From assembly GCA_037783545.1 (NCBI GenBank), contig JBBELK010000001.1, forward strand, positions 2,170,001 through 2,234,000: DNA of 64,000 nucleotides, in the 5' to 3' direction. The notes beneath the pieces were generated by a model, which worked only from the letters and a program-made list of their open reading frames with translations, ran no database searches and had not been told where the DNA came from. Of this stretch, positions 1-64,000 are shown one piece after another (the first letter of the stretch is position 1; every line of letters starts with the position of its first letter). A program made the position numbers and the translations under genes. The DNA is from Henricia sp. BOLD:AAB3569 (lineage: Eukaryota; Echinodermata; Asteroidea; Spinulosida; Echinasteridae).

Positions 1-150
1 TGCTGGGCATGCTGCAAGGCGGACTGAGCTACCGTGAGGTGGCACGTCGTCTTGGCTGTTCACACCAGACGATATCGGTCCTGGTGGACAGAGAAACCAT
101 CCACAACTCTGCAAATGACAGACCTCAATCAATAAAATGCCAATGTTTCA
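1..150 (+). mobile_element. Tc1/mariner-like transposase fragment (HTH)
   Basis: The frame starting at base 3 reads LGMLQGGLSYREVARRLG then CSHQTISVLVDR. This is the layout of the first helix-turn-helix of Tc1-type transposases (GLS-x-R-x-VARRLG-x-S-x-x-T). After about residue 31 the similarity stops and the frame closes near base 155, so only the DNA-binding start is present and the catalytic DDE part is missing. The piece begins outside the window, so more may lie to the left. It is a decayed copy or an internally deleted derivative. The family assignment rests on the motif only. Confidence 0.6.
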
Positions 151-1364
151 ATTAGCAATTGTTGGTTTGTTTTATTTTGAACTGTTACAATTTCATTACA
201 TTTTAAACAAGTGGTAAGTTTCTTTTGCGTTTCAGTATACTTGAAAAGTAAAAATAACACATTGTGTTTTTATTTTTACTTTTTAAAAGTTGTATTGAGA
301 AACGTACATGGAGTAAAACTTTGGTAATTATGACTGTTGAAAAACCTTTGTTTTGACTGGTGTGCTCATCAAACCTTTGGTCAGTTCTGTTTTCCACACT
401 GATTTTAATTCACACTTCCGTGCACCTTCAAAACTAGCAGAAGCCTTTGCACACTCTATTTGTAACTGCAATTTACTCGGAAAATCCATTCCAATACAAT
501 TTTGTATAAAATGTTCTCTTAGAAGAGTTCGCGGCTCATGTGCATCTGGTCTACTTGTTTACCGTATATACTCGTCGTAGGCTTGTCAAAATTTGAAACA
601 AAATAAGAAAAACAACCAACTAATTACAAAAACCTCAAAATGCTATTATTTTTAAAACTTGGCACTTCATACACATGTAAGTGACGTAGTAATTATTAAG
701 AACTACAGTATGCTGATTGTGTTGAATGATGTACTAAAGGAACATTTTATTTATTTTTTCTTTAGTCTTTCAAAATACTTAGTAGAACTGAGACAACCGT
801 TTCAGGCTGTTTCTACTGAATGAACAGTACCGTCGCGTTTCTGAAATAGCAACTGTGCTCAGTAGAAACACAACCTAGATGGCAGTGGCAGATCCAGCCT
901 CATTAAAATACAGAAATACAAAGGAAAAGCGGGGGCTACAGCACCCTGAAATCCATTGTATTCCTGTATTTTAATAAGGCTGGATCCATGTATGTCCTCA
1001 ATGAACAAAGAAACTGCTCTACAAGATGGGGCTATTCGATACAGTCTATATCAACTCTTTTACAATTTGGAAGTATTTTCTCTTCTTTTTTACGATCCCA
1101 GCTGCAACAAAATTCCGATTTCTCTCAAACTATTTACAAATGCCTCAAAACCAACAAACAGAGCAGGTGGCTTTATGTTCTGGAAGCCATTCTTTTCCCA
1201 CTAATACATTGAGTGGAAATAAAACTTTCCATATACATGTATCGCTATGTACACATCTCTTTGATCAACTTTAAGTCTTGCTACTGGCCAAACACACTTG
1301 GAAGCCTTGCCGCTGACTTGCCTATAAACATGAAGAGTTACCAATCTTACCACTCACACTCCAT
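151..1364. other. Intergenic, no gene seen; one small hairpin
   Basis: AT-rich DNA with only short unrelated open frames. An imperfect inverted repeat with about 28-base arms spans 892 to 987 (GATCCAGCCTCATTAAAAT against ATTTTAATAAGGCTGGATC), which looks like a tiny foldback element. Bases 783 to 874 contain AGTAGAAC and a downstream GTAGAAACAC, fragments of the same small repeat seen again at 17930 to 18315. Confidence 0.5.
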
Positions 1365-1563
1365 AAAAGTTGTCAACATTTTCACGGTTCTACAAAGTGT
1401 AGGAAGGGTGGAGGGGGAAGGTCGAGGGCCGTGTACGACTTTACGAACGCTTTAAAATGTTGACATTTCAGGGTAGTGACAAATAAGGGGAGGGAGGGGG
1501 AAGGGGTCTTGAAAAATACTATGCGCCTCTGTAGAACCGGAAACATGTTCACAACCTTGGACA
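1365..1563. repeat. MITE-like element, GTCAACATTTTCAC family, copy 1
   Basis: Starts with GTTGTCAACATTTTCACGG and ends with the inverted ACATGTTCACAACCTTGGAC. The same ends bound 24723 to 24924 and 44528 to 44876, where the outer tips read GGGCCGTCC. No coding capacity. This copy is diverged and its left tip lacks the GGGCCGTCC part. Confidence 0.55.
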
Positions 1564-1689
1564 GCAATACGGTTCCATTAAAAAAAGAAGCGCATAATAC
1601 CCCGACTGAAAAATCAAAGAGGCTGACAGATTTTATCGTTTTGAGTATGAACACCTTGTGGCAATGCCGACTGCACCAGCCTCCATAAG

Positions 1690-1920
1690 AGCCACTGATG
1701 CAGGGTGCACCACTTTGCCTGAAGTGCTCCCTGAGAACCTGTACTCCCAGGGCCACTTTTGAGACGTGCGGCTCATCCAACTTAAGTTTAATCATGTTGA
1801 AAATCGGTTTTCTGAGAGCCCTCAACTACAGGATTCTCCCAGAAGCAGGAAATGTCACATTCCATTGCTGTGGAAATCACCTTGTTCAAACCGGTCCACT
1901 TGGACCGGTTTGAAATTACT
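1690..1920 (-). repeat. Dispersed repeat, TTCCTGTTTCTGGGAG family, copy 1
   Basis: Read on the minus strand it holds TTCCTGCTTCTGGGAGAATC, then a block about gagccgca/cccaggg/aggcact. The same order of blocks occurs on the plus strand at 13563 to 13800 and 41136 to 41420. Short antisense open frames here are by-products. Class unknown. Confidence 0.5.
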
Positions 1921-2043
1921 GAAGCAGAACAGTCTTGAAAGTGATTCCAAAGTGATGGGTCAATCAGTTCTTTGTTATCCACAAGATCACTGTATTGAGC
2001 ATATTTCTGTTTGATCAAGAATTTACAGTTTCTTTTTAGAAGC

Positions 2044-2263
2044 GTATTGACCCCTTTCCAATGACGTCATTTTGTGAGTCAAATAATTGTGGAAGAAATG
2101 TGCGTGCCTGTTGTGTGTGTCTATAGCACGCATAATGCACTATACTAAGGCTCCCATTGGTGAATTAAAACGTGCTACAGCCACCAAAGAGACACACAAC
2201 GCGCACGCACATTATTTGACTCCCAAAATGGCGTGTTCGCACATGTTCGAAAGGGGTCAATAC
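2044..2263. repeat. Foldback element, GTATTGACCCCTTTC ends
   Basis: Left end GTATTGACCCCTTTC pairs with right end GAAAGGGGTCAATAC, and inner segments ATTTTGTGAGTCAAATAAT and ATTATTTGACTCCCAAAAT also pair. About 220 bases, no coding capacity: a MITE-type non-autonomous DNA element. Confidence 0.65.
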
Positions 2264-2578
2264 TGCAGACCCTAAATGGCCCCTGAGACGATTCCGAGGA
2301 GTCAAAAGAATACCCCTACTGAAGTTTATTTTTTGAAAGCCTGAAACATTTATAGCATTTCTTTTCATAAATTGTATCTGACAATAGTTTTAATATAAGA
2401 GGCATTACCACATTACTATTTTTTAAAAACTTCATGCAGTGCTGTATGTATCTCTGTACATTACCTCTAAAAGCAAAGGAAATCCTGCCGCTAACTTTTA
2501 AATCTGGAAGCCTTGTGCCAGTGTGTGTAAACCTCAGTGTGTGTGGCATTTTTAAAAATACAATTTAAGCTATTTACA

Positions 2579-2940
2579 TATATATGTCTGTTTTCAATAC
2601 TAGAGAGACCTTTTCCTCCAGGATTATATCTCTGTACAATGTCATTCATCTTCTCTCAAAACAAAATAAATATCTTAAGATAGATCTATTTCCAATATGC
2701 CGTATGTAACAAGGACACCAAAAAATATCACAAAGTATGTGTCCTATGTTACATACGTTAAACAGGAAATGTGTACACAGGGTTTTCAGAAAGGTATGTT
2801 GTTGCACTATTTGTTGCTAAAGTTATCTTCTCAGATCTGTCTTAAGATATTTCTTTTGTTTTGAGAGAAGATAACTGGCATTGCACAGAGTTATGATCCT
2901 GGTGAAAAAGTCTCTTCAGTATTGAAAACAGACTTATATA
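2579..2940. repeat. Foldback element with ~110-base arms
   Basis: The left arm (2579 to about 2690) and right arm (about 2830 to 2940) are near-perfect reverse complements, for example GTCTGTTTTCAATACT against AGTATTGAAAACAGAC. Inside lies a second, smaller palindrome (CGTATGTAACAAGGACA and TGTCCTATGTTACATACG), so one foldback may sit within another. No protein coding. Confidence 0.75.
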
Positions 2941-3090
2941 CCTCCAACAAACACTGCAAATCTTGCTGGTCATGCAACTCTGTATTTATTTATTCTGCAG
3001 CATCATTAACGAAGCCAAAAGAAAAGTACTTCTACAGGCATGAAGAAATTAACCCATACACAGTCGGATGGGGAAATCCCACTGGATTAA

Positions 3091-3407
3091 AGGAGCTTGT
3101 TCAGATTTTTTTCCAGAAAACGGATTTTTCTAGAAAATACTATTCATGGGAAGAAAACAAAAAATTTGCAATCTCCAATTTGGATGTGGAATCAAAATGG
3201 TTGGGTAATTACTGCACTGCTTTATGGAACGGATAAATTAATTTACAAAACATTGAAGATTTTTTGATGAAATCCTTGAAAAAATACAGATCGAGAGCTC
3301 CACATTTCAGAATGGTAACCAGAAAAGATGACAAATGATATGGTATCAAAATCTCAACACCCATGGGAAAAATGGGGGGCTCAAAAATGTGATCTGGACA
3401 CGCTCCT
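3091..3407. mobile_element. piggyBac-like MITE flanked by TTAA
   Basis: Terminal inverted repeats AGGAGCTTGTTCAGAT and ATCTGGACACGCTCCT, with most of the element foldable, are flanked on both sides by TTAA (3087 to 3090 and 3408 to 3411). TTAA duplication is the known signature of piggyBac-type (also Kolobok) transposition. Related diverged copies lie at about 22980 to 23283 and 32139 to 32455. The 104-residue open frame starting at 2922 is fortuitous. Confidence 0.7.
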
Positions 3408-3702
3408 TTAACCAGACACTGAAAACCCAATCCACATACTGGCTCTGATGGGATTCGAACTTAGGCCACAGAGGTGGAAGGCGAGGAAAGCACCTTTAAG
3501 CAAACCTCACTCCTAAATTATGATGCCGTCCAAAATTCTTACACTGCCATAAATACTGGAGAAATTGCAGCTGACTTGAAAATTTTGAAGCCTTACCATA
3601 TCCAAACAAGTGCCTGGTCCAACTTCCCTTAAACTCATGGTCACAGCTGCCCCGGTGGCCTTGGTTTAGACACAAAATATTCTGTTTTTGTTTTCATCTT
3701 TA

Positions 3703-6700
3703 CTACCGGTCCAAATATTTGCGGATCAGTTTGGCACACTCGGAACTCGCCCATCTGTCCTTGAGAGCGGCACACTCACTCTCATTGGTGTATTCCAACT
3801 TGGCCTTCAGGTGACTTCGGACCAGCGATTTCGTCATTTGGAGACCCTTTGGGATTGGTATTTTGGAAACATAAGAGGTACTTTAAAGGCGATCTTGTTC
3901 AGGGGCGAGTTCACGTTACCATGCTTGAACTGTTAAAGTCATGAGGCACACCAGGTGCGGATCCAGAGGGGGGGTTTATGGGGTCAAAACCCCTCCCTGC
4001 TCCGACACCAACAAATATAATGTAATGCATTTTTTGTGTGTCCGCCTGTCTGCCTTTCCGAAACAAGCAGACATAAAAATCTGACGGGCAAAACCCCTCC
4101 CTGGTGGCAAAACCCCCTCCCTGGTGGCAAAACCCCCTCCTGGAAAGATTCCTGGATCCGCCCCTGCACACCTTTTGTTTCTGCTCCTGAGCAAAAATCT
4201 GGGTGGGTGGGTGGGTGGGTGGGGGGTGGTCTGCAGGGGGATTCATTTTGGTGATTTGACGTCATTTATATATTAGGCAATACATGTAGTTCACTTTTGA
4301 AACAGCTACATTAAGACAATTGATGATTGTCAATATTAAAAATATGCATTAAAAAGCCAAGACTTCATTGTGAAAAGAGCCTTAATTCTCCTATGCTGAA
4401 TTCAAGCGAACAACTGGAGCTGTAAGTGACACAGAAGTCTATGGGAAGGTTTTTATGCGGCTAAAATTGACTTGTGTGCTATTTCAAGCCCTATAGCCAG
4501 GTAAATGTAATTCAGAGGCTGCCTTACCTTCACCGAATTGCTAGCGATGACTTTGACCCTTGGTATAACCTCCCTCATGAAACTCGTTGGCCACAGGACC
4601 TGTGACACAAGGCCAGATGCGCAGGCTTCTTGTGCAGTCATCTTACGCCCGCTGTACAGCAGATCACATGCCTGGTTAACAGAAACACAAACAGTTACAC
4701 CCTTTAAAGGCAAGTCGTTTACGAGCCAATATTAGCTCATACTGCCGGTACTCATCCCCGGTTTCCGTGGCATGGAGTGACTAGGAGCAATGCTACATGT
4801 ACTCCTCCTGGATGGGATGCCAGTCTATCGCAGGTCTACCCCCAGCAACTAGTCAGGGCTCGAAATACCCACTGGACCGGTGGACCGAGGCCAGTAATTT
4901 AAGCCTCGGTCTAGTGCTTTCTCTACTGTACTAGACCAGTGGTCCAGTGCATTTTGAAACTAACGAACAGTAAATCCACATTCCTTGTGGCTTTGGTCTT
5001 GTAAAAATAGCGTCGGTCCAGTAAATGATTTAAGCTACTAACCCTGTGGTCTAGCAGATTCTTTCATAAAATTCGAGCCCTGCTAGTTGGGTTTTCCCAA
5101 CCGTATTTGCTGGTACCCATTTATACACTTGGGTGGAAGGAGACAATGCGGTGTAATGGCGAGGTTTCGAACCATGGACCTCTCGACCGAAAGTCCGACG
5201 CGCTATCCACTAGACCACCACGTCTACTCTTTTTAATGGCCATATTTTTAGTTCTTTGTACGACAATAATATGATTCTGTGTGTTAATGGGTGCAAAAAT
5301 TAAAAATATTGAGGTACTTGGCAGTGTTTTCAATCAGGTTTGCAGGTAGTGCCAACTTTTGTTTGTTTTGAAAATGGAATCCAATCGGAATGGAATCACA
5401 ATTCTTAAGTGAAACCGGAATCGATTGCCCAAGCCTAGAAAATACTTGGGTCAAATTGCTACACAGAAAAGCCAGAGAAGGGCTACATTAAATTACAGAG
5501 TACCGTTTGAATAAGTACTTACCACAGGAAGGCCCATAGCATTAGGGAAGGTAAACGAGGAACACGCCTCGGGAGGTTGTCCCATGGCAGCATATGGCAG
5601 ATGAAACTCAGCTTTATCACTGCTGTAGACGACATCGCATAGTGGGAGGATTGCTGCTCCTAAACCCACAGCACTACCATTCACTGCTGCAACAATCACT
5701 TTAGGGAAGTTGATTAATGCATCCACGAAAACCCTATGGTGTAAAAATAAAAATATATTGCAGCGTAAATATCTGGTTGCGTGGGGTAGCGTGGACAAAA
5801 GATTTGGATCATTGACTCGATAAAAATCAGCACTGCTTGATAAAAACTTTGTGCTGTTCGGTGCGGTTTCGACACCTAGTCCTGGTACCTAACCAGGTAC
5901 TTAACCATGAATGCTCGATCCTTTGGAACAGATGAACATGTAAGGCAGTAGGTCCAGTATACATACATGTGTAATACACTTAAAAGATCCCAGAGCACTC
6001 TTTCTTGACGAGCATACATTCATTATATGGACAATTTGTATACAGGCTCGTCGTTAGTGATGGAGCCAAGGGCCAATTTCATGAAGCTGTTTAAAAGAAA
6101 AATTTGCTTAATCCAAAATTTGTTTGCCTTATAAAATGGGTCAATAGTCAAAATCTTATATGTGTATTAAAATTAATTGGTGTTCTGCTATTCTTAGTAA
6201 AAAACACAAGCTGACATAGAATTTTGACTATTAACCCAAATTTTGGATTAAAGATAGTATACATGATTGGTAAACTGTTACAAATAGTTTTATCCCCCTG
6301 TGTGATTGAAGATATGCATGATTAAAACCAACCTGAGCAAAAAACCAGCTCTAACTTTTGAGATACAGTGAAAAAAGGGTTTACAGTAATTTCGCCCAAA
6401 AACCACTTCGCCCTGAACCTCGGCCTGTGCACGAAGTGGTTTTGGGGCGAAGTAGCATTTGGGCGATGTAGTGTTTGGACGAAGTGATTTGGGGCGAAGT
6501 AGCATTTGGGCGATGTAGTGTTTGGACGAAAACTAATTGTTTTACTCATTTCTCAAAGACTATATGGGTCTTTCTATAAATTAGGGGTCCAATGTTGGTG
6601 TCCCCCGTTACATTTTACATCTTGTTTTTGTAAATTCAGGACACATTCTTTAAATTCTTTACATCTCAAAGAGTGAGTACATAAAGTACAATTCATACAA

Positions 6701-9700
6701 AATGGTTTAAAAGTCATTTTAATGATTTTTGTACGAAAAATAACACATATTAGGTTTAACGGGGGACACTAAATGTCACACTTTTGGACCCCTAATTTAT
6801 AGAAAGACCCATATAGCACTTCAGACAAAACAATTTCAGGGGAAGTTTTCTACGGTCATCATGTTTATATTGTGTAAGTTACATGTAGGCGTAAATCTGT
6901 GAACATTTCTGATTTTCGAGATACATGTACCAATCATGTATACTGCCTTTAAGCAAATATATCTGCTAAACAGCTTTATGAAATTGGCCCCAGATGGGAT
7001 GTACATGTACCAAGCCTGAGCTGGAGACAAAGCCAGCTATTTCAAAAATAGCTACTGTAGCAAGTGAGAAAACAAATTTTAACAAACTCGGCTGTATCAC
7101 TTACAATGTAAAACATCATGAGACATCAGATATAAATATACTTATTCTGATCCGTTATCATCCTTTTACCTGAGAGCCTCAGCCAGATTCCTAGCATATC
7201 TCCTGCGATGCTCAGTGACAACCAATTTCTCCAGGTCCACTCCTGAACAGAACACATTCCCTGACCCTGATAGCAGGAGCACTTGCGTCGTGTCATTGGA
7301 ACATTTCTCCAAGATGTCCGTCAGCTCTTGTAAGGCCTGGAATAAACAACAAAATTGGAATTAAAATCTCACATTTTTGCATTGCAACAAAGATGTTAAA
7401 AGTTGGATCATTCGCATAATGATAACATAGAAAACTGGTCCTGCAATACATAAATGTGCATTTAAAAAATGGTACAGTAAAATTTGTATATAGTGGCCAC
7501 CCAAGGAACCGACAAAACATGGCCAGTATAAGCAGGTGGCCCTTATATAGAGGTTTAGCGTACACATGCAGGAATATTCAAACATAAAAAAACATACCAC
7601 AGTGCATGTCAATAGTTGAAAAACTGCTAAAAGTGAAGTGTATGAAAGGTTTCCTCATTAAAAAGTAGAAAATTTTTCAGTTTTTAATAATTGTTTAAAG
7701 CTTCTCATAAAATTTCCTAGAGTAGCTTGATTAATTGAGGCAATTTACTGTGTGTGACCAGATTATCCAGGTTCAACTGCCATAGGATTGTACACACAGA
7801 AATCCTAGTGCCCTGGCCACTGGCCGCGTCAGAAAGTTCAGCCCTAATATCAAGGTTCCACCTCCATATGTTTGTGTACAAACTGGTTTGGGACCGAACA
7901 AATGTGGCCACTTTAGACAGGTGGCCTCTTTATAGAGGTGGCCTGAAGAGCAGGTTCCACTGTAAACACTTTGTGAGAATATCTATTGCACCTTCAATTA
8001 TTGGTATTTATTTTAAAACAAGTGCATTAAAGACAGTCTAAATATTAAATTAAAATGAGTGGCTAATTACTGTATGTTTTTAGATTTTGCAGTGAAATGG
8101 TGGCATGTGTGCTTAAATATTACCTTGACGCCAAGATAATTTTTGGCTGGTGAATTTGTAAACAACCAAACTTGTGTGTACTCTGGGTGTTTTTTCACCA
8201 CTATCTCCTTGTATTTGAACACGCTAATAGTTTGCCTCTGGCTACATCTCCTGTGTTGAAAAAAACATGAATAGATGTTACATGTAAATAATGTTATTTA
8301 TTCGTAACTTAAAATTTGTGAACTTTGGTAGCCTTCTCCACACTTCCCAAGAGTCTTAGCCTCAGCTCAGGGCCCAATTTCATAGAGCTGTTAAACAGGC
8401 CATTTTCCGTTAACCGAGCGCCAGGCCATTTCATAGACATCGTTAACGGTAAGCAACTGAAAACCGCAGAGCCAAATTTTGCTTAAGATAGTGACGCAAC
8501 AATGGCGGTTTCCAAGCACGCGCATGCTTAAGCACGCCGTGGCCATGAAATAGCCTTAACGTTAGCACAACTTTTCTGCTACAGTAAGCACACGTTTTCA
8601 GCTAGCGCTTAAAGGGCCTGTGACATGCTAAACAACTTTGTACCTAAGCTTTGCTTCATAATGACGGATTACTTGTTTAGCAAGACATACATGTACTATT
8701 GTTCGTTTGGATGTAAAATCAATAAAAGGTGGCCTTTTTCAACTTTGAAGATTTCATTGCAATAAATCACAGACAGAGGGTGCTGTTTTGAGTGCATCAC
8801 GTAAGGAAGACAGAAGGGAAAAGTTAAGAAAAAACATAAGACTTCATTGGACTTGTGGCAAATTGCTGCAGTTTCTACCCCCAGTTTTGTCATGGCTTAC
8901 AGCAGGCAACATGTAAAACAAACTCAAACAGCCATGGATTACATAAGTTTCAGGAAAATTGAGAAAAAAAGTGGAATCTTTTGTGCACAGTTGAATGTGA
9001 TTTTCCTGTGTTTGCCTCTTGTGACATCGTGACCTTGGTCATGAATATGCATATTTTCATTAGCATAAAAACTAAAAACCTTTGTTTTAACCCCCAAAGC
9101 AAGCTCCAAATAGGATTTTTATGACTTTAACCGAGTAAAACTTAAAAAAAAAAAGAAGTGCACCACCGCATTATTTTGGGAGACTTCAACTTACGCTAAA
9201 CATAGTTTTTTTGGGGCCTTACGCATGTGATAGTGTTCGGTTCTGGCTGTTAAATGGAATTCAGTGTACAAGTCTTGTAAAGGACCGACACCAAAGAATT
9301 GCACACAGACAGATTGATATACCGGTAGTCTGGTACATGTTAGAGGGCTTAATCCAAAGTGGACTTTCTTATTTAACCCTAACCCATTGGTCCGATGAAA
9401 TATTGTGTACAAATTGGAGGATTTTGTACCATTAGGGTTAAAAAAGAAAAGAAATTCCAAGGATTTTGCATGTACATGTACCTGTCTGCTTCCTCTTCTT
9501 CGCTGCTGGAATAGGACAGTTTCCTCAAAGACAAGTTCCCAGCAAACCTATCGGCAATTTCGTGTTCCCTGTGCTCATGTTTCGACCTAAGAAACTTTTC
9601 CGTGGAAAGGAGCGTCTTTGGCGAGGGAAGTTTAAATTGGCTTTTTTCTTTGAGGTCGTGGAGTTTGATGACAGGGGTAAGTAATGGCGTCAAGCTGACG

Positions 9701-12700
9701 TGAAGCTCGCCATTTGTGGGCGTGATAGGCGGAGTGGTTGTTGACGTCTCTAAAGACTTATCTGCAAAATAATGAAGACTTTTTAAACCAAGTATAAATG
9801 CAACTGTGTATGCAACTAAGTGTTAAAACTGGTGTGCTAAGCTTACACCATTTTTGTAACAGTGAGTCTTTGCTAAATTCTTGATTTTGTGGAATTCCTC
9901 ACGTGCATGCACTACTTAAAAACATGGCTTGCACACCTTGCAATGGTTCGGGTAGTCCTGTTCACCATTTTGGGTGATGATGGTAGTGGTGTACATGTTT
10001 TTATACTTCTGACTTCAACTGTATATCCCCTTCAGTCACAGGAATTTTGACAGAAAAAGATGTCCCTTTCAACAAATGTACACATGTGATCGAAGGGGAT
10101 ATGCAGGACATACAGTACATGTAAAACAAAGTGGCCATTGGATAGAGAGGCCACATTCTTGGCCACCGATCTGGTCCCAAATGGCATGTTTTATGCTAAT
10201 ATAAAACATGGAGTGGTCCATGTACTGTACAGGTGAGAATGGTTTACATGTTTATGTATGTAAAGGTTTCGCATTCATGTACAATGTGCTACAAGTACTA
10301 TGTACTTTTCAGTGTGTTTTTTTTCTTCCTGGTTAAACACAATAAAAATGACAGTCAACGCTCCTTGGAAAAATTTTCCATGAGAAAAAAAGTGCCAAAA
10401 CATGTACCCAAATACCAATTAAAGCTCCAAAAAGCACTAACATGGACAACCAAAAGCTGATCTGCTACCAAATTTTGTTGTTGAAACAAAAGCAAAGGGA
10501 CTATCCACTGCACCAAACACACATAACATAAATCGATCTACACAATGTAAAATGAGACAAATTAAAGACACTGTAACATCCAAACCACACAAAAATGGAC
10601 AACCGACATACATGTAGATCCCACCAAAGGTACAAAACCAACATTGATCCATTGCACAAATCACTTGTACATGTATGTACTGTATACATGTATAGTATCA
10701 TTTATGCACTGTACAAATCTAAACCAGGCATCAATTAACCCTAACACTCCTCAATCCTCCAAAATCAATATGATTTTACACACCCTAGGGAGTTATGGTT
10801 AAAATCCAATTAAACACACTAGAGATGGACAACCAAGAACAGATCCCACCTCTGCCACTAGGGTAAATGTAAAAAACTGAGAATAGGGGCCGTCCATAAA
10901 GTACGTACGCACGGCGGGGGGGTCCAAGCCAATGCGTACGCAAGCTGAAAATCTCCTTTTAGTAAATCGGGAAAGGATGGACAAGTTGACCATGGCTTCA
11001 GACCTTACATGTAACATATTAGAAAGACCACACATTTTTCTCACGTATGTCACATTTTTCTCACTCCTCAATTTAGGTTTTCCCATTTAATCTGCAGTTA
11101 CTGATGCTTGATGTGTAATTTTTAGTTTAAATTAAGACATCTAGCAAAAATGGGGGGGGGGGGGGGGGGGTCCAAGCCAATGCGTACGCAAGCTGAAAAT
11201 CTCCTTTTAGTAAATCGGGAAAGGATGGACAAGTTGACCATGGCTTCAGACCTTACATGTATACTGTACAAAACATATTAGAAAGACCACACATTTTTCT
11301 CACGTATGTCACATTTTTCTCACTCCTCAATTTAGGTTTTCCCATTTAATCTGCAGTTACTGATGCTTGATGTGTCCTTTTTAGTTTAAATTAAGACATC
11401 TAGCAAAAATTAAGAAATCTCCAAATTTTGTCATTTATTTCAGACTTTAGTTGCGACATGTATGCGAATCTTAAAAGGTATAGTAGTATATATATAGCAA
11501 TATAGTACTGAACCATTTACCAATGCTTACAATATATGCCGAGGTACTAGGTATATGGAATGTGTATGCGTACACGGGGTGGGGGGGGGGGGTGGGGGGG
11601 TGGGGTGGGGGGGGGGGGGGGGGGGGGGGGGGGGGTGGGGGGGGTGGGGGGGGGGTTTGAAGCCACTGCGTACGCCATACGTACAGGGGGGAGGGAGGGT
11701 CTAAAACATCGGCATTTCTTGCGTACATCGTGTACGTACTTTATGGACGGCCCCATACACGTAGAAGCAAACAGAAACCATTTAAGGTTTATAAAGCTAC
11801 ATTGTGTATGCACTGTAAAAAAGGGTATGTACATGTATGCACATTAAAATCCAGAAAGCCACTAAAAAATTGTCAACTATGGTAACAGATCCCACTTCCG
11901 CCACCAAACATTGCCATGGAAGCAAAAACAAACCAAGGACTACATGTATCTATTGCATGTACATACTGAACGAACTAACAGGGCCAGGAATATTAAAATC
12001 CCAAACCACACCTAAATGAACATAATCGATGCAACTTGTTTGCTTGCCCTAAACATCTTAGAGTCACTCCAAACTGCATGTATTATCTATTTACTTTTGT
12101 AACATTTTGACATCACTAAGTGAGGAGCTTGACAACCAAAAACGTCACATGTACAAAATGTCCAGGTACATGCACCTCTGTTAAAGAAGTGATTAAGATT
12201 AGACTGGACTGCGTACTTGTACATAGTACATCTACATGTACAGTGTAAATGTATGTACGCAAATGTACTGTATATCTCCGCAGTAAAATGCCTAGACTTG
12301 TTTGAAATAGTGCTACAATCTGCCACCAATGGTTAGACTTTTCGACTGTACGTCTGTTCATACGTATGCGGATCTGGTTGGCTTTACCAGACAGCATCAG
12401 GACCTCAGTCCCAGACATTTTAAAAGGACCCACCAAGCCAACACATCCTTCGTTCACCTTAAAGTAACTTAAAATTCACCTGTTACACATGTACCCATAC
12501 TTATTCTGTCACGATAGGTTTGATGTCTGTTGTACTATAATACAAACATTCCAGTTGGCTTTAGCAAATCATTTGTGACATATCAAACTTTGTTATAAAT
12601 GCCAATTCTTTGCATGGCACAAATAACCATACCTGTGTTGTTGAAAGTTCCAACTTGAAGACTATTCAGTCTGCTTCTCCTGCTGGCTGCCTGACTGGCA

Positions 12701-15700
12701 TCCAATGATGACCCATGGTGTTCATCTGGGAAACACGACCTAGACCTCGGTCTGTGGAATGGCTTAAGACTGATGTCAAAATCATTTACACTGGATGATG
12801 ACATTGACGAGACCGATGATGGAGAGTGCCTCTCGGCAGGTGGACCTGCCGCAAGTAAACCGTTACAGGAATAAAACGGCTCTCCATTGGAACACTCTCT
12901 CTCTTTCTTAAAGACAAACTTGGGGCCTTCTGGAAAAGGGCACTTCCTCTTCAACGAGACCGAGTCTCCTTTCTGGGGAACCGTTCGCGTGCTATTCACA
13001 ATCTGCCTTCTAAAATCATTTTTCCCCTGCTTTATGTGGCTTGCATGCTTTGACAAATTTGTTTTACTCTGTGGAGGGGAGGGTTTGCAAAAAGGTCCCT
13101 TCTCTCGCAAGACACGTTCATTAAACTCATCTAGGAGTTTCATACAGTTCCGCAGGTTCTCCACAGGTTCCCAGGTGTCGTCATCGCTGTTATAGTTCTT
13201 CCATTGCACACGGTATTCAAGTTTACCTCTAGCGGTTCTTCGCTGTTTAATAATCTTGGTAACCTTTGTGAAATAAAAAAATAAAAAAATTATTGCAATT
13301 TTCTTAGAATATCTTTTCTTGATCGGAACAGACATTTGTTGAATACAGTGAACTTGAGGATTTTGTCCAGTTGACAAGTGGACCTGCAAAAGGGGGAGGG
13401 GGGGGGGGGTCAAAACATCTCCCTGCTATATAATGTAATTTTGTGTATTGCATTTTGTGTGTGTCCACCTGTCCGAAGCGAGCTGACATAAAAAATCTGA
13501 CGGGCAAAACACCTCCCTGGTGGCAAAACCCCCTCCTGGAAAAATTCCTCGATCCACCCCTGACCTGTTTAACTAAAGTGATTCCTACAAGAATGAAATT
13601 TGACATTTCCTGTTTCTGGGAGAATCTTGTAGGTCTCTTAGAAAACCCACTGTGTGGTAAGAGATGACATCTGGAGCGGTGCAACTCCCAAACAGCTCCA
13701 GAAGAGCAGGAGCTGAGGGAGACATTTCAGGAAGAGTAATGCACCCTACATCAGCAGCTTTTAAAGGGGCTTGTGCAGTCAGCCTTGCCACAAGAGGTGT
13801 TTGTACATGTTACTGACAGATAAAATGTTACATCTATCAGCCTCCCCAATCTGCTGGGTTTCTTTTTTTAACTGTATTTAAAGTTCATTTGTTGGTGTAT
13901 AGCCACCCACCCTTTTCTGTTTTCCCCCAGTAAAAAGAATGGATTTTGAAGAAGTCTCACTTCTTAAGCATCCTTTATTTCCAGTTACAGGTGTCTCTAT
14001 GGGCTAGATCTAATGTCCAATGTCTAATGTACAAGAGAGAAGACTCAGGGAATCATCATATAGTCAGATAACCTCTAGGAGTTGACAATTCCCTGGGCTA
14101 GGTCATGTCTACCACACGGGCTACAGGTAGACTGTTTACCACATGAGTGACAGAAGATGTATGTAAGTATGTAAATCTTGTGCTGTCAGAGAGAGTACCC
14201 AGAAGCATCTTGTATTGTCAGTGCCATGTGTCGCTTCTATTGGCTTGGACATGTCATCAAAGATTCAAATACATCTGGTATTTCCTCTATTCGCCACTTG
14301 CACGGTTGCGCTCAAAAGGAGGCTTTCCTGGCATGCGTCATATTTTACAATAGACGAAAGTCAATGTCAAAGCAACCTACATGGTAACGACGCGAGGGAG
14401 TCATTGTTCATGCAAGGAAAGCCTCGCTGTTTTGCCAATATGGCGGAACCGTGCAAGTGGCGAATTAGTTAGGGACCTAGAAATCTATCTATGGCGGTCC
14501 GTCGTATTCGACTATGACTGATGGTGTCGACGTCCTCGCGACCTCAGATGCGAGATATAACCAATTCTTTTGATGAAACTACATGTACGCTGGCAGCTGG
14601 AGCAATAGTATGGCTTGACTGAAGAACTGAAACTATCCATTGTTTGCTTTGCATGTAGCTGCTGGGATTTGTGGTGGTACTTGGCGGTCCGTGTTTCCTC
14701 AATCTTGTCACGACCTTTACGTACCGGTAGTAGTGCCTGCCATCCCGATCTATTACTAGCAGTAGCTTCCCATGTATCCAGATCAATGTCACATCTATTG
14801 GCCAGGTCATGTCTACCGCATGAAAGAGAGCCAACAGATACCCTGTCTTCTCAGTGCATGGTGCCACTTCTATTGGATAGGTCATGTAGCTACCACATGA
14901 AAGAGCTAGTACATGTACCGGTAGTCCAACAGAAATTCTGTATTGTCAGTGTAAGGTGTCACATTTATTGGCTGAGGTCATGTCTACCGCATGACAGAGA
15001 ACAAGTAATCCAACAGATACCCTGTATCCTCAGTGCATCCTCACTTTTATTGGCTTTGTCGTGTCTACCACAACATGTAAGTTGTGTGCCAGTTTGTCTC
15101 TTCTAAATGGTTTACATCACATCTACTGCATCAAAGTGAGAAGATCTACAGACATCTAGGTGGCTAGTTCATATCTACATGTACCACATGAACAATTAAG
15201 AGAAGACCCAAAAATATCTCTTAGTTGCCAGGTGCAGGCCAGTGGCCGGCTGGTTGCCCGATCAGAGGGTTTGTTTGCCAAAGAAGTGGACCAATTCCCC
15301 ATTTGCAAGGACTGTGATCTCTTCAATTGGTTATAATTCTTGTCTCAAAGAGAGGATACTCGAAGACACCCTGTGTTGCCAAATACTCACTAGCAGATGC
15401 CACACCTTTTTGCAAGGATGATGTCACGAGAAGAAGTTAGAATGTCATAGAAAGAACCAATGATGATGTCATGAATTACAACCAAAAACAGTGTGTTGAC
15501 CTCTTGGAGTTATTTCATACATGCATGTAGGTCAAGTCTGCCACATGAAAGAGAGGAGACTCAAAGAAATCCTGAATAGTCATGACATCATCATGTCTAC
15601 CATGTTTGTCCGGGGTTTGTCAAAGTAGTGGACCAATTTCCCCTTTGCAAGGAACCATGATGTCACGACAAGTTAGGATGTCATTAAAAGAGCCATGGCA

Positions 15701-18700
15701 TCACTTACACCTGAAAACAATGAGCGAGCCTTGGGCTCCAGATGCATACATGTAAACAGGCATGCAGGTGTCTCTTCTGTAGGTCAAGTCTGCCACAAAC
15801 CAAAAACATCATCTTCTTTTAGGTAGGTTATGTCTGCCGCATGAAAAAGACAGAAGCCCCCAAAACATCCTACACTGCCAGGTGAATCTTCTATTGCCTG
15901 GGTCATTCATACCACATCAAAGAGAGAAGCCCCAAAACATCCTGTACTGTCAGTACCAAGTGATTCTTCTACTCGCTGGGTCATGTCTACCATATCAAAG
16001 ACAGAAGTCCCAATAACATCTGAGCCTGTAAGTAGCCCGTAGGTTACATCTACCATATCAAAAAGAGAAGATCAAAAGAATTCCTGTACCATATGAAAGA
16101 GAGAGAAGCCCCCAAAACATCCTGTACTGTCAGTATCAGGTGATTCCTCTGTTAGCTGGGTCATGTATACCGTACCATATCAAAGAAAGAAGTCTCAAAG
16201 ACATCATATACTGCCAGTACCAGATTTGTTTCTGTTGCGTGGCTCAGGTCCCTGAACTGCCGGTACCAGATGTCTCTTCTATTGACTACCAGTAGGTCAT
16301 GTCTTCTGCATGAACAAGGACGACCAGGTACTCTCAGTGCCAGGAGTCTCTTCTCCTAGCTACATGTACATGTACATGTAGGTTACGTCTACCACATGAA
16401 AGAGATACATGTAAGTCCCAAAGACATCATGTACTGCCAGTATCAGACAATTCTTCTGTTTGGCTGATCATGCATGTATGTACCACATACTACCTCAAAG
16501 TACTACCATGTACCTACATTAGGTGGGTCAAGTCTACTGCATCAAAGAGTTTTCAAAGACATCTTGTACTGCCAGTACCAGGTGTCTCTTCTCTAAGCTA
16601 GGTTACGTCTCCCGCATCAAAGAGAGAAGATCAAATGTTATCTTGCACTGTACATGTAAGTGCAAGGTACATGTACATGTATCTCTTCTATTAGCAGTGT
16701 AAGTTACGTCTACAGCACCAAAGAGAGGAGTCCCAGAGACATTCTGTATTGCCAGTACCGGGTGTCTCTTCAATTGCTAGGTCGCGTCTATGGCATCAAA
16801 GAGAGAAGATCAAATGTTATCTTGCACTGTAAGTGCAAGGTACATGTACATGTATCTCTTCTATTAGCAGTGTAAGTTACGTCTACAGCACCAAAGAGAG
16901 GAGTCCCAGAGACATTCTGTATTGCCAGTACCGGGTGTCTCTTCAATTGCTAGGTCGCGTCTATGGCATAAATGAAAGAAGACCAAGAGGCATCCTGTAC
17001 CGTCAGTATCATGTGCCGATCTATCTCACTGATCTGGTTGGTCTCCGCGTTCCGCAGAGATCAACAAGGCAGAGTAGTGAGATTCGGCTGGAGCCTCCAC
17101 CTGTGAATTCTACGAGGACTAAGTACTATGGTAATCGTGCTTTCTCAGTTGTTGCTCCCATGGTATGGAATGATCTTCCATCAAACATTCGTGCAGCCCA
17201 CAGCTATGAATCCTTTAAGTCATTGGTTAAAACTCATTTGTTTCGCTCTTATTATGGTAGTCGTTGTTTACTTTAAGTTTTTTACTCTTCTTGTTCAACT
17301 TTTTAACATTAACTTTTATTGTGACTATGTACAATGTGCTGAGATAATTGTATGTGGTGCACTTTAAACAATAAATGATTAGATTATGATTATCAGATGC
17401 TTCTTCTATTGGCTGGGTCATGTCTGCTGCAGGAACAAGAGAACGAAGATCTAAGACATTGTTAGTAGCGCCATGGTCATTATCTACGTCATGTCTTCTG
17501 CAAAACCATGCTGCTCTGGGAAAATGTAGATTTCGCCAACAATGATGTGCTGCAAGATCCTACCGAGGTGCCTCCAGGTTTTAACCTTGAAAGGCGGCAC
17601 TACACATGTAGCTGGACTATGCTCTACGGGATTCGCACCATGGCAGGTCTTCATGTCATCTCCTCTTTAAGTAGAAGTTCCAGGACAACTCTACAGTATG
17701 CGATTGTGGCCACCTAGATCAGACCTTTTCTCACATTTTCAACGACTGTATGCTGAGGAAATTCCCAAAAGGAATTCCACCATGTTACAGACAATTCTGT
17801 GGCTTGGCTGATGAACATGAACATGTCCTTATAAACTGCTGCATAGTCATATGAGAGAAGATGTCTTCTGCATTTAGAAGAGCCACATACCGTACATTGA
17901 ACAATACAAGGCATCTTGTGCTGTTAGCTCGAGCGTGTTTCTACGGTACTAAGCACGTCACTGCATTACTCCGCATTTGTTACCGCTCCATGTATTTTAA
18001 CCAACCCGTGAACCGGTTCTTCATTGTCTGACGTGTTTCTACTGAAGCATAAAATGCCAGGTGCCTGGCATTAAACCGCACATGCCTAGCATTAAACCGC
18101 ACATGCCGGAAAAACGGAAAGCTATTAATCAGGTCACATGCATTGTATTTTTCGCTCCGTGTAGGTTCCAGTGTATCCGGCAAATGCTACAAGGCTACAC
18201 CGATGTGTTTCTACTGTGAAAGGCAATCAGTATAACACCGCATGGTGCTCCTCGAGAAGTGGTTCACAGTAGGATACCCAGCATTACACGGAAAATTCAT
18301 CACTCCATTGTGTTTCTACTGGGCCCGTCTCTTCCAGTAGTTACAATGTAGGCTATGTGCCAACTCCAACAGCTTGAAGACTGCCGCACATGAGATGGAT
18401 TGTTAAAATGCTTCAATTTAAAGGAACACGTTGCCTTCGGGTTGCGCTTTATTGGGCGTTTTTGGGCTATTACAAGCGTTTGAAGTATAATGAGCACGAT
18501 CTGAAAGATGTTTAAAAAGTAGAATATAATGATCCACACAAACGTGCCTTAGAAATGCTTCAATTTTGCGTAATGTCTCGAAGCAGCCATTTATGGGAGT
18601 CAAAATCTTGACTCCCATAAATGGCGGAGAAATTATATTAGTCTTATTTCCAGTCGCAGCTGTTAAAATACTTCTGAACAATTATTTCATTAAAAAAAAA

Positions 18701-19907
18701 TTCCTTCCTCCGTTGCGTGTGATGTGCCTGTTTTTTTAATTCGTGTCTACAATAACCATTGGGTATAAATCATCCAAGTCCTTTCTATCGGTTTGTCCCA
18801 TGACAATATTCTTACCCTGATTGGCGAGGTTTTCGTTTTTTCTTTTTTGACGCGTCTGCTGTGTTCTCTTGACGATCCATTTTTTGACAGCCAGTCGGTG
18901 TGTGTACATGTGTGTGTTTACATTTCACACATGTCTCGGGAGGCGGAGAATGGTATGGTACCTTGCGTTCATCTGATAGGTTTACCTGACCACTGGCTAC
19001 GGCGCCAGCCTAACTCCTGTTCGTCGCTGCATTTTGCCCACTACCCGGACGATCGTATTGACGGCTTGAAATACGTATACATTTCGCGGGACATGTAGTG
19101 GGGGTCAGAGGTCAGTGTTTGTTTTTTTAAATTACCATTCACTAATTATAACACATTAAATGTGTTTTATTGCAAGAACAACTCTTAATAAGTATAAGGA
19201 ACACCCTCAAACGTGAGATTTCGTGAAATCTGAAGGCAACGTGTTCCTTTAACAGAGGCCACAAAGCCAAAGGCCATTGCCTCTGTTGCCCCTGCCTCTA
19301 GTCTTAGCCTTGCGGTGCCCTTTTGCAATCCTCCCATCCCATGGACTTTTTCATTTTCCAATGAAAGTGCCCCTTTTAAACTCCAAAAGACAACGCCAAA
19401 AACAGAAATTTAGTGCCCTTTCAGTGAGGAATTGAAATAATCACGCAAAAGCGCATGCACACTAAGGTAATTTTCGAAATGCGGGGTACATGTTTTAAAA
19501 CTGCAATTGCTCCGAAACATCTAACAAATTTATGATGTGGTACAAATAAACTCTATTTCTAACATTAATTCCAGACATCAGAAATATTTTTCCAGACATC
19601 AGGAATATTTTTGCCATTTTGGTGACTCGAACGCTGTTGGATTTAGTTGGTAGATAAATAATTTAAAACAAATAAATGTCCTTCCAAAGCCACCATACAT
19701 TTAACTTGGCACATACAGTGCCACACTGAATGATTCATCCCGTCATATGCCCGTTCGATTTTATAAACAAAGAAAGAATTGAATTTACAAACTCTAAACA
19801 GTAAATAACATATGTTTAACCATGTTAACTGTCTCGAATCACAAACAGAAAATTCGGAAAAGAAACCTTGCCACTAAACTCACTTCATAATCGTCAGATT
19901 TCGCCAT
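3703..19907 (-). CDS. CDYL: CDYL-type chromodomain plus crotonase-fold protein (571 aa, 8 coding exons)
   Basis: Exons in gene order: 19907-19884, 13263-12633, 9761-9482, 8238-8124, 7336-7170, 5733-5523, 4671-4528, 3846-3703. All have AG/GT borders and matching phases. At exon 4 the stronger-looking acceptor before 8251 would shift the frame, so I use 8238; that border is the least sure. Residues 1-8 come from the tiny first exon; the chromodomain (about 7-57) has cage residues Y7, W29 and Y32. A Ser-rich linker (about 60-310) holds basic and SSSEEEE-like stretches. The crotonase domain (about 320-571) shows the oxyanion loop FCSGVDL (379-385), AAVNGSAVGLGAAILPLCD and GQPPEACSS with E461, then SGRKMTAQEA. 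Known role of the family: nuclear reader of methylated histone H3 K9/K27 and corepressor, with reported crotonyl-CoA hydratase activity. Length agrees with vertebrate CDYL (about 540-600). Function in this species is inferred from family. Confidence 0.92.
3952..4166. mobile_element. hAT-like MITE (CAGGGGCGGATCCAG type) in CDYL intron 7
   Basis: Ends CAGGTGCGGATCCAG and CCTGGATCCGCCCCTG are inverted, and GCACACC flanks both sides (3946-3952 and 4166-4172), as expected for the 7 to 8 base duplication of hAT elements. The interior repeats CCTGGTGGCAAAACCCCCTC in tandem. A second copy lies at 13383 to 13562. Several antisense open frames here are by-products of the repeat. Confidence 0.7.
4740..5222 (-). 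mobile_element. tRNA-derived SINE (family 2) in CDYL intron 6, interrupted
   Basis: Read on the minus strand from 5222, GTGGTCTAGTGGATAGCGCG resembles a pol III A box in a tRNA head and GGTTCGAAACC a B box. The body continues through TGCTGGGGGTAGACCTGCG to GTCACTCCATGCCACGGAAA near 4750. The same body occurs on the same strand at 29215 to 29580. A 229-base element (4854-5082) interrupts it. This is not a functional tRNA gene: the head is degenerate and fused to a SINE body. Confidence 0.65.
4854..5082. mobile_element. Small TIR element inserted in the SINE
   Basis: Ends CAGGGCTCGAAAT and ATTCGAGCCCTG are inverted repeats of 12 to 13 bases, and CTAGT is duplicated on both sides (4849-4853 and 5083-5087). 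Removing it restores the continuous SINE body seen in the other copy. The TIR sequence recalls hAT elements, but those usually duplicate 8 bases, so the superfamily is open. Confidence 0.7.
6070..6991. mobile_element. MITE (GGGCCAATTTCAT ends) split by nested elements
   Basis: The left end GGGCCAATTTCATGAAGCTG and right end CAGCTTTATGAAATTGGCCC match the two ends of the compact copy at 58829 to 59052, which is only 224 bases. Here about 700 extra bases lie inside. They include a tandem repeat of GGGCGAAGTAGCATTTGGGC units (about 6395-6525) and a complete second foldback (6561-6815). Lies in CDYL intron 5. Confidence 0.7.
6561..6815. mobile_element. Foldback MITE nested in the element above
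   Basis: TIRs of about 33 bases: TATATGGGTCTTTCTATAAA on the left against TTTATAGAAAGACCCATATA on the right, followed inward by TTAGGGGTCCAA / TTGGACCCCTAA, with TA at each tip as in Tc1/mariner-type insertion. The interior also pairs around GTGTCCCCCGTTA and TAACGGGGGACAC. No coding. Confidence 0.75.
7473..7964. mobile_element. MITE, TATAGTGGCCACC family, copy 1
   Basis: Begins TACAGTAAAATTTGTATATAG then TGGCCACCCAAGG, and ends GGTGGCCTGAAGAGCAGG then TTCCACTGTA, an imperfect inversion. It carries the family's repeated phrase on table of gene intron 4. Other copies: 27238-27463 (inverse) and 43293-43479; a weak fragment is at about 10115-10235. Confidence 0.65.
8369..8565. repeat. Palindromic repeat in CDYL intron 3
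   Basis: Contains GGCCATTTCATAGACATCG facing TGGCCATGAAATAGCC, and its left part CCAATTTCATAGAGCTGTTAA resembles the ends of the GGGCCAATTTCAT family. It appears to be a diverged foldback element. Exact ends are not clear. Confidence 0.45.
9924..10025 (+). repeat. Dispersed repeat, GCTTGCACACCTTGCAATGG
   Basis: This block, with GGTTCGGGTAGTCCTGTT and a following GATGATGGTAGTGGTGTACA, recurs at 22057 to 22170 with over 85 percent identity by eye. There it starts directly after the AAT tail of a SINE. Class not known. Confidence 0.55.
10886..11754. mobile_element. Foldback element (GGGGCCGTCCATAAAGTACG ends) with internal duplication and poly-G
   Basis: The ends GGGGCCGTCCATAAAGTACG and CGTACTTTATGGACGGCCCC are perfect inverted repeats. 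Inside, a segment of about 200 bases starting at TCCAAGCCAATGCGTACGC is present twice in direct order (about 10920-11130 and 11171-11410). Each is preceded by a G run, and a further G/T-rich run of over 70 bases lies at 11577-11655. The glycine- or proline-rich open frames here come from the G/C run and are not genes. Lies in CDYL intron 2. Confidence 0.7.
11755..12632. other. CDYL intron 2, no feature recognised
   Basis: Many TACATGTAC-type palindromic hexamers but no TIR pair, tRNA head or coding similarity that I can support. Open frames on the minus strand around 12116 to 12457 have no recognisable motif. Confidence 0.4.
13383..13562. mobile_element. hAT-like MITE, second copy, in CDYL intron 1
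   Basis: Shares with 3952-4166 the interior ACATAAAAAATCTGACGGGC and CCTGGTGGCAAAACCCCCTC and the end ATTCCTCGATCCACCCCTG. The left end is degenerate because of a long G run. Confidence 0.6.
13563..13800 (+). repeat. Dispersed repeat, TTCCTGTTTCTGGGAG family, copy 2
   Basis: Holds TTCCTGTTTCTGGGAGAATC, then GACATCTGGAGC, CAGCTCCAGAAGAGCAGGAG and GCACCCTACATCAGCAG, in the same order as at 41136 to 41420. It abuts the hAT-like MITE. No coding. Confidence 0.5.
16631..16969 (+). repeat. Near-identical 173-base tandem duplication inside the minisatellite
   Basis: The block from about 16631 to 16803 is repeated from about 16804 to 16969, with identical runs such as TCTCTTCTATTAGCAGTGTA at 16680 and 16853. 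The main differences are a CATGTA insertion in the first copy and a changed end in the second. The surrounding units are far more diverged, so this duplication is recent. Confidence 0.8.
17008..17392 (+). mobile_element. 5'-truncated LINE (CR1/L2-like) 3' end inserted in the minisatellite
   Basis: Reads IYLTDLVGLRVPQRSTRQSS, then AFSVVAPMVWNDLPSNIRA and FKSLVKTHLF, ending in a stop at 17274-17276. This is the known C-terminal tail of CR1/L2-type reverse transcriptase proteins (AFSVAAP-x-LWN-x-LP ... FK-x-x-LKTHLF). It ends in AATAAATGATTAGATTATG, followed at 17393 by the resumed minisatellite unit. Only the last ~90 codons are present, typical of 5' truncation on insertion. Confidence 0.8.
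17520..17880 (+). mobile_element. Decayed LINE C-terminal fragment
   Basis: One frame gives SWTMLYGIRTMAG, and another (17699-17752) gives CDCGHLDQTFSHIFNDC. Many LINE proteins end with R-x-RTG-x-GR followed by a C-x-CG-x-x-x-QT-x-x-H-I-x-x-x-C knuckle, and both parts are seen here in order but in different frames. So this is an old copy with at least one frameshift. It probably belongs with the source LINE of the minisatellite just upstream. Confidence 0.6.
17930..18315. repeat. Cluster of GTGTTTCTACTG-bounded short repeats
   Basis: GTGTTTCTAC occurs at about 17935, 18030, 18206 and 18309, bounding segments of 100 to 180 bases. A tandem pair of GCATTAAACCGCACATGCC lies at about 18067 to 18107. 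An opposite-strand version (CAGTAGAAACAC) is at 861. Probably short non-autonomous elements; ends not resolved. Confidence 0.4.
18422..19248. mobile_element. piggyBac-like non-autonomous element (AGGAACACGTTGCCTTC ends), TTAA flanks
   Basis: Left end AGGAACACGTTGCCTTC and right end GAAGGCAACGTGTTCCT are perfect inverted repeats, each next to TTAA (18418-18421 and 19249-19252). At 827 bases it lacks a transposase. Inside is a second palindrome (CCATTTATGGGAGTCAAAAT facing GACTCCCATAAATGG). The 101-residue open frame at 18793 shows nothing familiar. Lies in CDYL intron 1 close to the promoter. Confidence 0.8.
19253..19880. other. CDYL intron 1, promoter-proximal part
   Basis: No gene or transposon ends recognised. 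It contains AT-rich sequence and a short duplicated phrase, CCAGACATCAGAAATATTTT and CCAGACATCAGGAATATTTT (about 19573 and 19593). Confidence 0.4.
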
Positions 19908-20314
19908 TGTGTTCAACTTCCGATTTGACGTTATTCATTCAATTTCCTGTGACTTCCAAGTTCCAACCAAGACGTAAACGTGATAAAAAAAACCACGGTG
20001 CTACCGCGCGCGCTGGATTTTTGCGGACTGCTTAGTCTCTGTTCAAGACGTTATAAAGAAGGATGAGTACGATCGGTGCGCTTTACCTGTCAACCCGCCA
20101 CTCATGTTGAAGTGAAATGATTGGAAACCAGTCTAGAAAATAACCTTGAGGAAAATTGCGACGACATCCTGACGTCGTCAACGTGAAAGTCCATAATAGA
20201 TTTAGGACAGTGGGTATTCGACTATGACGTCTCGTGCAAAATTTGTGCACGGTACTCACGGTGCACTGTACATGCTGTACGTGTGCACTACCTGCGCTGC
20301 TTGATCGACCTCCA
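19908..20314. promoter_or_regulatory. Shared divergent promoter region of CDYL and ECI2
   Basis: Only about 407 bases separate the two start codons, which face away from each other. The interval is GC-richer than the flanks, has CG dinucleotides (GCGCGCGC near 20009), no obvious TATA box for either gene, and CRE-like sites TGACGTCGTCA (20170-20180) and TGACGTC (20225-20231). CTTCCG, an ETS-type core, sits next to the CDYL start. The layout fits a CpG-type bidirectional promoter; transcription start sites are not visible from sequence. Confidence 0.6.
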
Positions 20315-23300
20315 ATGCAACTCCAAGGCTCAATGACAATGGCACTTTCTCAGGTTCGAATGACTTGCCGATTGGCATCAAATGTTTTCAGGTATTAAGA
20401 AACCTTCATTACTTCTATCTAGTTCTTGCCTTCTTTGGCTTGTATTTTATTTTTAATCTCGGAAAGAATTCAATTTAAGGATGGGACGTTTAACCATGGT
20501 TTAACCGGTTAACCGTTTAACCGAAAAAGGATGAAAAACCGGTTTTGCCGAACGTTTAAACGAAACCCAATTTTAAAGAATCTACAATAGTTTTTAGAGG
20601 GTTATTTGTAACCATGAAATTGAAATAATTTTACATGGGGTCGTAGTAAACTTTTGACCATATAGGCCTAAAGGTTCAACGATTATTTTGGGGTCCAGAG
20701 ATATAAGCCAGTTCGGAGTCTCGACTGCGCATGCGTCTCCCGACTTTGATTTGAGATAAACAAAGGCGCACCCTATCCGAATGCACTGTGTTTATCTCAA
20801 ATGACCTTTGACACAATCCCATAGACGTGCATTGCGCGCCCGAGATTCCGAACTGGCTTATTGTGTACATTGCACATGGCATGCATCTAAACTCCTCAAA
20901 AAAAGTTCGGAAAGTCAAGTTTGACTGACGATTTATGTTGCGAAATAATTTTCCTTGAATTTTATATCATTGGAAAGCCCTGTTGTTATTCCTCTTTACG
21001 ATGATGTGTCATTTGTTATGATTAAGCAATTGGGGGATGTGCAGCACAGCTGAATACGGGCATGACGGGCATGACGGGGGCGGGTGTAAAGTAAAATGTC
21101 ACAAAATGCATTGCTATTGTCAAAAAGTGCATTGACACATTCCTCACGTGCTTGCAGTACCGCTTGTGGGGTACCGTGGCCGAGCGGTTTGGGTCATTGA
21201 CTCGCAGTCACAGGAGAAAACTTGGGGTTGCGGGTTCCAATCCGGCTGCGGTACCTGCAGCCGATTTCACGAAAGAGTGCGCAGCTTGCGCAACTTTTGC
21301 AAAATGGCGCAAGCCCCATAGCTGTAGAGCAAGGGGATTCCCCGGTGTCTCTGGCCATTTCTAATTCTAATTCTTCATAGGTTTCCTCACGCTTGTGAGT
21401 AGTCAGTGAGCTTTTCTTTCATAAAGTGGATTGTTGTCATTTTGCCTCGAAATTTGAATCACACCCAAAAATGTCCTCCTACATGTAGTTGTGTCCTACA
21501 GTGGTTTGAGATGTCCATGATTGGAAAATGATTCAAAAAAAGACTTACAGAACCGTTTTTGAAGCCAAAATTTCCTCTTGCGTGGAATCCGGACGAGGAT
21601 TTTCTTCGTAACTGTAAATTCTGGACACTAGAGGGCGCTGTTACGAACTAGTGGCTTTGGCTATGGCTTTGCTGTTGCCATGGGCAGACAATAAAGGTCC
21701 TTAGAAACAGCATAGTAACAGCATGGCCATAGCCAAAGCCACTAATTCAGAATTTACAGTTACGAAGAAAATCATCGTCCGAATTCCACGCAAGAGGAAA
21801 TTTTGGCTTTAAAACGGTTCTGTAAGTCTTTTTTAAAATCATTTTCCAATCATAGACATCTCAAACCACTGTAGGACACAACTAGGAGGAAATTTTTGGG
21901 TGTGATTCTAATTTCGAGGCAGAATGACAACAATCCACTTTATGAAAGGGGTTCAGAATCATTCTGTCTAGCTTGTGAGTGACTATTGAGCACTATTGAG
22001 GAATCCTTGGTATATGAGTACCAGAAAGAAATAATAATAATAATAATAATAAAACATAGCTTGCACACCTTGCAATGGTTCGGGTAGTCCTGTTTACTAT
22101 TTTGGGTGATGATGGTAGTGGTGTACATGTATGTAAACTTCTGACTTCAACTGTACATGTATGTGAAGAACCAAACAAGTTTAGCACAAGCTCTCAGATA
22201 CCGGCTAGTTTTTCAACATTATTTTTGAATTGATGAGCATGGCTAAAGTTTGAGAAAAAGGTCAAGAGGTACTGTGGCATTTTAGAGTGACCTATTTTTG
22301 GAGTTAGCTACATGTATTTCGCAAATTTCAGCCTTTTCATGGGGCAAAGCTCATCTGCTAATAATAACTTGCCAAAATGTACAAAGTTCATTACATGTAC
22401 TACATGTACCGGTATAAATGTTCAGTGTATTAGTATGTAGACACGGTGTTGGCTGCAAATGCAGAAAAGCAATTGACATTGTTTCAGTTATACTTATAGG
22501 TGAGTTCCTTGTTTTGTTTTAGATGTAGCTTGTAAACAGTGAAACTGAAAAGCCCTGGTGGTTATTTTATGGTACTTAAAGCCTGTGTAAAGGATTTGTG
22601 ATTGCTTAACATTTTATTCAACCATTTTACCACAAAAAAGCTCTTACTCAAATGGAAGTGTCCAATGCAATGATTCTGCCCAAGATGATAACTTGTTATA
22701 AGAAAATTATATTTTAATATGAATTTATATAAATGTGTGCAGGCACACTTTTTTTTAAAGTGCCTCATTTGAAAAAAAAATACACCCCTGACTACCAAGG
22801 TATTATGGCCCCATTGTGTAGTGTATTAAACCATGAAACCAATATACATAACAGGCCTCGAAATTCATTTTCAAAAGGGCACAGCAATTTTCTCTTAGTA
22901 AAGTGCACCTAAATGAGGAAATGGAAAATTTGTGTTAGAACTTTTTAAGGGCAACACAGCAAAAGCATAGGGCACCGATTTTCCCCATGGGTGTTGAGAT
23001 TTTGATAAAATATTATGTCATATTTTTCTCAGGATTACCATTCTGAAATTTTGCGTTCTCAGTCTGTATATTTTTTAGGATATTGTCAAAAAACCACCGA
23101 TGTTTTGTAAACTAATTTATCCGATTACATGAAGCTTTGCAGTGATTACACCAACCTTTATGCGAAATTGGGGATTGCAAATTTTCCGTTTTCTTCCCAT
23201 GGATAGTATTTTGGGGAGGTATTTTATATGATTGTTAGGTTAAAACGAAATTCATTTTTAGAAAAATGTGGACACGCTCCTAATCCCCAATTAAGTTACC

Positions 23301-26300
23301 TCTTTTCCTTCAGGCGTAGCCAGTACCAGCCAGCATTGTCCATCGTCCCCAGGCAGTGTTTACATCAAACAGCCATGATGAGGGTGACTGATGCCGATTT
23401 TACAGCGGCCAAGGACAGAGTGAATACCCTGACTCAGGACCCTGGGAATGACGTCAAGCTCAAGATGTATGCTTTCTTTAAACAGGTATTTATACAGGCT
23501 TTAAGCAATGTAATCTCATGGTAAATTTAGCACTTTAAAGACTCAATGTGTCATTTGCGAGATGAAATTTTTACAGATTCGGGGAATAATAACGTCTCAT
23601 ATCCAAAAATTAATGTTGGTAAACTGGCCTGTAAACATTTAAGCTACAGAGATATCCAGTACAGCAATGCTTGTTGAAAAGTGGATGGGATGTCATAAAA
23701 ATGTCTTGTTTTACCACAGTTTTGCTACAATTTTACAACTAATTCTGATAGTGTTTTTCTAGGTCTCAGTGGGCCAGTGCAATGCTCCAAAACCAGGTGC
23801 ATTTGACTTTGTGGGAAAAGCCAAATGGAGTGCTTGGAACGACTTGGGAAGTATGTCTAAGGTGAGGACACTATCTTGAACTGAAGTTAAGTTACAAAAG
23901 CCTTTACCTGAGAATATGAGCGTAGTACTTTGGCCTAATGAGTCACACCCCTGCCCTTACCCCCACCCTCACCCATACCCTCACCCATACCCTCACCCAT
24001 ACCCTCACCCTCACCCTCACCCATACCCTCACCCATACCCCCACCCATAACCCAACCAATACCCCCACCCATAACCCAACCAATACCCCATCCTCGTTCC
24101 CACCCTCACCCCCACCCCCACCCCTATCCTCGACCCTCCCTTCACCTTGCTCTGCTCCCCATGTCCAACCCCTGCTTCATCCCCTTCTACTTCTCTATCC
24201 CCTGTCTCGCCACCCCTTGCCCTTAATTGCCCTTTTCCCCCTACCCTGCCCTGTTCTACAATCTTTGTTTCCTGCTACAAGTCTGTTCTTGCCCTTGTCT
24301 CCTCTCCAACTTTTGTCCTTGACTCTCATGCACCGTTCAATTATCTCCCAAGCCCAACCCCTGCTCCTGCCTCCCCTGCTCCTGCCTCCTTCCCCGCTAG
24401 GGATTTCGTCACGTTTTTCGTCTCGTACATTTTGCCCTAGGGTATGTGTTTTGTATCTTACCGGTAAAAGTGGCAATCCCCACCTCCTAGGCGAGGTAAC
24501 TAGGAAAGGGTGGCAAAATTTAGGGGACAAGTCAACAACACTGATTATGGATCTGTACCTCAGCTCAATGGGGTGTTACAACATCACATGAAAATTCAAA
24601 TTCATGCCCTGTCATCCGGTTGCTCAGCAATGTACACGTATAAGTTATTTCACATGTTTCACGAAATCTGGAATGGTTGTTTATGTACATGTGTACATGT
24701 ACATATATGTCCCACGCGTAAAGGGCCGTCCAAAGTTGTCAACATTTTCACAGGGCTTAGTATTTTATAAGACCCCCTTCGTCGCCCCCCGAAATACACT
24801 GTACTACTTTTTGTCACTACCATGAAATGTCAACATTTTACAGTGCATGTAAAGTTCTACATGCCCCTCGACCCCTATCCCCTTATACAGAACCGTGAAA
24901 ATGTTGACAACTTAGGATGGCCCCTGACGCTTTTTGACACTGGTTGACAGATATTTATATAATATTGGATGGCTTTGAGGGTGATATGAGAATATACCGC
25001 ACGAGTCATGAAAATACCGAACGAGCCGAAGGCGAGTTCGGTATTTTCATGACGAGTGCGGCGAGTTCGGTATTTTCATGACGAGTGCGGTATATTCTCA
25101 TATCACCCGAAAAGACATCCAATATTATTATTGTTATATAAAATGAAGCTTTGTTTTGAAAGATTTCCGCGAGATTTTTGACTGTTTGGTGTTGAAAACG
25201 TCAGTTTACAAATGCATGCGCTTTTGTTACTGTTGTACAGTATTTTTTGTTACTGTACTCTGGCGCGCGTTGCACACGCATGCAATCCATTCCCTCGATC
25301 CATGACGCGCGCGCGCGTACGCGTCGTGCGCCCAACGTGCACGCACAACGAATCTGGGCTCTGTGCTGCACAGTAACAGAAACGCACGGTGTCCGCAAAA
25401 GCTTCATTTTATATAATAATTCATGTTATTTTGACACACTCTTTATAACTTGCACAGGATGATGCCATGCAGAAATACATCAACATGGTTGATGAGCTAG
25501 TAGCCAAGGACCCCGGTGCAGGGGCTGCAGCCCCACCCAAACCGGACACAGCTCCTGCTGCCTCTGTCAGCGGGTATGAGAACCTTTTGGTGACAGTCGA
25601 CAATGGTGTGTGTACCATTATGATGAACAGGCCACGCAAAAAGAATGCAATCAATCGCGAGGTAAGGTCCGAGTGGAAGAATAATATATACAAGTATAAC
25701 ATGGTTTGAGGGTGGATAGTCGATACTAGTTCCCTAAGGTATTGGAACTTGACAAACTAGTACCAAGTCTACATACTAAGCTGTTGTTGCTATATGGTGC
25801 ACGCCAATGCCATTCTCTCCTGCAGTGAACATTGTATTATTGATTCTGTACTTCACACCTGCCGTGTGCACCACATAGCAACAAATATTTCGTCTGGTCA
25901 TCTGAATACTCAGTGTGCATGTGAAACGAAATACGGCAGTACATCAGACGCTATTCATTTAAAATACGTAAAAGACCCAAGTGCAAGAAAAAAAAAATGG
26001 GGCCGGAATTATGAAAGAGTTATTTCTGACTGATTGCTTTGTTTTGCAGACTTATGAAGAAATCATCAAGGCGTTTGATTCTGCAGGCAAAGATGACAAT
26101 GTGGTGTTTGCAGTTCTGACAGGTATGCCATACACTCGTTTACTTTTTCTGATTCGAAAATCACCTAGGTGTACTTTTTCACCCAATTTTTTGTGACCCC
26201 TTCTATAGACCGTATCGAATAGCCGCCATTTCGTGGGGCACCTTTTGTTACTTAAACTGTTCAACAATGGAAGCACAATATGTGCAACCATGCATGTCCT

Positions 26301-29300
26301 CAAGGAACAAAGAAACTGCCCCACGAAATGGCGGTTATTTGATACGGTCTATTTCTTTTGTTGAGCACACCAGATTTAACTTTTTCACTTTTTTCCCACC
26401 AATGGGCCTAATTTTTTCCAGAGCATGAAAAGCAGAGCATATGCAGCAAAGTCGCAAAGCAGACTTGTGCAAGTCTAGTCACCCAGCGACATAACATTTC
26501 ATACTCAATCTGTTCATACTTGCTCTAAGGTACTGTGCGTATGCACGTGCCTGCTGTGTACATGTACATTGCGTACAGTCTGCAAAAGGATTGACTGGCC
26601 ACTGACAAGTCCTTCGATGGCTTTTTGTTTTTTTACGATTTTTTTGTTGAATTATAAGCAGATGTCATATAAAATTTCAAACATGTGTTGTTTTTGTCTT
26701 GATAGGAGCTGGGGATTTCTACTCGGGTGGTAACGATCTCAATAACTTCTTGTCAATTACACCGGAAAATATAAAAGAGGCGTCCAAGGAAGGAGCTGTG
26801 CTACTTGAGTAGGTTACAAGAGCTTTCACATGTTTTGATCTAATGGCAAAAAGAGAAAATCTCCAATTTTGGTTTAGAGTACAGTGACATTTTTTTAAAT
26901 TTTTTTTTTGACATTTGACATTCATCAAGATGGGGTTTAAACATCAGGGCTGTAGTCGAGTCCACACAATTCGAGTCCAAGTCCTTGGGTCCGAGTTAAT
27001 GTTGCGACTGTGTAAATGTTTAAACGACCGAAATGTAACTCCCCGTTTAGAAAAATGCTAAACGGATATCCGAAACCAACTTGTGAAAAAAACCATCCTC
27101 CCTTTTCAAAGAACTAATGGTAGCTTTGCGCCCGGGAATTTCTAAAGTGGCAGTTTTATTTTGAAAGAATCAGGCAGCACACCGCTGTGATGAGCCCAAC
27201 GGTCAGTAACCTTTGTGGTTTAAACTAGCTGACGATGTACAGTTGCGTTCGCGGGCGGCAATCTCCCTCCAAGGTCCATTCAAATTTCAACTTTTTAATG
27301 AGGAACCCTTTTTGCACTTCACTTTCAGCTATTATTCACCTATAGATATGCATTGTGGTGTATGGATGTGCCCAATGAACCTCTATATAAGGGCCAGTCA
27401 CCTGTTTATTCTGGCTACTTTTTGTCGGTCCCTTGGGTGGCCACTATATACAAGTTTCACTGCAATTGTTTGGGCCTATGACCTTAGTGCCCTTTGCAAT
27501 AGCCCAATACTCTTCTTAATTTCTAAATGAAAGTGACCTTTGCAAGTGTCCCTAGAATATGTAAACTGCATTGCCCTATGGAACTTGTTTTTATTTTATT
27601 TTTTATTTTATTTATTCACCACATCCAACAGCGGAAGGACCGCCAATTACAGGAATGGGATCAATTAACATAGATATTCAAATATCAACTATCAACTTCT
27701 AAGTTGAATTAGAAACGGCCGGAGACACCGGGGAATCCCTCCCCTTGCTCTTCACGAAAGAATGCTCTGGGATCTTTAAAGTGCGTTACTGTTACCTAAC
27801 ACATTGGACCAAGGCTTTACATCCCTTCCGAAGGATGGAGCAAGTGTGGTTGAGTGCCTTGCTCAAGGGCACAGATGCCACAAACCGTCACGGCCCGGAA
27901 TCTAACCCACATTCTAGTACTGGCATAGGAACTTGAGTTCGACGCACTGGACCGCTCGGCCATAACACCTCTTAATGTGTTTAAGGTTTGGATCATCTTT
28001 ATTTCAGACGGTTTGTTGCGGCGTTCATAGACTTCCCCAAGCCTCTCATAGCTGCAGTGAATGGTCCTGCTGTTGGAATACCAGTTACTACGTTAGGCCT
28101 GTGTGACATAGTCTATGCTTCAGACCGGGTGAGTTCTTCTGATCTGAAAATCACAAGCAAGTGGGAAAAAATACACCTGGATTTTTCCAGATGAGGGACC
28201 TGCCAACATATTTTTTATTTTATTTGTACAGGCAACATTCCACACTCCATTCTCGTCTCTGGGCCAGTTGCCAGAAGCCTGTTCATCATATTTATTCCCC
28301 AAGATCATGGGAAAAGCAAAGGTAATAATCTTTTATTACTCTATTTGCTCCCCTCCCCCCTCTCCCCCCCCCCCCCCCCCCCCCACCCCCCTCCTCCCCC
28401 ACCCCACCCAACCAACACTGTTTATTCTCCTCCCAGATCTGATTTCACTCTTTGCACGGAGCTTGTCTCGTACCCAGACCTGCTCACCCAACAGGTCTGG
28501 TCACCTGATGTAAAGGCTCATTGCTGATTGGATGATACAGATACCGAATTCAGTCATTGGTCCCTGCGAAGCTTTTGGTTCTCACTTGAGACTTGAATTG
28601 AGACTATAATAGAGACTTGCTCTTAAAGACTAGGGACTTGAATTTATGAATTGAGACTTGCTTTTTGAGACTTGGAACTTAAATCAGGATTTGCGTTATG
28701 CGCGCGCATCATGTTTTGCATAAATTTGGTTTAAGAATGAGGTCGCATGTCTAAACGTCTTTGAATTTTGTGACCTATTACCAACCCAAATTTATGTAAA
28801 ACAAGATGCGTGCGCATAACGACGACCAATTTTAAACAGAGGGCGCTTTAGATATAAACAAAGAGCATGTCGTCTGTACAGAAAGTTTTATTTATCAAGA
28901 AATAAATTCATGTTACACAAATTCAATCCCTTTTCCGTTTAGGCAAACGAAGTGCTATTATTCGGCCGCAAGCTGTCTGCACAGGAAGCCTACGATAGGG
29001 GACTTATCACAGAAATACTCCCCGACGCAACATTTCGCGAGGACCTTCAAAAGAAAGTCAGCGAGTACGCCAAATTACCGAGACAGGTATAGTCCCATTA
29101 TGGCCTGTATTTGTTTGCATTTGTAGTATTTTTGGGAAAAATACCAACTCGGGGTTTAATATTTTATAGACGGTTCTACTGTTGGAGGTGCAGTACCCCC
29201 ATAATTATTTGGCTTTCCTCAACAGGTCATTAGTTTCCATGGCATGGAGTGACTAGGAGCATTGCTACTCCCCCTGGGTGGGATGCCAGTCCATCGCAGG

Positions 29301-29933
29301 TTTACCCCCAACAGTTAGTTGGGTTTCCCCAACAGGCTGTTAGTGTTTCCATGGCATGGGGTGACTAGGAGCATTGCTACTTCCCCTGGATGGGATGCCA
29401 GTCCATCGCAGATTTAACCCAGCAGTTAGTTGGGTTTCCAAACCAGTATTTGCTGGGTGAAGAGAGACATTGCGTCTTGTCCGAGGACACAACACGGCAC
29501 TTGGCGATAGTCAGGCCTCGAACCATAGACTTATCACCCGAAATTCGGACTTGCTCTCATCTAGACCACTTGCTTCCAGAAGCTAGATAGAGCTGTAGAT
29601 CCAGTAATTTGTATAGGAGAAGGGGACTTTCCCATGTTTCTTGCTGGCTGTTTAAAATCATCTGCTCTACTTAGTGGCCCATGGAAAATTATCCTTGAGA
29701 TGACATGGTTACTGTCGATAAATTTTCCAAAATGAGCCATCCTACACTAATTTCTCATTCTTCTCTCAATTTTGTAGTCCCTGAGAATTTCCAAGACGTT
29801 AATACGTGGGGCTGAGAAAGAGAAACTACACCAAGTGAACAAGCAGGAGTGCGACTTGCTAGCGGAGAAATGGACCTCCGAGGAATGCATTCAGGCTGTT
29901 ATGGAATTCTTTTCCAAAAAGGCAAAGCTTTAG
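20315..29933 (+). CDS. ECI2: Enoyl-CoA delta isomerase 2 with N-terminal ACBP domain (412 aa, 10 exons)
   Basis: Exons: 20315-20391, 23314-23485, 23763-23861, 25458-25661, 26050-26122, 26706-26808, 28008-28128, 28232-28321, 28943-29086, 29778-29933. All borders are AG/GT and phases agree. The start could also be the in-frame ATG at 20333. Residues 1-48 are rich in R, S, Q and hydrophobics without acids, like a mitochondrial leader. An acyl-CoA-binding domain (about 50-135) shows [16 protein letters not shown] and [17 protein letters not shown]. The crotonase domain (about 155-405) has [10 protein letters not shown], oxyanion loop [26 protein letters not shown] and GQLPEACSS with E298, the place of the known catalytic glutamate. 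The last residues AKL fit a peroxisomal PTS1. Known role: moves cis/trans-3 double bonds to trans-2 in beta-oxidation of unsaturated fatty acids. Human ECI2 is about 394 aa. Confidence 0.95.
20705..20860. repeat. Small foldback element in ECI2 intron 1
   Basis: AAGCCAGTTCGGAGTCTCG pairs with CGAGATTCCGAACTGGCTT at the other end, and TTTGAGATAAACA with TGTTTATCTCAAA inside. No coding. Confidence 0.6.
20888..21140. repeat. Half of the AAACTCCTCAAAAA foldback family
   Basis: Begins AAACTCCTCAAAAAAAGTTCGG and runs through GGAAAGCCCTGTTGTTATTC and GGGGATGTGCAGCACAGCTG. These blocks, in the same order, form the arms of the complete palindrome at 38134 to 38592. Only one arm plus the centre is present here. 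Confidence 0.65.
21168..22053 (+). mobile_element. tRNA-derived SINE (family 1, tail A), split by a foldback
   Basis: The head GGTACCGTGGCCGAGCGGTT holds an A box and GCGGGTTCCAATCC a B box of a Ser/Leu-type tRNA. The body continues with GAGCAAGGGGATTCCCCGGT and GTCTCTGGCCATTTCTAATT, and the 3' end after the insertion is ATTGAGGAATCCTTGGTATA followed by (AAT)n at 22030-22053. The same SINE without the insertion lies at 46018-46379. Not a functional tRNA gene. Confidence 0.8.
21401..21970. mobile_element. 570-base foldback inserted in the SINE, 10-base target duplication
   Basis: GCTTGTGAGT is present on both sides (21391-21400 and 21971-21980), once in the uninterrupted SINE. Arms of about 220 bases (about 21416-21640 and 21710-21947) are near-perfect reverse complements, for example CATAAAGTGGATTGTTGTCAT against ATGACAACAATCCACTTTATG in part. 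A duplication of 9 to 10 bases together with long arms recalls Mutator-like foldbacks; no transposase is present. Confidence 0.75.
22171..22975. other. ECI2 intron 1, no feature recognised
   Basis: Unique-looking AT-rich DNA. Open frames on the minus strand (22562-22798) have no recognisable motif. Confidence 0.4.
22976..23283. repeat. Diverged copy of the 3091-3407 piggyBac-like MITE
   Basis: Shares CCCATGGGTGTTGAGATTTTG, GGGATTGCAAATTTTCCG, CCCATGGATAGTATTTT and the end GTGGACACGCTCCT with the copies at 3091 and 32139. Its outer left end is missing. Lies just upstream of ECI2 exon 2. Confidence 0.6.
23941..24125 (+). repeat. Minisatellite, CACCCATACCCT unit
   Basis: Imperfect tandem copies of a 12-base unit CACCCATACCCT with variants CACCCTCACCCT and CAACCAATACCC, followed by C/T-rich sequence up to about 24400. 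The 217-residue threonine/proline open frame across it is a by-product. Lies in ECI2 intron 3. Confidence 0.8.
24723..24924. mobile_element. MITE, GTCAACATTTTCAC family, best copy
   Basis: Ends GGGCCGTCCAAAGTTGTCAA and GTTGACAACTTAGGATGGCCCC are inverted, with inner pairs AACATTTTCACAG and ACCGTGAAAATGTT. 202 bases, no coding. Lies in ECI2 intron 3. Confidence 0.7.
24950..25425. repeat. Nested palindromes with TTATATAAAATGAAGC arms
   Basis: The inner palindrome (about 24964-25127) pairs GGGTGATATGAGAATATACC with GGTATATTCTCATATCACCC and has GAGTTCGGTATTTTCATGAC in tandem. A following pair TTATATAAAATGAAGCTTT and AAAGCTTCATTTTATATAA, about 25134 to 25415, encloses a CG-rich block (GCGCGCGCGCGTACGCG). 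Apparently two adjoining foldbacks. Confidence 0.55.
25775..25985. repeat. Palindromic repeat, GTTGTTGCTATATGGTGCAC family, copy 1
   Basis: GTTGTTGCTATATGGTGCAC faces GTGCACCACATAGCAACAAA, and the right part CAGTGTGCATGTGAAACGAA is shared with copies at 29985-30262 and 37893-38105. In ECI2 intron 4. Non-coding. Confidence 0.6.
26203..26353. mobile_element. MITE, TAGACCGTATCGAATAGC ends
   Basis: Left TAGACCGTATCGAATAGCCG and right GGCGGTTATTTGATACGGTCTA are inverted, with the inner pair CATTTCGTGGGGCA and TGCCCCACGAAATG. About 150 bases. The same family is split across 44476-45470, and a half copy is at about 985-1050. In ECI2 intron 5. Confidence 0.75.
27238..27463. mobile_element. MITE, TATAGTGGCCACC family, copy 2 (inverse)
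   Basis: Ends with GGGTGGCCACTATATACAAG then TTTCACTGCA, the reverse complement of the family's left end at 43293. The left end, TACAGTTGCG, is diverged. In ECI2 intron 6. Confidence 0.55.
27604..27972 (-). mobile_element. tRNA-derived SINE (family 1, tail B)
   Basis: Minus-strand reading from about 27970: GTTATGGCCGAGCGGTCC (A box), GGGTTAGATTCCGGG (degenerate B box), GCAAGGCACTCAACCACACT, CTTCGGAAGGGATGTAAAGC, then the tail GGCGGTCCTTCCGCTGTTGG and GATGTGGTGAATAAATAAAA. Head and body match the tail A copies, but the 3' end is unrelated. In ECI2 intron 6. Confidence 0.8.
28360..28415. repeat. C-rich simple repeat in ECI2 intron 8
   Basis: A C/T-rich run with an uninterrupted stretch of C followed by CCCACCC variants; proline-rich open frames here are artefacts. 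Confidence 0.85.
29215..29580 (-). mobile_element. tRNA-derived SINE (family 2) with duplicated 3' part
   Basis: On the minus strand the head is AAGTGGTCTAGATGAGAGC and the B-box-like GGTTCGAGGCC, and the body matches the SINE at 4740-5222. The 3' part (GTCACTCCATGCCATGGAAA ... CTGCGATGGACTGGCATCCC) occurs twice in tandem, about 110 bases apart. In ECI2 intron 9. Confidence 0.65.
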
Positions 29934-29984
29934 GAATCCTGTTAAATGTATTATTAATTCACCCATTTTTCTTGCGTGTAACTG

Positions 29985-30262
29985 TTGCACTATGGCTGGT
30001 GCCCCAAATTCTTCACTTTCAAATGGAGGTGCAGTTCAGAAAATCACACACTGTGCTGTTGTTGCTACGTGGTGCACGTCGTTACCTAACAACCCACAGT
30101 CTGGTTGCTTTTTGCCACTATCTCCATGGGTGAATACTGTATTGATTCTGTATTTCACACCTGCTGCGTGCACCACATAGCAACAACAATTTAGTCTGGT
30201 AACGTAGATACTAGTCTGCATGTGAAAGGAAGTACGTAAGTACACCAGACGTAGTCATGTGA
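29985..30262. repeat. Palindromic repeat, GTTGTTGCTATATGGTGCAC family, copy 2
   Basis: Begins GCACTATGGCTGGTGCCCCA, has TTGTTGCTACGTGGTGCACG facing CGTGCACCACATAGCAACAA, and ends near CATGTGAAACATGCAAAAGG. It starts about 50 bases after the ECI2 stop, so the ECI2 3' UTR may run into it. Matches 37893-38105 over most of its length. Confidence 0.65.
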
Positions 30263-31065
30263 AACATGCAAAAGGCTGATTGTTATAGCTGTGCATTGCT
30301 AAAACGACTGCATGCAAGCCATCTTGCAGTGTTCTCTACTGGTCGATAATTTGTCTGGGTGTGCTGAGCAGCGCCATTATGCAGTAAACACTGACCAACC
30401 TCCATGCAACTGTCACGGCCGTTATCGGTGGAACTCAAGTCAAACCCACCAAATTGTTGAAATTCAATCCCTCGACATGCAACATCAAGACTAAGCCAAT
30501 GGAGCATCTGGTTTGTTTGGTACAAAGACCTTTCCCAGAATGCTTTGCGTATTATGCACATCTAAATGGGATGTATTAGGGATTCGTTGTTCGTAATTTG
30601 TTATCTTCGAGTTTAGAGTCTCAATTTTGCAGTTTTTGAGTCAATCAAAAACAAATTTTTGACTGAAAAACTTAAATTTTTGACTCAAAAATTGTGACTC
30701 GAAACTCAAATTGTGACTCGAAACCCGAAATTTGTGACTTGGAACTCGAAATTTGTGATTCGAAATTCGATGAAAACAAACACACCATTGGTGCAACTGC
30801 CATCTTGGCTAGTCTTACTGTGCATTGAGAAAATCTTCAGGCTAGCTGTGTCCAAATTCACTGGCTTTGGAAATTTAACTGATAAAACTGAATACATTTG
30901 CTACATAATTAACAAAATGACACTGTAATTTTGTCATGTAGGAATAATTGAAGAAATCACTTAAGAATTTTCTGGAACCCATTGATTACTTTTTATTAAG
31001 TAGTAGGTAATACTATAAAATGCAATTATTAAAAGTTTAATATTGGAGTAATTTATGATAACGAT
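30263..31065. other. Intergenic; short GACTCGAAA tandem repeat
   Basis: Bases about 30640 to 30770 hold imperfect tandem copies of a ~20-base phrase, TGTGACTCGAAACTCAAAT and variants. Otherwise nothing recognised. Confidence 0.5.
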
Positions 31066-31290
31066 TATTATTATTATTATTTCTTTCTGGTATTCATACT
31101 AAGTATTCCTCAATAGTGCTCATTGCACTGTCACTCGCAAGTGTGAGGAAACCCATTTAGAATTATAATTAGTAATGGCCAGAGACACCGGGGATTCCCC
31201 TTACTCTTCAAGAAAGAATGCTCTGGGATCTTTAGAGTGCGTTACCATTACCTAACACACTGGACCAACGGGTTTACATCCCTTGCTCGT
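31066..31290 (-). mobile_element. tRNA-derived SINE (family 1, tail A), head-truncated
   Basis: The minus strand reads body GGGATCTTTAGAGTGCG-type sequence in reverse order up to GGTATTCATACTAAG-type tail and an (AAT)n end at 31066-31085. The tRNA head is absent. Body and tail match 46018-46379. Confidence 0.7.
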
Positions 31291-31893
31291 TTTAGTGATG
31301 TTTATAGGGCTCTGAGTTGAATGTTTTATTAAATTGTTTTATACAATTACATCAAAGGAAGGGAAGATCATGCACACTTCTCAGGTTTCTGGTTTTCCGG
31401 TTGCACCCTGGGGGTAAAACTCACCATGTTGATGATGTTTTTTTTATTTAAGGCCCATTTATCATTTGCAGATTTTTTTGCGAAATCCAGGAACAACAGC
31501 ATTACGTAATTTTGCCTCAACTGCTTTAAGTGTAACAATTTCAGCCACATCCATGCAGTAATAGTTCAGAAAACTTGAGAAATCCATGCATGGTTTTTGT
31601 GTTTAATGGTAAAAAAGAAATCGTTTGCAAATGATTTTGTTTGTTTGCTTAAAAGCACCTTCAGCTGGCAGTTTCTCCCACAAAGGTACCATTTTACACA
31701 GGAAAAAATCGTGTGGTGTTTGTTACCATTGCTGTCAACACTATGCCGTGAGGTGAAATTTTGGGTCACTTAAAGTATTGGCCGTTTTAAATATTTATCG
31801 TTAGGCCTACATTACAACCTACACGTAGGCCTATACCAATTATAATTTGTGATTTTTACAAATTCAGAAACTGGCTTGAAGGCCTTACAATGT

Positions 31894-32089
31894 GGGGTGT
31901 TATGGCCGAGCGGTCTAGTGCGTCGAACTTAGGTTCCTGTGCTAGTACATGTACTAGAATGTAGGTTCGATTCCGGGCCGCGACGGGTTGTGGCACCTGT
32001 GCCCTTGATCAAGGCACTCAACCACACTTGCTCCCATTCCTGTAATTGGCGGTCCCTTCGCTGTTGGATGTGGTGAATAAATATAAAAA
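31894..32089 (+). mobile_element. tRNA-derived SINE (family 1, tail B), short form
   Basis: GTTATGGCCGAGCGGTCTAG (A box), GTAGGTTCGATTCCGGG (good B box), GATCAAGGCACTCAACCACA, then directly the tail GGCGGTCCCTTCGCTGTTGG and GATGTGGTGAATAAATATAA. The middle of the body, present in other copies, is missing here. Confidence 0.8.
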
Positions 32090-32138
32090 AATTCCAGTGA
32101 TACCAGGTCAAAATCTATGCTGTAGGCCTACCGTGAAA

Positions 32139-32455
32139 CGAGCGTGTCCAGATCACATTTTGACGCTCCCATTTTTCCCATGGGTGTTCAGATTTTGATA
32201 CTACAGCATTTGTCATATTTTTCTCATTACCATTCTCAAGCCATATATCTTCAGGCATTTCTAAAAAAAAAAAACAATTTATCTAGTTCTATAAAGCTGT
32301 GCAGTAATTACACCAACCCTTTTGCTCCCACATCCAAAATTGAGATTGCAAGTTTTCTGTTTTTTCCCCATGGATAGTATTTTAGGACGGTATTTTACAT
32401 AATTGATAGGTAAGAACGAAATCTGTTTTCTGTAAAGAATCTGAACAAGCTCCCC
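32139..32455. repeat. Diverged piggyBac-like MITE, third copy
   Basis: Left end GAGCGTGTCCAGATCACATT and right end AATCTGAACAAGCTCC are inverted, and the interior matches 3091-3407 and 22976-23283. TTAA flanks are not preserved. Confidence 0.6.
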
Positions 32456-35400
32456 GCGAAAACTAAAAAATAAAAAAGTTTTGCGTCTGTCACCATTGTG
32501 ACCGACAACATTCTCGACCCCATTCAACTGCCTAATGGTGACTCAAGTTGTTTATTTTTCAAGATACCCAGTCCCAAACCCACTTAGTTGCTATGGTTTC
32601 CACTGCAGCACCGTGTTTCTACCCCCTTATTTCAGCTCGTTGATACCTTTTGGACGGATCGCACTCAGGAATTATGTATATAGAAATTTGTGTTTGGTCG
32701 ATCATTATCCTTGACCAAAATGTATACTTCCATGAGTTGACAATCAAAACCTTGTGTAGGCTACATTAATTAGTTGCATGTTTCTTGAAAGGGATTTTTT
32801 ATCTGTCCAAATACCTGTGGCCAAAGGGATATGTAGCAATACATGTACACTCCTCAAAATAAAATAAGGGTCAAAAGTATTTTTGTGAAATCTTTTGACC
32901 AAGTCAGGACATAGAAATTGTTTCAGTAAGGGTAATGGGCTAAAGGTTGCTCTGCAACATTTTAAGCACTTTTCACATGGTTTGCATGTCTATTGGCTTG
33001 GAAACTGACAGATCATGTGACAAGACACACAAATGCTGATAACAGGTTCATGATGTCGCAATCAAGTTTGGCACATCTGCTTTATTTTTCTTCAAGACTT
33101 AATGAGATTCCCCACACATAATCAATAGGATTCTGCACTTGATAGAGTAAAGTTAAACAGTGGGTCAACCAGCATGGAAGCTGTAGGGATGAGGGGACCT
33201 CTCTATAGCCTCCTCCCTATTTTGAAGGCTTTCCCACCAGTTGATATTCTCTCCCTGTCATACTAACTTTGGCAAATAAACATTATTTCTGTATGTTTTG
33301 AGACTTTACTCTAAAAAATACTGAACATAATGTTATGTCCTTATACCAGGAATGCGTCAAAAGTTCCAACTTGCACGTGATATACTGGGCCTTTAACCTA
33401 CGTTTTGCTGGAATGCCGATAAGATAGCGAAGATCAAAAACTTGACAAATGACGCCGTTTTGAATTACTGCTCGTACGAAACCTTGGTGTAACCCCAAGC
33501 TGTCAGTTTATGAACCGATCTCTTACCGGCTGTGTGCCCTGTCGGGTTGCATTTTATGAATTTATAGACATGTGCAATGACAAGGGGTTTGACTGAAATT
33601 ACGGACCCGCGGTGCAAGTGTAGACCCAATACGTGCACGGTTTGTATTTTCATCTAATTTTGACAGGTTTATGGCGACCTCCTCAACTTATCGTCTGCAC
33701 AAAACGACTGAATTAAAGATCATCGAAGTACGATTTATATAATATTTTCTCACGTCGAACGAAATATTTTGCACGGGCCTTCAACACTATTAAATTGAAA
33801 TACATGTACATTGTAAACATACAGCAAATCAATGTGGTCCTCATCAGGATTTTGAGGGGGCACCCACTAAATCGGGGCCTCATATAAGAGCCAACGGTAA
33901 ATGCCCAATAATAATAATAATAAATCATTTAAAAATACCTAGAAGTCTCGCAGCTTCTCGGGACAAAACCAAAATACATGTAATCATTGAAGATAAAAAT
34001 TGCCAACCAGACAAGCTTGCAGTATGAAAGAAGGTGAGCACTTTTATCACGACGATGGGAAAATTCTATACTAGATAGACCACACTCATTCAGCTCTCAA
34101 ATCTTTCTTTTAATAAAAAAAAAGTTGAGGGCATACATAATATTATTAATAAGGTCATTGATCTCCGCCTGTAGACTACTAATGTGACGTCATTTACCAG
34201 GGTCTAAACTGGTTCTAAACATTCGCTGGTAATCTGAAACGTCCATTGCTAAAGCGCAGGGAAACAGTTCACTGGTTTTAGTGTAGACCCCAAAACCATG
34301 GCAACACACAAAGGGCGACGTTTTCATTTAAGGAGCTCCCATGAGATCTTTTGCACAAACTAATTTGCGGAACCACCGAGTAAAAAATCAGTTCTTGAGA
34401 AAACCCCAGGGAGCTTCCACCGCGTTTCGCTTCACTCTGCAGTTAACTTCACACAAACAAAATCGTGACATTTAGCGACCTTGATCAGATAAACCGGGCT
34501 TTAAAAATGCGCCACAATATTGGAGAAATTCATCATATCGCCTTCAGGGAATTCGCGACTGGAACAGCACACTTATTACAATAGGATTGTAGGAAATACG
34601 TCACAAACTATAGACAAAACGGCAAGAAGTGGAATCACTTGTGATAAATGTGGAGGAAACATTCCTCTCTGAATTTTAAGTTAATTACATACAATGTTAA
34701 TTGCGCCTACAATTCCATATTCATCGCCACAGAGTGAATATGGAACACCCCCGGCCCCACGGAATAGATTAGTCTGTATTTACCACCATGGCACTATACT
34801 GTGCTAAAACTTGTCAAGCATAAATCGACGGTGGAGTAGGCCTAGTCTATCTATCACGTTGGATTGCATGTGTTGAGAGGAAAGGGCGTTGAATAAAATA
34901 ATAACTCGAGGGATTTTTGCAAGATGTGTACATTGCTTCCAATAATATTTACCTGTACTTTTCCGTGACTAATACAGCCGTGCCGAATGACAGAGCAGAG
35001 GCTGCCTTGGACATATACGGATATACGTGAGACAAGGTCACAGTACTGGACAAGGTACGGTACGTGTATTAAACTTCAAGCATGCATGCTATGTACGGTA
35101 CGTGTAATCTCTGTGAAAACAGTAATTGAGATGCTAATTACAACATTACTATATACACAACAAGCGAACGGCTTGTTGTGCTGTGGAAGGTAAACACTGC
35201 GGTCAATTATCCCGTGAACTCTGTGGCCGGAGATCCACAAAGCCGGATCTCCAGATATTGTCCTCGTGGGCCCTGCATTCTATAGGTAATTGTACCGTTT
35301 TGTATTTGTAACGATGTGTATCCAAGTGGTTAAAAACATTGTAGCCGCCAATTGTTTTCAGTCTTTGAAGCTCAAATGCAACATAGGCCTAAAGCAGGAC

Positions 35401-35812
35401 GTTCAGGCTAAGTTTTAAGATCATTTGTAGATCAACATCTTAGGCATATAAGAACCAGCTTGCAAAAAAAATCGGCTACATGTGCGGCAATGTTTCATGA
35501 AAGTTTGTTTAAATGCTTGCATGGTTTTTGTTATACATGTAATTGAATGCTAAAAAAAAGGAGCGAATACAGAAATAACCAGACACAGAGATGAGAGAAA
35601 AAAGTGAGTGACTGTGTGCACGCTCATTTTGTTTTTAAGTATCAACATTTTACATAGAAGGTACCATTTTACACACAGAAAGTCATGTGGTGTTCGATAG
35701 GCCTACCAATGGTTTTGCTGACATAACCTTTCTGCAAATTACCGAAAAAAAAAATTTCAAATCAATGGTTCAAATTTTAGATTTCAATGTTGAATTTTAC
35801 CTTTAAACTGTG
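32456..35812. other. Intergenic, no gene recognised
   Basis: About 3.4 kb with only short open frames lacking known motifs. An ACTCCTCAAAATAAAATAAG phrase near 32850 resembles an end of the AAACTCC foldback family. No tRNA, no coding exon that I can support. Confidence 0.4.
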
Positions 35813-35925
35813 GGCCTCTCACTATATGAGCAACTAACAATGGAAATTGGGCATACACCATTGTTAATAACAATGGTTTGTGCCTAATTTCAATTGTTAG
35901 TTGCTCATATATAGTAAATGTAAAA
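35813..35925. repeat. Small foldback, ATATGAGCAACTAACAATGG arms
   Basis: TATATGAGCAACTAACAATGG in part pairs with CAATTGTTAGTTGCTCATATA, with the inner pair CCATTGTTA and TAACAATGG. About 110 bases, non-coding. Confidence 0.65.
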
Positions 35926-36981
35926 TTAAAATAAAACGAGTGTGCTAGAGTAACAGCATTTACTGCATTAACAATTTTATTGTATTTGATCGCATTCGAT
36001 TGCATCCTAATTTTGACAATTTCAGTGGCAGTTCCATTATCTCTATGTTAACCTGGTATTCATTTCCTTCTAATGTTAGCATTAATGTCAAGGTTACTGC
36101 TTTAGCAATAATATTTTGAAGCATGTCTGTCGCGTGCATGTGCAGACAAGGACGACCGTGATTTTTCTCGGATCTGTGCACCAAATAATATCCAAGGACT
36201 GGGTGCACAGAAACTAGGTCTAAATCTAATGTGCGGAAACGTGGGCATTAGTGATGTGATAATGTCAGTCAAGTGCGTCAGAATGGTTGTAAACATTGGT
36301 CGTTTGGTTGAAGAGATCGTTAGAATATACTGAGCGATTTTTGCGTTGAGCCATCAGGCCGATATTGGACGCAGACAGTATTTCAATTATGTTGCAAAGA
36401 GGATAGCATTGTGCGTGCCTGTTATTCAAGCATTTGAAACTGGAACCGTTTAATTAATTCACTGAGGTTGAGTTTCACCTGCATAAATAGTTAAGTGAAC
36501 GACAAACAAGATGGGTAGGTTTCCAGTCGTCAAAGTCTCCGTCTGGAAAAGTGGAAGGCATTTAACCCAATTACCCCTAAGGAATTAAGGCTACCACATA
36601 GGGCATCAAAGGTCAGTAGATTGGAATTGCAACTAGCCAACACAAAGCCGATATTGTTTTCCATTAGCAAAGGTATTTCACTTAGTATATATAATGACAG
36701 GACACAGTAAAGGGGCCATGCGTTACCATTTACGTCTAATTGGCACAAAATCAAATTTCCCGAAACCAGTAATGTTCTCTGTATATTGGTGAACCATATA
36801 GCTCCATGGGTGAACTTAAAGCATAATTTGCTAACCAAAAGTTTACTTCACGAGTTGACAAGAAAAAAACTACGAATAAATGATTAAGTGTTTGGTACTA
36901 CAAAATCGGAAAATAGAATTAAGTAACGACAAAGACATGCTAAAGCACTTTTCGACTTGCACTCATCAGAGCAAAACATAA
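35926..36981. other. Intergenic, no gene recognised
   Basis: Open frames on the minus strand (36530-36838, 102 residues) have a hydrophobic composition but no familiar motif. I do not call them as genes. Confidence 0.4.
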
Positions 36982-37143
36982 GCGGGCCTCCCACTGTGCG
37001 ATTTTTGCCACGAATTTCCAGCAATTAGCTACGATTTGGTGAGATTAGCAGAGGACTGTCTATAGACTCTATACACAATCGTACCAAAACGTACTATATA
37101 ATCGTACCTAATTCGTGGCAAAACTCGCACAGTGGGATGGGTT
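36982..37143. mobile_element. MITE, GCGGGCCTCCCACTGTGCGA ends
   Basis: Left GGCCTCCCACTGTGCGATTT with GCCACGAATT pairs with right AATTCGTGGC and AAAACTCGCACAGTGGGATG; the inner CAGCAATTAGCTACGATT half is looser. A second copy begins at 38706. About 160 bases. Confidence 0.7.
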
Positions 37144-37578
37144 TTTAAAACGTTGTCTGCAGACAACGTTATACCATTCATTCACACACATAAAAACATG
37201 CATGGATTTGTCAGGTTTTCTGAAGTAGGCCTATTACTGCATCTCTGAGGCTGAAATTTCTACGAGGCAGTTTTCTCGACATCGCATATGATTTTAATTA
37301 CGTGTGGAAATAACGCCGTTTTAACAGTTTACCAATCATGTAGGCCTACCTAGTTTAAAATGTCTTTGGTCAGAACTATTAGAGACGCCCTATAAAGTTA
37401 CGGTACATATTAATTGGCCCGTGAACACTTCATATCGTAAACATAATTGTTTTCCATAATAATTATTATTGATAAACCAGCGGTGAGTGAATTATTTTCT
37501 CTAAATCATAACAAGTTGTCAATGTGCGGTCTGGTATCATTAATCACCGCAAAAACTGCATTTACGAGATACCATCAC

Positions 37579-37715
37579 GAAATACCATGAAATGCGCTGA
37601 TGATAAGCAGATGTACTAACGAATCAAAGAAAAAAGTCCGATACCTGTATAGGTACTCTTTTTTCTTTGATTCGTTAGTACATCTGCTTATCATCAGCGC
37701 ATTTCATGGTATTTC
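37579..37715. repeat. Perfect 58-base hairpin with 21-base loop
   Basis: Left arm 37579-37636 and right arm 37658-37715 are exact reverse complements over 58 bases (start GAAATACCATGAAATGCGCT, inner end CAAAGAAAAAAG), with a 21-base loop. No coding. Perfection implies a recent origin or gene conversion; transcripts would form a long duplex. Confidence 0.9.
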
Positions 37716-37892
37716 TTGATAATGTTTATAGCAGGATAGCGTCGGCCGGCACGGTAGAAGGTTCTGTTAGAAATGCACTATTTAGAGGTGTTACGAAACT
37801 TAAAACGTGTTTTTGCTCATGGTCGCCAAAACTCGACTCCACGTGATCTACCCACGCCAATCCCAAGTAACCTTTGGAGTGTAACGTTCTTG

Positions 37893-38105
37893 CACTATGG
37901 CTGGCCGCTGGCGCCCCAAATTTTCTTCACTTTCAAATGGAAGTGCAGTTTAGAGAGTCCGTACTGTTGTACATTGTAACGTCTGGCCACCGTGAACACG
38001 GTATTGATTCTGTACTTCACATCTGCCGCGAGCATCCGCTCACATTACATAGCAACACAAATTTAGTCTGGTCGTCTGGGTACTAATTGTGCATACTGGT
38101 CTCTA
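37893..38105. repeat. Palindromic repeat, GTTGTTGCTATATGGTGCAC family, copy 3
   Basis: Starts GCACTATGGCTGGCCGCTGG and shares CTTCACTTTCAAATGGAAGT, GTATTGATTCTGTACTTCAC and AATTTAGTCTGGTCGTCTGG with the copies at 29985 and 25775. Confidence 0.6.
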
Positions 38106-38133
38106 TTCATGTGAAACACGCAAAAGGCTATAT

Positions 38134-38592
38134 AAACTCAAAAAATGTTCGGAAACTCAAGTTTCACTGACAATTTCTCTCTTGTTACCAACTCATTTTC
38201 CTTGAAAGCCCTGTTATTCCTCTTTACAACGATGTGCCATTTGTTATGATTAACCAATGGGGGCGGGGAGAGATGTGCAGCACAGTTGAATATGGGGCTG
38301 GGTTTAAATTGAAATATCACAAAATTCACTGCTATTGTCATACAGTGCATTACCCTTTTGCTTGGGGGATGGGAATGTGTCAATACACTTTTTGACAACA
38401 GCAGTGCATTTTGTGACATTTCACTTTTTACACCCACCCCCGTATTCAGCTGTGCTGTACATCACCCCCATTGCTTAATCATAACAGATTATACATTATT
38501 GTAAAGAGGAATAACAGGGCTTTCCAATGATACCAAATTCAAGGAAAATTTGTCAGTCAAACGTGAGTTTCCAAACCGTTTTTGAGGAGTTT
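38134..38592. mobile_element. Full-length foldback, AAACTCCTCAAAAA family
   Basis: Two arms of about 200 bases (38134-38350 and about 38370-38592) mirror each other: AATGTTCGGAAACTCAAGTTT against GAGTTTCCAAACCGTTTTTG in diverged form, and GTTATTCCTCTTTACAACGA against GTAAAGAGGAATAACAGG closely. A single-arm copy lies at 20888-21140. Non-coding. Confidence 0.75.
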
Positions 38593-38705
38593 ATTTGTGG
38601 CACAAACAAATTATTGCTAAGATTATGACATTGATGTATCATTTACGAACATTTTGGTAACACACATTACACAAAGAAAATGGCGTGCTTTTCGTAATGA
38701 CTAAA

Positions 38706-38800
38706 GCGGGCCTCCCACTGTGCGATTTTTGCTACGAATCAGGTACGATTAAGAATTGGTTATACGATTGTGTACAGAGTATACACAATCGTAACCAATT
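38706..38800. repeat. MITE, GCGGGCCTCCCACTGTGCGA family, partial copy
   Basis: Begins GCGGGCCTCCCACTGTGCGA then TTTTTGCTACGAATC; contains the palindrome AATTGGTTATACGATTGTG facing CACAATCGTAACCAATT. The right outer end is missing. Confidence 0.6.
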
Positions 38801-39501
38801 GTCTTTCTTTTTCTTTTGTCTCTCTGCGCCATGAGCATCTTTTTTTATGGATACCGGCGCATTATAAATTTTCATTATTATTTTTTGTGACAAAGATTAT
38901 TCCCGGGAAAAACCGGAACAAATCACATACCTGTATACCACCCCGAATATGTACTTCGGGTCTTTTAGGGCAGTCACGATTGTTTAGGAAACGATTTAAA
39001 TTTCGGAGCTAGTTGCACCATGAAACACGGTGCGAGTTGTTAGCTTTCAAATGTGCTAAATAGTCGGACGCCACATTTTCGATATCGCACATTTGCCTTT
39101 CATAATGTCTGTCGAGACGTGCGTAGAATTGCGTTGGTCGCCAATAATTGGGACTTGTTAACCACATGTGGTGTTTCTTTTGTTTTTCTGCAGAACTAAT
39201 TTTGCCACATTTTGTCGGCACTGATATGAGAGCTGAACTTGTGAACCGAGCTTTGGGTCTCGCTTCCTTGGCAAGAATTAGGCGATGCAAAAACACATGA
39301 TAAAGAAATATATACCTAGGCATACACGGTAATTCTATTTTCCTAAAATAGGTCATTATATCATTTGCAATGACCCAAACTTTTACTTTGTGAGTTGATA
39401 AGAAAAACCTTACTCAAAGTATTGATAACAGTCGTCAGTGGTAATAAACACTGTTTCACTTTGTGTTTGAAGAAAATTAACATGTCTGTGTGAGTGTTTT
39501 T

Positions 39502-39567
39502 AAAGGCACAGGCTCGTCAGCAACGCGCTGGACAACGCATTGCTGACGAGCCTAGCCTGTGCCTTTA
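39502..39567. mobile_element. Tiny MITE, AAAGGCACAGGCTCGTCAGC ends
   Basis: AAAGGCACAGGCTCGTCAGC pairs with GCTGACGAGCCTAGCCTGTGCC in part, leaving almost no centre. Longer members lie at 59285-59424 and 59499-59632. Confidence 0.75.
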
Positions 39568-41135
39568 AGTGTGCGAATAAAGTATAGGCATATACATTTT
39601 TAACCATACACTTAGCACAGAAACCACTTAGTTTACCAACATTCTTCTTTAGATATGTTATGCCCTAAGCTTATTTCAGGAATCCGTAAAAAGTGTCATC
39701 TTGCATGCAACTCGGTCTCTGTATCTGGTGAACACTAGTGACAGCGAACCGGGAAATAGTAGCTCCCAGAGGTACAGTGCATGCTGTACTTTTACTGAAT
39801 GTGGTTCGAATGAACGTTTCCTGTCACATTCGTGTTGAACCCAATTTCGTCCTACACAGAGGAAGTAAGCGGGATTGACCTAATATTGGTGCCATTTCGG
39901 ACAGTCAAAAGTAAGGTCAAGTTTCATGAAGTTATAGCAAGAGTAAAATTATGCCGGAAATTATGCTTGCCATTGAATGTCTGCTGCTGGGCAAAGATGG
40001 TTTGTCGTATTTAGTGTACTACGAGCCATAACGTTATGTAATACGTACACACATATAAATATAAGGCGTGAGTGTGCTCAACTTGCGCATAGAGACTTGA
40101 TTTAAAGTCCGAGATTGGGTAAAATCGGCTGCGAAAAAAATGCTTCTTTTTTAGTTTGCACTGCCCACTCAGTTTTCTGTAGGTATGGAAAGCTGATATA
40201 AACTAGTTCCCATACCTACATTTCACAAGCCCCCACAAAAGCGCTATGGACAACAAACCACGATCACCTACTTGGAACGAAGTCTAGGTTTGTTCGAAAC
40301 TTCGAAGTAATGCACCTATCAATTAGTGTGTCCCCCAACCCCCTTAGGTGGGGGTTTGGTCACGTTTATCATGCCCCAGGATGTGGATTTTGACCCACTG
40401 AAATACACAATATCTGTCCATTTGATAGCAAGAACCATTACGTAATTTTTTGGGTAGATTTGAGACAATTTTAGATTGTGTTTGACTGCTTGGCAGTTGT
40501 TTCGTAAACCGTGCTTTCACCCAGATGTTGGACTTGCAAGTTTCAGCAGACCTCCACATCCTGTATGATCTTTGATCTGCGCGTGACCGGTCGGCTAATC
40601 CGGCTGACTTGTCGGTTATAGACAGGCCGTGCCAGTGCCTTCATAGTTTGGGCATACAGTGCAGGGCAGATTCAGACAGAATTGTAGTCATGTGAAAGGC
40701 GTGGTCTTATCTCGGTGCATGACTAGACGTTTTGCCGCGTGTATGCCGCAAAAATAGTACTCTTCATGTTTCGATTAGCTGTATCCTGGCCTTCGGCACT
40801 GCGCCGCACCTCCCCCCCCCCCCCCCCCCCCCCTCCCCCTCCCCCCTCCCCCCTCCCCCACCTCCCCCCTTCTAACCCTTACACTCCCTTCGCAATGTTA
40901 TATTGCGTATAATTTACGTAGAAAATAGTGACTGAGCACGCGCACAAGAACATTGATTATTTTCTATTGTTGTAATGTGTGATCAACGCAACTTTTAAAG
41001 GAGCCAGTGCAAGCGAACACTCTTGCAATAAGTGGACATTGCTCGTGAAAATGGCCTAAGGCTGAGACGGGGCTAACGAAAATAACAAGCGAACCAACGA
41101 ATATTTCGCACTGATTTCTTTTACGTCCAAGACTT
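39568..41135. other. Intergenic, no gene recognised; poly-C run
   Basis: A C-rich simple repeat lies at about 40812-40868 (an uninterrupted C run followed by CCCCCT units). Nothing else recognised. Short open frames at 39832 and 40344 have no familiar motif. Confidence 0.5.
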
Positions 41136-41420
41136 TTAGTGGACCTGTTTGAATAAAGTGATTCTCGCAGCAGTTCCTGTTTCTGGGAGAATCTTGTATA
41201 GTTGTAGTCACGGGCTCTCAGAAAAGGAATCTCTTGGGCTTTGAACTGATTGAACTTAAGCGTAGGATGGGCAGCTGACCTCTGGAGCAGACCTCTGGAG
41301 TCGCGCGTTTCTTAAACAGCCCTAAAAGGGCAGGACCCCAGGGAGGCACTTCGTGCAGAGTGGCGCACCCTACCTCAGTGACTCTTACGGAGCCGCCGGC
41401 CTTACCAGAAAAAGTTGTTA
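41136..41420 (+). repeat. Dispersed repeat, TTCCTGTTTCTGGGAG family, copy 3
   Basis: Shares GTTTGAATAAAGTGATTC-type start, TTCCTGTTTCTGGGAGAATC, CTGACCTCTGGAGCAG and TGGCGCACCCTACCTCAGTG with copies at 1690 (inverse) and 13563. Confidence 0.5.
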
Positions 41421-42780
41421 TTACCGATGAAATATGTTACGTATCTCAGCCTCCGCGATCTTTCGATGAGAGCATAATTTATTTTGTTGGACCGTATGCC
41501 ATGTTTATCGCAAACCGAAAGCTTCTGATACGCATATACGCGACGCGGGGAATCGGGTTGTGATGCTTTACTCGCCTTCCACTTCTCCGGCCCTGGTTCG
41601 AATCCCCTTCAGGTCGGTATGGATTGGATACTCAGCCCTTGTTTGATCCCATGGGTTTCCCTATTCTTTCGTGTTTGGGGTTGACCTCGCACTTCTGAAA
41701 ATGCGCATTTGTCCTGTTCTCACGCATTTCGTGGCTGTGCCGAAGAATCATAGGTGGCTACAGGGCAACGACATAGGCCCCTAAAGACGACAAAATTTCA
41801 GTAACCTGATTCTCACTCTGAATCTGCCTTGCAGTTGCACTATACCTGTACCGTCAAATTGAGCAATTTGGGCTTTGTATTTGTCCAGGGTATTTGTTGC
41901 CCAGCTCTGTCCCCCGGCCAGCTTCTCCGGTTACATAAATCGTCTGCCAGTCAAGCACTCCCTGCCATGCTGTTTTAGTGCATTCGTCATTGCTCACATT
42001 ATAGTCACATTACCTGATTACTCATAAACAGGGGTCGGTCTGATTTGAGGGGCTGAACCTTGTCCGGTTAGGTTAATGTGTTCGGATGTGCTAACGGCAA
42101 TGCAATTTCGCCTTGCAGAGTGCATTAGTCACTGACATCTCCCACCTGTTAGCGAAATCTCTGTCAGTAGCCTACTATAGTAGTAGTAGGGCCTACGCTT
42201 CCACCTCAGGCCAGGTCGTGAAAAGCTCTATAGCTGGGATGATATACATATACTCCATAGATAGAAGCAAGATTTAGCATGGCCGGCCATGTAGCAACTT
42301 TAAAAGGGACATATTAAAACATGGCTAGCGCAATAACATGCTGTCCATTTCCCAACTCACTTCGTCTGATAGTTCTTAAAAACCAACCTTGCGTGTGTCT
42401 ATGAATTTGTTTGGCAGAATGTGTCCATTTACGTCATGTACAAATTCATGTTTCAACCGCTGCTGTTAATTTGTTGTTAGATGGATTTTCGAGGATTGTG
42501 AAGACAAAAATCCATATGTACACACGCTAGGAAAGGTTTTCAAGAACTATTATTAGACGAAGTTTGGTGAGAACATGGCCTCCATATAGGCAGACGTTTA
42601 TTGCGCTATAGCCATGCATGTTGTCCGCCTGCCAATTTGCTGCACGACCAAAACATGGCCAGCTAAATCACGCTTCTACACCTATAAATTATGGGGGATA
42701 TGTATACCCCCTGTAGCTCTATAGGCTATGCATCTTGCTTTATGATTTATCAAGTTACCGAAGACGAGACGGAGAAGTAA
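41421..42780. other. Intergenic region upstream of the GT47 gene
   Basis: No coding exon recognised. CAACTTGTAG at about 42812-42821 could be an acceptor before the first coding exon, so a 5' non-coding exon may lie in this stretch; I cannot place it. Confidence 0.35.
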
Positions 42781-42901
42781 TGTCCGAATGTGATCTCAAA
42801 TTGTTTTCAACTTGTAGAATCGTGCCGTTGGAGTCTATTAGAGTACCTGGTGGTGGTTGGACCGTGCCGATGCGCCTGTTTCGCCACGGGTAGAAAGCGC
42901 C

Positions 42902-45900
42902 ATGTTACGATGGCTTCGCAGGCGATGGCGACGCTGGTTGCTGCTCTGCGGTCTGGCTGCCGTGATGGTCTTAGGTCTACACAACTTCGCCGTGGGACTT
43001 CAAGGGGACGAGGAAATTGACGCGGAATTTTCGCCTGGTGATCGGGATCATATGGACGGTCTCTCGCCAGCGGCAGCTAACATGGTGTTTCGGTATGTAA
43101 ACTATAAACAGAAAAAAACTATCGGGGCGTAGGGGGTATGGTACAGAGGACATCATCTATACCATAATGGTTTATATCAGTTAGTCCAAAATGTGACGTA
43201 ATGATGGCTCTGAACATTGCGAAGCCCAAGTCTCAATAGAGGACTAAAGCGAAAACGTCACCCTTTGTGTGTTGCAAAGGTTACTGGGTCTATACAGTGA
43301 AACTTGTATATAGTGGCCACCCTCGGGACCATAAAAATACTGGCCACTATAAACAGGTGGCCATTCTATAAAGGTTGCATTAACATTATATACACATGGC
43401 ATTTAGGACCAAAGGTGGGTGGCCACTATAAACAGGTGGTCTCTTTATCAGGGTGGCCTTAATAGAAGGTTTGATTGTACTGAATCCAGTGAAATGTTTC
43501 CCGGCGCTTTCATCATCATCATCTTCATTCCCCATCCACTGATACAGTACGTTGGGTGCTCGGGATCGTTTCTATGAGCGAGAATCCTCCTTTTTTCCTG
43601 CATTTCTCGTTGAAGTTGAAACTTTGATAGTCTATAGTGATCTCAGAGTAGTTTTTCCAGGGATCTCGGGAATAAGGTCGTCTATTAGTGCAGAAAAGAA
43701 CTTGTTTCTGAAGAGCTGAATTAGGAAGTCTGGTAATATGTGCTATGAACTTTAGGTGTTGAATTTGGCTGAATGTTCTTATTGGTCCAGTACGGGTGAT
43801 TCGAAATATGTCCTTTTTTGTTAATCTGAAACGCCAGTCCACATTTTCATCATCAGTCGCAGATTGACTTCTTTGCAGATTTCTCTGGCCACGGTTGCCT
43901 CCACGTCCATAGGGTAAGACATTAACTCTTTGAAATCCATTTCGGACAAGTTTTCTAAGGAGGTTCGTCCATGTTGTCTCCAGCTTAGATAGGTGGAAGG
44001 CATTAAGGTTGTATGCTTGGGTACTGTAGTGTAGGTAAGACGACTATGGACACAGACAATTAAAAATTAAAAATTAAAAAATGCCATGGACGTTTCAGAT
44101 TACCAGCAATTGTTTAGACCCAGTTACCCTGGCAACTGACGTCATACTTTAGTAGTCTATCGTCCATTGCAAAAGCACAAAGAAGCAGCTTGGTGAATTT
44201 TAATATGGACCCATCACTTCCAACATGTGTATTTACATCGACTCCTCAATCACGCGGAAGCTTAAAATTAAATCGTATCCTCTGAGTCACTTCTAATGAA
44301 ATGTAAACTGCTGCTTTGGAATGTGCCAGATAATTTTTGTGTATCAGTATCTAGCCTCGTATTCACAACGAGACTTTGGACCCATAGGCCTACGCAATCT
44401 GCAGACACCTGCATGGTTTCTGCATTTAATGGAACCGATTGAGGGCACACGATTACCTTCCGCGTGAATGAAGTTTAGACCGTATCGAATAGCTTCCATC
44501 TTGTGCAACTTTTGTTGTTTAAATTGGTCAACAATGCAAGGGGTCGTCCACGGTTGTCAGGGGACACCAGGGGTTCGAAGGCTGCATCGGACTTGACATA
44601 CACTGTGAAATGTTGATATTTTATGGTATACTACCAGAAAAAATGTTGATAAGTAGTAAGCCTGTGTGATTAGTGTGATTAATCGATATTAATCGATATT
44701 AATCGATGGCTGATGTGCATTACTACCATCGATTGTAGCACAGTGCATAGTAGCGCGATTATAATCGAGCTGCAAACACGATGTACAATGCCGTATTTCT
44801 GGCGGAGGGAGGGAGGTCTTGAAAAACACTTACTCTCTGTAGAATGTGACAATGTTCAGAACTTTGGACGGCCCCGGCCCTAAGGCCCTAAGGCCATTTA
44901 TCAAATTTTGGTGAGGGATTTATTTCATTATTCATTATTTAATCAAGGAAAAATACAACCTTCACACATACACGAACTGCCATTTAGAAACTGATTATTA
45001 AGGCTCTAAAGTCATCCAGAAATAGTTTGGTGCCAGTATCAATTCCATTCAGTTAAACCGGGTAGCTTGTGTTTGAAGGAACAAGTTGAGATAATTAACA
45101 AAATCATGGGAAATGACAAAGGAGATGTCTGGTTATATTTGAATATAAACACAAAAGCTGCAAAACACTGATCGCGACTGCACAACTCAACTGAAATGGA
45201 AAGTTTTCACTTGGGAGTAGTTTGCATCTGATTTTTCCCCTTTTTTTGCAAAATAATGAAATTTTGGCATAATGAAATGTGTTGGTGCGGGTCAAAATCA
45301 CATGCGGGCGCTGACGAGAAACTAGTAATACATGGTTGGTTAAAAGTTTAACCAAGTTGGTTAAAAATGTTAACCAACGTTCTGAGAGTGTACTAGTATA
45401 GGCCTAATCTAATTTGATTGGCCTAAGCACAAAATGTGCAACCATGCATGTCCTTACGGAACAATGAATGTTTATTTGTCGCCATACAGCATGTAAAACT
45501 AGCCAAGGTCATCGCAAAGCTAGCTATGTACTCCATGGAGGAGAGGAGAATCCTCCATGGTTCTCCCAAGGCAGAACAAATCAAGGATCTGATTATTGTT
45601 TTGAAAAATGAATCCATAAGAAACTAGTGCTATAACTGCGTGAGCCAAGTTCAACAGAAGCGCCACTGTATATAAGATTTGTGCCCAATCCTGTGGAAAA
45701 TCATGGAGGAAGGAAACAACTTCCTCCACGGGAAAATTAACGTCTAGCTGGGAAGGAAATTGTTTGTAATCACGCAACCTTGAACCTACATACCCTTGTG
45801 TATATTAGAACATGCCAGCCTTGTGGAGGTTAATTTGCTTGGATGTGAAAAAAAGTTCAGACACTAGGCGAGGTTTTCTTTTTTTTTTACTACAAGCTGA

Positions 45901-48625
45901 AAAATGGTTTGTGTGTTTTGGTGTCGTGATGAGTTTACCAGATCTACTTGCAAACACTGTTGATGTTGGTTTTTGCTTAGGAATGCACGCGAATTTAAAT
46001 TTAGGGGATAGCCTGCCGTATTACCGTGGCCGAGTGGTTTGGGTCATTGACTTGCAATCATAGGTGAAAACTTGGGGTTGCGGGTTCGAACCTCCCCCCG
46101 GCTGCGGTATACCTGTGCCCTTGATCAAGGCACTCAACCACACTTGCTCCATCCTTCGGAAGGGATGTAGAGCCGTTGGTCCCGTGTGTAACGGTAACGC
46201 ACTTTAAAGATCCAAGAGCATTCTTTCGTGAAGAGCAAGGGGATTCCCCGGTGTCTCTGACCATTTCTAATTATTCATGGGGTTTCCTCACGCTTGCGAG
46301 TGACAGTGCAATGGGCACTTTTGAGGAATCCTGGGTATGAATACCAGAAAGAAATAATAATATTAATACGAATAATAATTTTTCAGTGAGAGATAAAAAA
46401 GAGAAGTACAAAGACAAGGGGTATTCTCTCACTTTGAAGAAACATGCCTTAGAAACGAAGGACATCGTCTTAAACAGGTGCAACTCGTACGTTATTGAGA
46501 ACAACTTGAGAAAGTTGTATTAAGAACAACTTGAGAAATGTGACCCACTGAAAAGTGGATACGAACTTCTCCATGCATGCGTGTGGGGGTTCCCCTACAT
46601 TTAAAACTGCATGAGCATTTCTTTATCTTCTCTTACGAATCTTCAAAACACGTCGACACGAGCCAACATCTGTTGATCATCTAGGACCGACATTTGTCTG
46701 AAAATGTCGGATGGTGCTGACGCCACTCCAGACAACGTCCAACATCATCTGACAAGTGACAAGTTGGGCCATGTATATAGCTATCGCCCAACTTTGTTGA
46801 AGCTTGTTGGGTGAAATGGACCAATAGTGGAGTAGAACGCATGTCATGTAAAGGCAACAGCCAGCCGCAGTTGAGATATTTTGGATCGTGTTGGGTCGTG
46901 TTGACGACCGCATCCACGCAACGCCCAATAATTTCCAACTTTTTGTTGGTCCTTGTTGGTCGACAGATGTTGGCTCGTGTAGACGGGCCTTTTAAATATG
47001 AGCTAGGGAGTCTTTTGAGGAATCCTTGCTTACTGTAAACATGTCAATTTTTTGGCAGGACAACATGTCGGTCCAGTTTGATTGTTTACTAAATTTTTAG
47101 AGATGATGACCCAGGGACCGCCGGGGTGAAGTAATTCCATACAGGTGAAAACAGATACCCATGGGTTTGGATGGGGAATCTGCAGGACGCAGTGAAAAAT
47201 TCCGGTGATACAACTTCTCTTTCAACAATAACATTTACATTATACGTTTTATTTTGATTCCTACGATGCAGAAAGAGCCTGCAGGCATTCCCAGAGAAAG
47301 ACGGAAAGATGGATACTGTGAAAAGGCCCGCTGAGCTAAATGGCCTCATCAGTCCTCCAAACCTCGTCAAAGGTCATGACCTCCGACTCCAACAACAACC
47401 ACCACAGGAGCCGAAGTTCAAGATCTACGTGTACGATCTCCCAGCTCGCTTCAACACCAACCTGACCGAATGTGTGCAGAACCATTCCGATGGTTGTTAT
47501 AAAATGGGTGAATTTGGAATGGGTCCGGAACTCCGACGTCACGATTACCTCACTTACAGAGACACTGCCCAGATCTCCTTAGAGGTCATAGTTCACGAGA
47601 AGATGCTCAAAAGCCGGTTTAGGACCTTAGATGCAAACAAGGCCGATGCATTTTACATACCTTTTTACGCGGGTTTGGCGTGCACGTGCAGGACAAATAT
47701 GGGCCAGGATTTGACAGAACTTTACGCGGAATTGTGGCGTCATCTCGCGAAAACTTCCCCGTATTTTGGGGACTCCGGAGTGCCCCCAAGACCTCATTTT
47801 ATGACGCTGGGGGAAATAGAGCGCGAGTTCTGGACGAGTGGTTGCCCGTTTCTTCGCGATGCTGAACGGACGCAAGGAATCACGTTTATAGGCGTGGAGG
47901 AAGAGGTAAACGAGGAACTTAAGAAATATTTTAAGAGGACGAGGCGGCGGATGATCGTGGCGCCGTACCCCAGCTACGGTCACTTCGATTCAAGTTATTC
48001 ACAGTCTCTCGGCGTCCAAAAGCAAGCAGAGTATCCCAGTGACGTCAGGAAAACTACGAGGGACGTACGCGTGTTTATGGCAGTCGGGAGCCGGAAGGCA
48101 CACGACTTGCGCGTCATACTGAAACGCCACATGACTGGTACATCACAGCGTTACTCTAAGTTCACGGCCTCTTCCAGTAAGAGTAGACGATACGCCGTCT
48201 GGTATAGCACGCCGGAATGCCGCCGCGATATGCAACTCCCCATAGTAGACTGGATGAGACATTCCGTATTTTGCCTCCAACCTCCGGGCGATTCCCTAAC
48301 GCGAAAAGCCTTCTACGATGCAGTTATGGCAGGCTGCATACCCGTGACTTTCAAACCGAAGAAGTCTTCGGTCAGCGTGGCCTACCCGTTCCAGGATCGC
48401 CTAGACTACCCGCGTTTCTCTGTTAACATCCCGATGGACGACGTGCTTTCGGGATCCGTTCGGGTGTTGGAACGACTCCGAATAATTCCCGAGTCCCGGA
48501 TCGCGAACATGCAGCAGAGGCTCGCCGAAGCAGCGCCCAAGTTGCAGTACTCCTTCCCACCCACGTCTGAAGACAAAGACGCATTTAGTATGATCGTGGG
48601 TGAAATTAAGACAATTGCAGCATAA
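42902..48625 (+). CDS. GT47 exostosin-family glycosyltransferase, type II membrane protein (514 aa, 2 exons)
   Basis: Exons 42902-43092 and 47272-48625. The first ends in phase 2 (CG|GTATGT) and the second starts after ACGATGCAG with one base, restoring an Arg codon. Residues 1-11 are basic (MLRWLRRRWRR), 12-31 form a hydrophobic anchor, then an acidic stem. The GT47 domain begins with KIYVYDLP (114-121) and shows DAFYIPFYAG, and FCLQPPGDSLTRKAFYDA (397 on) leading to AGCIPV, the family's donor-side motif. The wording PPGDS-x-TRK is typical of plant MUR3-like GT47 enzymes and of some marine animal proteins; animal EXT1/2 have a different form there. There is no second (GT64) domain, so it is not a full exostosin. 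Expected place: Golgi lumen, adding a sugar to a glycan. Donor and acceptor are unknown. Confidence 0.9.
43293..43479. mobile_element. MITE, TATAGTGGCCACC family, copy 3 (in GT47 intron)
   Basis: Begins TACAGTGAAACTTGTATATA then GTGGCCACCCTCGG, ends GGTGGCCTTAATAGAAGG then TTTGATTGTA. The interior repeats GGCCACTATAAACAGGTGG twice. 187 bases. Confidence 0.7.
43530..44010 (-). mobile_element. Decayed LINE, C-terminal part of the reverse transcriptase protein
   Basis: On the minus strand one frame gives LETTWTNLLRKLVRNGF-like sequence and then WRFRLTKKDIFRITRTGPIR, IQHLKFIAHITRLPNSALQK and QVLF, with YSRDPWKNY further on. This is the tail of a LINE protein family common in marine invertebrates (QHLKY-x-AHV-x-RL-x-N-x-x-LQKQ-x-LF). 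Parts lie in different frames, so it is an old, frameshifted copy. In the GT47 intron, opposite to the gene. Confidence 0.7.
44476..45470. mobile_element. Split MITE, TAGACCGTATCGAATAGC family
   Basis: The left half (TAGACCGTATCGAATAGCTT ... GGTCAACAATGCAAG, 44476 to about 44526) and a piece at about 45424-45470 (AAGCACAAAATGTGCAACCA then TGCATGTCCTTACGGAACAA) together cover most of the compact element at 26203-26353. About 900 bases, including another MITE (44528-44876), lie between. The right end is not preserved. Confidence 0.5.
44528..44876. mobile_element. MITE, GTCAACATTTTCAC family, copy 3
   Basis: Starts GGGGTCGTCCACGGTTGTCA and ends GTTCAGAACTTTGGACGGCCCC; the interior keeps GAAATGTTGATATTTTATGG and GGAGGGAGGGAGGTCTTGAA as in 1365-1563. 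It contains a TTAATCGATATTAATCGATA tandem. Confidence 0.55.
45471..46017. other. GT47 intron, no feature recognised
   Basis: Open frames on both strands around 45430-45780 (63 and 85 residues) lack familiar motifs. CCATGGAGGAGAGGAGAATC facing GATT/CTCCATGG makes a short local hairpin near 45531-45562. Confidence 0.35.
46018..46379 (+). mobile_element. tRNA-derived SINE (family 1, tail A), complete
   Basis: ACCGTGGCCGAGTGGTTTGG (A box) and TTGCGGGTTCGAACC (B box) form the tRNA head. The body runs CTTGATCAAGGCACTCAACC, CCTTCGGAAGGGATGTAGAG, GGTAACGCACTTTAAAGATC, GAGCAAGGGGATTCCCCGGT; the tail is GAGGAATCCTGGGTATGAAT with an AAT/AATA-rich end. This is the best reference copy in the window. It lies in the GT47 intron in the gene's direction. 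Confidence 0.85.
46652..46987. mobile_element. MITE, ACACGAGCCAACATCTGTTG ends
   Basis: Left ACACGAGCCAACATCTGTTG and right CGACAGATGTTGGCTCGTGT are inverted, and inner GTTGGGC/GCCCAAC motifs recur. About 335 bases, in the GT47 intron. No coding. Confidence 0.7.
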
Positions 48626-49818
48626 ATACCATCAGATTGTAAATCTGATTCAATGGGTTTTATTTATTTATGCCATTTATTTGAGAAAAAAACCCGGATA
48701 CCGGATAGTTGGTGGGTTGAAATGGGAAAACAACAGACCTTATTCACAAAAAGCAATTTCCAGTCTTCTCCTCAGTGTATCGGTTCTGTGAAATGCACAG
48801 GCCTATACTGCAGATAAACCCTATATTCATGCGTTGGAACGGTTCAATTATATCGTGTCCCCTGAATCAGTTCTATGGAATGCACAACGGTCGATTGGAA
48901 AGGTGCCAGTTACGTAACCGTTCCAAATCTCGCTCTGAAGACGAGGATTGGAACGGATAACAGTCCAGCACCTTTCAAATCAGCATTGAACTCTTAAGAC
49001 CTGATTCAGGAGGCCCGATTGAACCTTTTTAACGCGTAAATATGATTTATTGGGTTGGTGCATGCCACACCATGCGGTCCAACCTTTGACACCTTACCTT
49101 AACTGTTTCAGTGACACGATTGAAATGATTTGTTCCCTTAGTGTGCAAATGGGATCCCTCAATTATAACGCATAAGGTAGGTCCGTTCAGGGATGTGATT
49201 TTTCAGGTTTTTCCCCTGAAATCAGGGTTTTGAAGCCAACAAACATGACCCCTGTGAATCGTGTGAATCCCACGCCGTAATGGCTTTACGCTGCGCGCTC
49301 GCAATTTCAGGTTTTTTTCTTCAAACATCCAATCACATTCCTGTCCGTTAAAAGTATGTCCGTTCTTTATATGATCAGACATTTTTTTTTTGACTTGCTT
49401 TATCTTACAAAAAAGGCAGCAAATGCATTGAGTACTGTTTATTGGTAACTGCACACTGGATAATACCGCAGGTCATTTTTGGAAAATTTCCCGGATGCAT
49501 GTGATTAGGATAGATTACTATCAGGAGGATTGAGGCGCTGCTATCGGTCGAGATCACGTTCAAGTTGTCAATATTGATATGACACTTGACGAATGAAACT
49601 GACCATGCAGCGTCCAAAAAGTGGAAGTTCCATGACCGTGCTTTGCAGCGAATAGTTGCACATGTGCTGTGTTCATAAAAGGTACTTTCAAAGTCCGTGA
49701 TTCTCAGCAATTTTAAAACATTTAGTTTATTTTAGCGAAAAACACCATATACTTTGTATTTCAGACTTCGGCAACCCTGTAAAAAACGCCGTTTTATAGT
49801 GACCGTTTTTGCCTTGCC
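48626..49818. other. 3' side of GT47, no further gene recognised
   Basis: Contains the presumed GT47 3' UTR (TTTTATTTATTTATG near 48658). A palindromic part at about 48837-48958 pairs TTGGAACGGTT and AACGGTCGATTGGAAAGGTG with CGTTCCAAATC/GATTGGAACG-like stretches. Nothing coding recognised. Confidence 0.4.
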
Positions 49819-50044
49819 TAGACTTGCCCAAGTCTGACTTCCCGTGTTTGGTCTGTACTGCGCAGCGTACAGCGCACCCTCTGGACTAGTGGCATGTCAA
49901 ATCTCTTTTCTTGTGTCTCGCAGACCTTCCGAGACAGAAAAAACGGAAGAAAAGAGATTAGACAGGTAACCAGTCCAGAGCAGGGCGCGCTGTACGCTGC
50001 GCATTACAGACCAAACACGGGAAGTCAGACTTTGGCAAGTCTAC
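49819..50044. mobile_element. Foldback element, AGACTTGCCCAAGTCTGACT arms
   Basis: AGACTTGCCCAAGTCTGACTT then CCCGTGTTTGGTCTGTA pair with TACAGACCAAACACGGG then AAGTCAGACTTTGGCAAGTCT; GCGCAGCGTACAGCGC also pairs with GCGCTGTACGCTGCGC. Arms about 90 bases. Non-coding. Confidence 0.8.
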
Positions 50045-50347
50045 ACCTTGAATTATTGGTGAACTGGTAATAATTCGAAATATTAACATTAATTGTTCGA
50101 TAACTAAACGTTGGTCGATTTTTTTTCATTTGAAAGCGAATAACTTTTATGTTTCTAGAAAAATATCAATTCAAAAAACCTTTTATTTTTCGAGGTGTCA
50201 CACCCAAAACGCACGGACAATATATCTTTCAAACAGTATAGTTTAAACATAGTATACTTGCAATGTACTTTGGGCCATCGGAATGAAAGTCATAGAATAC
50301 CGTCCGGAAGATTTCAAAAACACAATTTTTCATTATTTTGTAAAACT

Positions 50348-50538
50348 GGGGCCGTATTCATAAAACACACTTAACTTAAGTGCAATACTTACACTTAACT
50401 TTTAAGGGATTCCCTTAACTAAGTGATATACCTTAAGTGATATTAAAAAAACACTTAAGTGTAATCCTGAAAATTTCCCACATTTAAGGGAATCCCTTAG
50501 CCAAGTTGCACTTAAGTGTGTTTTATGAATACGGCCCC
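50348..50538. mobile_element. MITE, GGGGCCGTATTCATAAAACA ends
   Basis: GGGGCCGTATTCATAAAACA then CACTTAA pairs with TTAAGTGTG then TTTTATGAATACGGCCCC; the inner half pairs AAGGGATTCCCTTA with TAAGGGAATCCCTT. 191 bases, non-coding. Confidence 0.85.
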
Positions 50539-50934
50539 AGGTGCCCGAGGGGTACATAGACAATGTATGTGCTGCCCCCATAGGCTATAAGGACACGAGT
50601 GAGACACGACTCGGATTAATCAGATCAATCGCCAAATACCAATCAATTCATATAAAAACCTCTTACGGTTTCTTTAGTATTCTATTTACGATTTGGTTTC
50701 ATTATTTTTCTTTCATATTGATCATAAAGTGGACGAAATTTGGGAAATCGGGACTTTTCTTACGTTTTCGTCTTCAGATCGTTTTCACGTCTGCCATCAT
50801 TGCATGACAGGCAGACACCGATGAGACGTAATTTTTCATTGGCCAAAATTCGATGTCGCGATGGCAACAGCCAATCAGATGACGGAATACATACGTGTAC
50901 AGAACGTCCGAAGATTGCCGAAGTGAGATCGGGG

Positions 50935-51048
50935 GCGCGTTCAATAGCACAATACATACGTACGCGGTATGGGTATTTTCCTACACCGTTGAAGGTATTG
51001 TCGGTATGCATACGTATTGCGCTATTATATTGAACGCGCCCTGGGACT
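50935..51048. mobile_element. MITE, GGGCGCGTTCAATA ends
   Basis: GGCGCGTTCAATAGCACAAT then ACATACGTACGC pairs with GCATACGTATTGCGC and TATTATATTGAACGCGCC. About 112 bases with a short centre. Inside the 50273-52250 segment. Confidence 0.75.
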
Positions 51049-52217
51049 TCAGTCGGATTTGCAGTCTCGCGCGGCCGGCTACACCGAAACACGAACAGTG
51101 AAATTGTGTGTCAGCACTTGGATCTCCATCCTCTTGCAACAGTGCCCCTTTAACGCACTCCCTAACTCCTGCGTACAGTGGCCCTGTTGAAAAAGGCCCC
51201 ATTTGGCGGTGGGACTAGCGACAGAAATCTTGTCGCCTCTGCTGGACCAATCAGGACGCTTGCAGTGCATTGTAGCACGATTGCAGGTAGACTGGTTCCC
51301 TTGTCCACATATTTACTTCCCCTCCGTCTTGACTTCCTACAACACGTGTACAAATTGCCACGTGCATCATGATTTTGAGCGTATTTTTGGTTGACGCGCA
51401 TCGATTGCGCCGTATTTCGAACAACACGCGCGTGTTTGGAACATGTTCCAGCGTGTGCGTGCGCGTACTTTATGGCGTTTAATACGCAGTAGCCTTTTTT
51501 CCTACGAAGATGGCGTCTGTGAACGTGATCAATAGCGAGAGCAGCGTAGTGCACATGGACAGGGGACCAGTCTAGATTGCAGGCAGGCATTCAAATGTAA
51601 CGCGCGCAAATTGTAAACACCGTGCATGCATGTGATACATGTACTCGGTAATGCTGGCCGTTGTCCGCGTCGGTGATTGGCTGCTATTTAAAGCATATTG
51701 GGGAATCCGTTCCATTACATTCGTCAGCATGCATCCCTGTTATTAATTTGAAAAACTGCGGAGTAAATAAGGTTCGTCGTTTGAAAGTTTGGTAGGAATA
51801 GGACAGTCATAAGGAACGAAACCCAATACAATTTCTGGAAAGTATAGAAATTGTTTCTTTTCGGCATAACATGACCGAATTGATTAAATTACATCAAAAT
51901 GACTCGGGCGTGAGTTGGCTCAAGACAACAGCCGGCTCGCTCCACAGATTTGCGTGTATATCCTCAGGGTATTGTAACGTCGCTTCGCAGAGTGGAAATT
52001 CCCTGAGATCTCAGGATGTTGGATCTCGCGCTGAAGACTATCGTCTGCCGTCTGATTTCGAAAAATCTGGTTGATTGGTCGGAATTTCTCGGTTTGGCGC
52101 CATATATATCGATTTCTTTCATGAACAAGTACGTTGAAGTTCCAATTTTTTTGAAATAATGAAAAATGTTTGAATAATGAAAAATTTCGGCGGCGGCCAT
52201 TTGGTCATGCGGGCGGA
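51049..52217. other. CG-rich stretch, no gene recognised
   Basis: Bases about 51060-51620 are CG-rich with many palindromic CGCG and ACGCGC motifs, like a promoter region. Antisense and sense open frames overlap (the longest, 142 residues, on the minus strand at 51162-51590) but show no known motif. ATGACCGAATTGATTAAATT at 51871 opens a 67-codon frame that I cannot assign. A first exon of an unseen gene is possible. Confidence 0.35.
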
Positions 52218-52250
52218 GGACGGTATTCTATGACTTTCATTCCGATGGCC

Positions 52251-52535
52251 TTGGTTTTATACTTTCTCTCAGCTCGGCGGGTCATTAACTTTAGGGAGCT
52301 TTACTGGATGTGCCATGACGTCTTGTTCTTTGTACTAAATTTGGATGTAGACACTTTTGGGTGTACATGTACATGTATAGACATCGAGTTTTAGTCTTGG
52401 CTGGTTCTTGTATAAAAAAAAAACGTGCATAAAGAAGATGACTGCATGTGAGCTTTATCGCGCTTTAAGTTCGTGCAAGTGGTTATAAAAAGAAAAAGTA
52501 ATATATTATTGCTACATGTAATTGTAACTAAAGAA
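52251..52535. other. Left flank of the tyrosine-recombinase element
   Basis: Unremarkable AT-rich DNA with a TACATGTACATGTA stretch at about 52364. No feature. Confidence 0.4.
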
Positions 52536-52742
52536 GTTTTATTTCCTGCGGTACGCAGTATAGCAGGAAATCTTTGTCTGTACGATACGCACGAGTTGGA
52601 CGGTTGAGAGGTTTTGCACAATAGAGCTGCTTTGAATAGCATGTGGCCTACAGTAGCAGGAGGGCGTGGTTGTTGGGTTGTAGTGGCATTCTAGCCTGAG
52701 ACCACCAAGCTGCTAGGTCGGTTAATTTCGCGCTGCCCAGAC

Positions 52743-53489
52743 ATGGAGACTACAACAGGTTTGCCGGCTTTGATTCAAAACCAGGTCCAAGAGCACATGC
52801 AAGAAGCCCAGGGGCAATTATTGAGCAAACTAGACGAGCTGATAACCGTTAAGTTGAATTCATTTAATCAACAAATTAACGAAAATCAACGGATGTTAAG
52901 CGAAGTCCAAGTAGCAAAAATAGAGCAAATAGGCAATGATAAATACAAATTTAACAAAAGAGGGAACGAGGAACAACACAAGGCAAACGCAAAGATTCAG
53001 GAGAAACTAAAGGAGGCTGACGCTCTACTGAAAGAAGACACAAGAACCCGTCAGATGACTACTAAAGTCCAGGAGAAGATAGAGGAAGGTATGAAACTCG
53101 TAGAGCAGAGACAGAAACTAATCAAGATAGCGGATAGTTCCGAACTTGGGTGGAGAACCGTCGCCGAGTACCAAGCGAACGCAATTGCTGACGATTCAGA
53201 AGACGAAAAGAAGATTTGGAAAGCGGAGTCACGAGCCCAGAAGAAATACAAAGAGAAGAACAAGAGACTGTTTAATTACAAGTGGCCACACCCATATAGC
53301 CCGAGATGGCAGCAAGGACAGATCAGCGGCGCACCGAAACCAGTTCCGAATGCGAGTCCGACGAATCTCACAGCGAAACCAGGCTTGTGTTTCGCATGCG
53401 GCAAGCCGGGGCACTGGCGAGCGGATTGCAGGAGCCTCCAGAAATCGGGAGAGACGGAACATAAGATAAGTGAAATTGTTAAAAATTAG
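52743..53489 (+). CDS. Gag-like protein of the element (248 aa, CCHC knuckle)
   Basis: Begins 15 bases after repeat A1. The first two thirds are rich in Q, E and K and predicted to be helical and coiled (about residues 10-135). A block GWRTVAEYQANAIADDSEDE follows, of a kind I recall from gag-like proteins of DIRS elements in corals and echinoderms, then a basic stretch, and a CCHC knuckle CFACGKPGHWRADC near residue 217-230. Likely role: binding element RNA. Assignment to the element rests on position between its repeats and on the knuckle. Confidence 0.75.
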   Translation: METTTGLPALIQNQVQEHMQEAQGQLLSKLDELITVKLNSFNQQINENQRMLSEVQVAKIEQIGNDKYKFNKRGNEEQHKANAKIQEKLKEADALLKEDTRTRQMTTKVQEKIEEGMKLVEQRQKLIKIADSSELGWRTVAEYQANAIADDSEDEKKIWKAESRAQKKYKEKNKRLFNYKWPHPYSPRWQQGQISGAPKPVPNASPTNLTAKPGLCFACGKPGHWRADCRSLQKSGETEHKISEIVKN

Positions 53490-54357
53490 AATTAACATTA
53501 AACAAGAATCTGGAGTATGAATTCCTAAATGAGGCATTGGTCCCTAACGGCAATTTTCAGCCTGCGGTACAACGTTTAAAAGAGAAAAGGAAAAGTATGA
53601 ATAATAATAATAATAACAAGAAGCAATTGGGACATTGCGTTCCTTAGAAAGAAGCCTGGAAGGGCAGACCGTGAAACGGTACACAGACATCAAGAATGTC
53701 ATGAAAATCATCCTGGAAGGGAGTAAGAAACATGAATTAGCTATGGAAATAAAACGGGGCATAGCTATGAAAATAAGCGATACCTGCAAGGTAAACAATG
53801 CACAGTTACAGCCAGTAGGGGTTCCGAGGAAACGGGACAAGAAAGCAGACGCTCCGAGTAAGAAATCACGATAGTGCAGTGTCAACAGGAAAATTAACAA
53901 AGCAGTATTTGCGAAATCGGACAAAGATTGGAGTTCTTACAGTCCGTTGTGACAGGTTTGCTTGCCTTGAAAACGGTGTACAAAATTTAATTCCAGATGG
54001 TGGTGCTAAGGCACAGCCGGTATTTAGAACAGCCGTGGGACACGGACCATATTGGTGGGTTCCACCACCCGGGTTCATATGAAAACTGTCGATAAACTCG
54101 TACTTGAAAACATAAAGTATCTCGGTCATACCTCTACGGAAATCGGCGCCATTTTGGCTGAAAGTTCATGGAAACGATAGTTTCAGGAGTTTCCTAAAAG
54201 AAACCAGAGAGCTCGGCCTAGAAGTAATGGAAACAAATAATAGAGAGAGGCAAAGGCAATAACGGAATTTCCGGTAAAAGTAGAAGTAAAATGAAAATGA
54301 TTGCATTGAAACTGACATTCTAATATCTTAATTTCAGATCTAGGACTTAGAAGAGCC
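53490..54357 (+). other. Central part of the element between gag-like and recombinase
   Basis: Holds short open segments, including a lysine-rich one at 53635-53874. None resembles reverse transcriptase, RNase H or a methyltransferase-like domain to my eye. An AAT run lies at about 53599. Confidence 0.5.
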
Positions 54358-55347
54358 GTGCTACAGGATGTAGAAGCCACAGGGACCTCCTCGGAACATC
54401 TTCTTTCACTTGCGGAAAGCATGGCCAATCATCTACTGCAGTCCAAGAGCGACGGAACTGTAACTAAGTACTACGGAGCGTTCAGAAGATGGAAATCCTT
54501 CATCACGTCCGAGGGCGCGGAGGCTTTGCCAGCACAACCCGTGTACGTCGCATTGTATCTAACGTATTTGATAGACTCTGGCAGTTCAGCAGGGGTAGTG
54601 CAATCCGCAGTGTACGGCATAAAATGGGCCCACAAAGTTAGGGGTCTGGCAGATCCTACTACCAATCACTATGTAAATAGTTTGTTAGAATCGGCTAAGC
54701 GGCAAAATAGTAATCCGACTCATAAAAAAGAGATAGTTACCAAAGAGCAATTAATTTCCTTGTGTGAAAAATATTCTACATCGCAAGACATTTTGGTTTT
54801 AAGGGACCTGAGTATTATTATATTATGCTTTGCAGGTTTCATGAGATTCGGTGAGGTCAGTGCACTAAAATGCAAGGACCTGACCTTTTTCGAAGGTTAT
54901 ATGTCGGTTCATATTTCCAAAAGTAAAACGGACCAATACCGTCAGGGAAGTGACGTGGTCATTCATGAAGGGGAAACGAACGCATGTCCAGTATCAATAC
55001 TTAAGAGATTTATAAATAACGCTAATATCGATTTAAGTTCAGATCATTTTCTTTTCAAACCGGCTTACAGTAGTAACGGCAATCGGTTCTTAATTAACAA
55101 AAACAAACCATTAAGTTATACGAGAGCTAGAGAAACGGTAGTAACCAGATTGAGGGAAGTTTGTGGAAATAGCAACATAGGGTTGCATTCCTTGAGGGCA
55201 GGGGGAGCCTCTGCTGCTGCAAGGTCGTCGGTAAATGAACGGTGTTGGAAACGACACGGAAGGTGGAAGAGTGACATGTCTAAAGATGGTTACGTTTCAG
55301 ATTCGTTAGAAAGTAGATTAGACGTAACTAAGCACCTAAACTTATAA
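54358..55347 (+). CDS. Tyrosine recombinase of the element (329 aa)
   Basis: The N-terminal part (about 1-120) resembles a SAM-like core-binding domain. The catalytic part shows the tyrosine-recombinase set in order: R163 in GFMRFGEVSAL, H277 and R280 in LHSLRAGGAS, H300 in KRHGRW, and Y312 in KDGYVSDS. The known role in DIRS elements is integration of a circular DNA copy without a target duplication. It ends 47 bases before repeat B1. Similar stand-alone proteins are often labelled as integrase/recombinase in marine invertebrate gene sets. Confidence 0.9.
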   Translation: MLQDVEATGTSSEHLLSLAESMANHLLQSKSDGTVTKYYGAFRRWKSFITSEGAEALPAQPVYVALYLTYLIDSGSSAGVVQSAVYGIKWAHKVRGLADPTTNHYVNSLLESAKRQNSNPTHKKEIVTKEQLISLCEKYSTSQDILVLRDLSIIILCFAGFMRFGEVSALKCKDLTFFEGYMSVHISKSKTDQYRQGSDVVIHEGETNACPVSILKRFINNANIDLSSDHFLFKPAYSSNGNRFLINKNKPLSYTRARETVVTRLREVCGNSNIGLHSLRAGGASAAARSSVNERCWKRHGRWKSDMSKDGYVSDSLESRLDVTKHLNL

Positions 55348-56044
55348 TTTTTTCGCCTTTTAGATTACACCGGTTAGTCCCGTTCTTTGAAAGTCTAGCC
55401 GGTACGGCAGGCTACTCCCAGTAAACAAGTTTCTGTATCGAGTGGCCAATTGGCGTTTTCAACGCACATCAAGTGTGCAAAAAACAGACGTTTTATTTCC
55501 TGCGGTACGCAGTATAGCAGGAAATCTTTGTCTGTACGATACGCACGAGTTGGACGGTTGAGAGGTTTTGCACAATAGAGCTGCTTTGAATAGCATGTGG
55601 CCTACAGTAGCAGGAGGGCGTGGTTGTTGGGTTGTAGTGGCATTCTAGCCTGAGACCACCAAGCTGCTAGGTCGGTTAATTTTTTGAAATTTGAAATTTT
55701 CTTTTTTTTTGTGTGTGAATGAAAAAGTAAGGAAAAGACGGTTCCTATAATATATTTTGGGTTATTTAGACATCCAGTAATATTAACAAGTTAAGTCCAT
55801 AAGGTTTTCCAGAGTTTTTTCTCCTTGAGTTTTCTCTCTGGTTTTTAACCCTGGGCAGATTGAATCAGCGGAAACAAACGTCATTTAAATATGTATAAAT
55901 TTTAAGTAGATTTGAGGAAAGTGAACAAATGTAAATAAACCAACCGACGCTAGCCGGTACGGCAGGCTACTCCCAGTAAACAAGTTTCTGTATCGAGTGG
56001 CCAATTGGCGTTTTCAACGCACATCAAGTGTGCAAAAAACAGAC

Positions 56045-56848
56045 TATATGAATCAAAGGGAGATGTCCTTTGTTGGAGTTGAATCTCCTCTTTAAAATGA
56101 CACCCTGATCATGTCATTATGTTTACGGTTGACTGAGCAGTGACCAATGTTATGCAAGGGTCTAGTTGGGGAATTGCGATGCTTTCTTTAATGGCGCCAT
56201 TTTCTTTAGATGCGAAATGTTTTCTATGTAGTTCACGTCACTTTTCATGACTTTGTTCTACCGTGGTCGCAAGACTGTTTAAAGTATTATACGGGTAATG
56301 TGTTTCCTTTCATCTGGTTTAAGATGGCATTACCTGAAGTTGAAAGTATTACGGAGATTAATTATATTACAAAACAGTCGTTTAAATTCACCCTAGCCCA
56401 CTGTGCGACGACGTCCAACCTGGACTAGCGAGCAGCTCATACCCGGTACCCGCAGACTTTTTTACCAAAATTCTTATTTAAATATGGCACAAATTCGTTA
56501 CATGTATTCCAGGAACTCGTCAAAAAGTTTCATCATAAGACACAATGAGCTCGTACGGCAAAACTGGGATCACTTTTCATTCGTTTTTTGTATACTACTG
56601 TCTCTCGCCTCGATTATTTTCCCTTAGTTGAAATTTATAACTCCCCGTCCTTCCGATAATGCTTTTGAAATATTGCATTGTACCGGTACACGAACATTAG
56701 TTTGTGACTTTCACAACGAAAGTAATTTAAAGATGTTTAATTCCTTTTAACTCATTAACTTGTGTACGTGTTTGCGTTTCTGATACATGTAGGCCTACAA
56801 CTACAAGGGGTGTGTAGCTAATATCAGTTTTCTACGCAACAACTAAAG
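56045..56848. other. Intergenic, no gene recognised
   Basis: Two open frames of about 72 to 74 codons (56210 and 56403) lack known motifs. CTCCAACAAAGGACATCTCC-like sequence after the element is unique in the window. Confidence 0.4.
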
Positions 56849-57064
56849 CCGGCCGTACACCTTGCGTTCCGACTCCGTTGCGATTGCACAGACACCCAAA
56901 TTTCGAGCATGCTCGAAATTCTGCGATTGCGTTTCGACGGACACGTACCCGGTACACAAAGTCGTGACCACATCGCCATCGGAACGCATCGCAAAACCCG
57001 TACACCTAGTGATGCGACTGCACAACATGCGCTATTGTGATCGAATCACAAGGTGTACGGCCGG
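56849..57064. mobile_element. MITE, CCGGCCGTACACCTTG ends
   Basis: CCGGCCGTACACCTTGCG faces CACAAGGTGTACGGCCGG at the ends, and the centre pairs TTTCGAGCATGCTCGAAA with itself. 216 bases. Antisense and sense open frames here arise from the palindrome. Confidence 0.8.
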
Positions 57065-57443
57065 TAACTGATTTTAGTTTACACCCAGTAACTTTGGAAA
57101 CACACAGAGGGTGATGTTTTTACTTTAGCACTCTATCTAAAGTGCATGTTGAAAACGTTTGTTGGAAGTGTTTAGTTGAAAACATTGCACATTATGTTTT
57201 CCTTCAGCGTTTGGCTATAACTAATAAGAAGTCGATGAAATCGAGTTGGCTAGCTAATTTTAGCACGAAGGACGTTCTTGACGAGGACTTTCCTGTTGTC
57301 ATTGTATGGTGGTTTAAGTTTGATGGACTCTCTCTAGGATGCATGGAAGGGAAACTCGCACATAAGGAATTAGGAAATTGAAAGTTAGGGGTGAAAAGTG
57401 GGTGTGTCGTCGGAAAAACAGACGACAGAGGGCGTACGTCCAC
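57065..57443. other. Intergenic, no gene recognised
   Basis: A 79-codon plus-strand frame (57142-57381) and its antisense shadow show no familiar motif. Confidence 0.35.
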
Positions 57444-57761
57444 TTGGGCCAAGTTCGATCAAGTGACTAGGGGCCTTTTCCAAATCTCGGCTTCGTCTCC
57501 GGCTCCATGTGGCCATACACCTTCGCAAATACTCCTGCACAAAATACAGAACTGCAATGTGGCAAGTATAGCGATCCAACAACCTTCCCAACAACCTTCA
57601 CTCAAGCAGTATTTACGAAAGGTCTAAGTTGAATCCGAAGACGGAGACGAAGTCGAGATTTGGAAAAGGGCCATCCTCGAACGACGGATAATTTACGTTG
57701 TTCGAGGGACTCTAGTCGACTATAGTGAACTATAGTCGCTTGATCGAACTTGACCTTGGGT
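57444..57761. mobile_element. Nested palindromic element
   Basis: Outer pair AAGTTCGATCAAGTGACTA and TAGTCGCTTGATCGAACTT; inner pair GGGCCTTTTCCAAATCTCGG and CGAGATTTGGAAAAGGGCC followed by CTTCGTCTCCG and CGGAGACGAAG. The inner palindrome (57471-57672) may be an element inserted in the outer one. Confidence 0.7.
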
Positions 57762-58131
57762 AAACCGCACAGAACTAAAACCTAATTCTTGTAAAAATCA
57801 TCAGTTAAATTTTGTTGTTTCCCATCCAAGACACATTGTACACTTCGTGTTTTCTGGAATTTGAAGGCACAAACAAACTTGAATTGTAACTAAAGAAAAC
57901 AAAGCGAAGTCGAAATTTTGTTTCAATAATTTTAATGTGCCAAATTTTCTTTTTAAAAAGGGGACGGGACAATTTTATTTTTTTATTCAAGGCTTTCAGG
58001 CTTTACGCTATACTAACAGCAGTACATCAAAATTCTTCAGTACTAACAAAGAAATACTACCATTAAATTCTTGGAACATGGCCCGAAAAGCTTTGGAGTT
58101 AGTAAAAGTAATGGTCTCCTGATTTTAGGTA

Positions 58132-58501
58132 TGTCCGCATTGGACTTTTTTTGGAAAAACTTACCAAGACAATGGGTACTTTTCCCATTTTAAGTCCAAT
58201 GCGGACAGCCTAGGACGTTTTCCTGAGTCCAGCGGTTACTTTTCCTGGCCAACTGCTGCCCAGGACTTTAACCACGAGACGGTAAGTCCAGTGCAGACAC
58301 AGCGAGTCGGTAAAAGCGCTTTGGAAGCGTACATTACGTCCGGGCAGTGAAGGTCATACTGTGAAGGGACACTGCACATGCTCTCGGTAAAATTTTCCTG
58401 TGTCTAAAAGTCCAAATGCGGACAGCAGTAAAATTTAGCCATTTTTTATTTTACCATCGTCTCGGTAATCCCTCCCAAAAAACAAGTCCAGTGTGGACAC
58501 A
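58132..58501. mobile_element. MITE, TGTCCGCATTGGACTT ends
   Basis: TGTCCGCATTGGACTT at the left faces AAGTCCAGTGTGGACA at the right. Internal copies of the same phrase lie at about 58192 (AAGTCCAATGCGGACA), 58284 and 58410. About 370 bases with repeated sub-ends. Confidence 0.65.
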
Positions 58502-58828
58502 GGTTTTTAAAAAAAACAAAAAAAAACAACAGCACACAAAATGTAGAGTCAAACCCGATAACAAGGGCACTGTTAATACAACATTCTGCTTATAACAAAG
58601 GAAATTTGTAATCTCAATTCGTTTTTTTTTCCCATATGTGATGATACGAGGTTACAGTTATAGCAATTTGCAAAGTCCCAAGGACCTCTTATTAATGTAC
58701 ATGCATGTACATATAGCTGCAACTATTGGGATTTTTACATAACACGTACCTGTTACATAGGTAAGTAAAATTGACAAATTCCTGAATTTGCATGATTCAT
58801 AAGCTGTATTTTTCACACAACTGCTCTG

Positions 58829-59052
58829 GGGCCAATTTCATAATGCTGTTTAGCAAAAATATTTGCTTAATCCAAAGTTGTTGTTGCTTTATAAAAATGG
58901 GTTAGCAGTCAAATTCCTATGTGATGTGTATTTCAATTTACTGGTGTTCTGCTATTCTTGCTAAAAACAAAAGTTGACATACAATTTTGACCATTAACCC
59001 ATTTTTGATTAAGCAATTTGTTTTGCTAAACAGCTTTATGAAATTGGCCCCT
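58829..59052. mobile_element. MITE, GGGGCCAATTTCAT family, compact copy
   Basis: GGGGCCAATTTCATAATGCT then GTTTAGCAAAA pairs with TTTTGCTAAAC then AGCTTTATGAAATTGGCCCC. Inner ATGGGTTAGCAGTCAAA and TTTGACCATTAACCCAT also pair loosely. It serves as reference for the interrupted copy at 6070-6991. Confidence 0.85.
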
Positions 59053-59284
59053 GCTGATCCTAATTAGCAAAATAAAGTGAAAATAGACAAATAAGTCTGA
59101 CTAACATCTCCCATTTATATTGAAATCTATTTCAAATTTTTCCAGGCACAGTGTCAGAAAAATGCTGTAGATAAAACTCCCAAACGGTGGCTTGTTTTCT
59201 TCTTGTCCTTTTGAAATGTTCCCTCGAGATCTTTCCAGTGAATGTAACCCTTGAAGTCTGGTAATGCTGCTCCTGTCAAAAAAG

Positions 59285-59424
59285 TTTAATTCATTAGCAA
59301 AACCTAACATGCACGCGCCAAATTCATGCCACGAAATACGCAGCTCCATGCCTTTGCTATGGAGCTGCGTATTTCATGGCACGAATTTGACACGCACGCA
59401 TTGCTGACGAGCCTTGCCTTTAAA
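59285..59424. mobile_element. MITE, AAAGGCACAGGCTCGTCAGC family, copy 2
   Basis: The palindrome GCCACGAAATACGCAGCTCC and GGAGCTGCGTATTTCATGGC forms the core, with the right end GCATTGCTGACGAGCCTTGC then CTTTAA. The left end is eroded. Confidence 0.7.
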
Positions 59425-59498
59425 TGGTCTTATTCCCCCCCCCCCCCCCCCCCCCCCCGCCCCCTCAAAAAGGGCGATCAATGATTAGTCATTGCACA
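59425..59498. repeat. Poly-C run between two MITEs
   Basis: An uninterrupted C run lies at about 59434-59458. The proline-rich open frame starting at 59424 is an artefact. Confidence 0.85.
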
Positions 59499-59632
59499 TT
59501 AAAGGCACAGGCTCGTCGGCAATGCGCGCACGCCAAATTCGTGCCACGAAATACGCAGCTCCGTGTTACATGGAGCTACGTATTTTGTGGCACGAATTTG
59601 GCGCACGCATTGCTGACGAGCCCCTGCCTTTA
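59499..59632. mobile_element. MITE, AAAGGCACAGGCTCGTCAGC family, full copy
   Basis: AAAGGCACAGGCTCGTCGGC then AATGCGCGCACGCCAAATTC mirrors GAATTTGGCGCACGCATT then GCTGACGAGCCCCTGCCTTT. The arms nearly meet (core GCTCCGTGTTACATGGAGC). About 134 bases. Confidence 0.85.
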
Positions 59633-59987
59633 CCATAGGCTTTTGAGATTTTACATACAAAACTGAAAGGAAAAACTTTCTATAGATTTTCTTGCTTCTC
59701 AATTCTATTTATTTGAATTTTTTTGTTGGTTGTCAAGATGCACCAAGAAAAGAAAGCAATGTGTATGATTACGCCCATTATACTGTATTTATACTGTAAT
59801 TAGCCGTTTTTCAAAAGGAAAAATTAGTGCAGGTTGGGCATAATGGGGCCCCAAGTTGGGCAGTCACGAATATCGATAAGTATGTCATATTTATATTCTC
59901 TTGAATATTAATAAGCACACCAAATATTCATGACATACCCAACCTGCACCCATATATTACTTCTTTCATCTTACCTTTGAAAGAAAA
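59633..59987. other. Presumed 3' flank of DAD1
   Basis: AT-rich. On the minus strand AATAAA occurs near 59710, about 275 bases past the DAD1 stop, a possible polyadenylation signal. No other feature. Confidence 0.4.
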
Positions 59988-61479
59988 TTATCCAATGAAG
60001 TTTAATACAACGAGATGAAGAATAATGCTGCCAAAGATGAAATCTGCAAATGCTCGTTCGGGTGAGGTGTTTCGAAAATCCATTTTATTGGCTGGGTTGA
60101 CTTGAAGCCGAAGGCATACTAGAAAAGGAATCAAAACGTAATATTTTTAAATCATTAATGTGTTGGTAGATTCAATGGTACAATGCGCATGCGCAGTACC
60201 GTCGGTACATACTGTACTCGATGCATTGAGTGTCGAACGCAAACGGTGAAATTTAGGTAAAATTCCCGCTGGATTTTCTCGAAAAGTAGGCATCGCATGA
60301 TACCCTACCTAATGCGTATCTGTTGTCAGCAAAGTAAGGTAACAACAGGGTGAGTTACGGCTTCTGAAACTGTCATGACTGTAGTTTTAATGCACCCGTT
60401 GTCCGAGTTGTTCGCGAAAGGCCTATCACGACGCTGCTGTGGCCAAGCCTGGAGCGCAGCATAGTCTTGGCCACAGTATTGTTGATGTCCTCTATCGTGG
60501 CGCGGCCCCTAACGTGACGCACTTTACTTTCAGTTCTCTCTTGATGCAATAAACAATGTGTTGCACTTGGCATTAAAAGGAAATAAAGTTCTCAAGTACC
60601 TTCATAAATTCCAAAACTAAAATACGGAAACAAATCATTATTTTACGTTCGCTTCAGGTTGACATGACACACAACACGGAAGCCTGTAATACTAGGCATT
60701 TCACGTAAATAAAACCAAGCATACTGGCATTGTGTACTGTGTCACGGTATGTGCGTGCAAGTAGTCTTTATGGGCCACCGTAACATTTCAGCCAATCAGC
60801 GTCGAGTGCACCACGATAGGGAACAGTCCGGACGATTTCGGGAAAAAAGTGTTCATCGTTTTGTCCTGATTGTTTGTGTTATTTTTCATTTCATTTTGTA
60901 CTTGTTGATGAGTCAAAATATTGAACTAAGACAGCTAAGTATTACTTTTTCTTGGAGCCTATGAAGTATGAATTCTACTGCACGGTGTATAAGTTTCAAC
61001 TAAATTTGCTAGGGGGTTTTGCTATATTAAAGGCGAGCGGATTTCCAGAGAGTTGTCGAAGTCACCAAGTTAGGGGACATAATATGGGGCTCTTAAACCG
61101 TCATGGAAAAAAACAATTTCTGATCAACTTATCAACTCTTTAAGATTTTGTGAGAAAGGAAACATTTTTCAGCCTGTCTCATATGTTTTGCACACAAGGT
61201 CTGAAGCCATGATCAACTTCTCAATTCTTTCCAAGAAGTATTCGGGTCTTAATATCAGGGATACTTACCTCCCAAAACGAATGATCCTACGCATGAAATG
61301 AAACCAGACAGAAATGAATTGAAGGGGAATGTTCCGACTAGAGCGCAATACACGAACTGTACGATTCCCGTTAGCATGATGTACGCCAGGTAGGCATCGA
61401 TCAGTTTTAGTTTCTGTGGAGTCTTGCCTATGTACTCCTCGTAAAATTTACCCAGAACGGAGAATATTTCGATTGCCAT
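59988..61479 (-). CDS. DAD1: DAD1, oligosaccharyltransferase subunit (113 aa, 2 exons)
   Basis: Exon 1 runs 61479-61269 and ends G|GTAAGT; exon 2 runs 60118-59988 after TTTTCTAG and ends in TAA. Phases match (codon split after one base). The protein reads [20 protein letters not shown], then [32 protein letters not shown], and ends [20 protein letters not shown] plus LNFIG. Length equals human DAD1 (113 aa), and the three hydrophobic segments (about 30-50, 55-75, 93-113) are in place. Known role: integral ER membrane subunit (yeast Ost2) of the complex that transfers the glycan to asparagine in nascent proteins; loss triggers apoptosis in hamster cells. Only one intron is present. Confidence 0.97.
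60119..61268. other. DAD1 intron
   Basis: No embedded transposon with clear ends. ATGCGCATGCGCA-type palindromes lie at about 60184. Open frames at 60373 (minus) and 60749 (plus) have no known motif. Confidence 0.4.
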
Positions 61480-61600
61480 TTTGCAGGTTTTTCAGGCATA
61501 ACTCGCAATGCAAAAATGGTAAAACTAAAAGGGACCTCGCGACGTGTGAAGCCCAGAGCGAACGGAAGTTGCTGGGCACGGTGGGAAATTATTTCAATCA
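61480..61600 (-). promoter_or_regulatory. Likely DAD1 promoter region
   Basis: The 120 bases upstream of the start codon (minus strand) contain ACTTCCG, an ETS-type core common in housekeeping promoters, close to CG dinucleotides (ACGTCGCGAGG). No TATA box. Start site not visible. Confidence 0.4.
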
Positions 61601-61861
61601 ATACAATAAAAATTTGTCTAAATGTATCCTTATTTCGAACAAAACAAAGATTTCGTCTAAAAAATAAATACATTATTAAAAATAATATTTTATAAATCAA
61701 TTTTCTTGTAAATTTACACTATATTTCAAAATTTTGTAACGACACTAAAAGATAATTGTTGCTAGAGGATGACTATTTCCGTCGTCTGCTAAATTTTGCT
61801 TTTTTAATTTGCAGAGGGCGCTGTTATTATTTAACAGCGGCAGCCAGTACACTTTTTAAAA

Positions 61862-62226
61862 GTTTTTATTTTTATTTTTATTTTTTTATTTATTCACCAC
61901 ATCCAACAGCGGAAGGACCGCCAATTACAGGAATGGTATCAATTAACATAGATATTCGAATAACTATCAACTTCTAAGTTGACTCAGAAACGGCCAGACA
62001 CCGGGGAATCCCTCCCCTTGCTCTTCACGAAAGAATGCTCTGGGATCTTTAAAGTGCGTTACCGAAACCTAACACTGGACCAACGGTTTTACATCCCTTC
62101 CGAAGGATGGAACAAGTATGATTAAGTGCCTTCAAGTGCCACAACCCGTCACGGCCCAGAATCGAACCCACATTCTAGTACTGGCACAGGAACTTTAAGT
62201 TCGACGCACTATAGACCGCTCGGCCA
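61862..62226 (-). mobile_element. tRNA-derived SINE (family 1, tail B), complete
   Basis: Minus-strand reading from 62226: ATGGCCGAGCGGTC (A box), GGGTTCGATTCTGGG (B box), CCATCCTTCGGAAGGGATGT, GATCCCAGAGCATTCTTTCG, GGGGATTCCCCGGTGTCTGG, then the tail AATTGGCGGTCCTTCCGCTG and GGATGTGGTGAATAAATAAA. The best tail B copy. Confidence 0.85.
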
Positions 62227-62818
62227 TGCAGATACAGCATTTTTACAGTAGCTTTGTAGCAAATGTGACGGCTGAAATAATTTTAGTAAAAATAATTAAA
62301 CATAAAAAGTTGCGCTAGACCGCAAGTTTCATTTTGGTACCTACTTCAAGTCAATCACTTTCTGTTTCTGCATGACTGAGTAATCATTGTTACCGTTAGA
62401 TTGAGCCGGAAAAAATGGTTACAAGTTCAAGTTAGAAGCGGAGTAATTTATTAACAACATAACAACTGGGTTTCTCATTTCATTTGAAAACAAAATCTTC
62501 AACAAATGTTTATTCAACATTATGATTATAATCTTATTCACATTTAAAAATTGTAAAAAAAAATTCATAGCACTTCCTTAATTAAAGAGGGGGTTGGTGG
62601 CGTTCTCCCATTCAGAGACACATGCGTTCCGGTTGACTTGTTTTGATTGTTTGAAATAAAATATATTATTTTATTCCAAAATTTATTTGTATCCAATTTG
62701 TACCGTTTTTGCTGGGTTTATTGTACATTACATTGGTGGTGTGGGAGAGTTTCCCCGGTTTTTGGTTGTGCGAGTAAAAGAACGTTTTTCAGTTCTTTTA
62801 GGTTTAGCAAGAGCTAGC
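62227..62818. other. Intergenic, no gene recognised
   Basis: AT-rich. From about 62670 the composition changes to the T-rich, G-rich style of the terminal inverted repeat, so the element there may start near here. Confidence 0.4.
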
Positions 62819-62847
62819 TTTCTGGGCTTCCGTATGCCCTTCATCAG
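62819..62847 (-). ncRNA. Hammerhead-ribozyme-like motif (tentative)
   Basis: The minus strand reads CTGATGA, A, GGGC, ATACGGAA, GCCC, A, GAAA. The hammerhead core is CTGATGA, stem II, GAAA, as found in Penelope-like retroelements. Here GGGC/GCCC could be stem II, but an A on each side replaces the usual closing pair, and I cannot define stems I and III or a cleavage site with confidence. Confidence 0.25.
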
Positions 62848-62911
62848 TTGCGGGTGGATTCAAAATGAATCGGATTACCTCGCATTTGGGTAAATCTTGA
62901 GAGCGATAGAA

Positions 62912-64000
62912 CCAGCTTTTTTGTTTAGTTAGAGCAGGATTGTTTAGTGTTCAGTGACTGCTTTTTTTATAGTTCTGGTTTGTTACTGGTATTGTTTGGG
63001 TATTAACACTGAGTGGCGTTTTGTTATTTTGAAGTGTCCTTTTATTATTTTGATATCCGTTGGCATATTTAGGCGTGTGCCGGCATGCTTTCTTTTTGAC
63101 GCCGTTTGGTGTTAGAAAGGATTTTTGCGTGTTTAACATATTGGCCACTCTCATTTTTTTGGGTGTTTTTAAAGTTGTCTACCGCTCGTAGATTTTCCCA
63201 ATGTTTTAGCATTTGTCTGAACAAAAACTTAGTAGTTTACCCAAAGCGGTATATTTTTCAGTTTCTGAAATATTTGCTTTGGGTAGGTTGGTAGTTGTTC
63301 ACAGGTTGTTTCTCGTTGGGGTTTTTCAGTTTGCGTTCGCATCCATTGCTTTTTTGTCGAAGTTTAATGCTCTCTTAGTTTATTTGAGTTTTGTTTAGCC
63401 TTGACATATGATATATTGGGTACAGTTTTGGTCAAGGTGTTTGTTTCATGTTTTAAATTTAGAGATCTATTTTTTGCGCTTCTTTTGCGCGTTTTCTGCT
63501 TTTAGTTGGTATAAGGGCTGTCGTATCAAGTTGGTGATGTGTCTGTTGTGTATACAGTTAAGTTCAGACACTTTGCTGGCTTGATACGCCCCGTGCGTTT
63601 TGACCACGTCATTGTTGCAGTTAAATGGCCTGGTTGGGCTTTTTTCAGAAACTGAAAAATATACCGCTTTGGGTAAACTACTAAGTTTTTGTTCAGACAA
63701 TTGCTAAAACATTGGGAAAATCTACGAGCGGTAGACAACTTTAAAAACACCCAAAAAAATGAGAGTGGCCAATATGTTAAACACGCAAAAATCCTTTCTA
63801 ACACCAAACGGCGTCAAAAAGAAAGCATGCCGGCACACGCCTAAATATGCCAACGGATATCAAAATAATGAAAGGACACTTCAAAATAACAAAACGCCAC
63901 TCAGTGTTAATACCCAAACAATACCAGTAACAAACGAGAACCATAAAAAGAGCAGTTACTGAACACTAAACAATCCTGCTCTAACTAAACAAAAAAGCTG
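62912..64000. repeat. Large inverted repeat reaching the window end
   Basis: The left arm (62912 to about 63267) and right arm (about 63645 to 64000) are reverse complements at roughly 97 percent identity by eye; the 377-base centre is unique. The left arm starts CAGCTTTTTTGTTTAGTTAG and the window ends on its mirror, so the inverted repeat may continue beyond base 64000. Two peptide readings occur once in each arm: MRVANMLNTQKSFLTPNGVK and MSEQKLSSLPKAVYFSVSE. Neither resembles a known domain. The element class is unknown; long-TIR DNA elements or a head-to-head Penelope-like copy are possible. Confidence 0.7.

Follow-up and report, generated by a model that had tools for sequence, protein, structure and literature searches.

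A young split-repeat element with a gag-like protein and a tyrosine recombinase, probably a non-autonomous Ngaro-type retrotransposon, in Henricia sp.

The 64-kb window of Henricia sp. DNA analysed here (the whole stretch, 64,000 nucleotides) contains a 3.5 kb element on its plus strand (52536-56044) with the split repeats, gag-like protein and tyrosine recombinase (YR) of a retrotransposon but no recognisable reverse transcriptase (RT), which raises the question of how such an element moves. Elements of the Ngaro group follow the plan A1-[ORFs]-B1A2B2, with ORFs for gag, RT/RNase H and YR (PMC8547959, PMC9210276, PMC4157794). At the VCBP locus of amphioxus, a Ngaro-like element has been described that also has split repeats (PMC2632668), and PAT elements likewise have split repeats (PMC4157794); these papers, and those cited below, are drawn on here in excerpt.

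The exact matches between A1 and A2 and between B1 and B2 stop in pairwise comparison at the limits given in Table 1, and the two pairs together show no difference (0/288). A repeat search returns a 197-nt repeat with one mismatch, which corresponds to A1/A2 plus four flanking bases. Exact repeats as long as A and B are not due to chance. The last base of B1 is 55489 and the first of A2 is 55490, so there is no gap between them, and we infer that B1A2 represents a circle junction. The pairwise identity of the A and B repeats (193/193 and 95/95) and the exact abutment of B1 and A2, both seen by eye in the initial annotation, are thus confirmed, and so is the DIRS/Ngaro split-repeat plan that it proposed, since the order A1-[ORFs]-B1A2B2 matches the Ngaro plan in the excerpt of PMC8547959. 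The AATAAA of the spacer starts 16 bases upstream of B2, and the only other AATAAA on the plus strand of the element lies at 53748, in the linker.

Table 1. Features of the split-repeat element (positions in the 64-kb window)
Feature	Position	Strand	Basis or remark
A1, left terminal split direct repeat	52536..52728	+	193/193 identity to A2
ORF1, gag-like, 248 aa, one CCHC zinc knuckle (CFACGKPGHWRADC)	52743..53489	+	zf-CCHC E=6e-6
Linker, site of absent RT and apparently decayed RNase H end	53490..54315	+	three-frame translation
RNase H-like putative remnant, 85-aa open piece (E..., YTD, ...ADAPSK)	53617..53871	+	by eye
Putative remnant of RT/RNase H ORF C-terminal tail, shifted frames	53951..54220	+	four of five patterns, in order
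DRFA...N (DRFACLEN)	53951	+	tail motif in linker
FNSRW	53986	+	tail motif in linker
WWVPP	54053	+	tail motif in linker
SAPFW	54143	+	tail motif in linker
ORF3, tyrosine recombinase (YR)	54316..55347	+	open from 54316, stop at 55347
B1, internal copy of right terminal repeat	55395..55489	+	95/95 identity to B2
A2, internal A1 copy, adjoins B1	55490..55682	+	193/193 identity to A1
AT-rich spacer, 30 % GC	55683..55949	+	AATAAA at 55934
B2, right terminal repeat	55950..56044	+	95/95 identity to B1

No target site duplication was found at the flanks of the element (AACTAAAGAA and TATATGAATC on the left and right, respectively). DIRS1-like elements are marked by inverted terminal repeats with internal complementary regions; here the repeats are direct, and no inverted pair of at least 20 bases (12-base seed) occurs inside the element, which does not fit a DIRS1-like element. 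The three bases AGA occur both in the left flank and at the B ends, which would fit the 3-bp junction rule for DIRS1-like elements (PMC3266345); we did not count this match, since it is too weak and the adjoining base differs (A versus C at 52535). Palindromic recombinase arms at the B1/A2 boundary were also rejected: the best arrangement has 7 of 11 pairs, which is equalled or beaten at 1024 of 2000 random places in the window. The A end and the B1A2 junction region fold somewhat better than shuffled sequences (z of -2.30 and -2.44, respectively), and the B end does not (z of -0.89). At the start of A (52536-52600, z of -2.30), a possible hairpin with an outer stem of nine pairs and an inner stem of four lies beside the element end; it is a possible recombinase signal or RNA end signal.

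ORF1 scores 26.5 bits with the zf-CCHC family, above the Pfam cut-off of 20.8, and its N-terminal part is helical in appearance on inspection. The recombinase carries a Pfam Phage_integrase match (residues 142-321, E=2.2e-8), and a comparison with the PDB at E up to 1 gives 17 distinct sequences, every one of them named Cre or Tre (best E=2.7e-9). None of the PDB alignments extends past residue 247, and the Cre match starts no earlier than residue 42. We therefore identified the catalytic set by eye, from the positions of the motifs FMRFGEV, HSLRAGG, KRHGRW and DGYV, as R177, H291xxR294, H314 and Y326 (residue 1 at 54316). Both the CCHC gag-like protein and the recombinase with a full R-HxxR-H-Y set, as recognised in the initial annotation, are therefore borne out. 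Neither frame contains a stop (none in 744 bases of gag and none in 1029 bases of YR). The first ATG of the YR frame is at 54421 (residue 36), upstream of the Cre match; the frame also has a GTG at 54358, which the ORF lister had chosen as the start. A sequence resembling a 3' splice site (TTAATTTCAG, noted by eye) is present at 54328-54337, ahead of the conserved part of YR, and the RNA that encodes the recombinase may be spliced. A fold prediction for YR without an alignment (pLDDT 36) was of no use.

The linker of 826 bases belongs to neither gag nor YR. Pfam finds no RT domain in the element, linker pieces included, and a comparison of eight linker pieces with Pfam gives one weak unrelated match only (BORCS7, E=0.059). 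The 85-residue open piece of the linker contains a glutamate, the aspartate of YTD 22 residues on and then a stretch ending in VPRKRDKKADAPSK, and reads by eye as RNase H from the first helix onward. No PDB chain matched this piece up to E=10, and its single-sequence fold (helices only, pLDDT 69) gives no support for RNase H. The four motifs DRFA...N, FNSRW, WWVPP and SAPFW follow downstream, and we take them to be characteristic of the C-terminal region in the Ngaro/DIRS RT/RNase H ORF. ADAPSK and DRFAC of the linker resemble ADALSR and DLFAS, which are in print as motifs of DIRS1-like pol and RNase H (PMC2685390); among the tail motifs, DLFAS is the only one for which the excerpted source provides backing.

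Of five tail patterns, the linker contains four, in order, and lacks [CP]GT[AE], the fifth, which has two matches elsewhere in the window. When the linker was shuffled 3000 times with dinucleotides preserved, 2992 shuffles contained none of the four patterns (D[RK]FA...N, FNS[RKLF][FWY], W.VPP and S[AS]P[FW]W) and eight contained one, compared with 4/4 in the linker itself; the patterns were written with the translation already in view, so this control gauges chance, not choice. Six patterns were run over the window, of which [CP]GT[AE] and plain D[RK]FA were omitted from the shuffle control. Outside the linker, the six frames of the 64 kb contain one match to the four patterns, FNSFF on the minus strand; of two matches to plain D[RK]FA, one is inside the linker.

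Codon usage of gag and YR favours frame 1 in 90-base segments starting at 53670-53850 (scores of 3.2 to 7.6) and frame 2 in segments starting at 54120 and 54165 (scores of 3.4 and 6.2), which coincide with the RNase H-like piece and the SAPFW piece, respectively. Since no frame is clearly favoured in segments starting at 53895-54075 (scores of -12.3 to 1.7), DRFA, FNSRW and WWVPP are without codon-usage support. Judged from its sequence, the linker looks like what decay has left of the RNase H end in a Ngaro/DIRS pol ORF. The initial annotation had described the element as having no recognisable RT, and this stands, by the Pfam comparison, for the RT domain itself, but the linker contains what appear to be remnants of that ORF's RNase H end.

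The element has the split direct repeats, with the internal pair downstream of YR, by which Ngaro elements are defined (PMC4157794, PMC8547959), together with a gag-like first ORF and a YR ORF with R, HxxR, H and Y. These split direct repeats, with gag-like ORF first and YR last, are common to it and to the Ngaro elements of Cafeteria burkhardae (PMC8547959) and amphioxus (PMC2632668); in the excerpts of the same two papers, Ngaro elements likewise show no target site duplication, and they have no methyltransferase. A methyltransferase, which distinguishes DIRS and PAT elements from Ngaro, is not seen in the remaining sequence of our element, but its region could have been lost too. Whereas the Ngaro elements have an RT/RNase H ORF (PMC8547959, PMC2632668), here the RT is gone and there is a broken RNase H-like end within 3.5 kb, compared with a typical length of about 6 kb in Cafeteria (PMC8547959). 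Only this broken end represents the RT/RNase H ORF, and we therefore regard the element as a derivative of a Ngaro-type element and not as an autonomous member.

Other reduced elements offer partial parallels. Cafeteria Ngaro type 2b is likewise a deletion derivative that keeps part of the genes, but its deletion of ~2 kb lies over ORF1 (gag), whereas our element keeps gag and has lost RT (PMC8547959). SIRE, the short form of trypanosome VIPER, is likewise a non-autonomous relative of a split-repeat YR retrotransposon; it consists of the A2-B2 part of VIPER only, whereas the present element keeps gag and YR (PMC6681497, PMC12278014). Animal CryptonA elements resemble the Henricia element in its present state in having a YR without RT (PMC3212892), but animal Cryptons are described in that excerpt as lacking terminal repeats, whereas our element has split repeats along with a gag-like ORF and what appear to be pol remnants. 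A Crypton would have YR as its sole enzyme and neither long direct repeats nor genes of a retroelement, which does not agree with the direct repeats of 193 and 95 bases, the gag-like ORF and the apparent pol remnant. Within the narrow literature basis searched, itself seen in excerpt, we did not meet an RT-less Ngaro element that keeps gag and YR, and the excerpts of PMC3783388 and PMC12477816 contain nothing on RT-less forms.

No further copy of the element and no solo repeat was found in the 64-kb window, where matches beyond its own repeats had E of 0.015 or worse in blastn and 2.7 or worse in tblastn. Searches with YR, gag, the remnant and the motif patterns gave no relative in viral contigs or prokaryote genome contigs, and a miss in these collections, which comprise viruses and prokaryotes, says little on animal genomes. 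Two loci (L001 and L002) considered as relatives were rejected; both lie on prokaryote MAG contigs, and gag and YR have no match better than E 0.29. An RT-bearing partner was found neither in the window nor in the viral and prokaryote contig collections. A comparison of the window with Rfam produced nothing that reached the gathering scores.

The window contains several other features. An inverted repeat pair of 358 bases (62913-63270 and 63643-64000; 98 % identical, 372 bases apart) touches the window end and perhaps belongs to a young DNA transposon, truncated there, as its terminal inverted repeats. A unit of ~259 bases is present in two tandem copies, 94 % alike, at 10913-11410. Long self-complementary stretches with arms of 71-82 % identity (21416-21948, 38137-38586, 49819-50043 and 2579-2940) are perhaps foldback or MITE-type elements; the sequence at 20888-21143, near the first of these, is related (77 %) to 38372-38593 in the second. 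An uninterrupted frame of 455 residues at 47258-48625 has an Exostosin GT47 domain (E=2.5e-40) and is a candidate host gene or single-exon copy, and an open frame on the minus strand at 12583-13425 has a chromodomain (E=2.8e-15). Both frames, like the split-repeat element itself, fit an animal origin of the window.

To read 53617-54217 (601 bases) through its five anchored pieces, at least five frame breaks are required, or three if no motif is forced. The probability that all five lesions fall in the remnant is about 6e-4 if they are evenly spread over remnant, repeats, gag and YR. In the replication model for split-repeat retrotransposons, the internal B1A2 is the source from which the ends are renewed in every cycle of reverse transcription. 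If the ends are rebuilt each round, identical repeats date the last move. A related circle model has been described for DIRS1-like elements (PMC3266345). Since the apparent remnant is broken while repeats, gag and YR are clean, this copy most likely made its last move when its RT/RNase H gene was already dead, with RT coming from elsewhere.

We therefore consider the element to be, probably, a young non-autonomous Ngaro-type YR retrotransposon, whose ancestor lost RT and the first half of RNase H and in which the rest of that frame decayed. A deletion in the ancestor would have removed RT and the first half of RNase H, and gag, the recombinase and all repeats would have remained intact while the remaining frame decayed. 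The element RNA would run from within A1 to within B2, and the AATAAA of the spacer fits an RNA end in B2. The RT of an intact relative, acting in trans, would copy this RNA, with the internal B1A2 serving as template to rebuild both ends, so that A1 would equal A2 and B1 would equal B2 after every round. Either the element's recombinase or that of the partner would then insert the resulting double-stranded circle into the target, without a target site duplication.

The single copy in the window is also what would be seen if a complete Ngaro element had inserted whole and then lost its RT on site by deletion and decay, as an ordinary dying copy, and deletions within young insertions are common. 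No single clock running since the insertion, however, accounts for at least five breaks in 601 bases of remnant next to none in 288 bases of repeat, 744 of gag and 1029 of YR, and we regard such a loss on site as unlikely. A decayed middle flanked by clean ends, gag and YR would also be explained by a chimera, in which a template switch of RT between the RNA of an intact element and that of an old dead copy has pasted in the decayed patch. Template switching is usual in retroelements, but there is no direct sign of it here, the window having no second copy that would reveal the switch points, and we hold this origin to be rather improbable. Gene conversion of the repeats could likewise set clean repeats beside a decayed stretch.

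The initial annotation had left two readings side by side, namely a non-autonomous member moved by the RT of a partner and a family, between DIRS elements and Cryptons, that moves as DNA circles by means of its own recombinase. The apparently decayed pol end next to clean gag, YR and repeats favours the former. An RT-free family that excises and inserts such circles would explain why the 3.5 kb lack RT yet have an open YR complete in its catalytic residues, and the CCHC protein could serve in DNA binding. Against this, the linker can be read as what is left of an RT/RNase H frame, which would point to descent from an RT-bearing element, and animal Cryptons are reported without terminal repeats in the excerpt of PMC3212892. 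Furthermore, an internal B1A2 would be useless to an element with YR only, and as a second recombination site would split its circle; without copying by RT, nothing would hold the repeats at 288/288 during decay of the linker. Because RT-dependent replication, unlike a circle with YR only, requires the internal B1A2 that this element has kept identical, the RT-free circle family is disfavoured, and we consider it very improbable. There is also only a slim chance that the lineage has long been RT-less and is still spreading with gag and recombinase under selection, be it as a specialised parasite of a partner's RT or as DNA circles that its own recombinase makes and inserts.

Returning to the preferred reading, the element is real and recently inserted, and most likely a non-autonomous Ngaro-type derivative of an ordinary kind. 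A lone copy would be a deletion derivative of the ordinary sort. Its interest would rise if the form proved to exist as a family of several copies in which gag and YR are conserved; should the 3.5 kb form be present in many copies, it would represent a natural test of which proteins a split-repeat retrotransposon must supply itself (gag and recombinase) and which it can borrow (RT).
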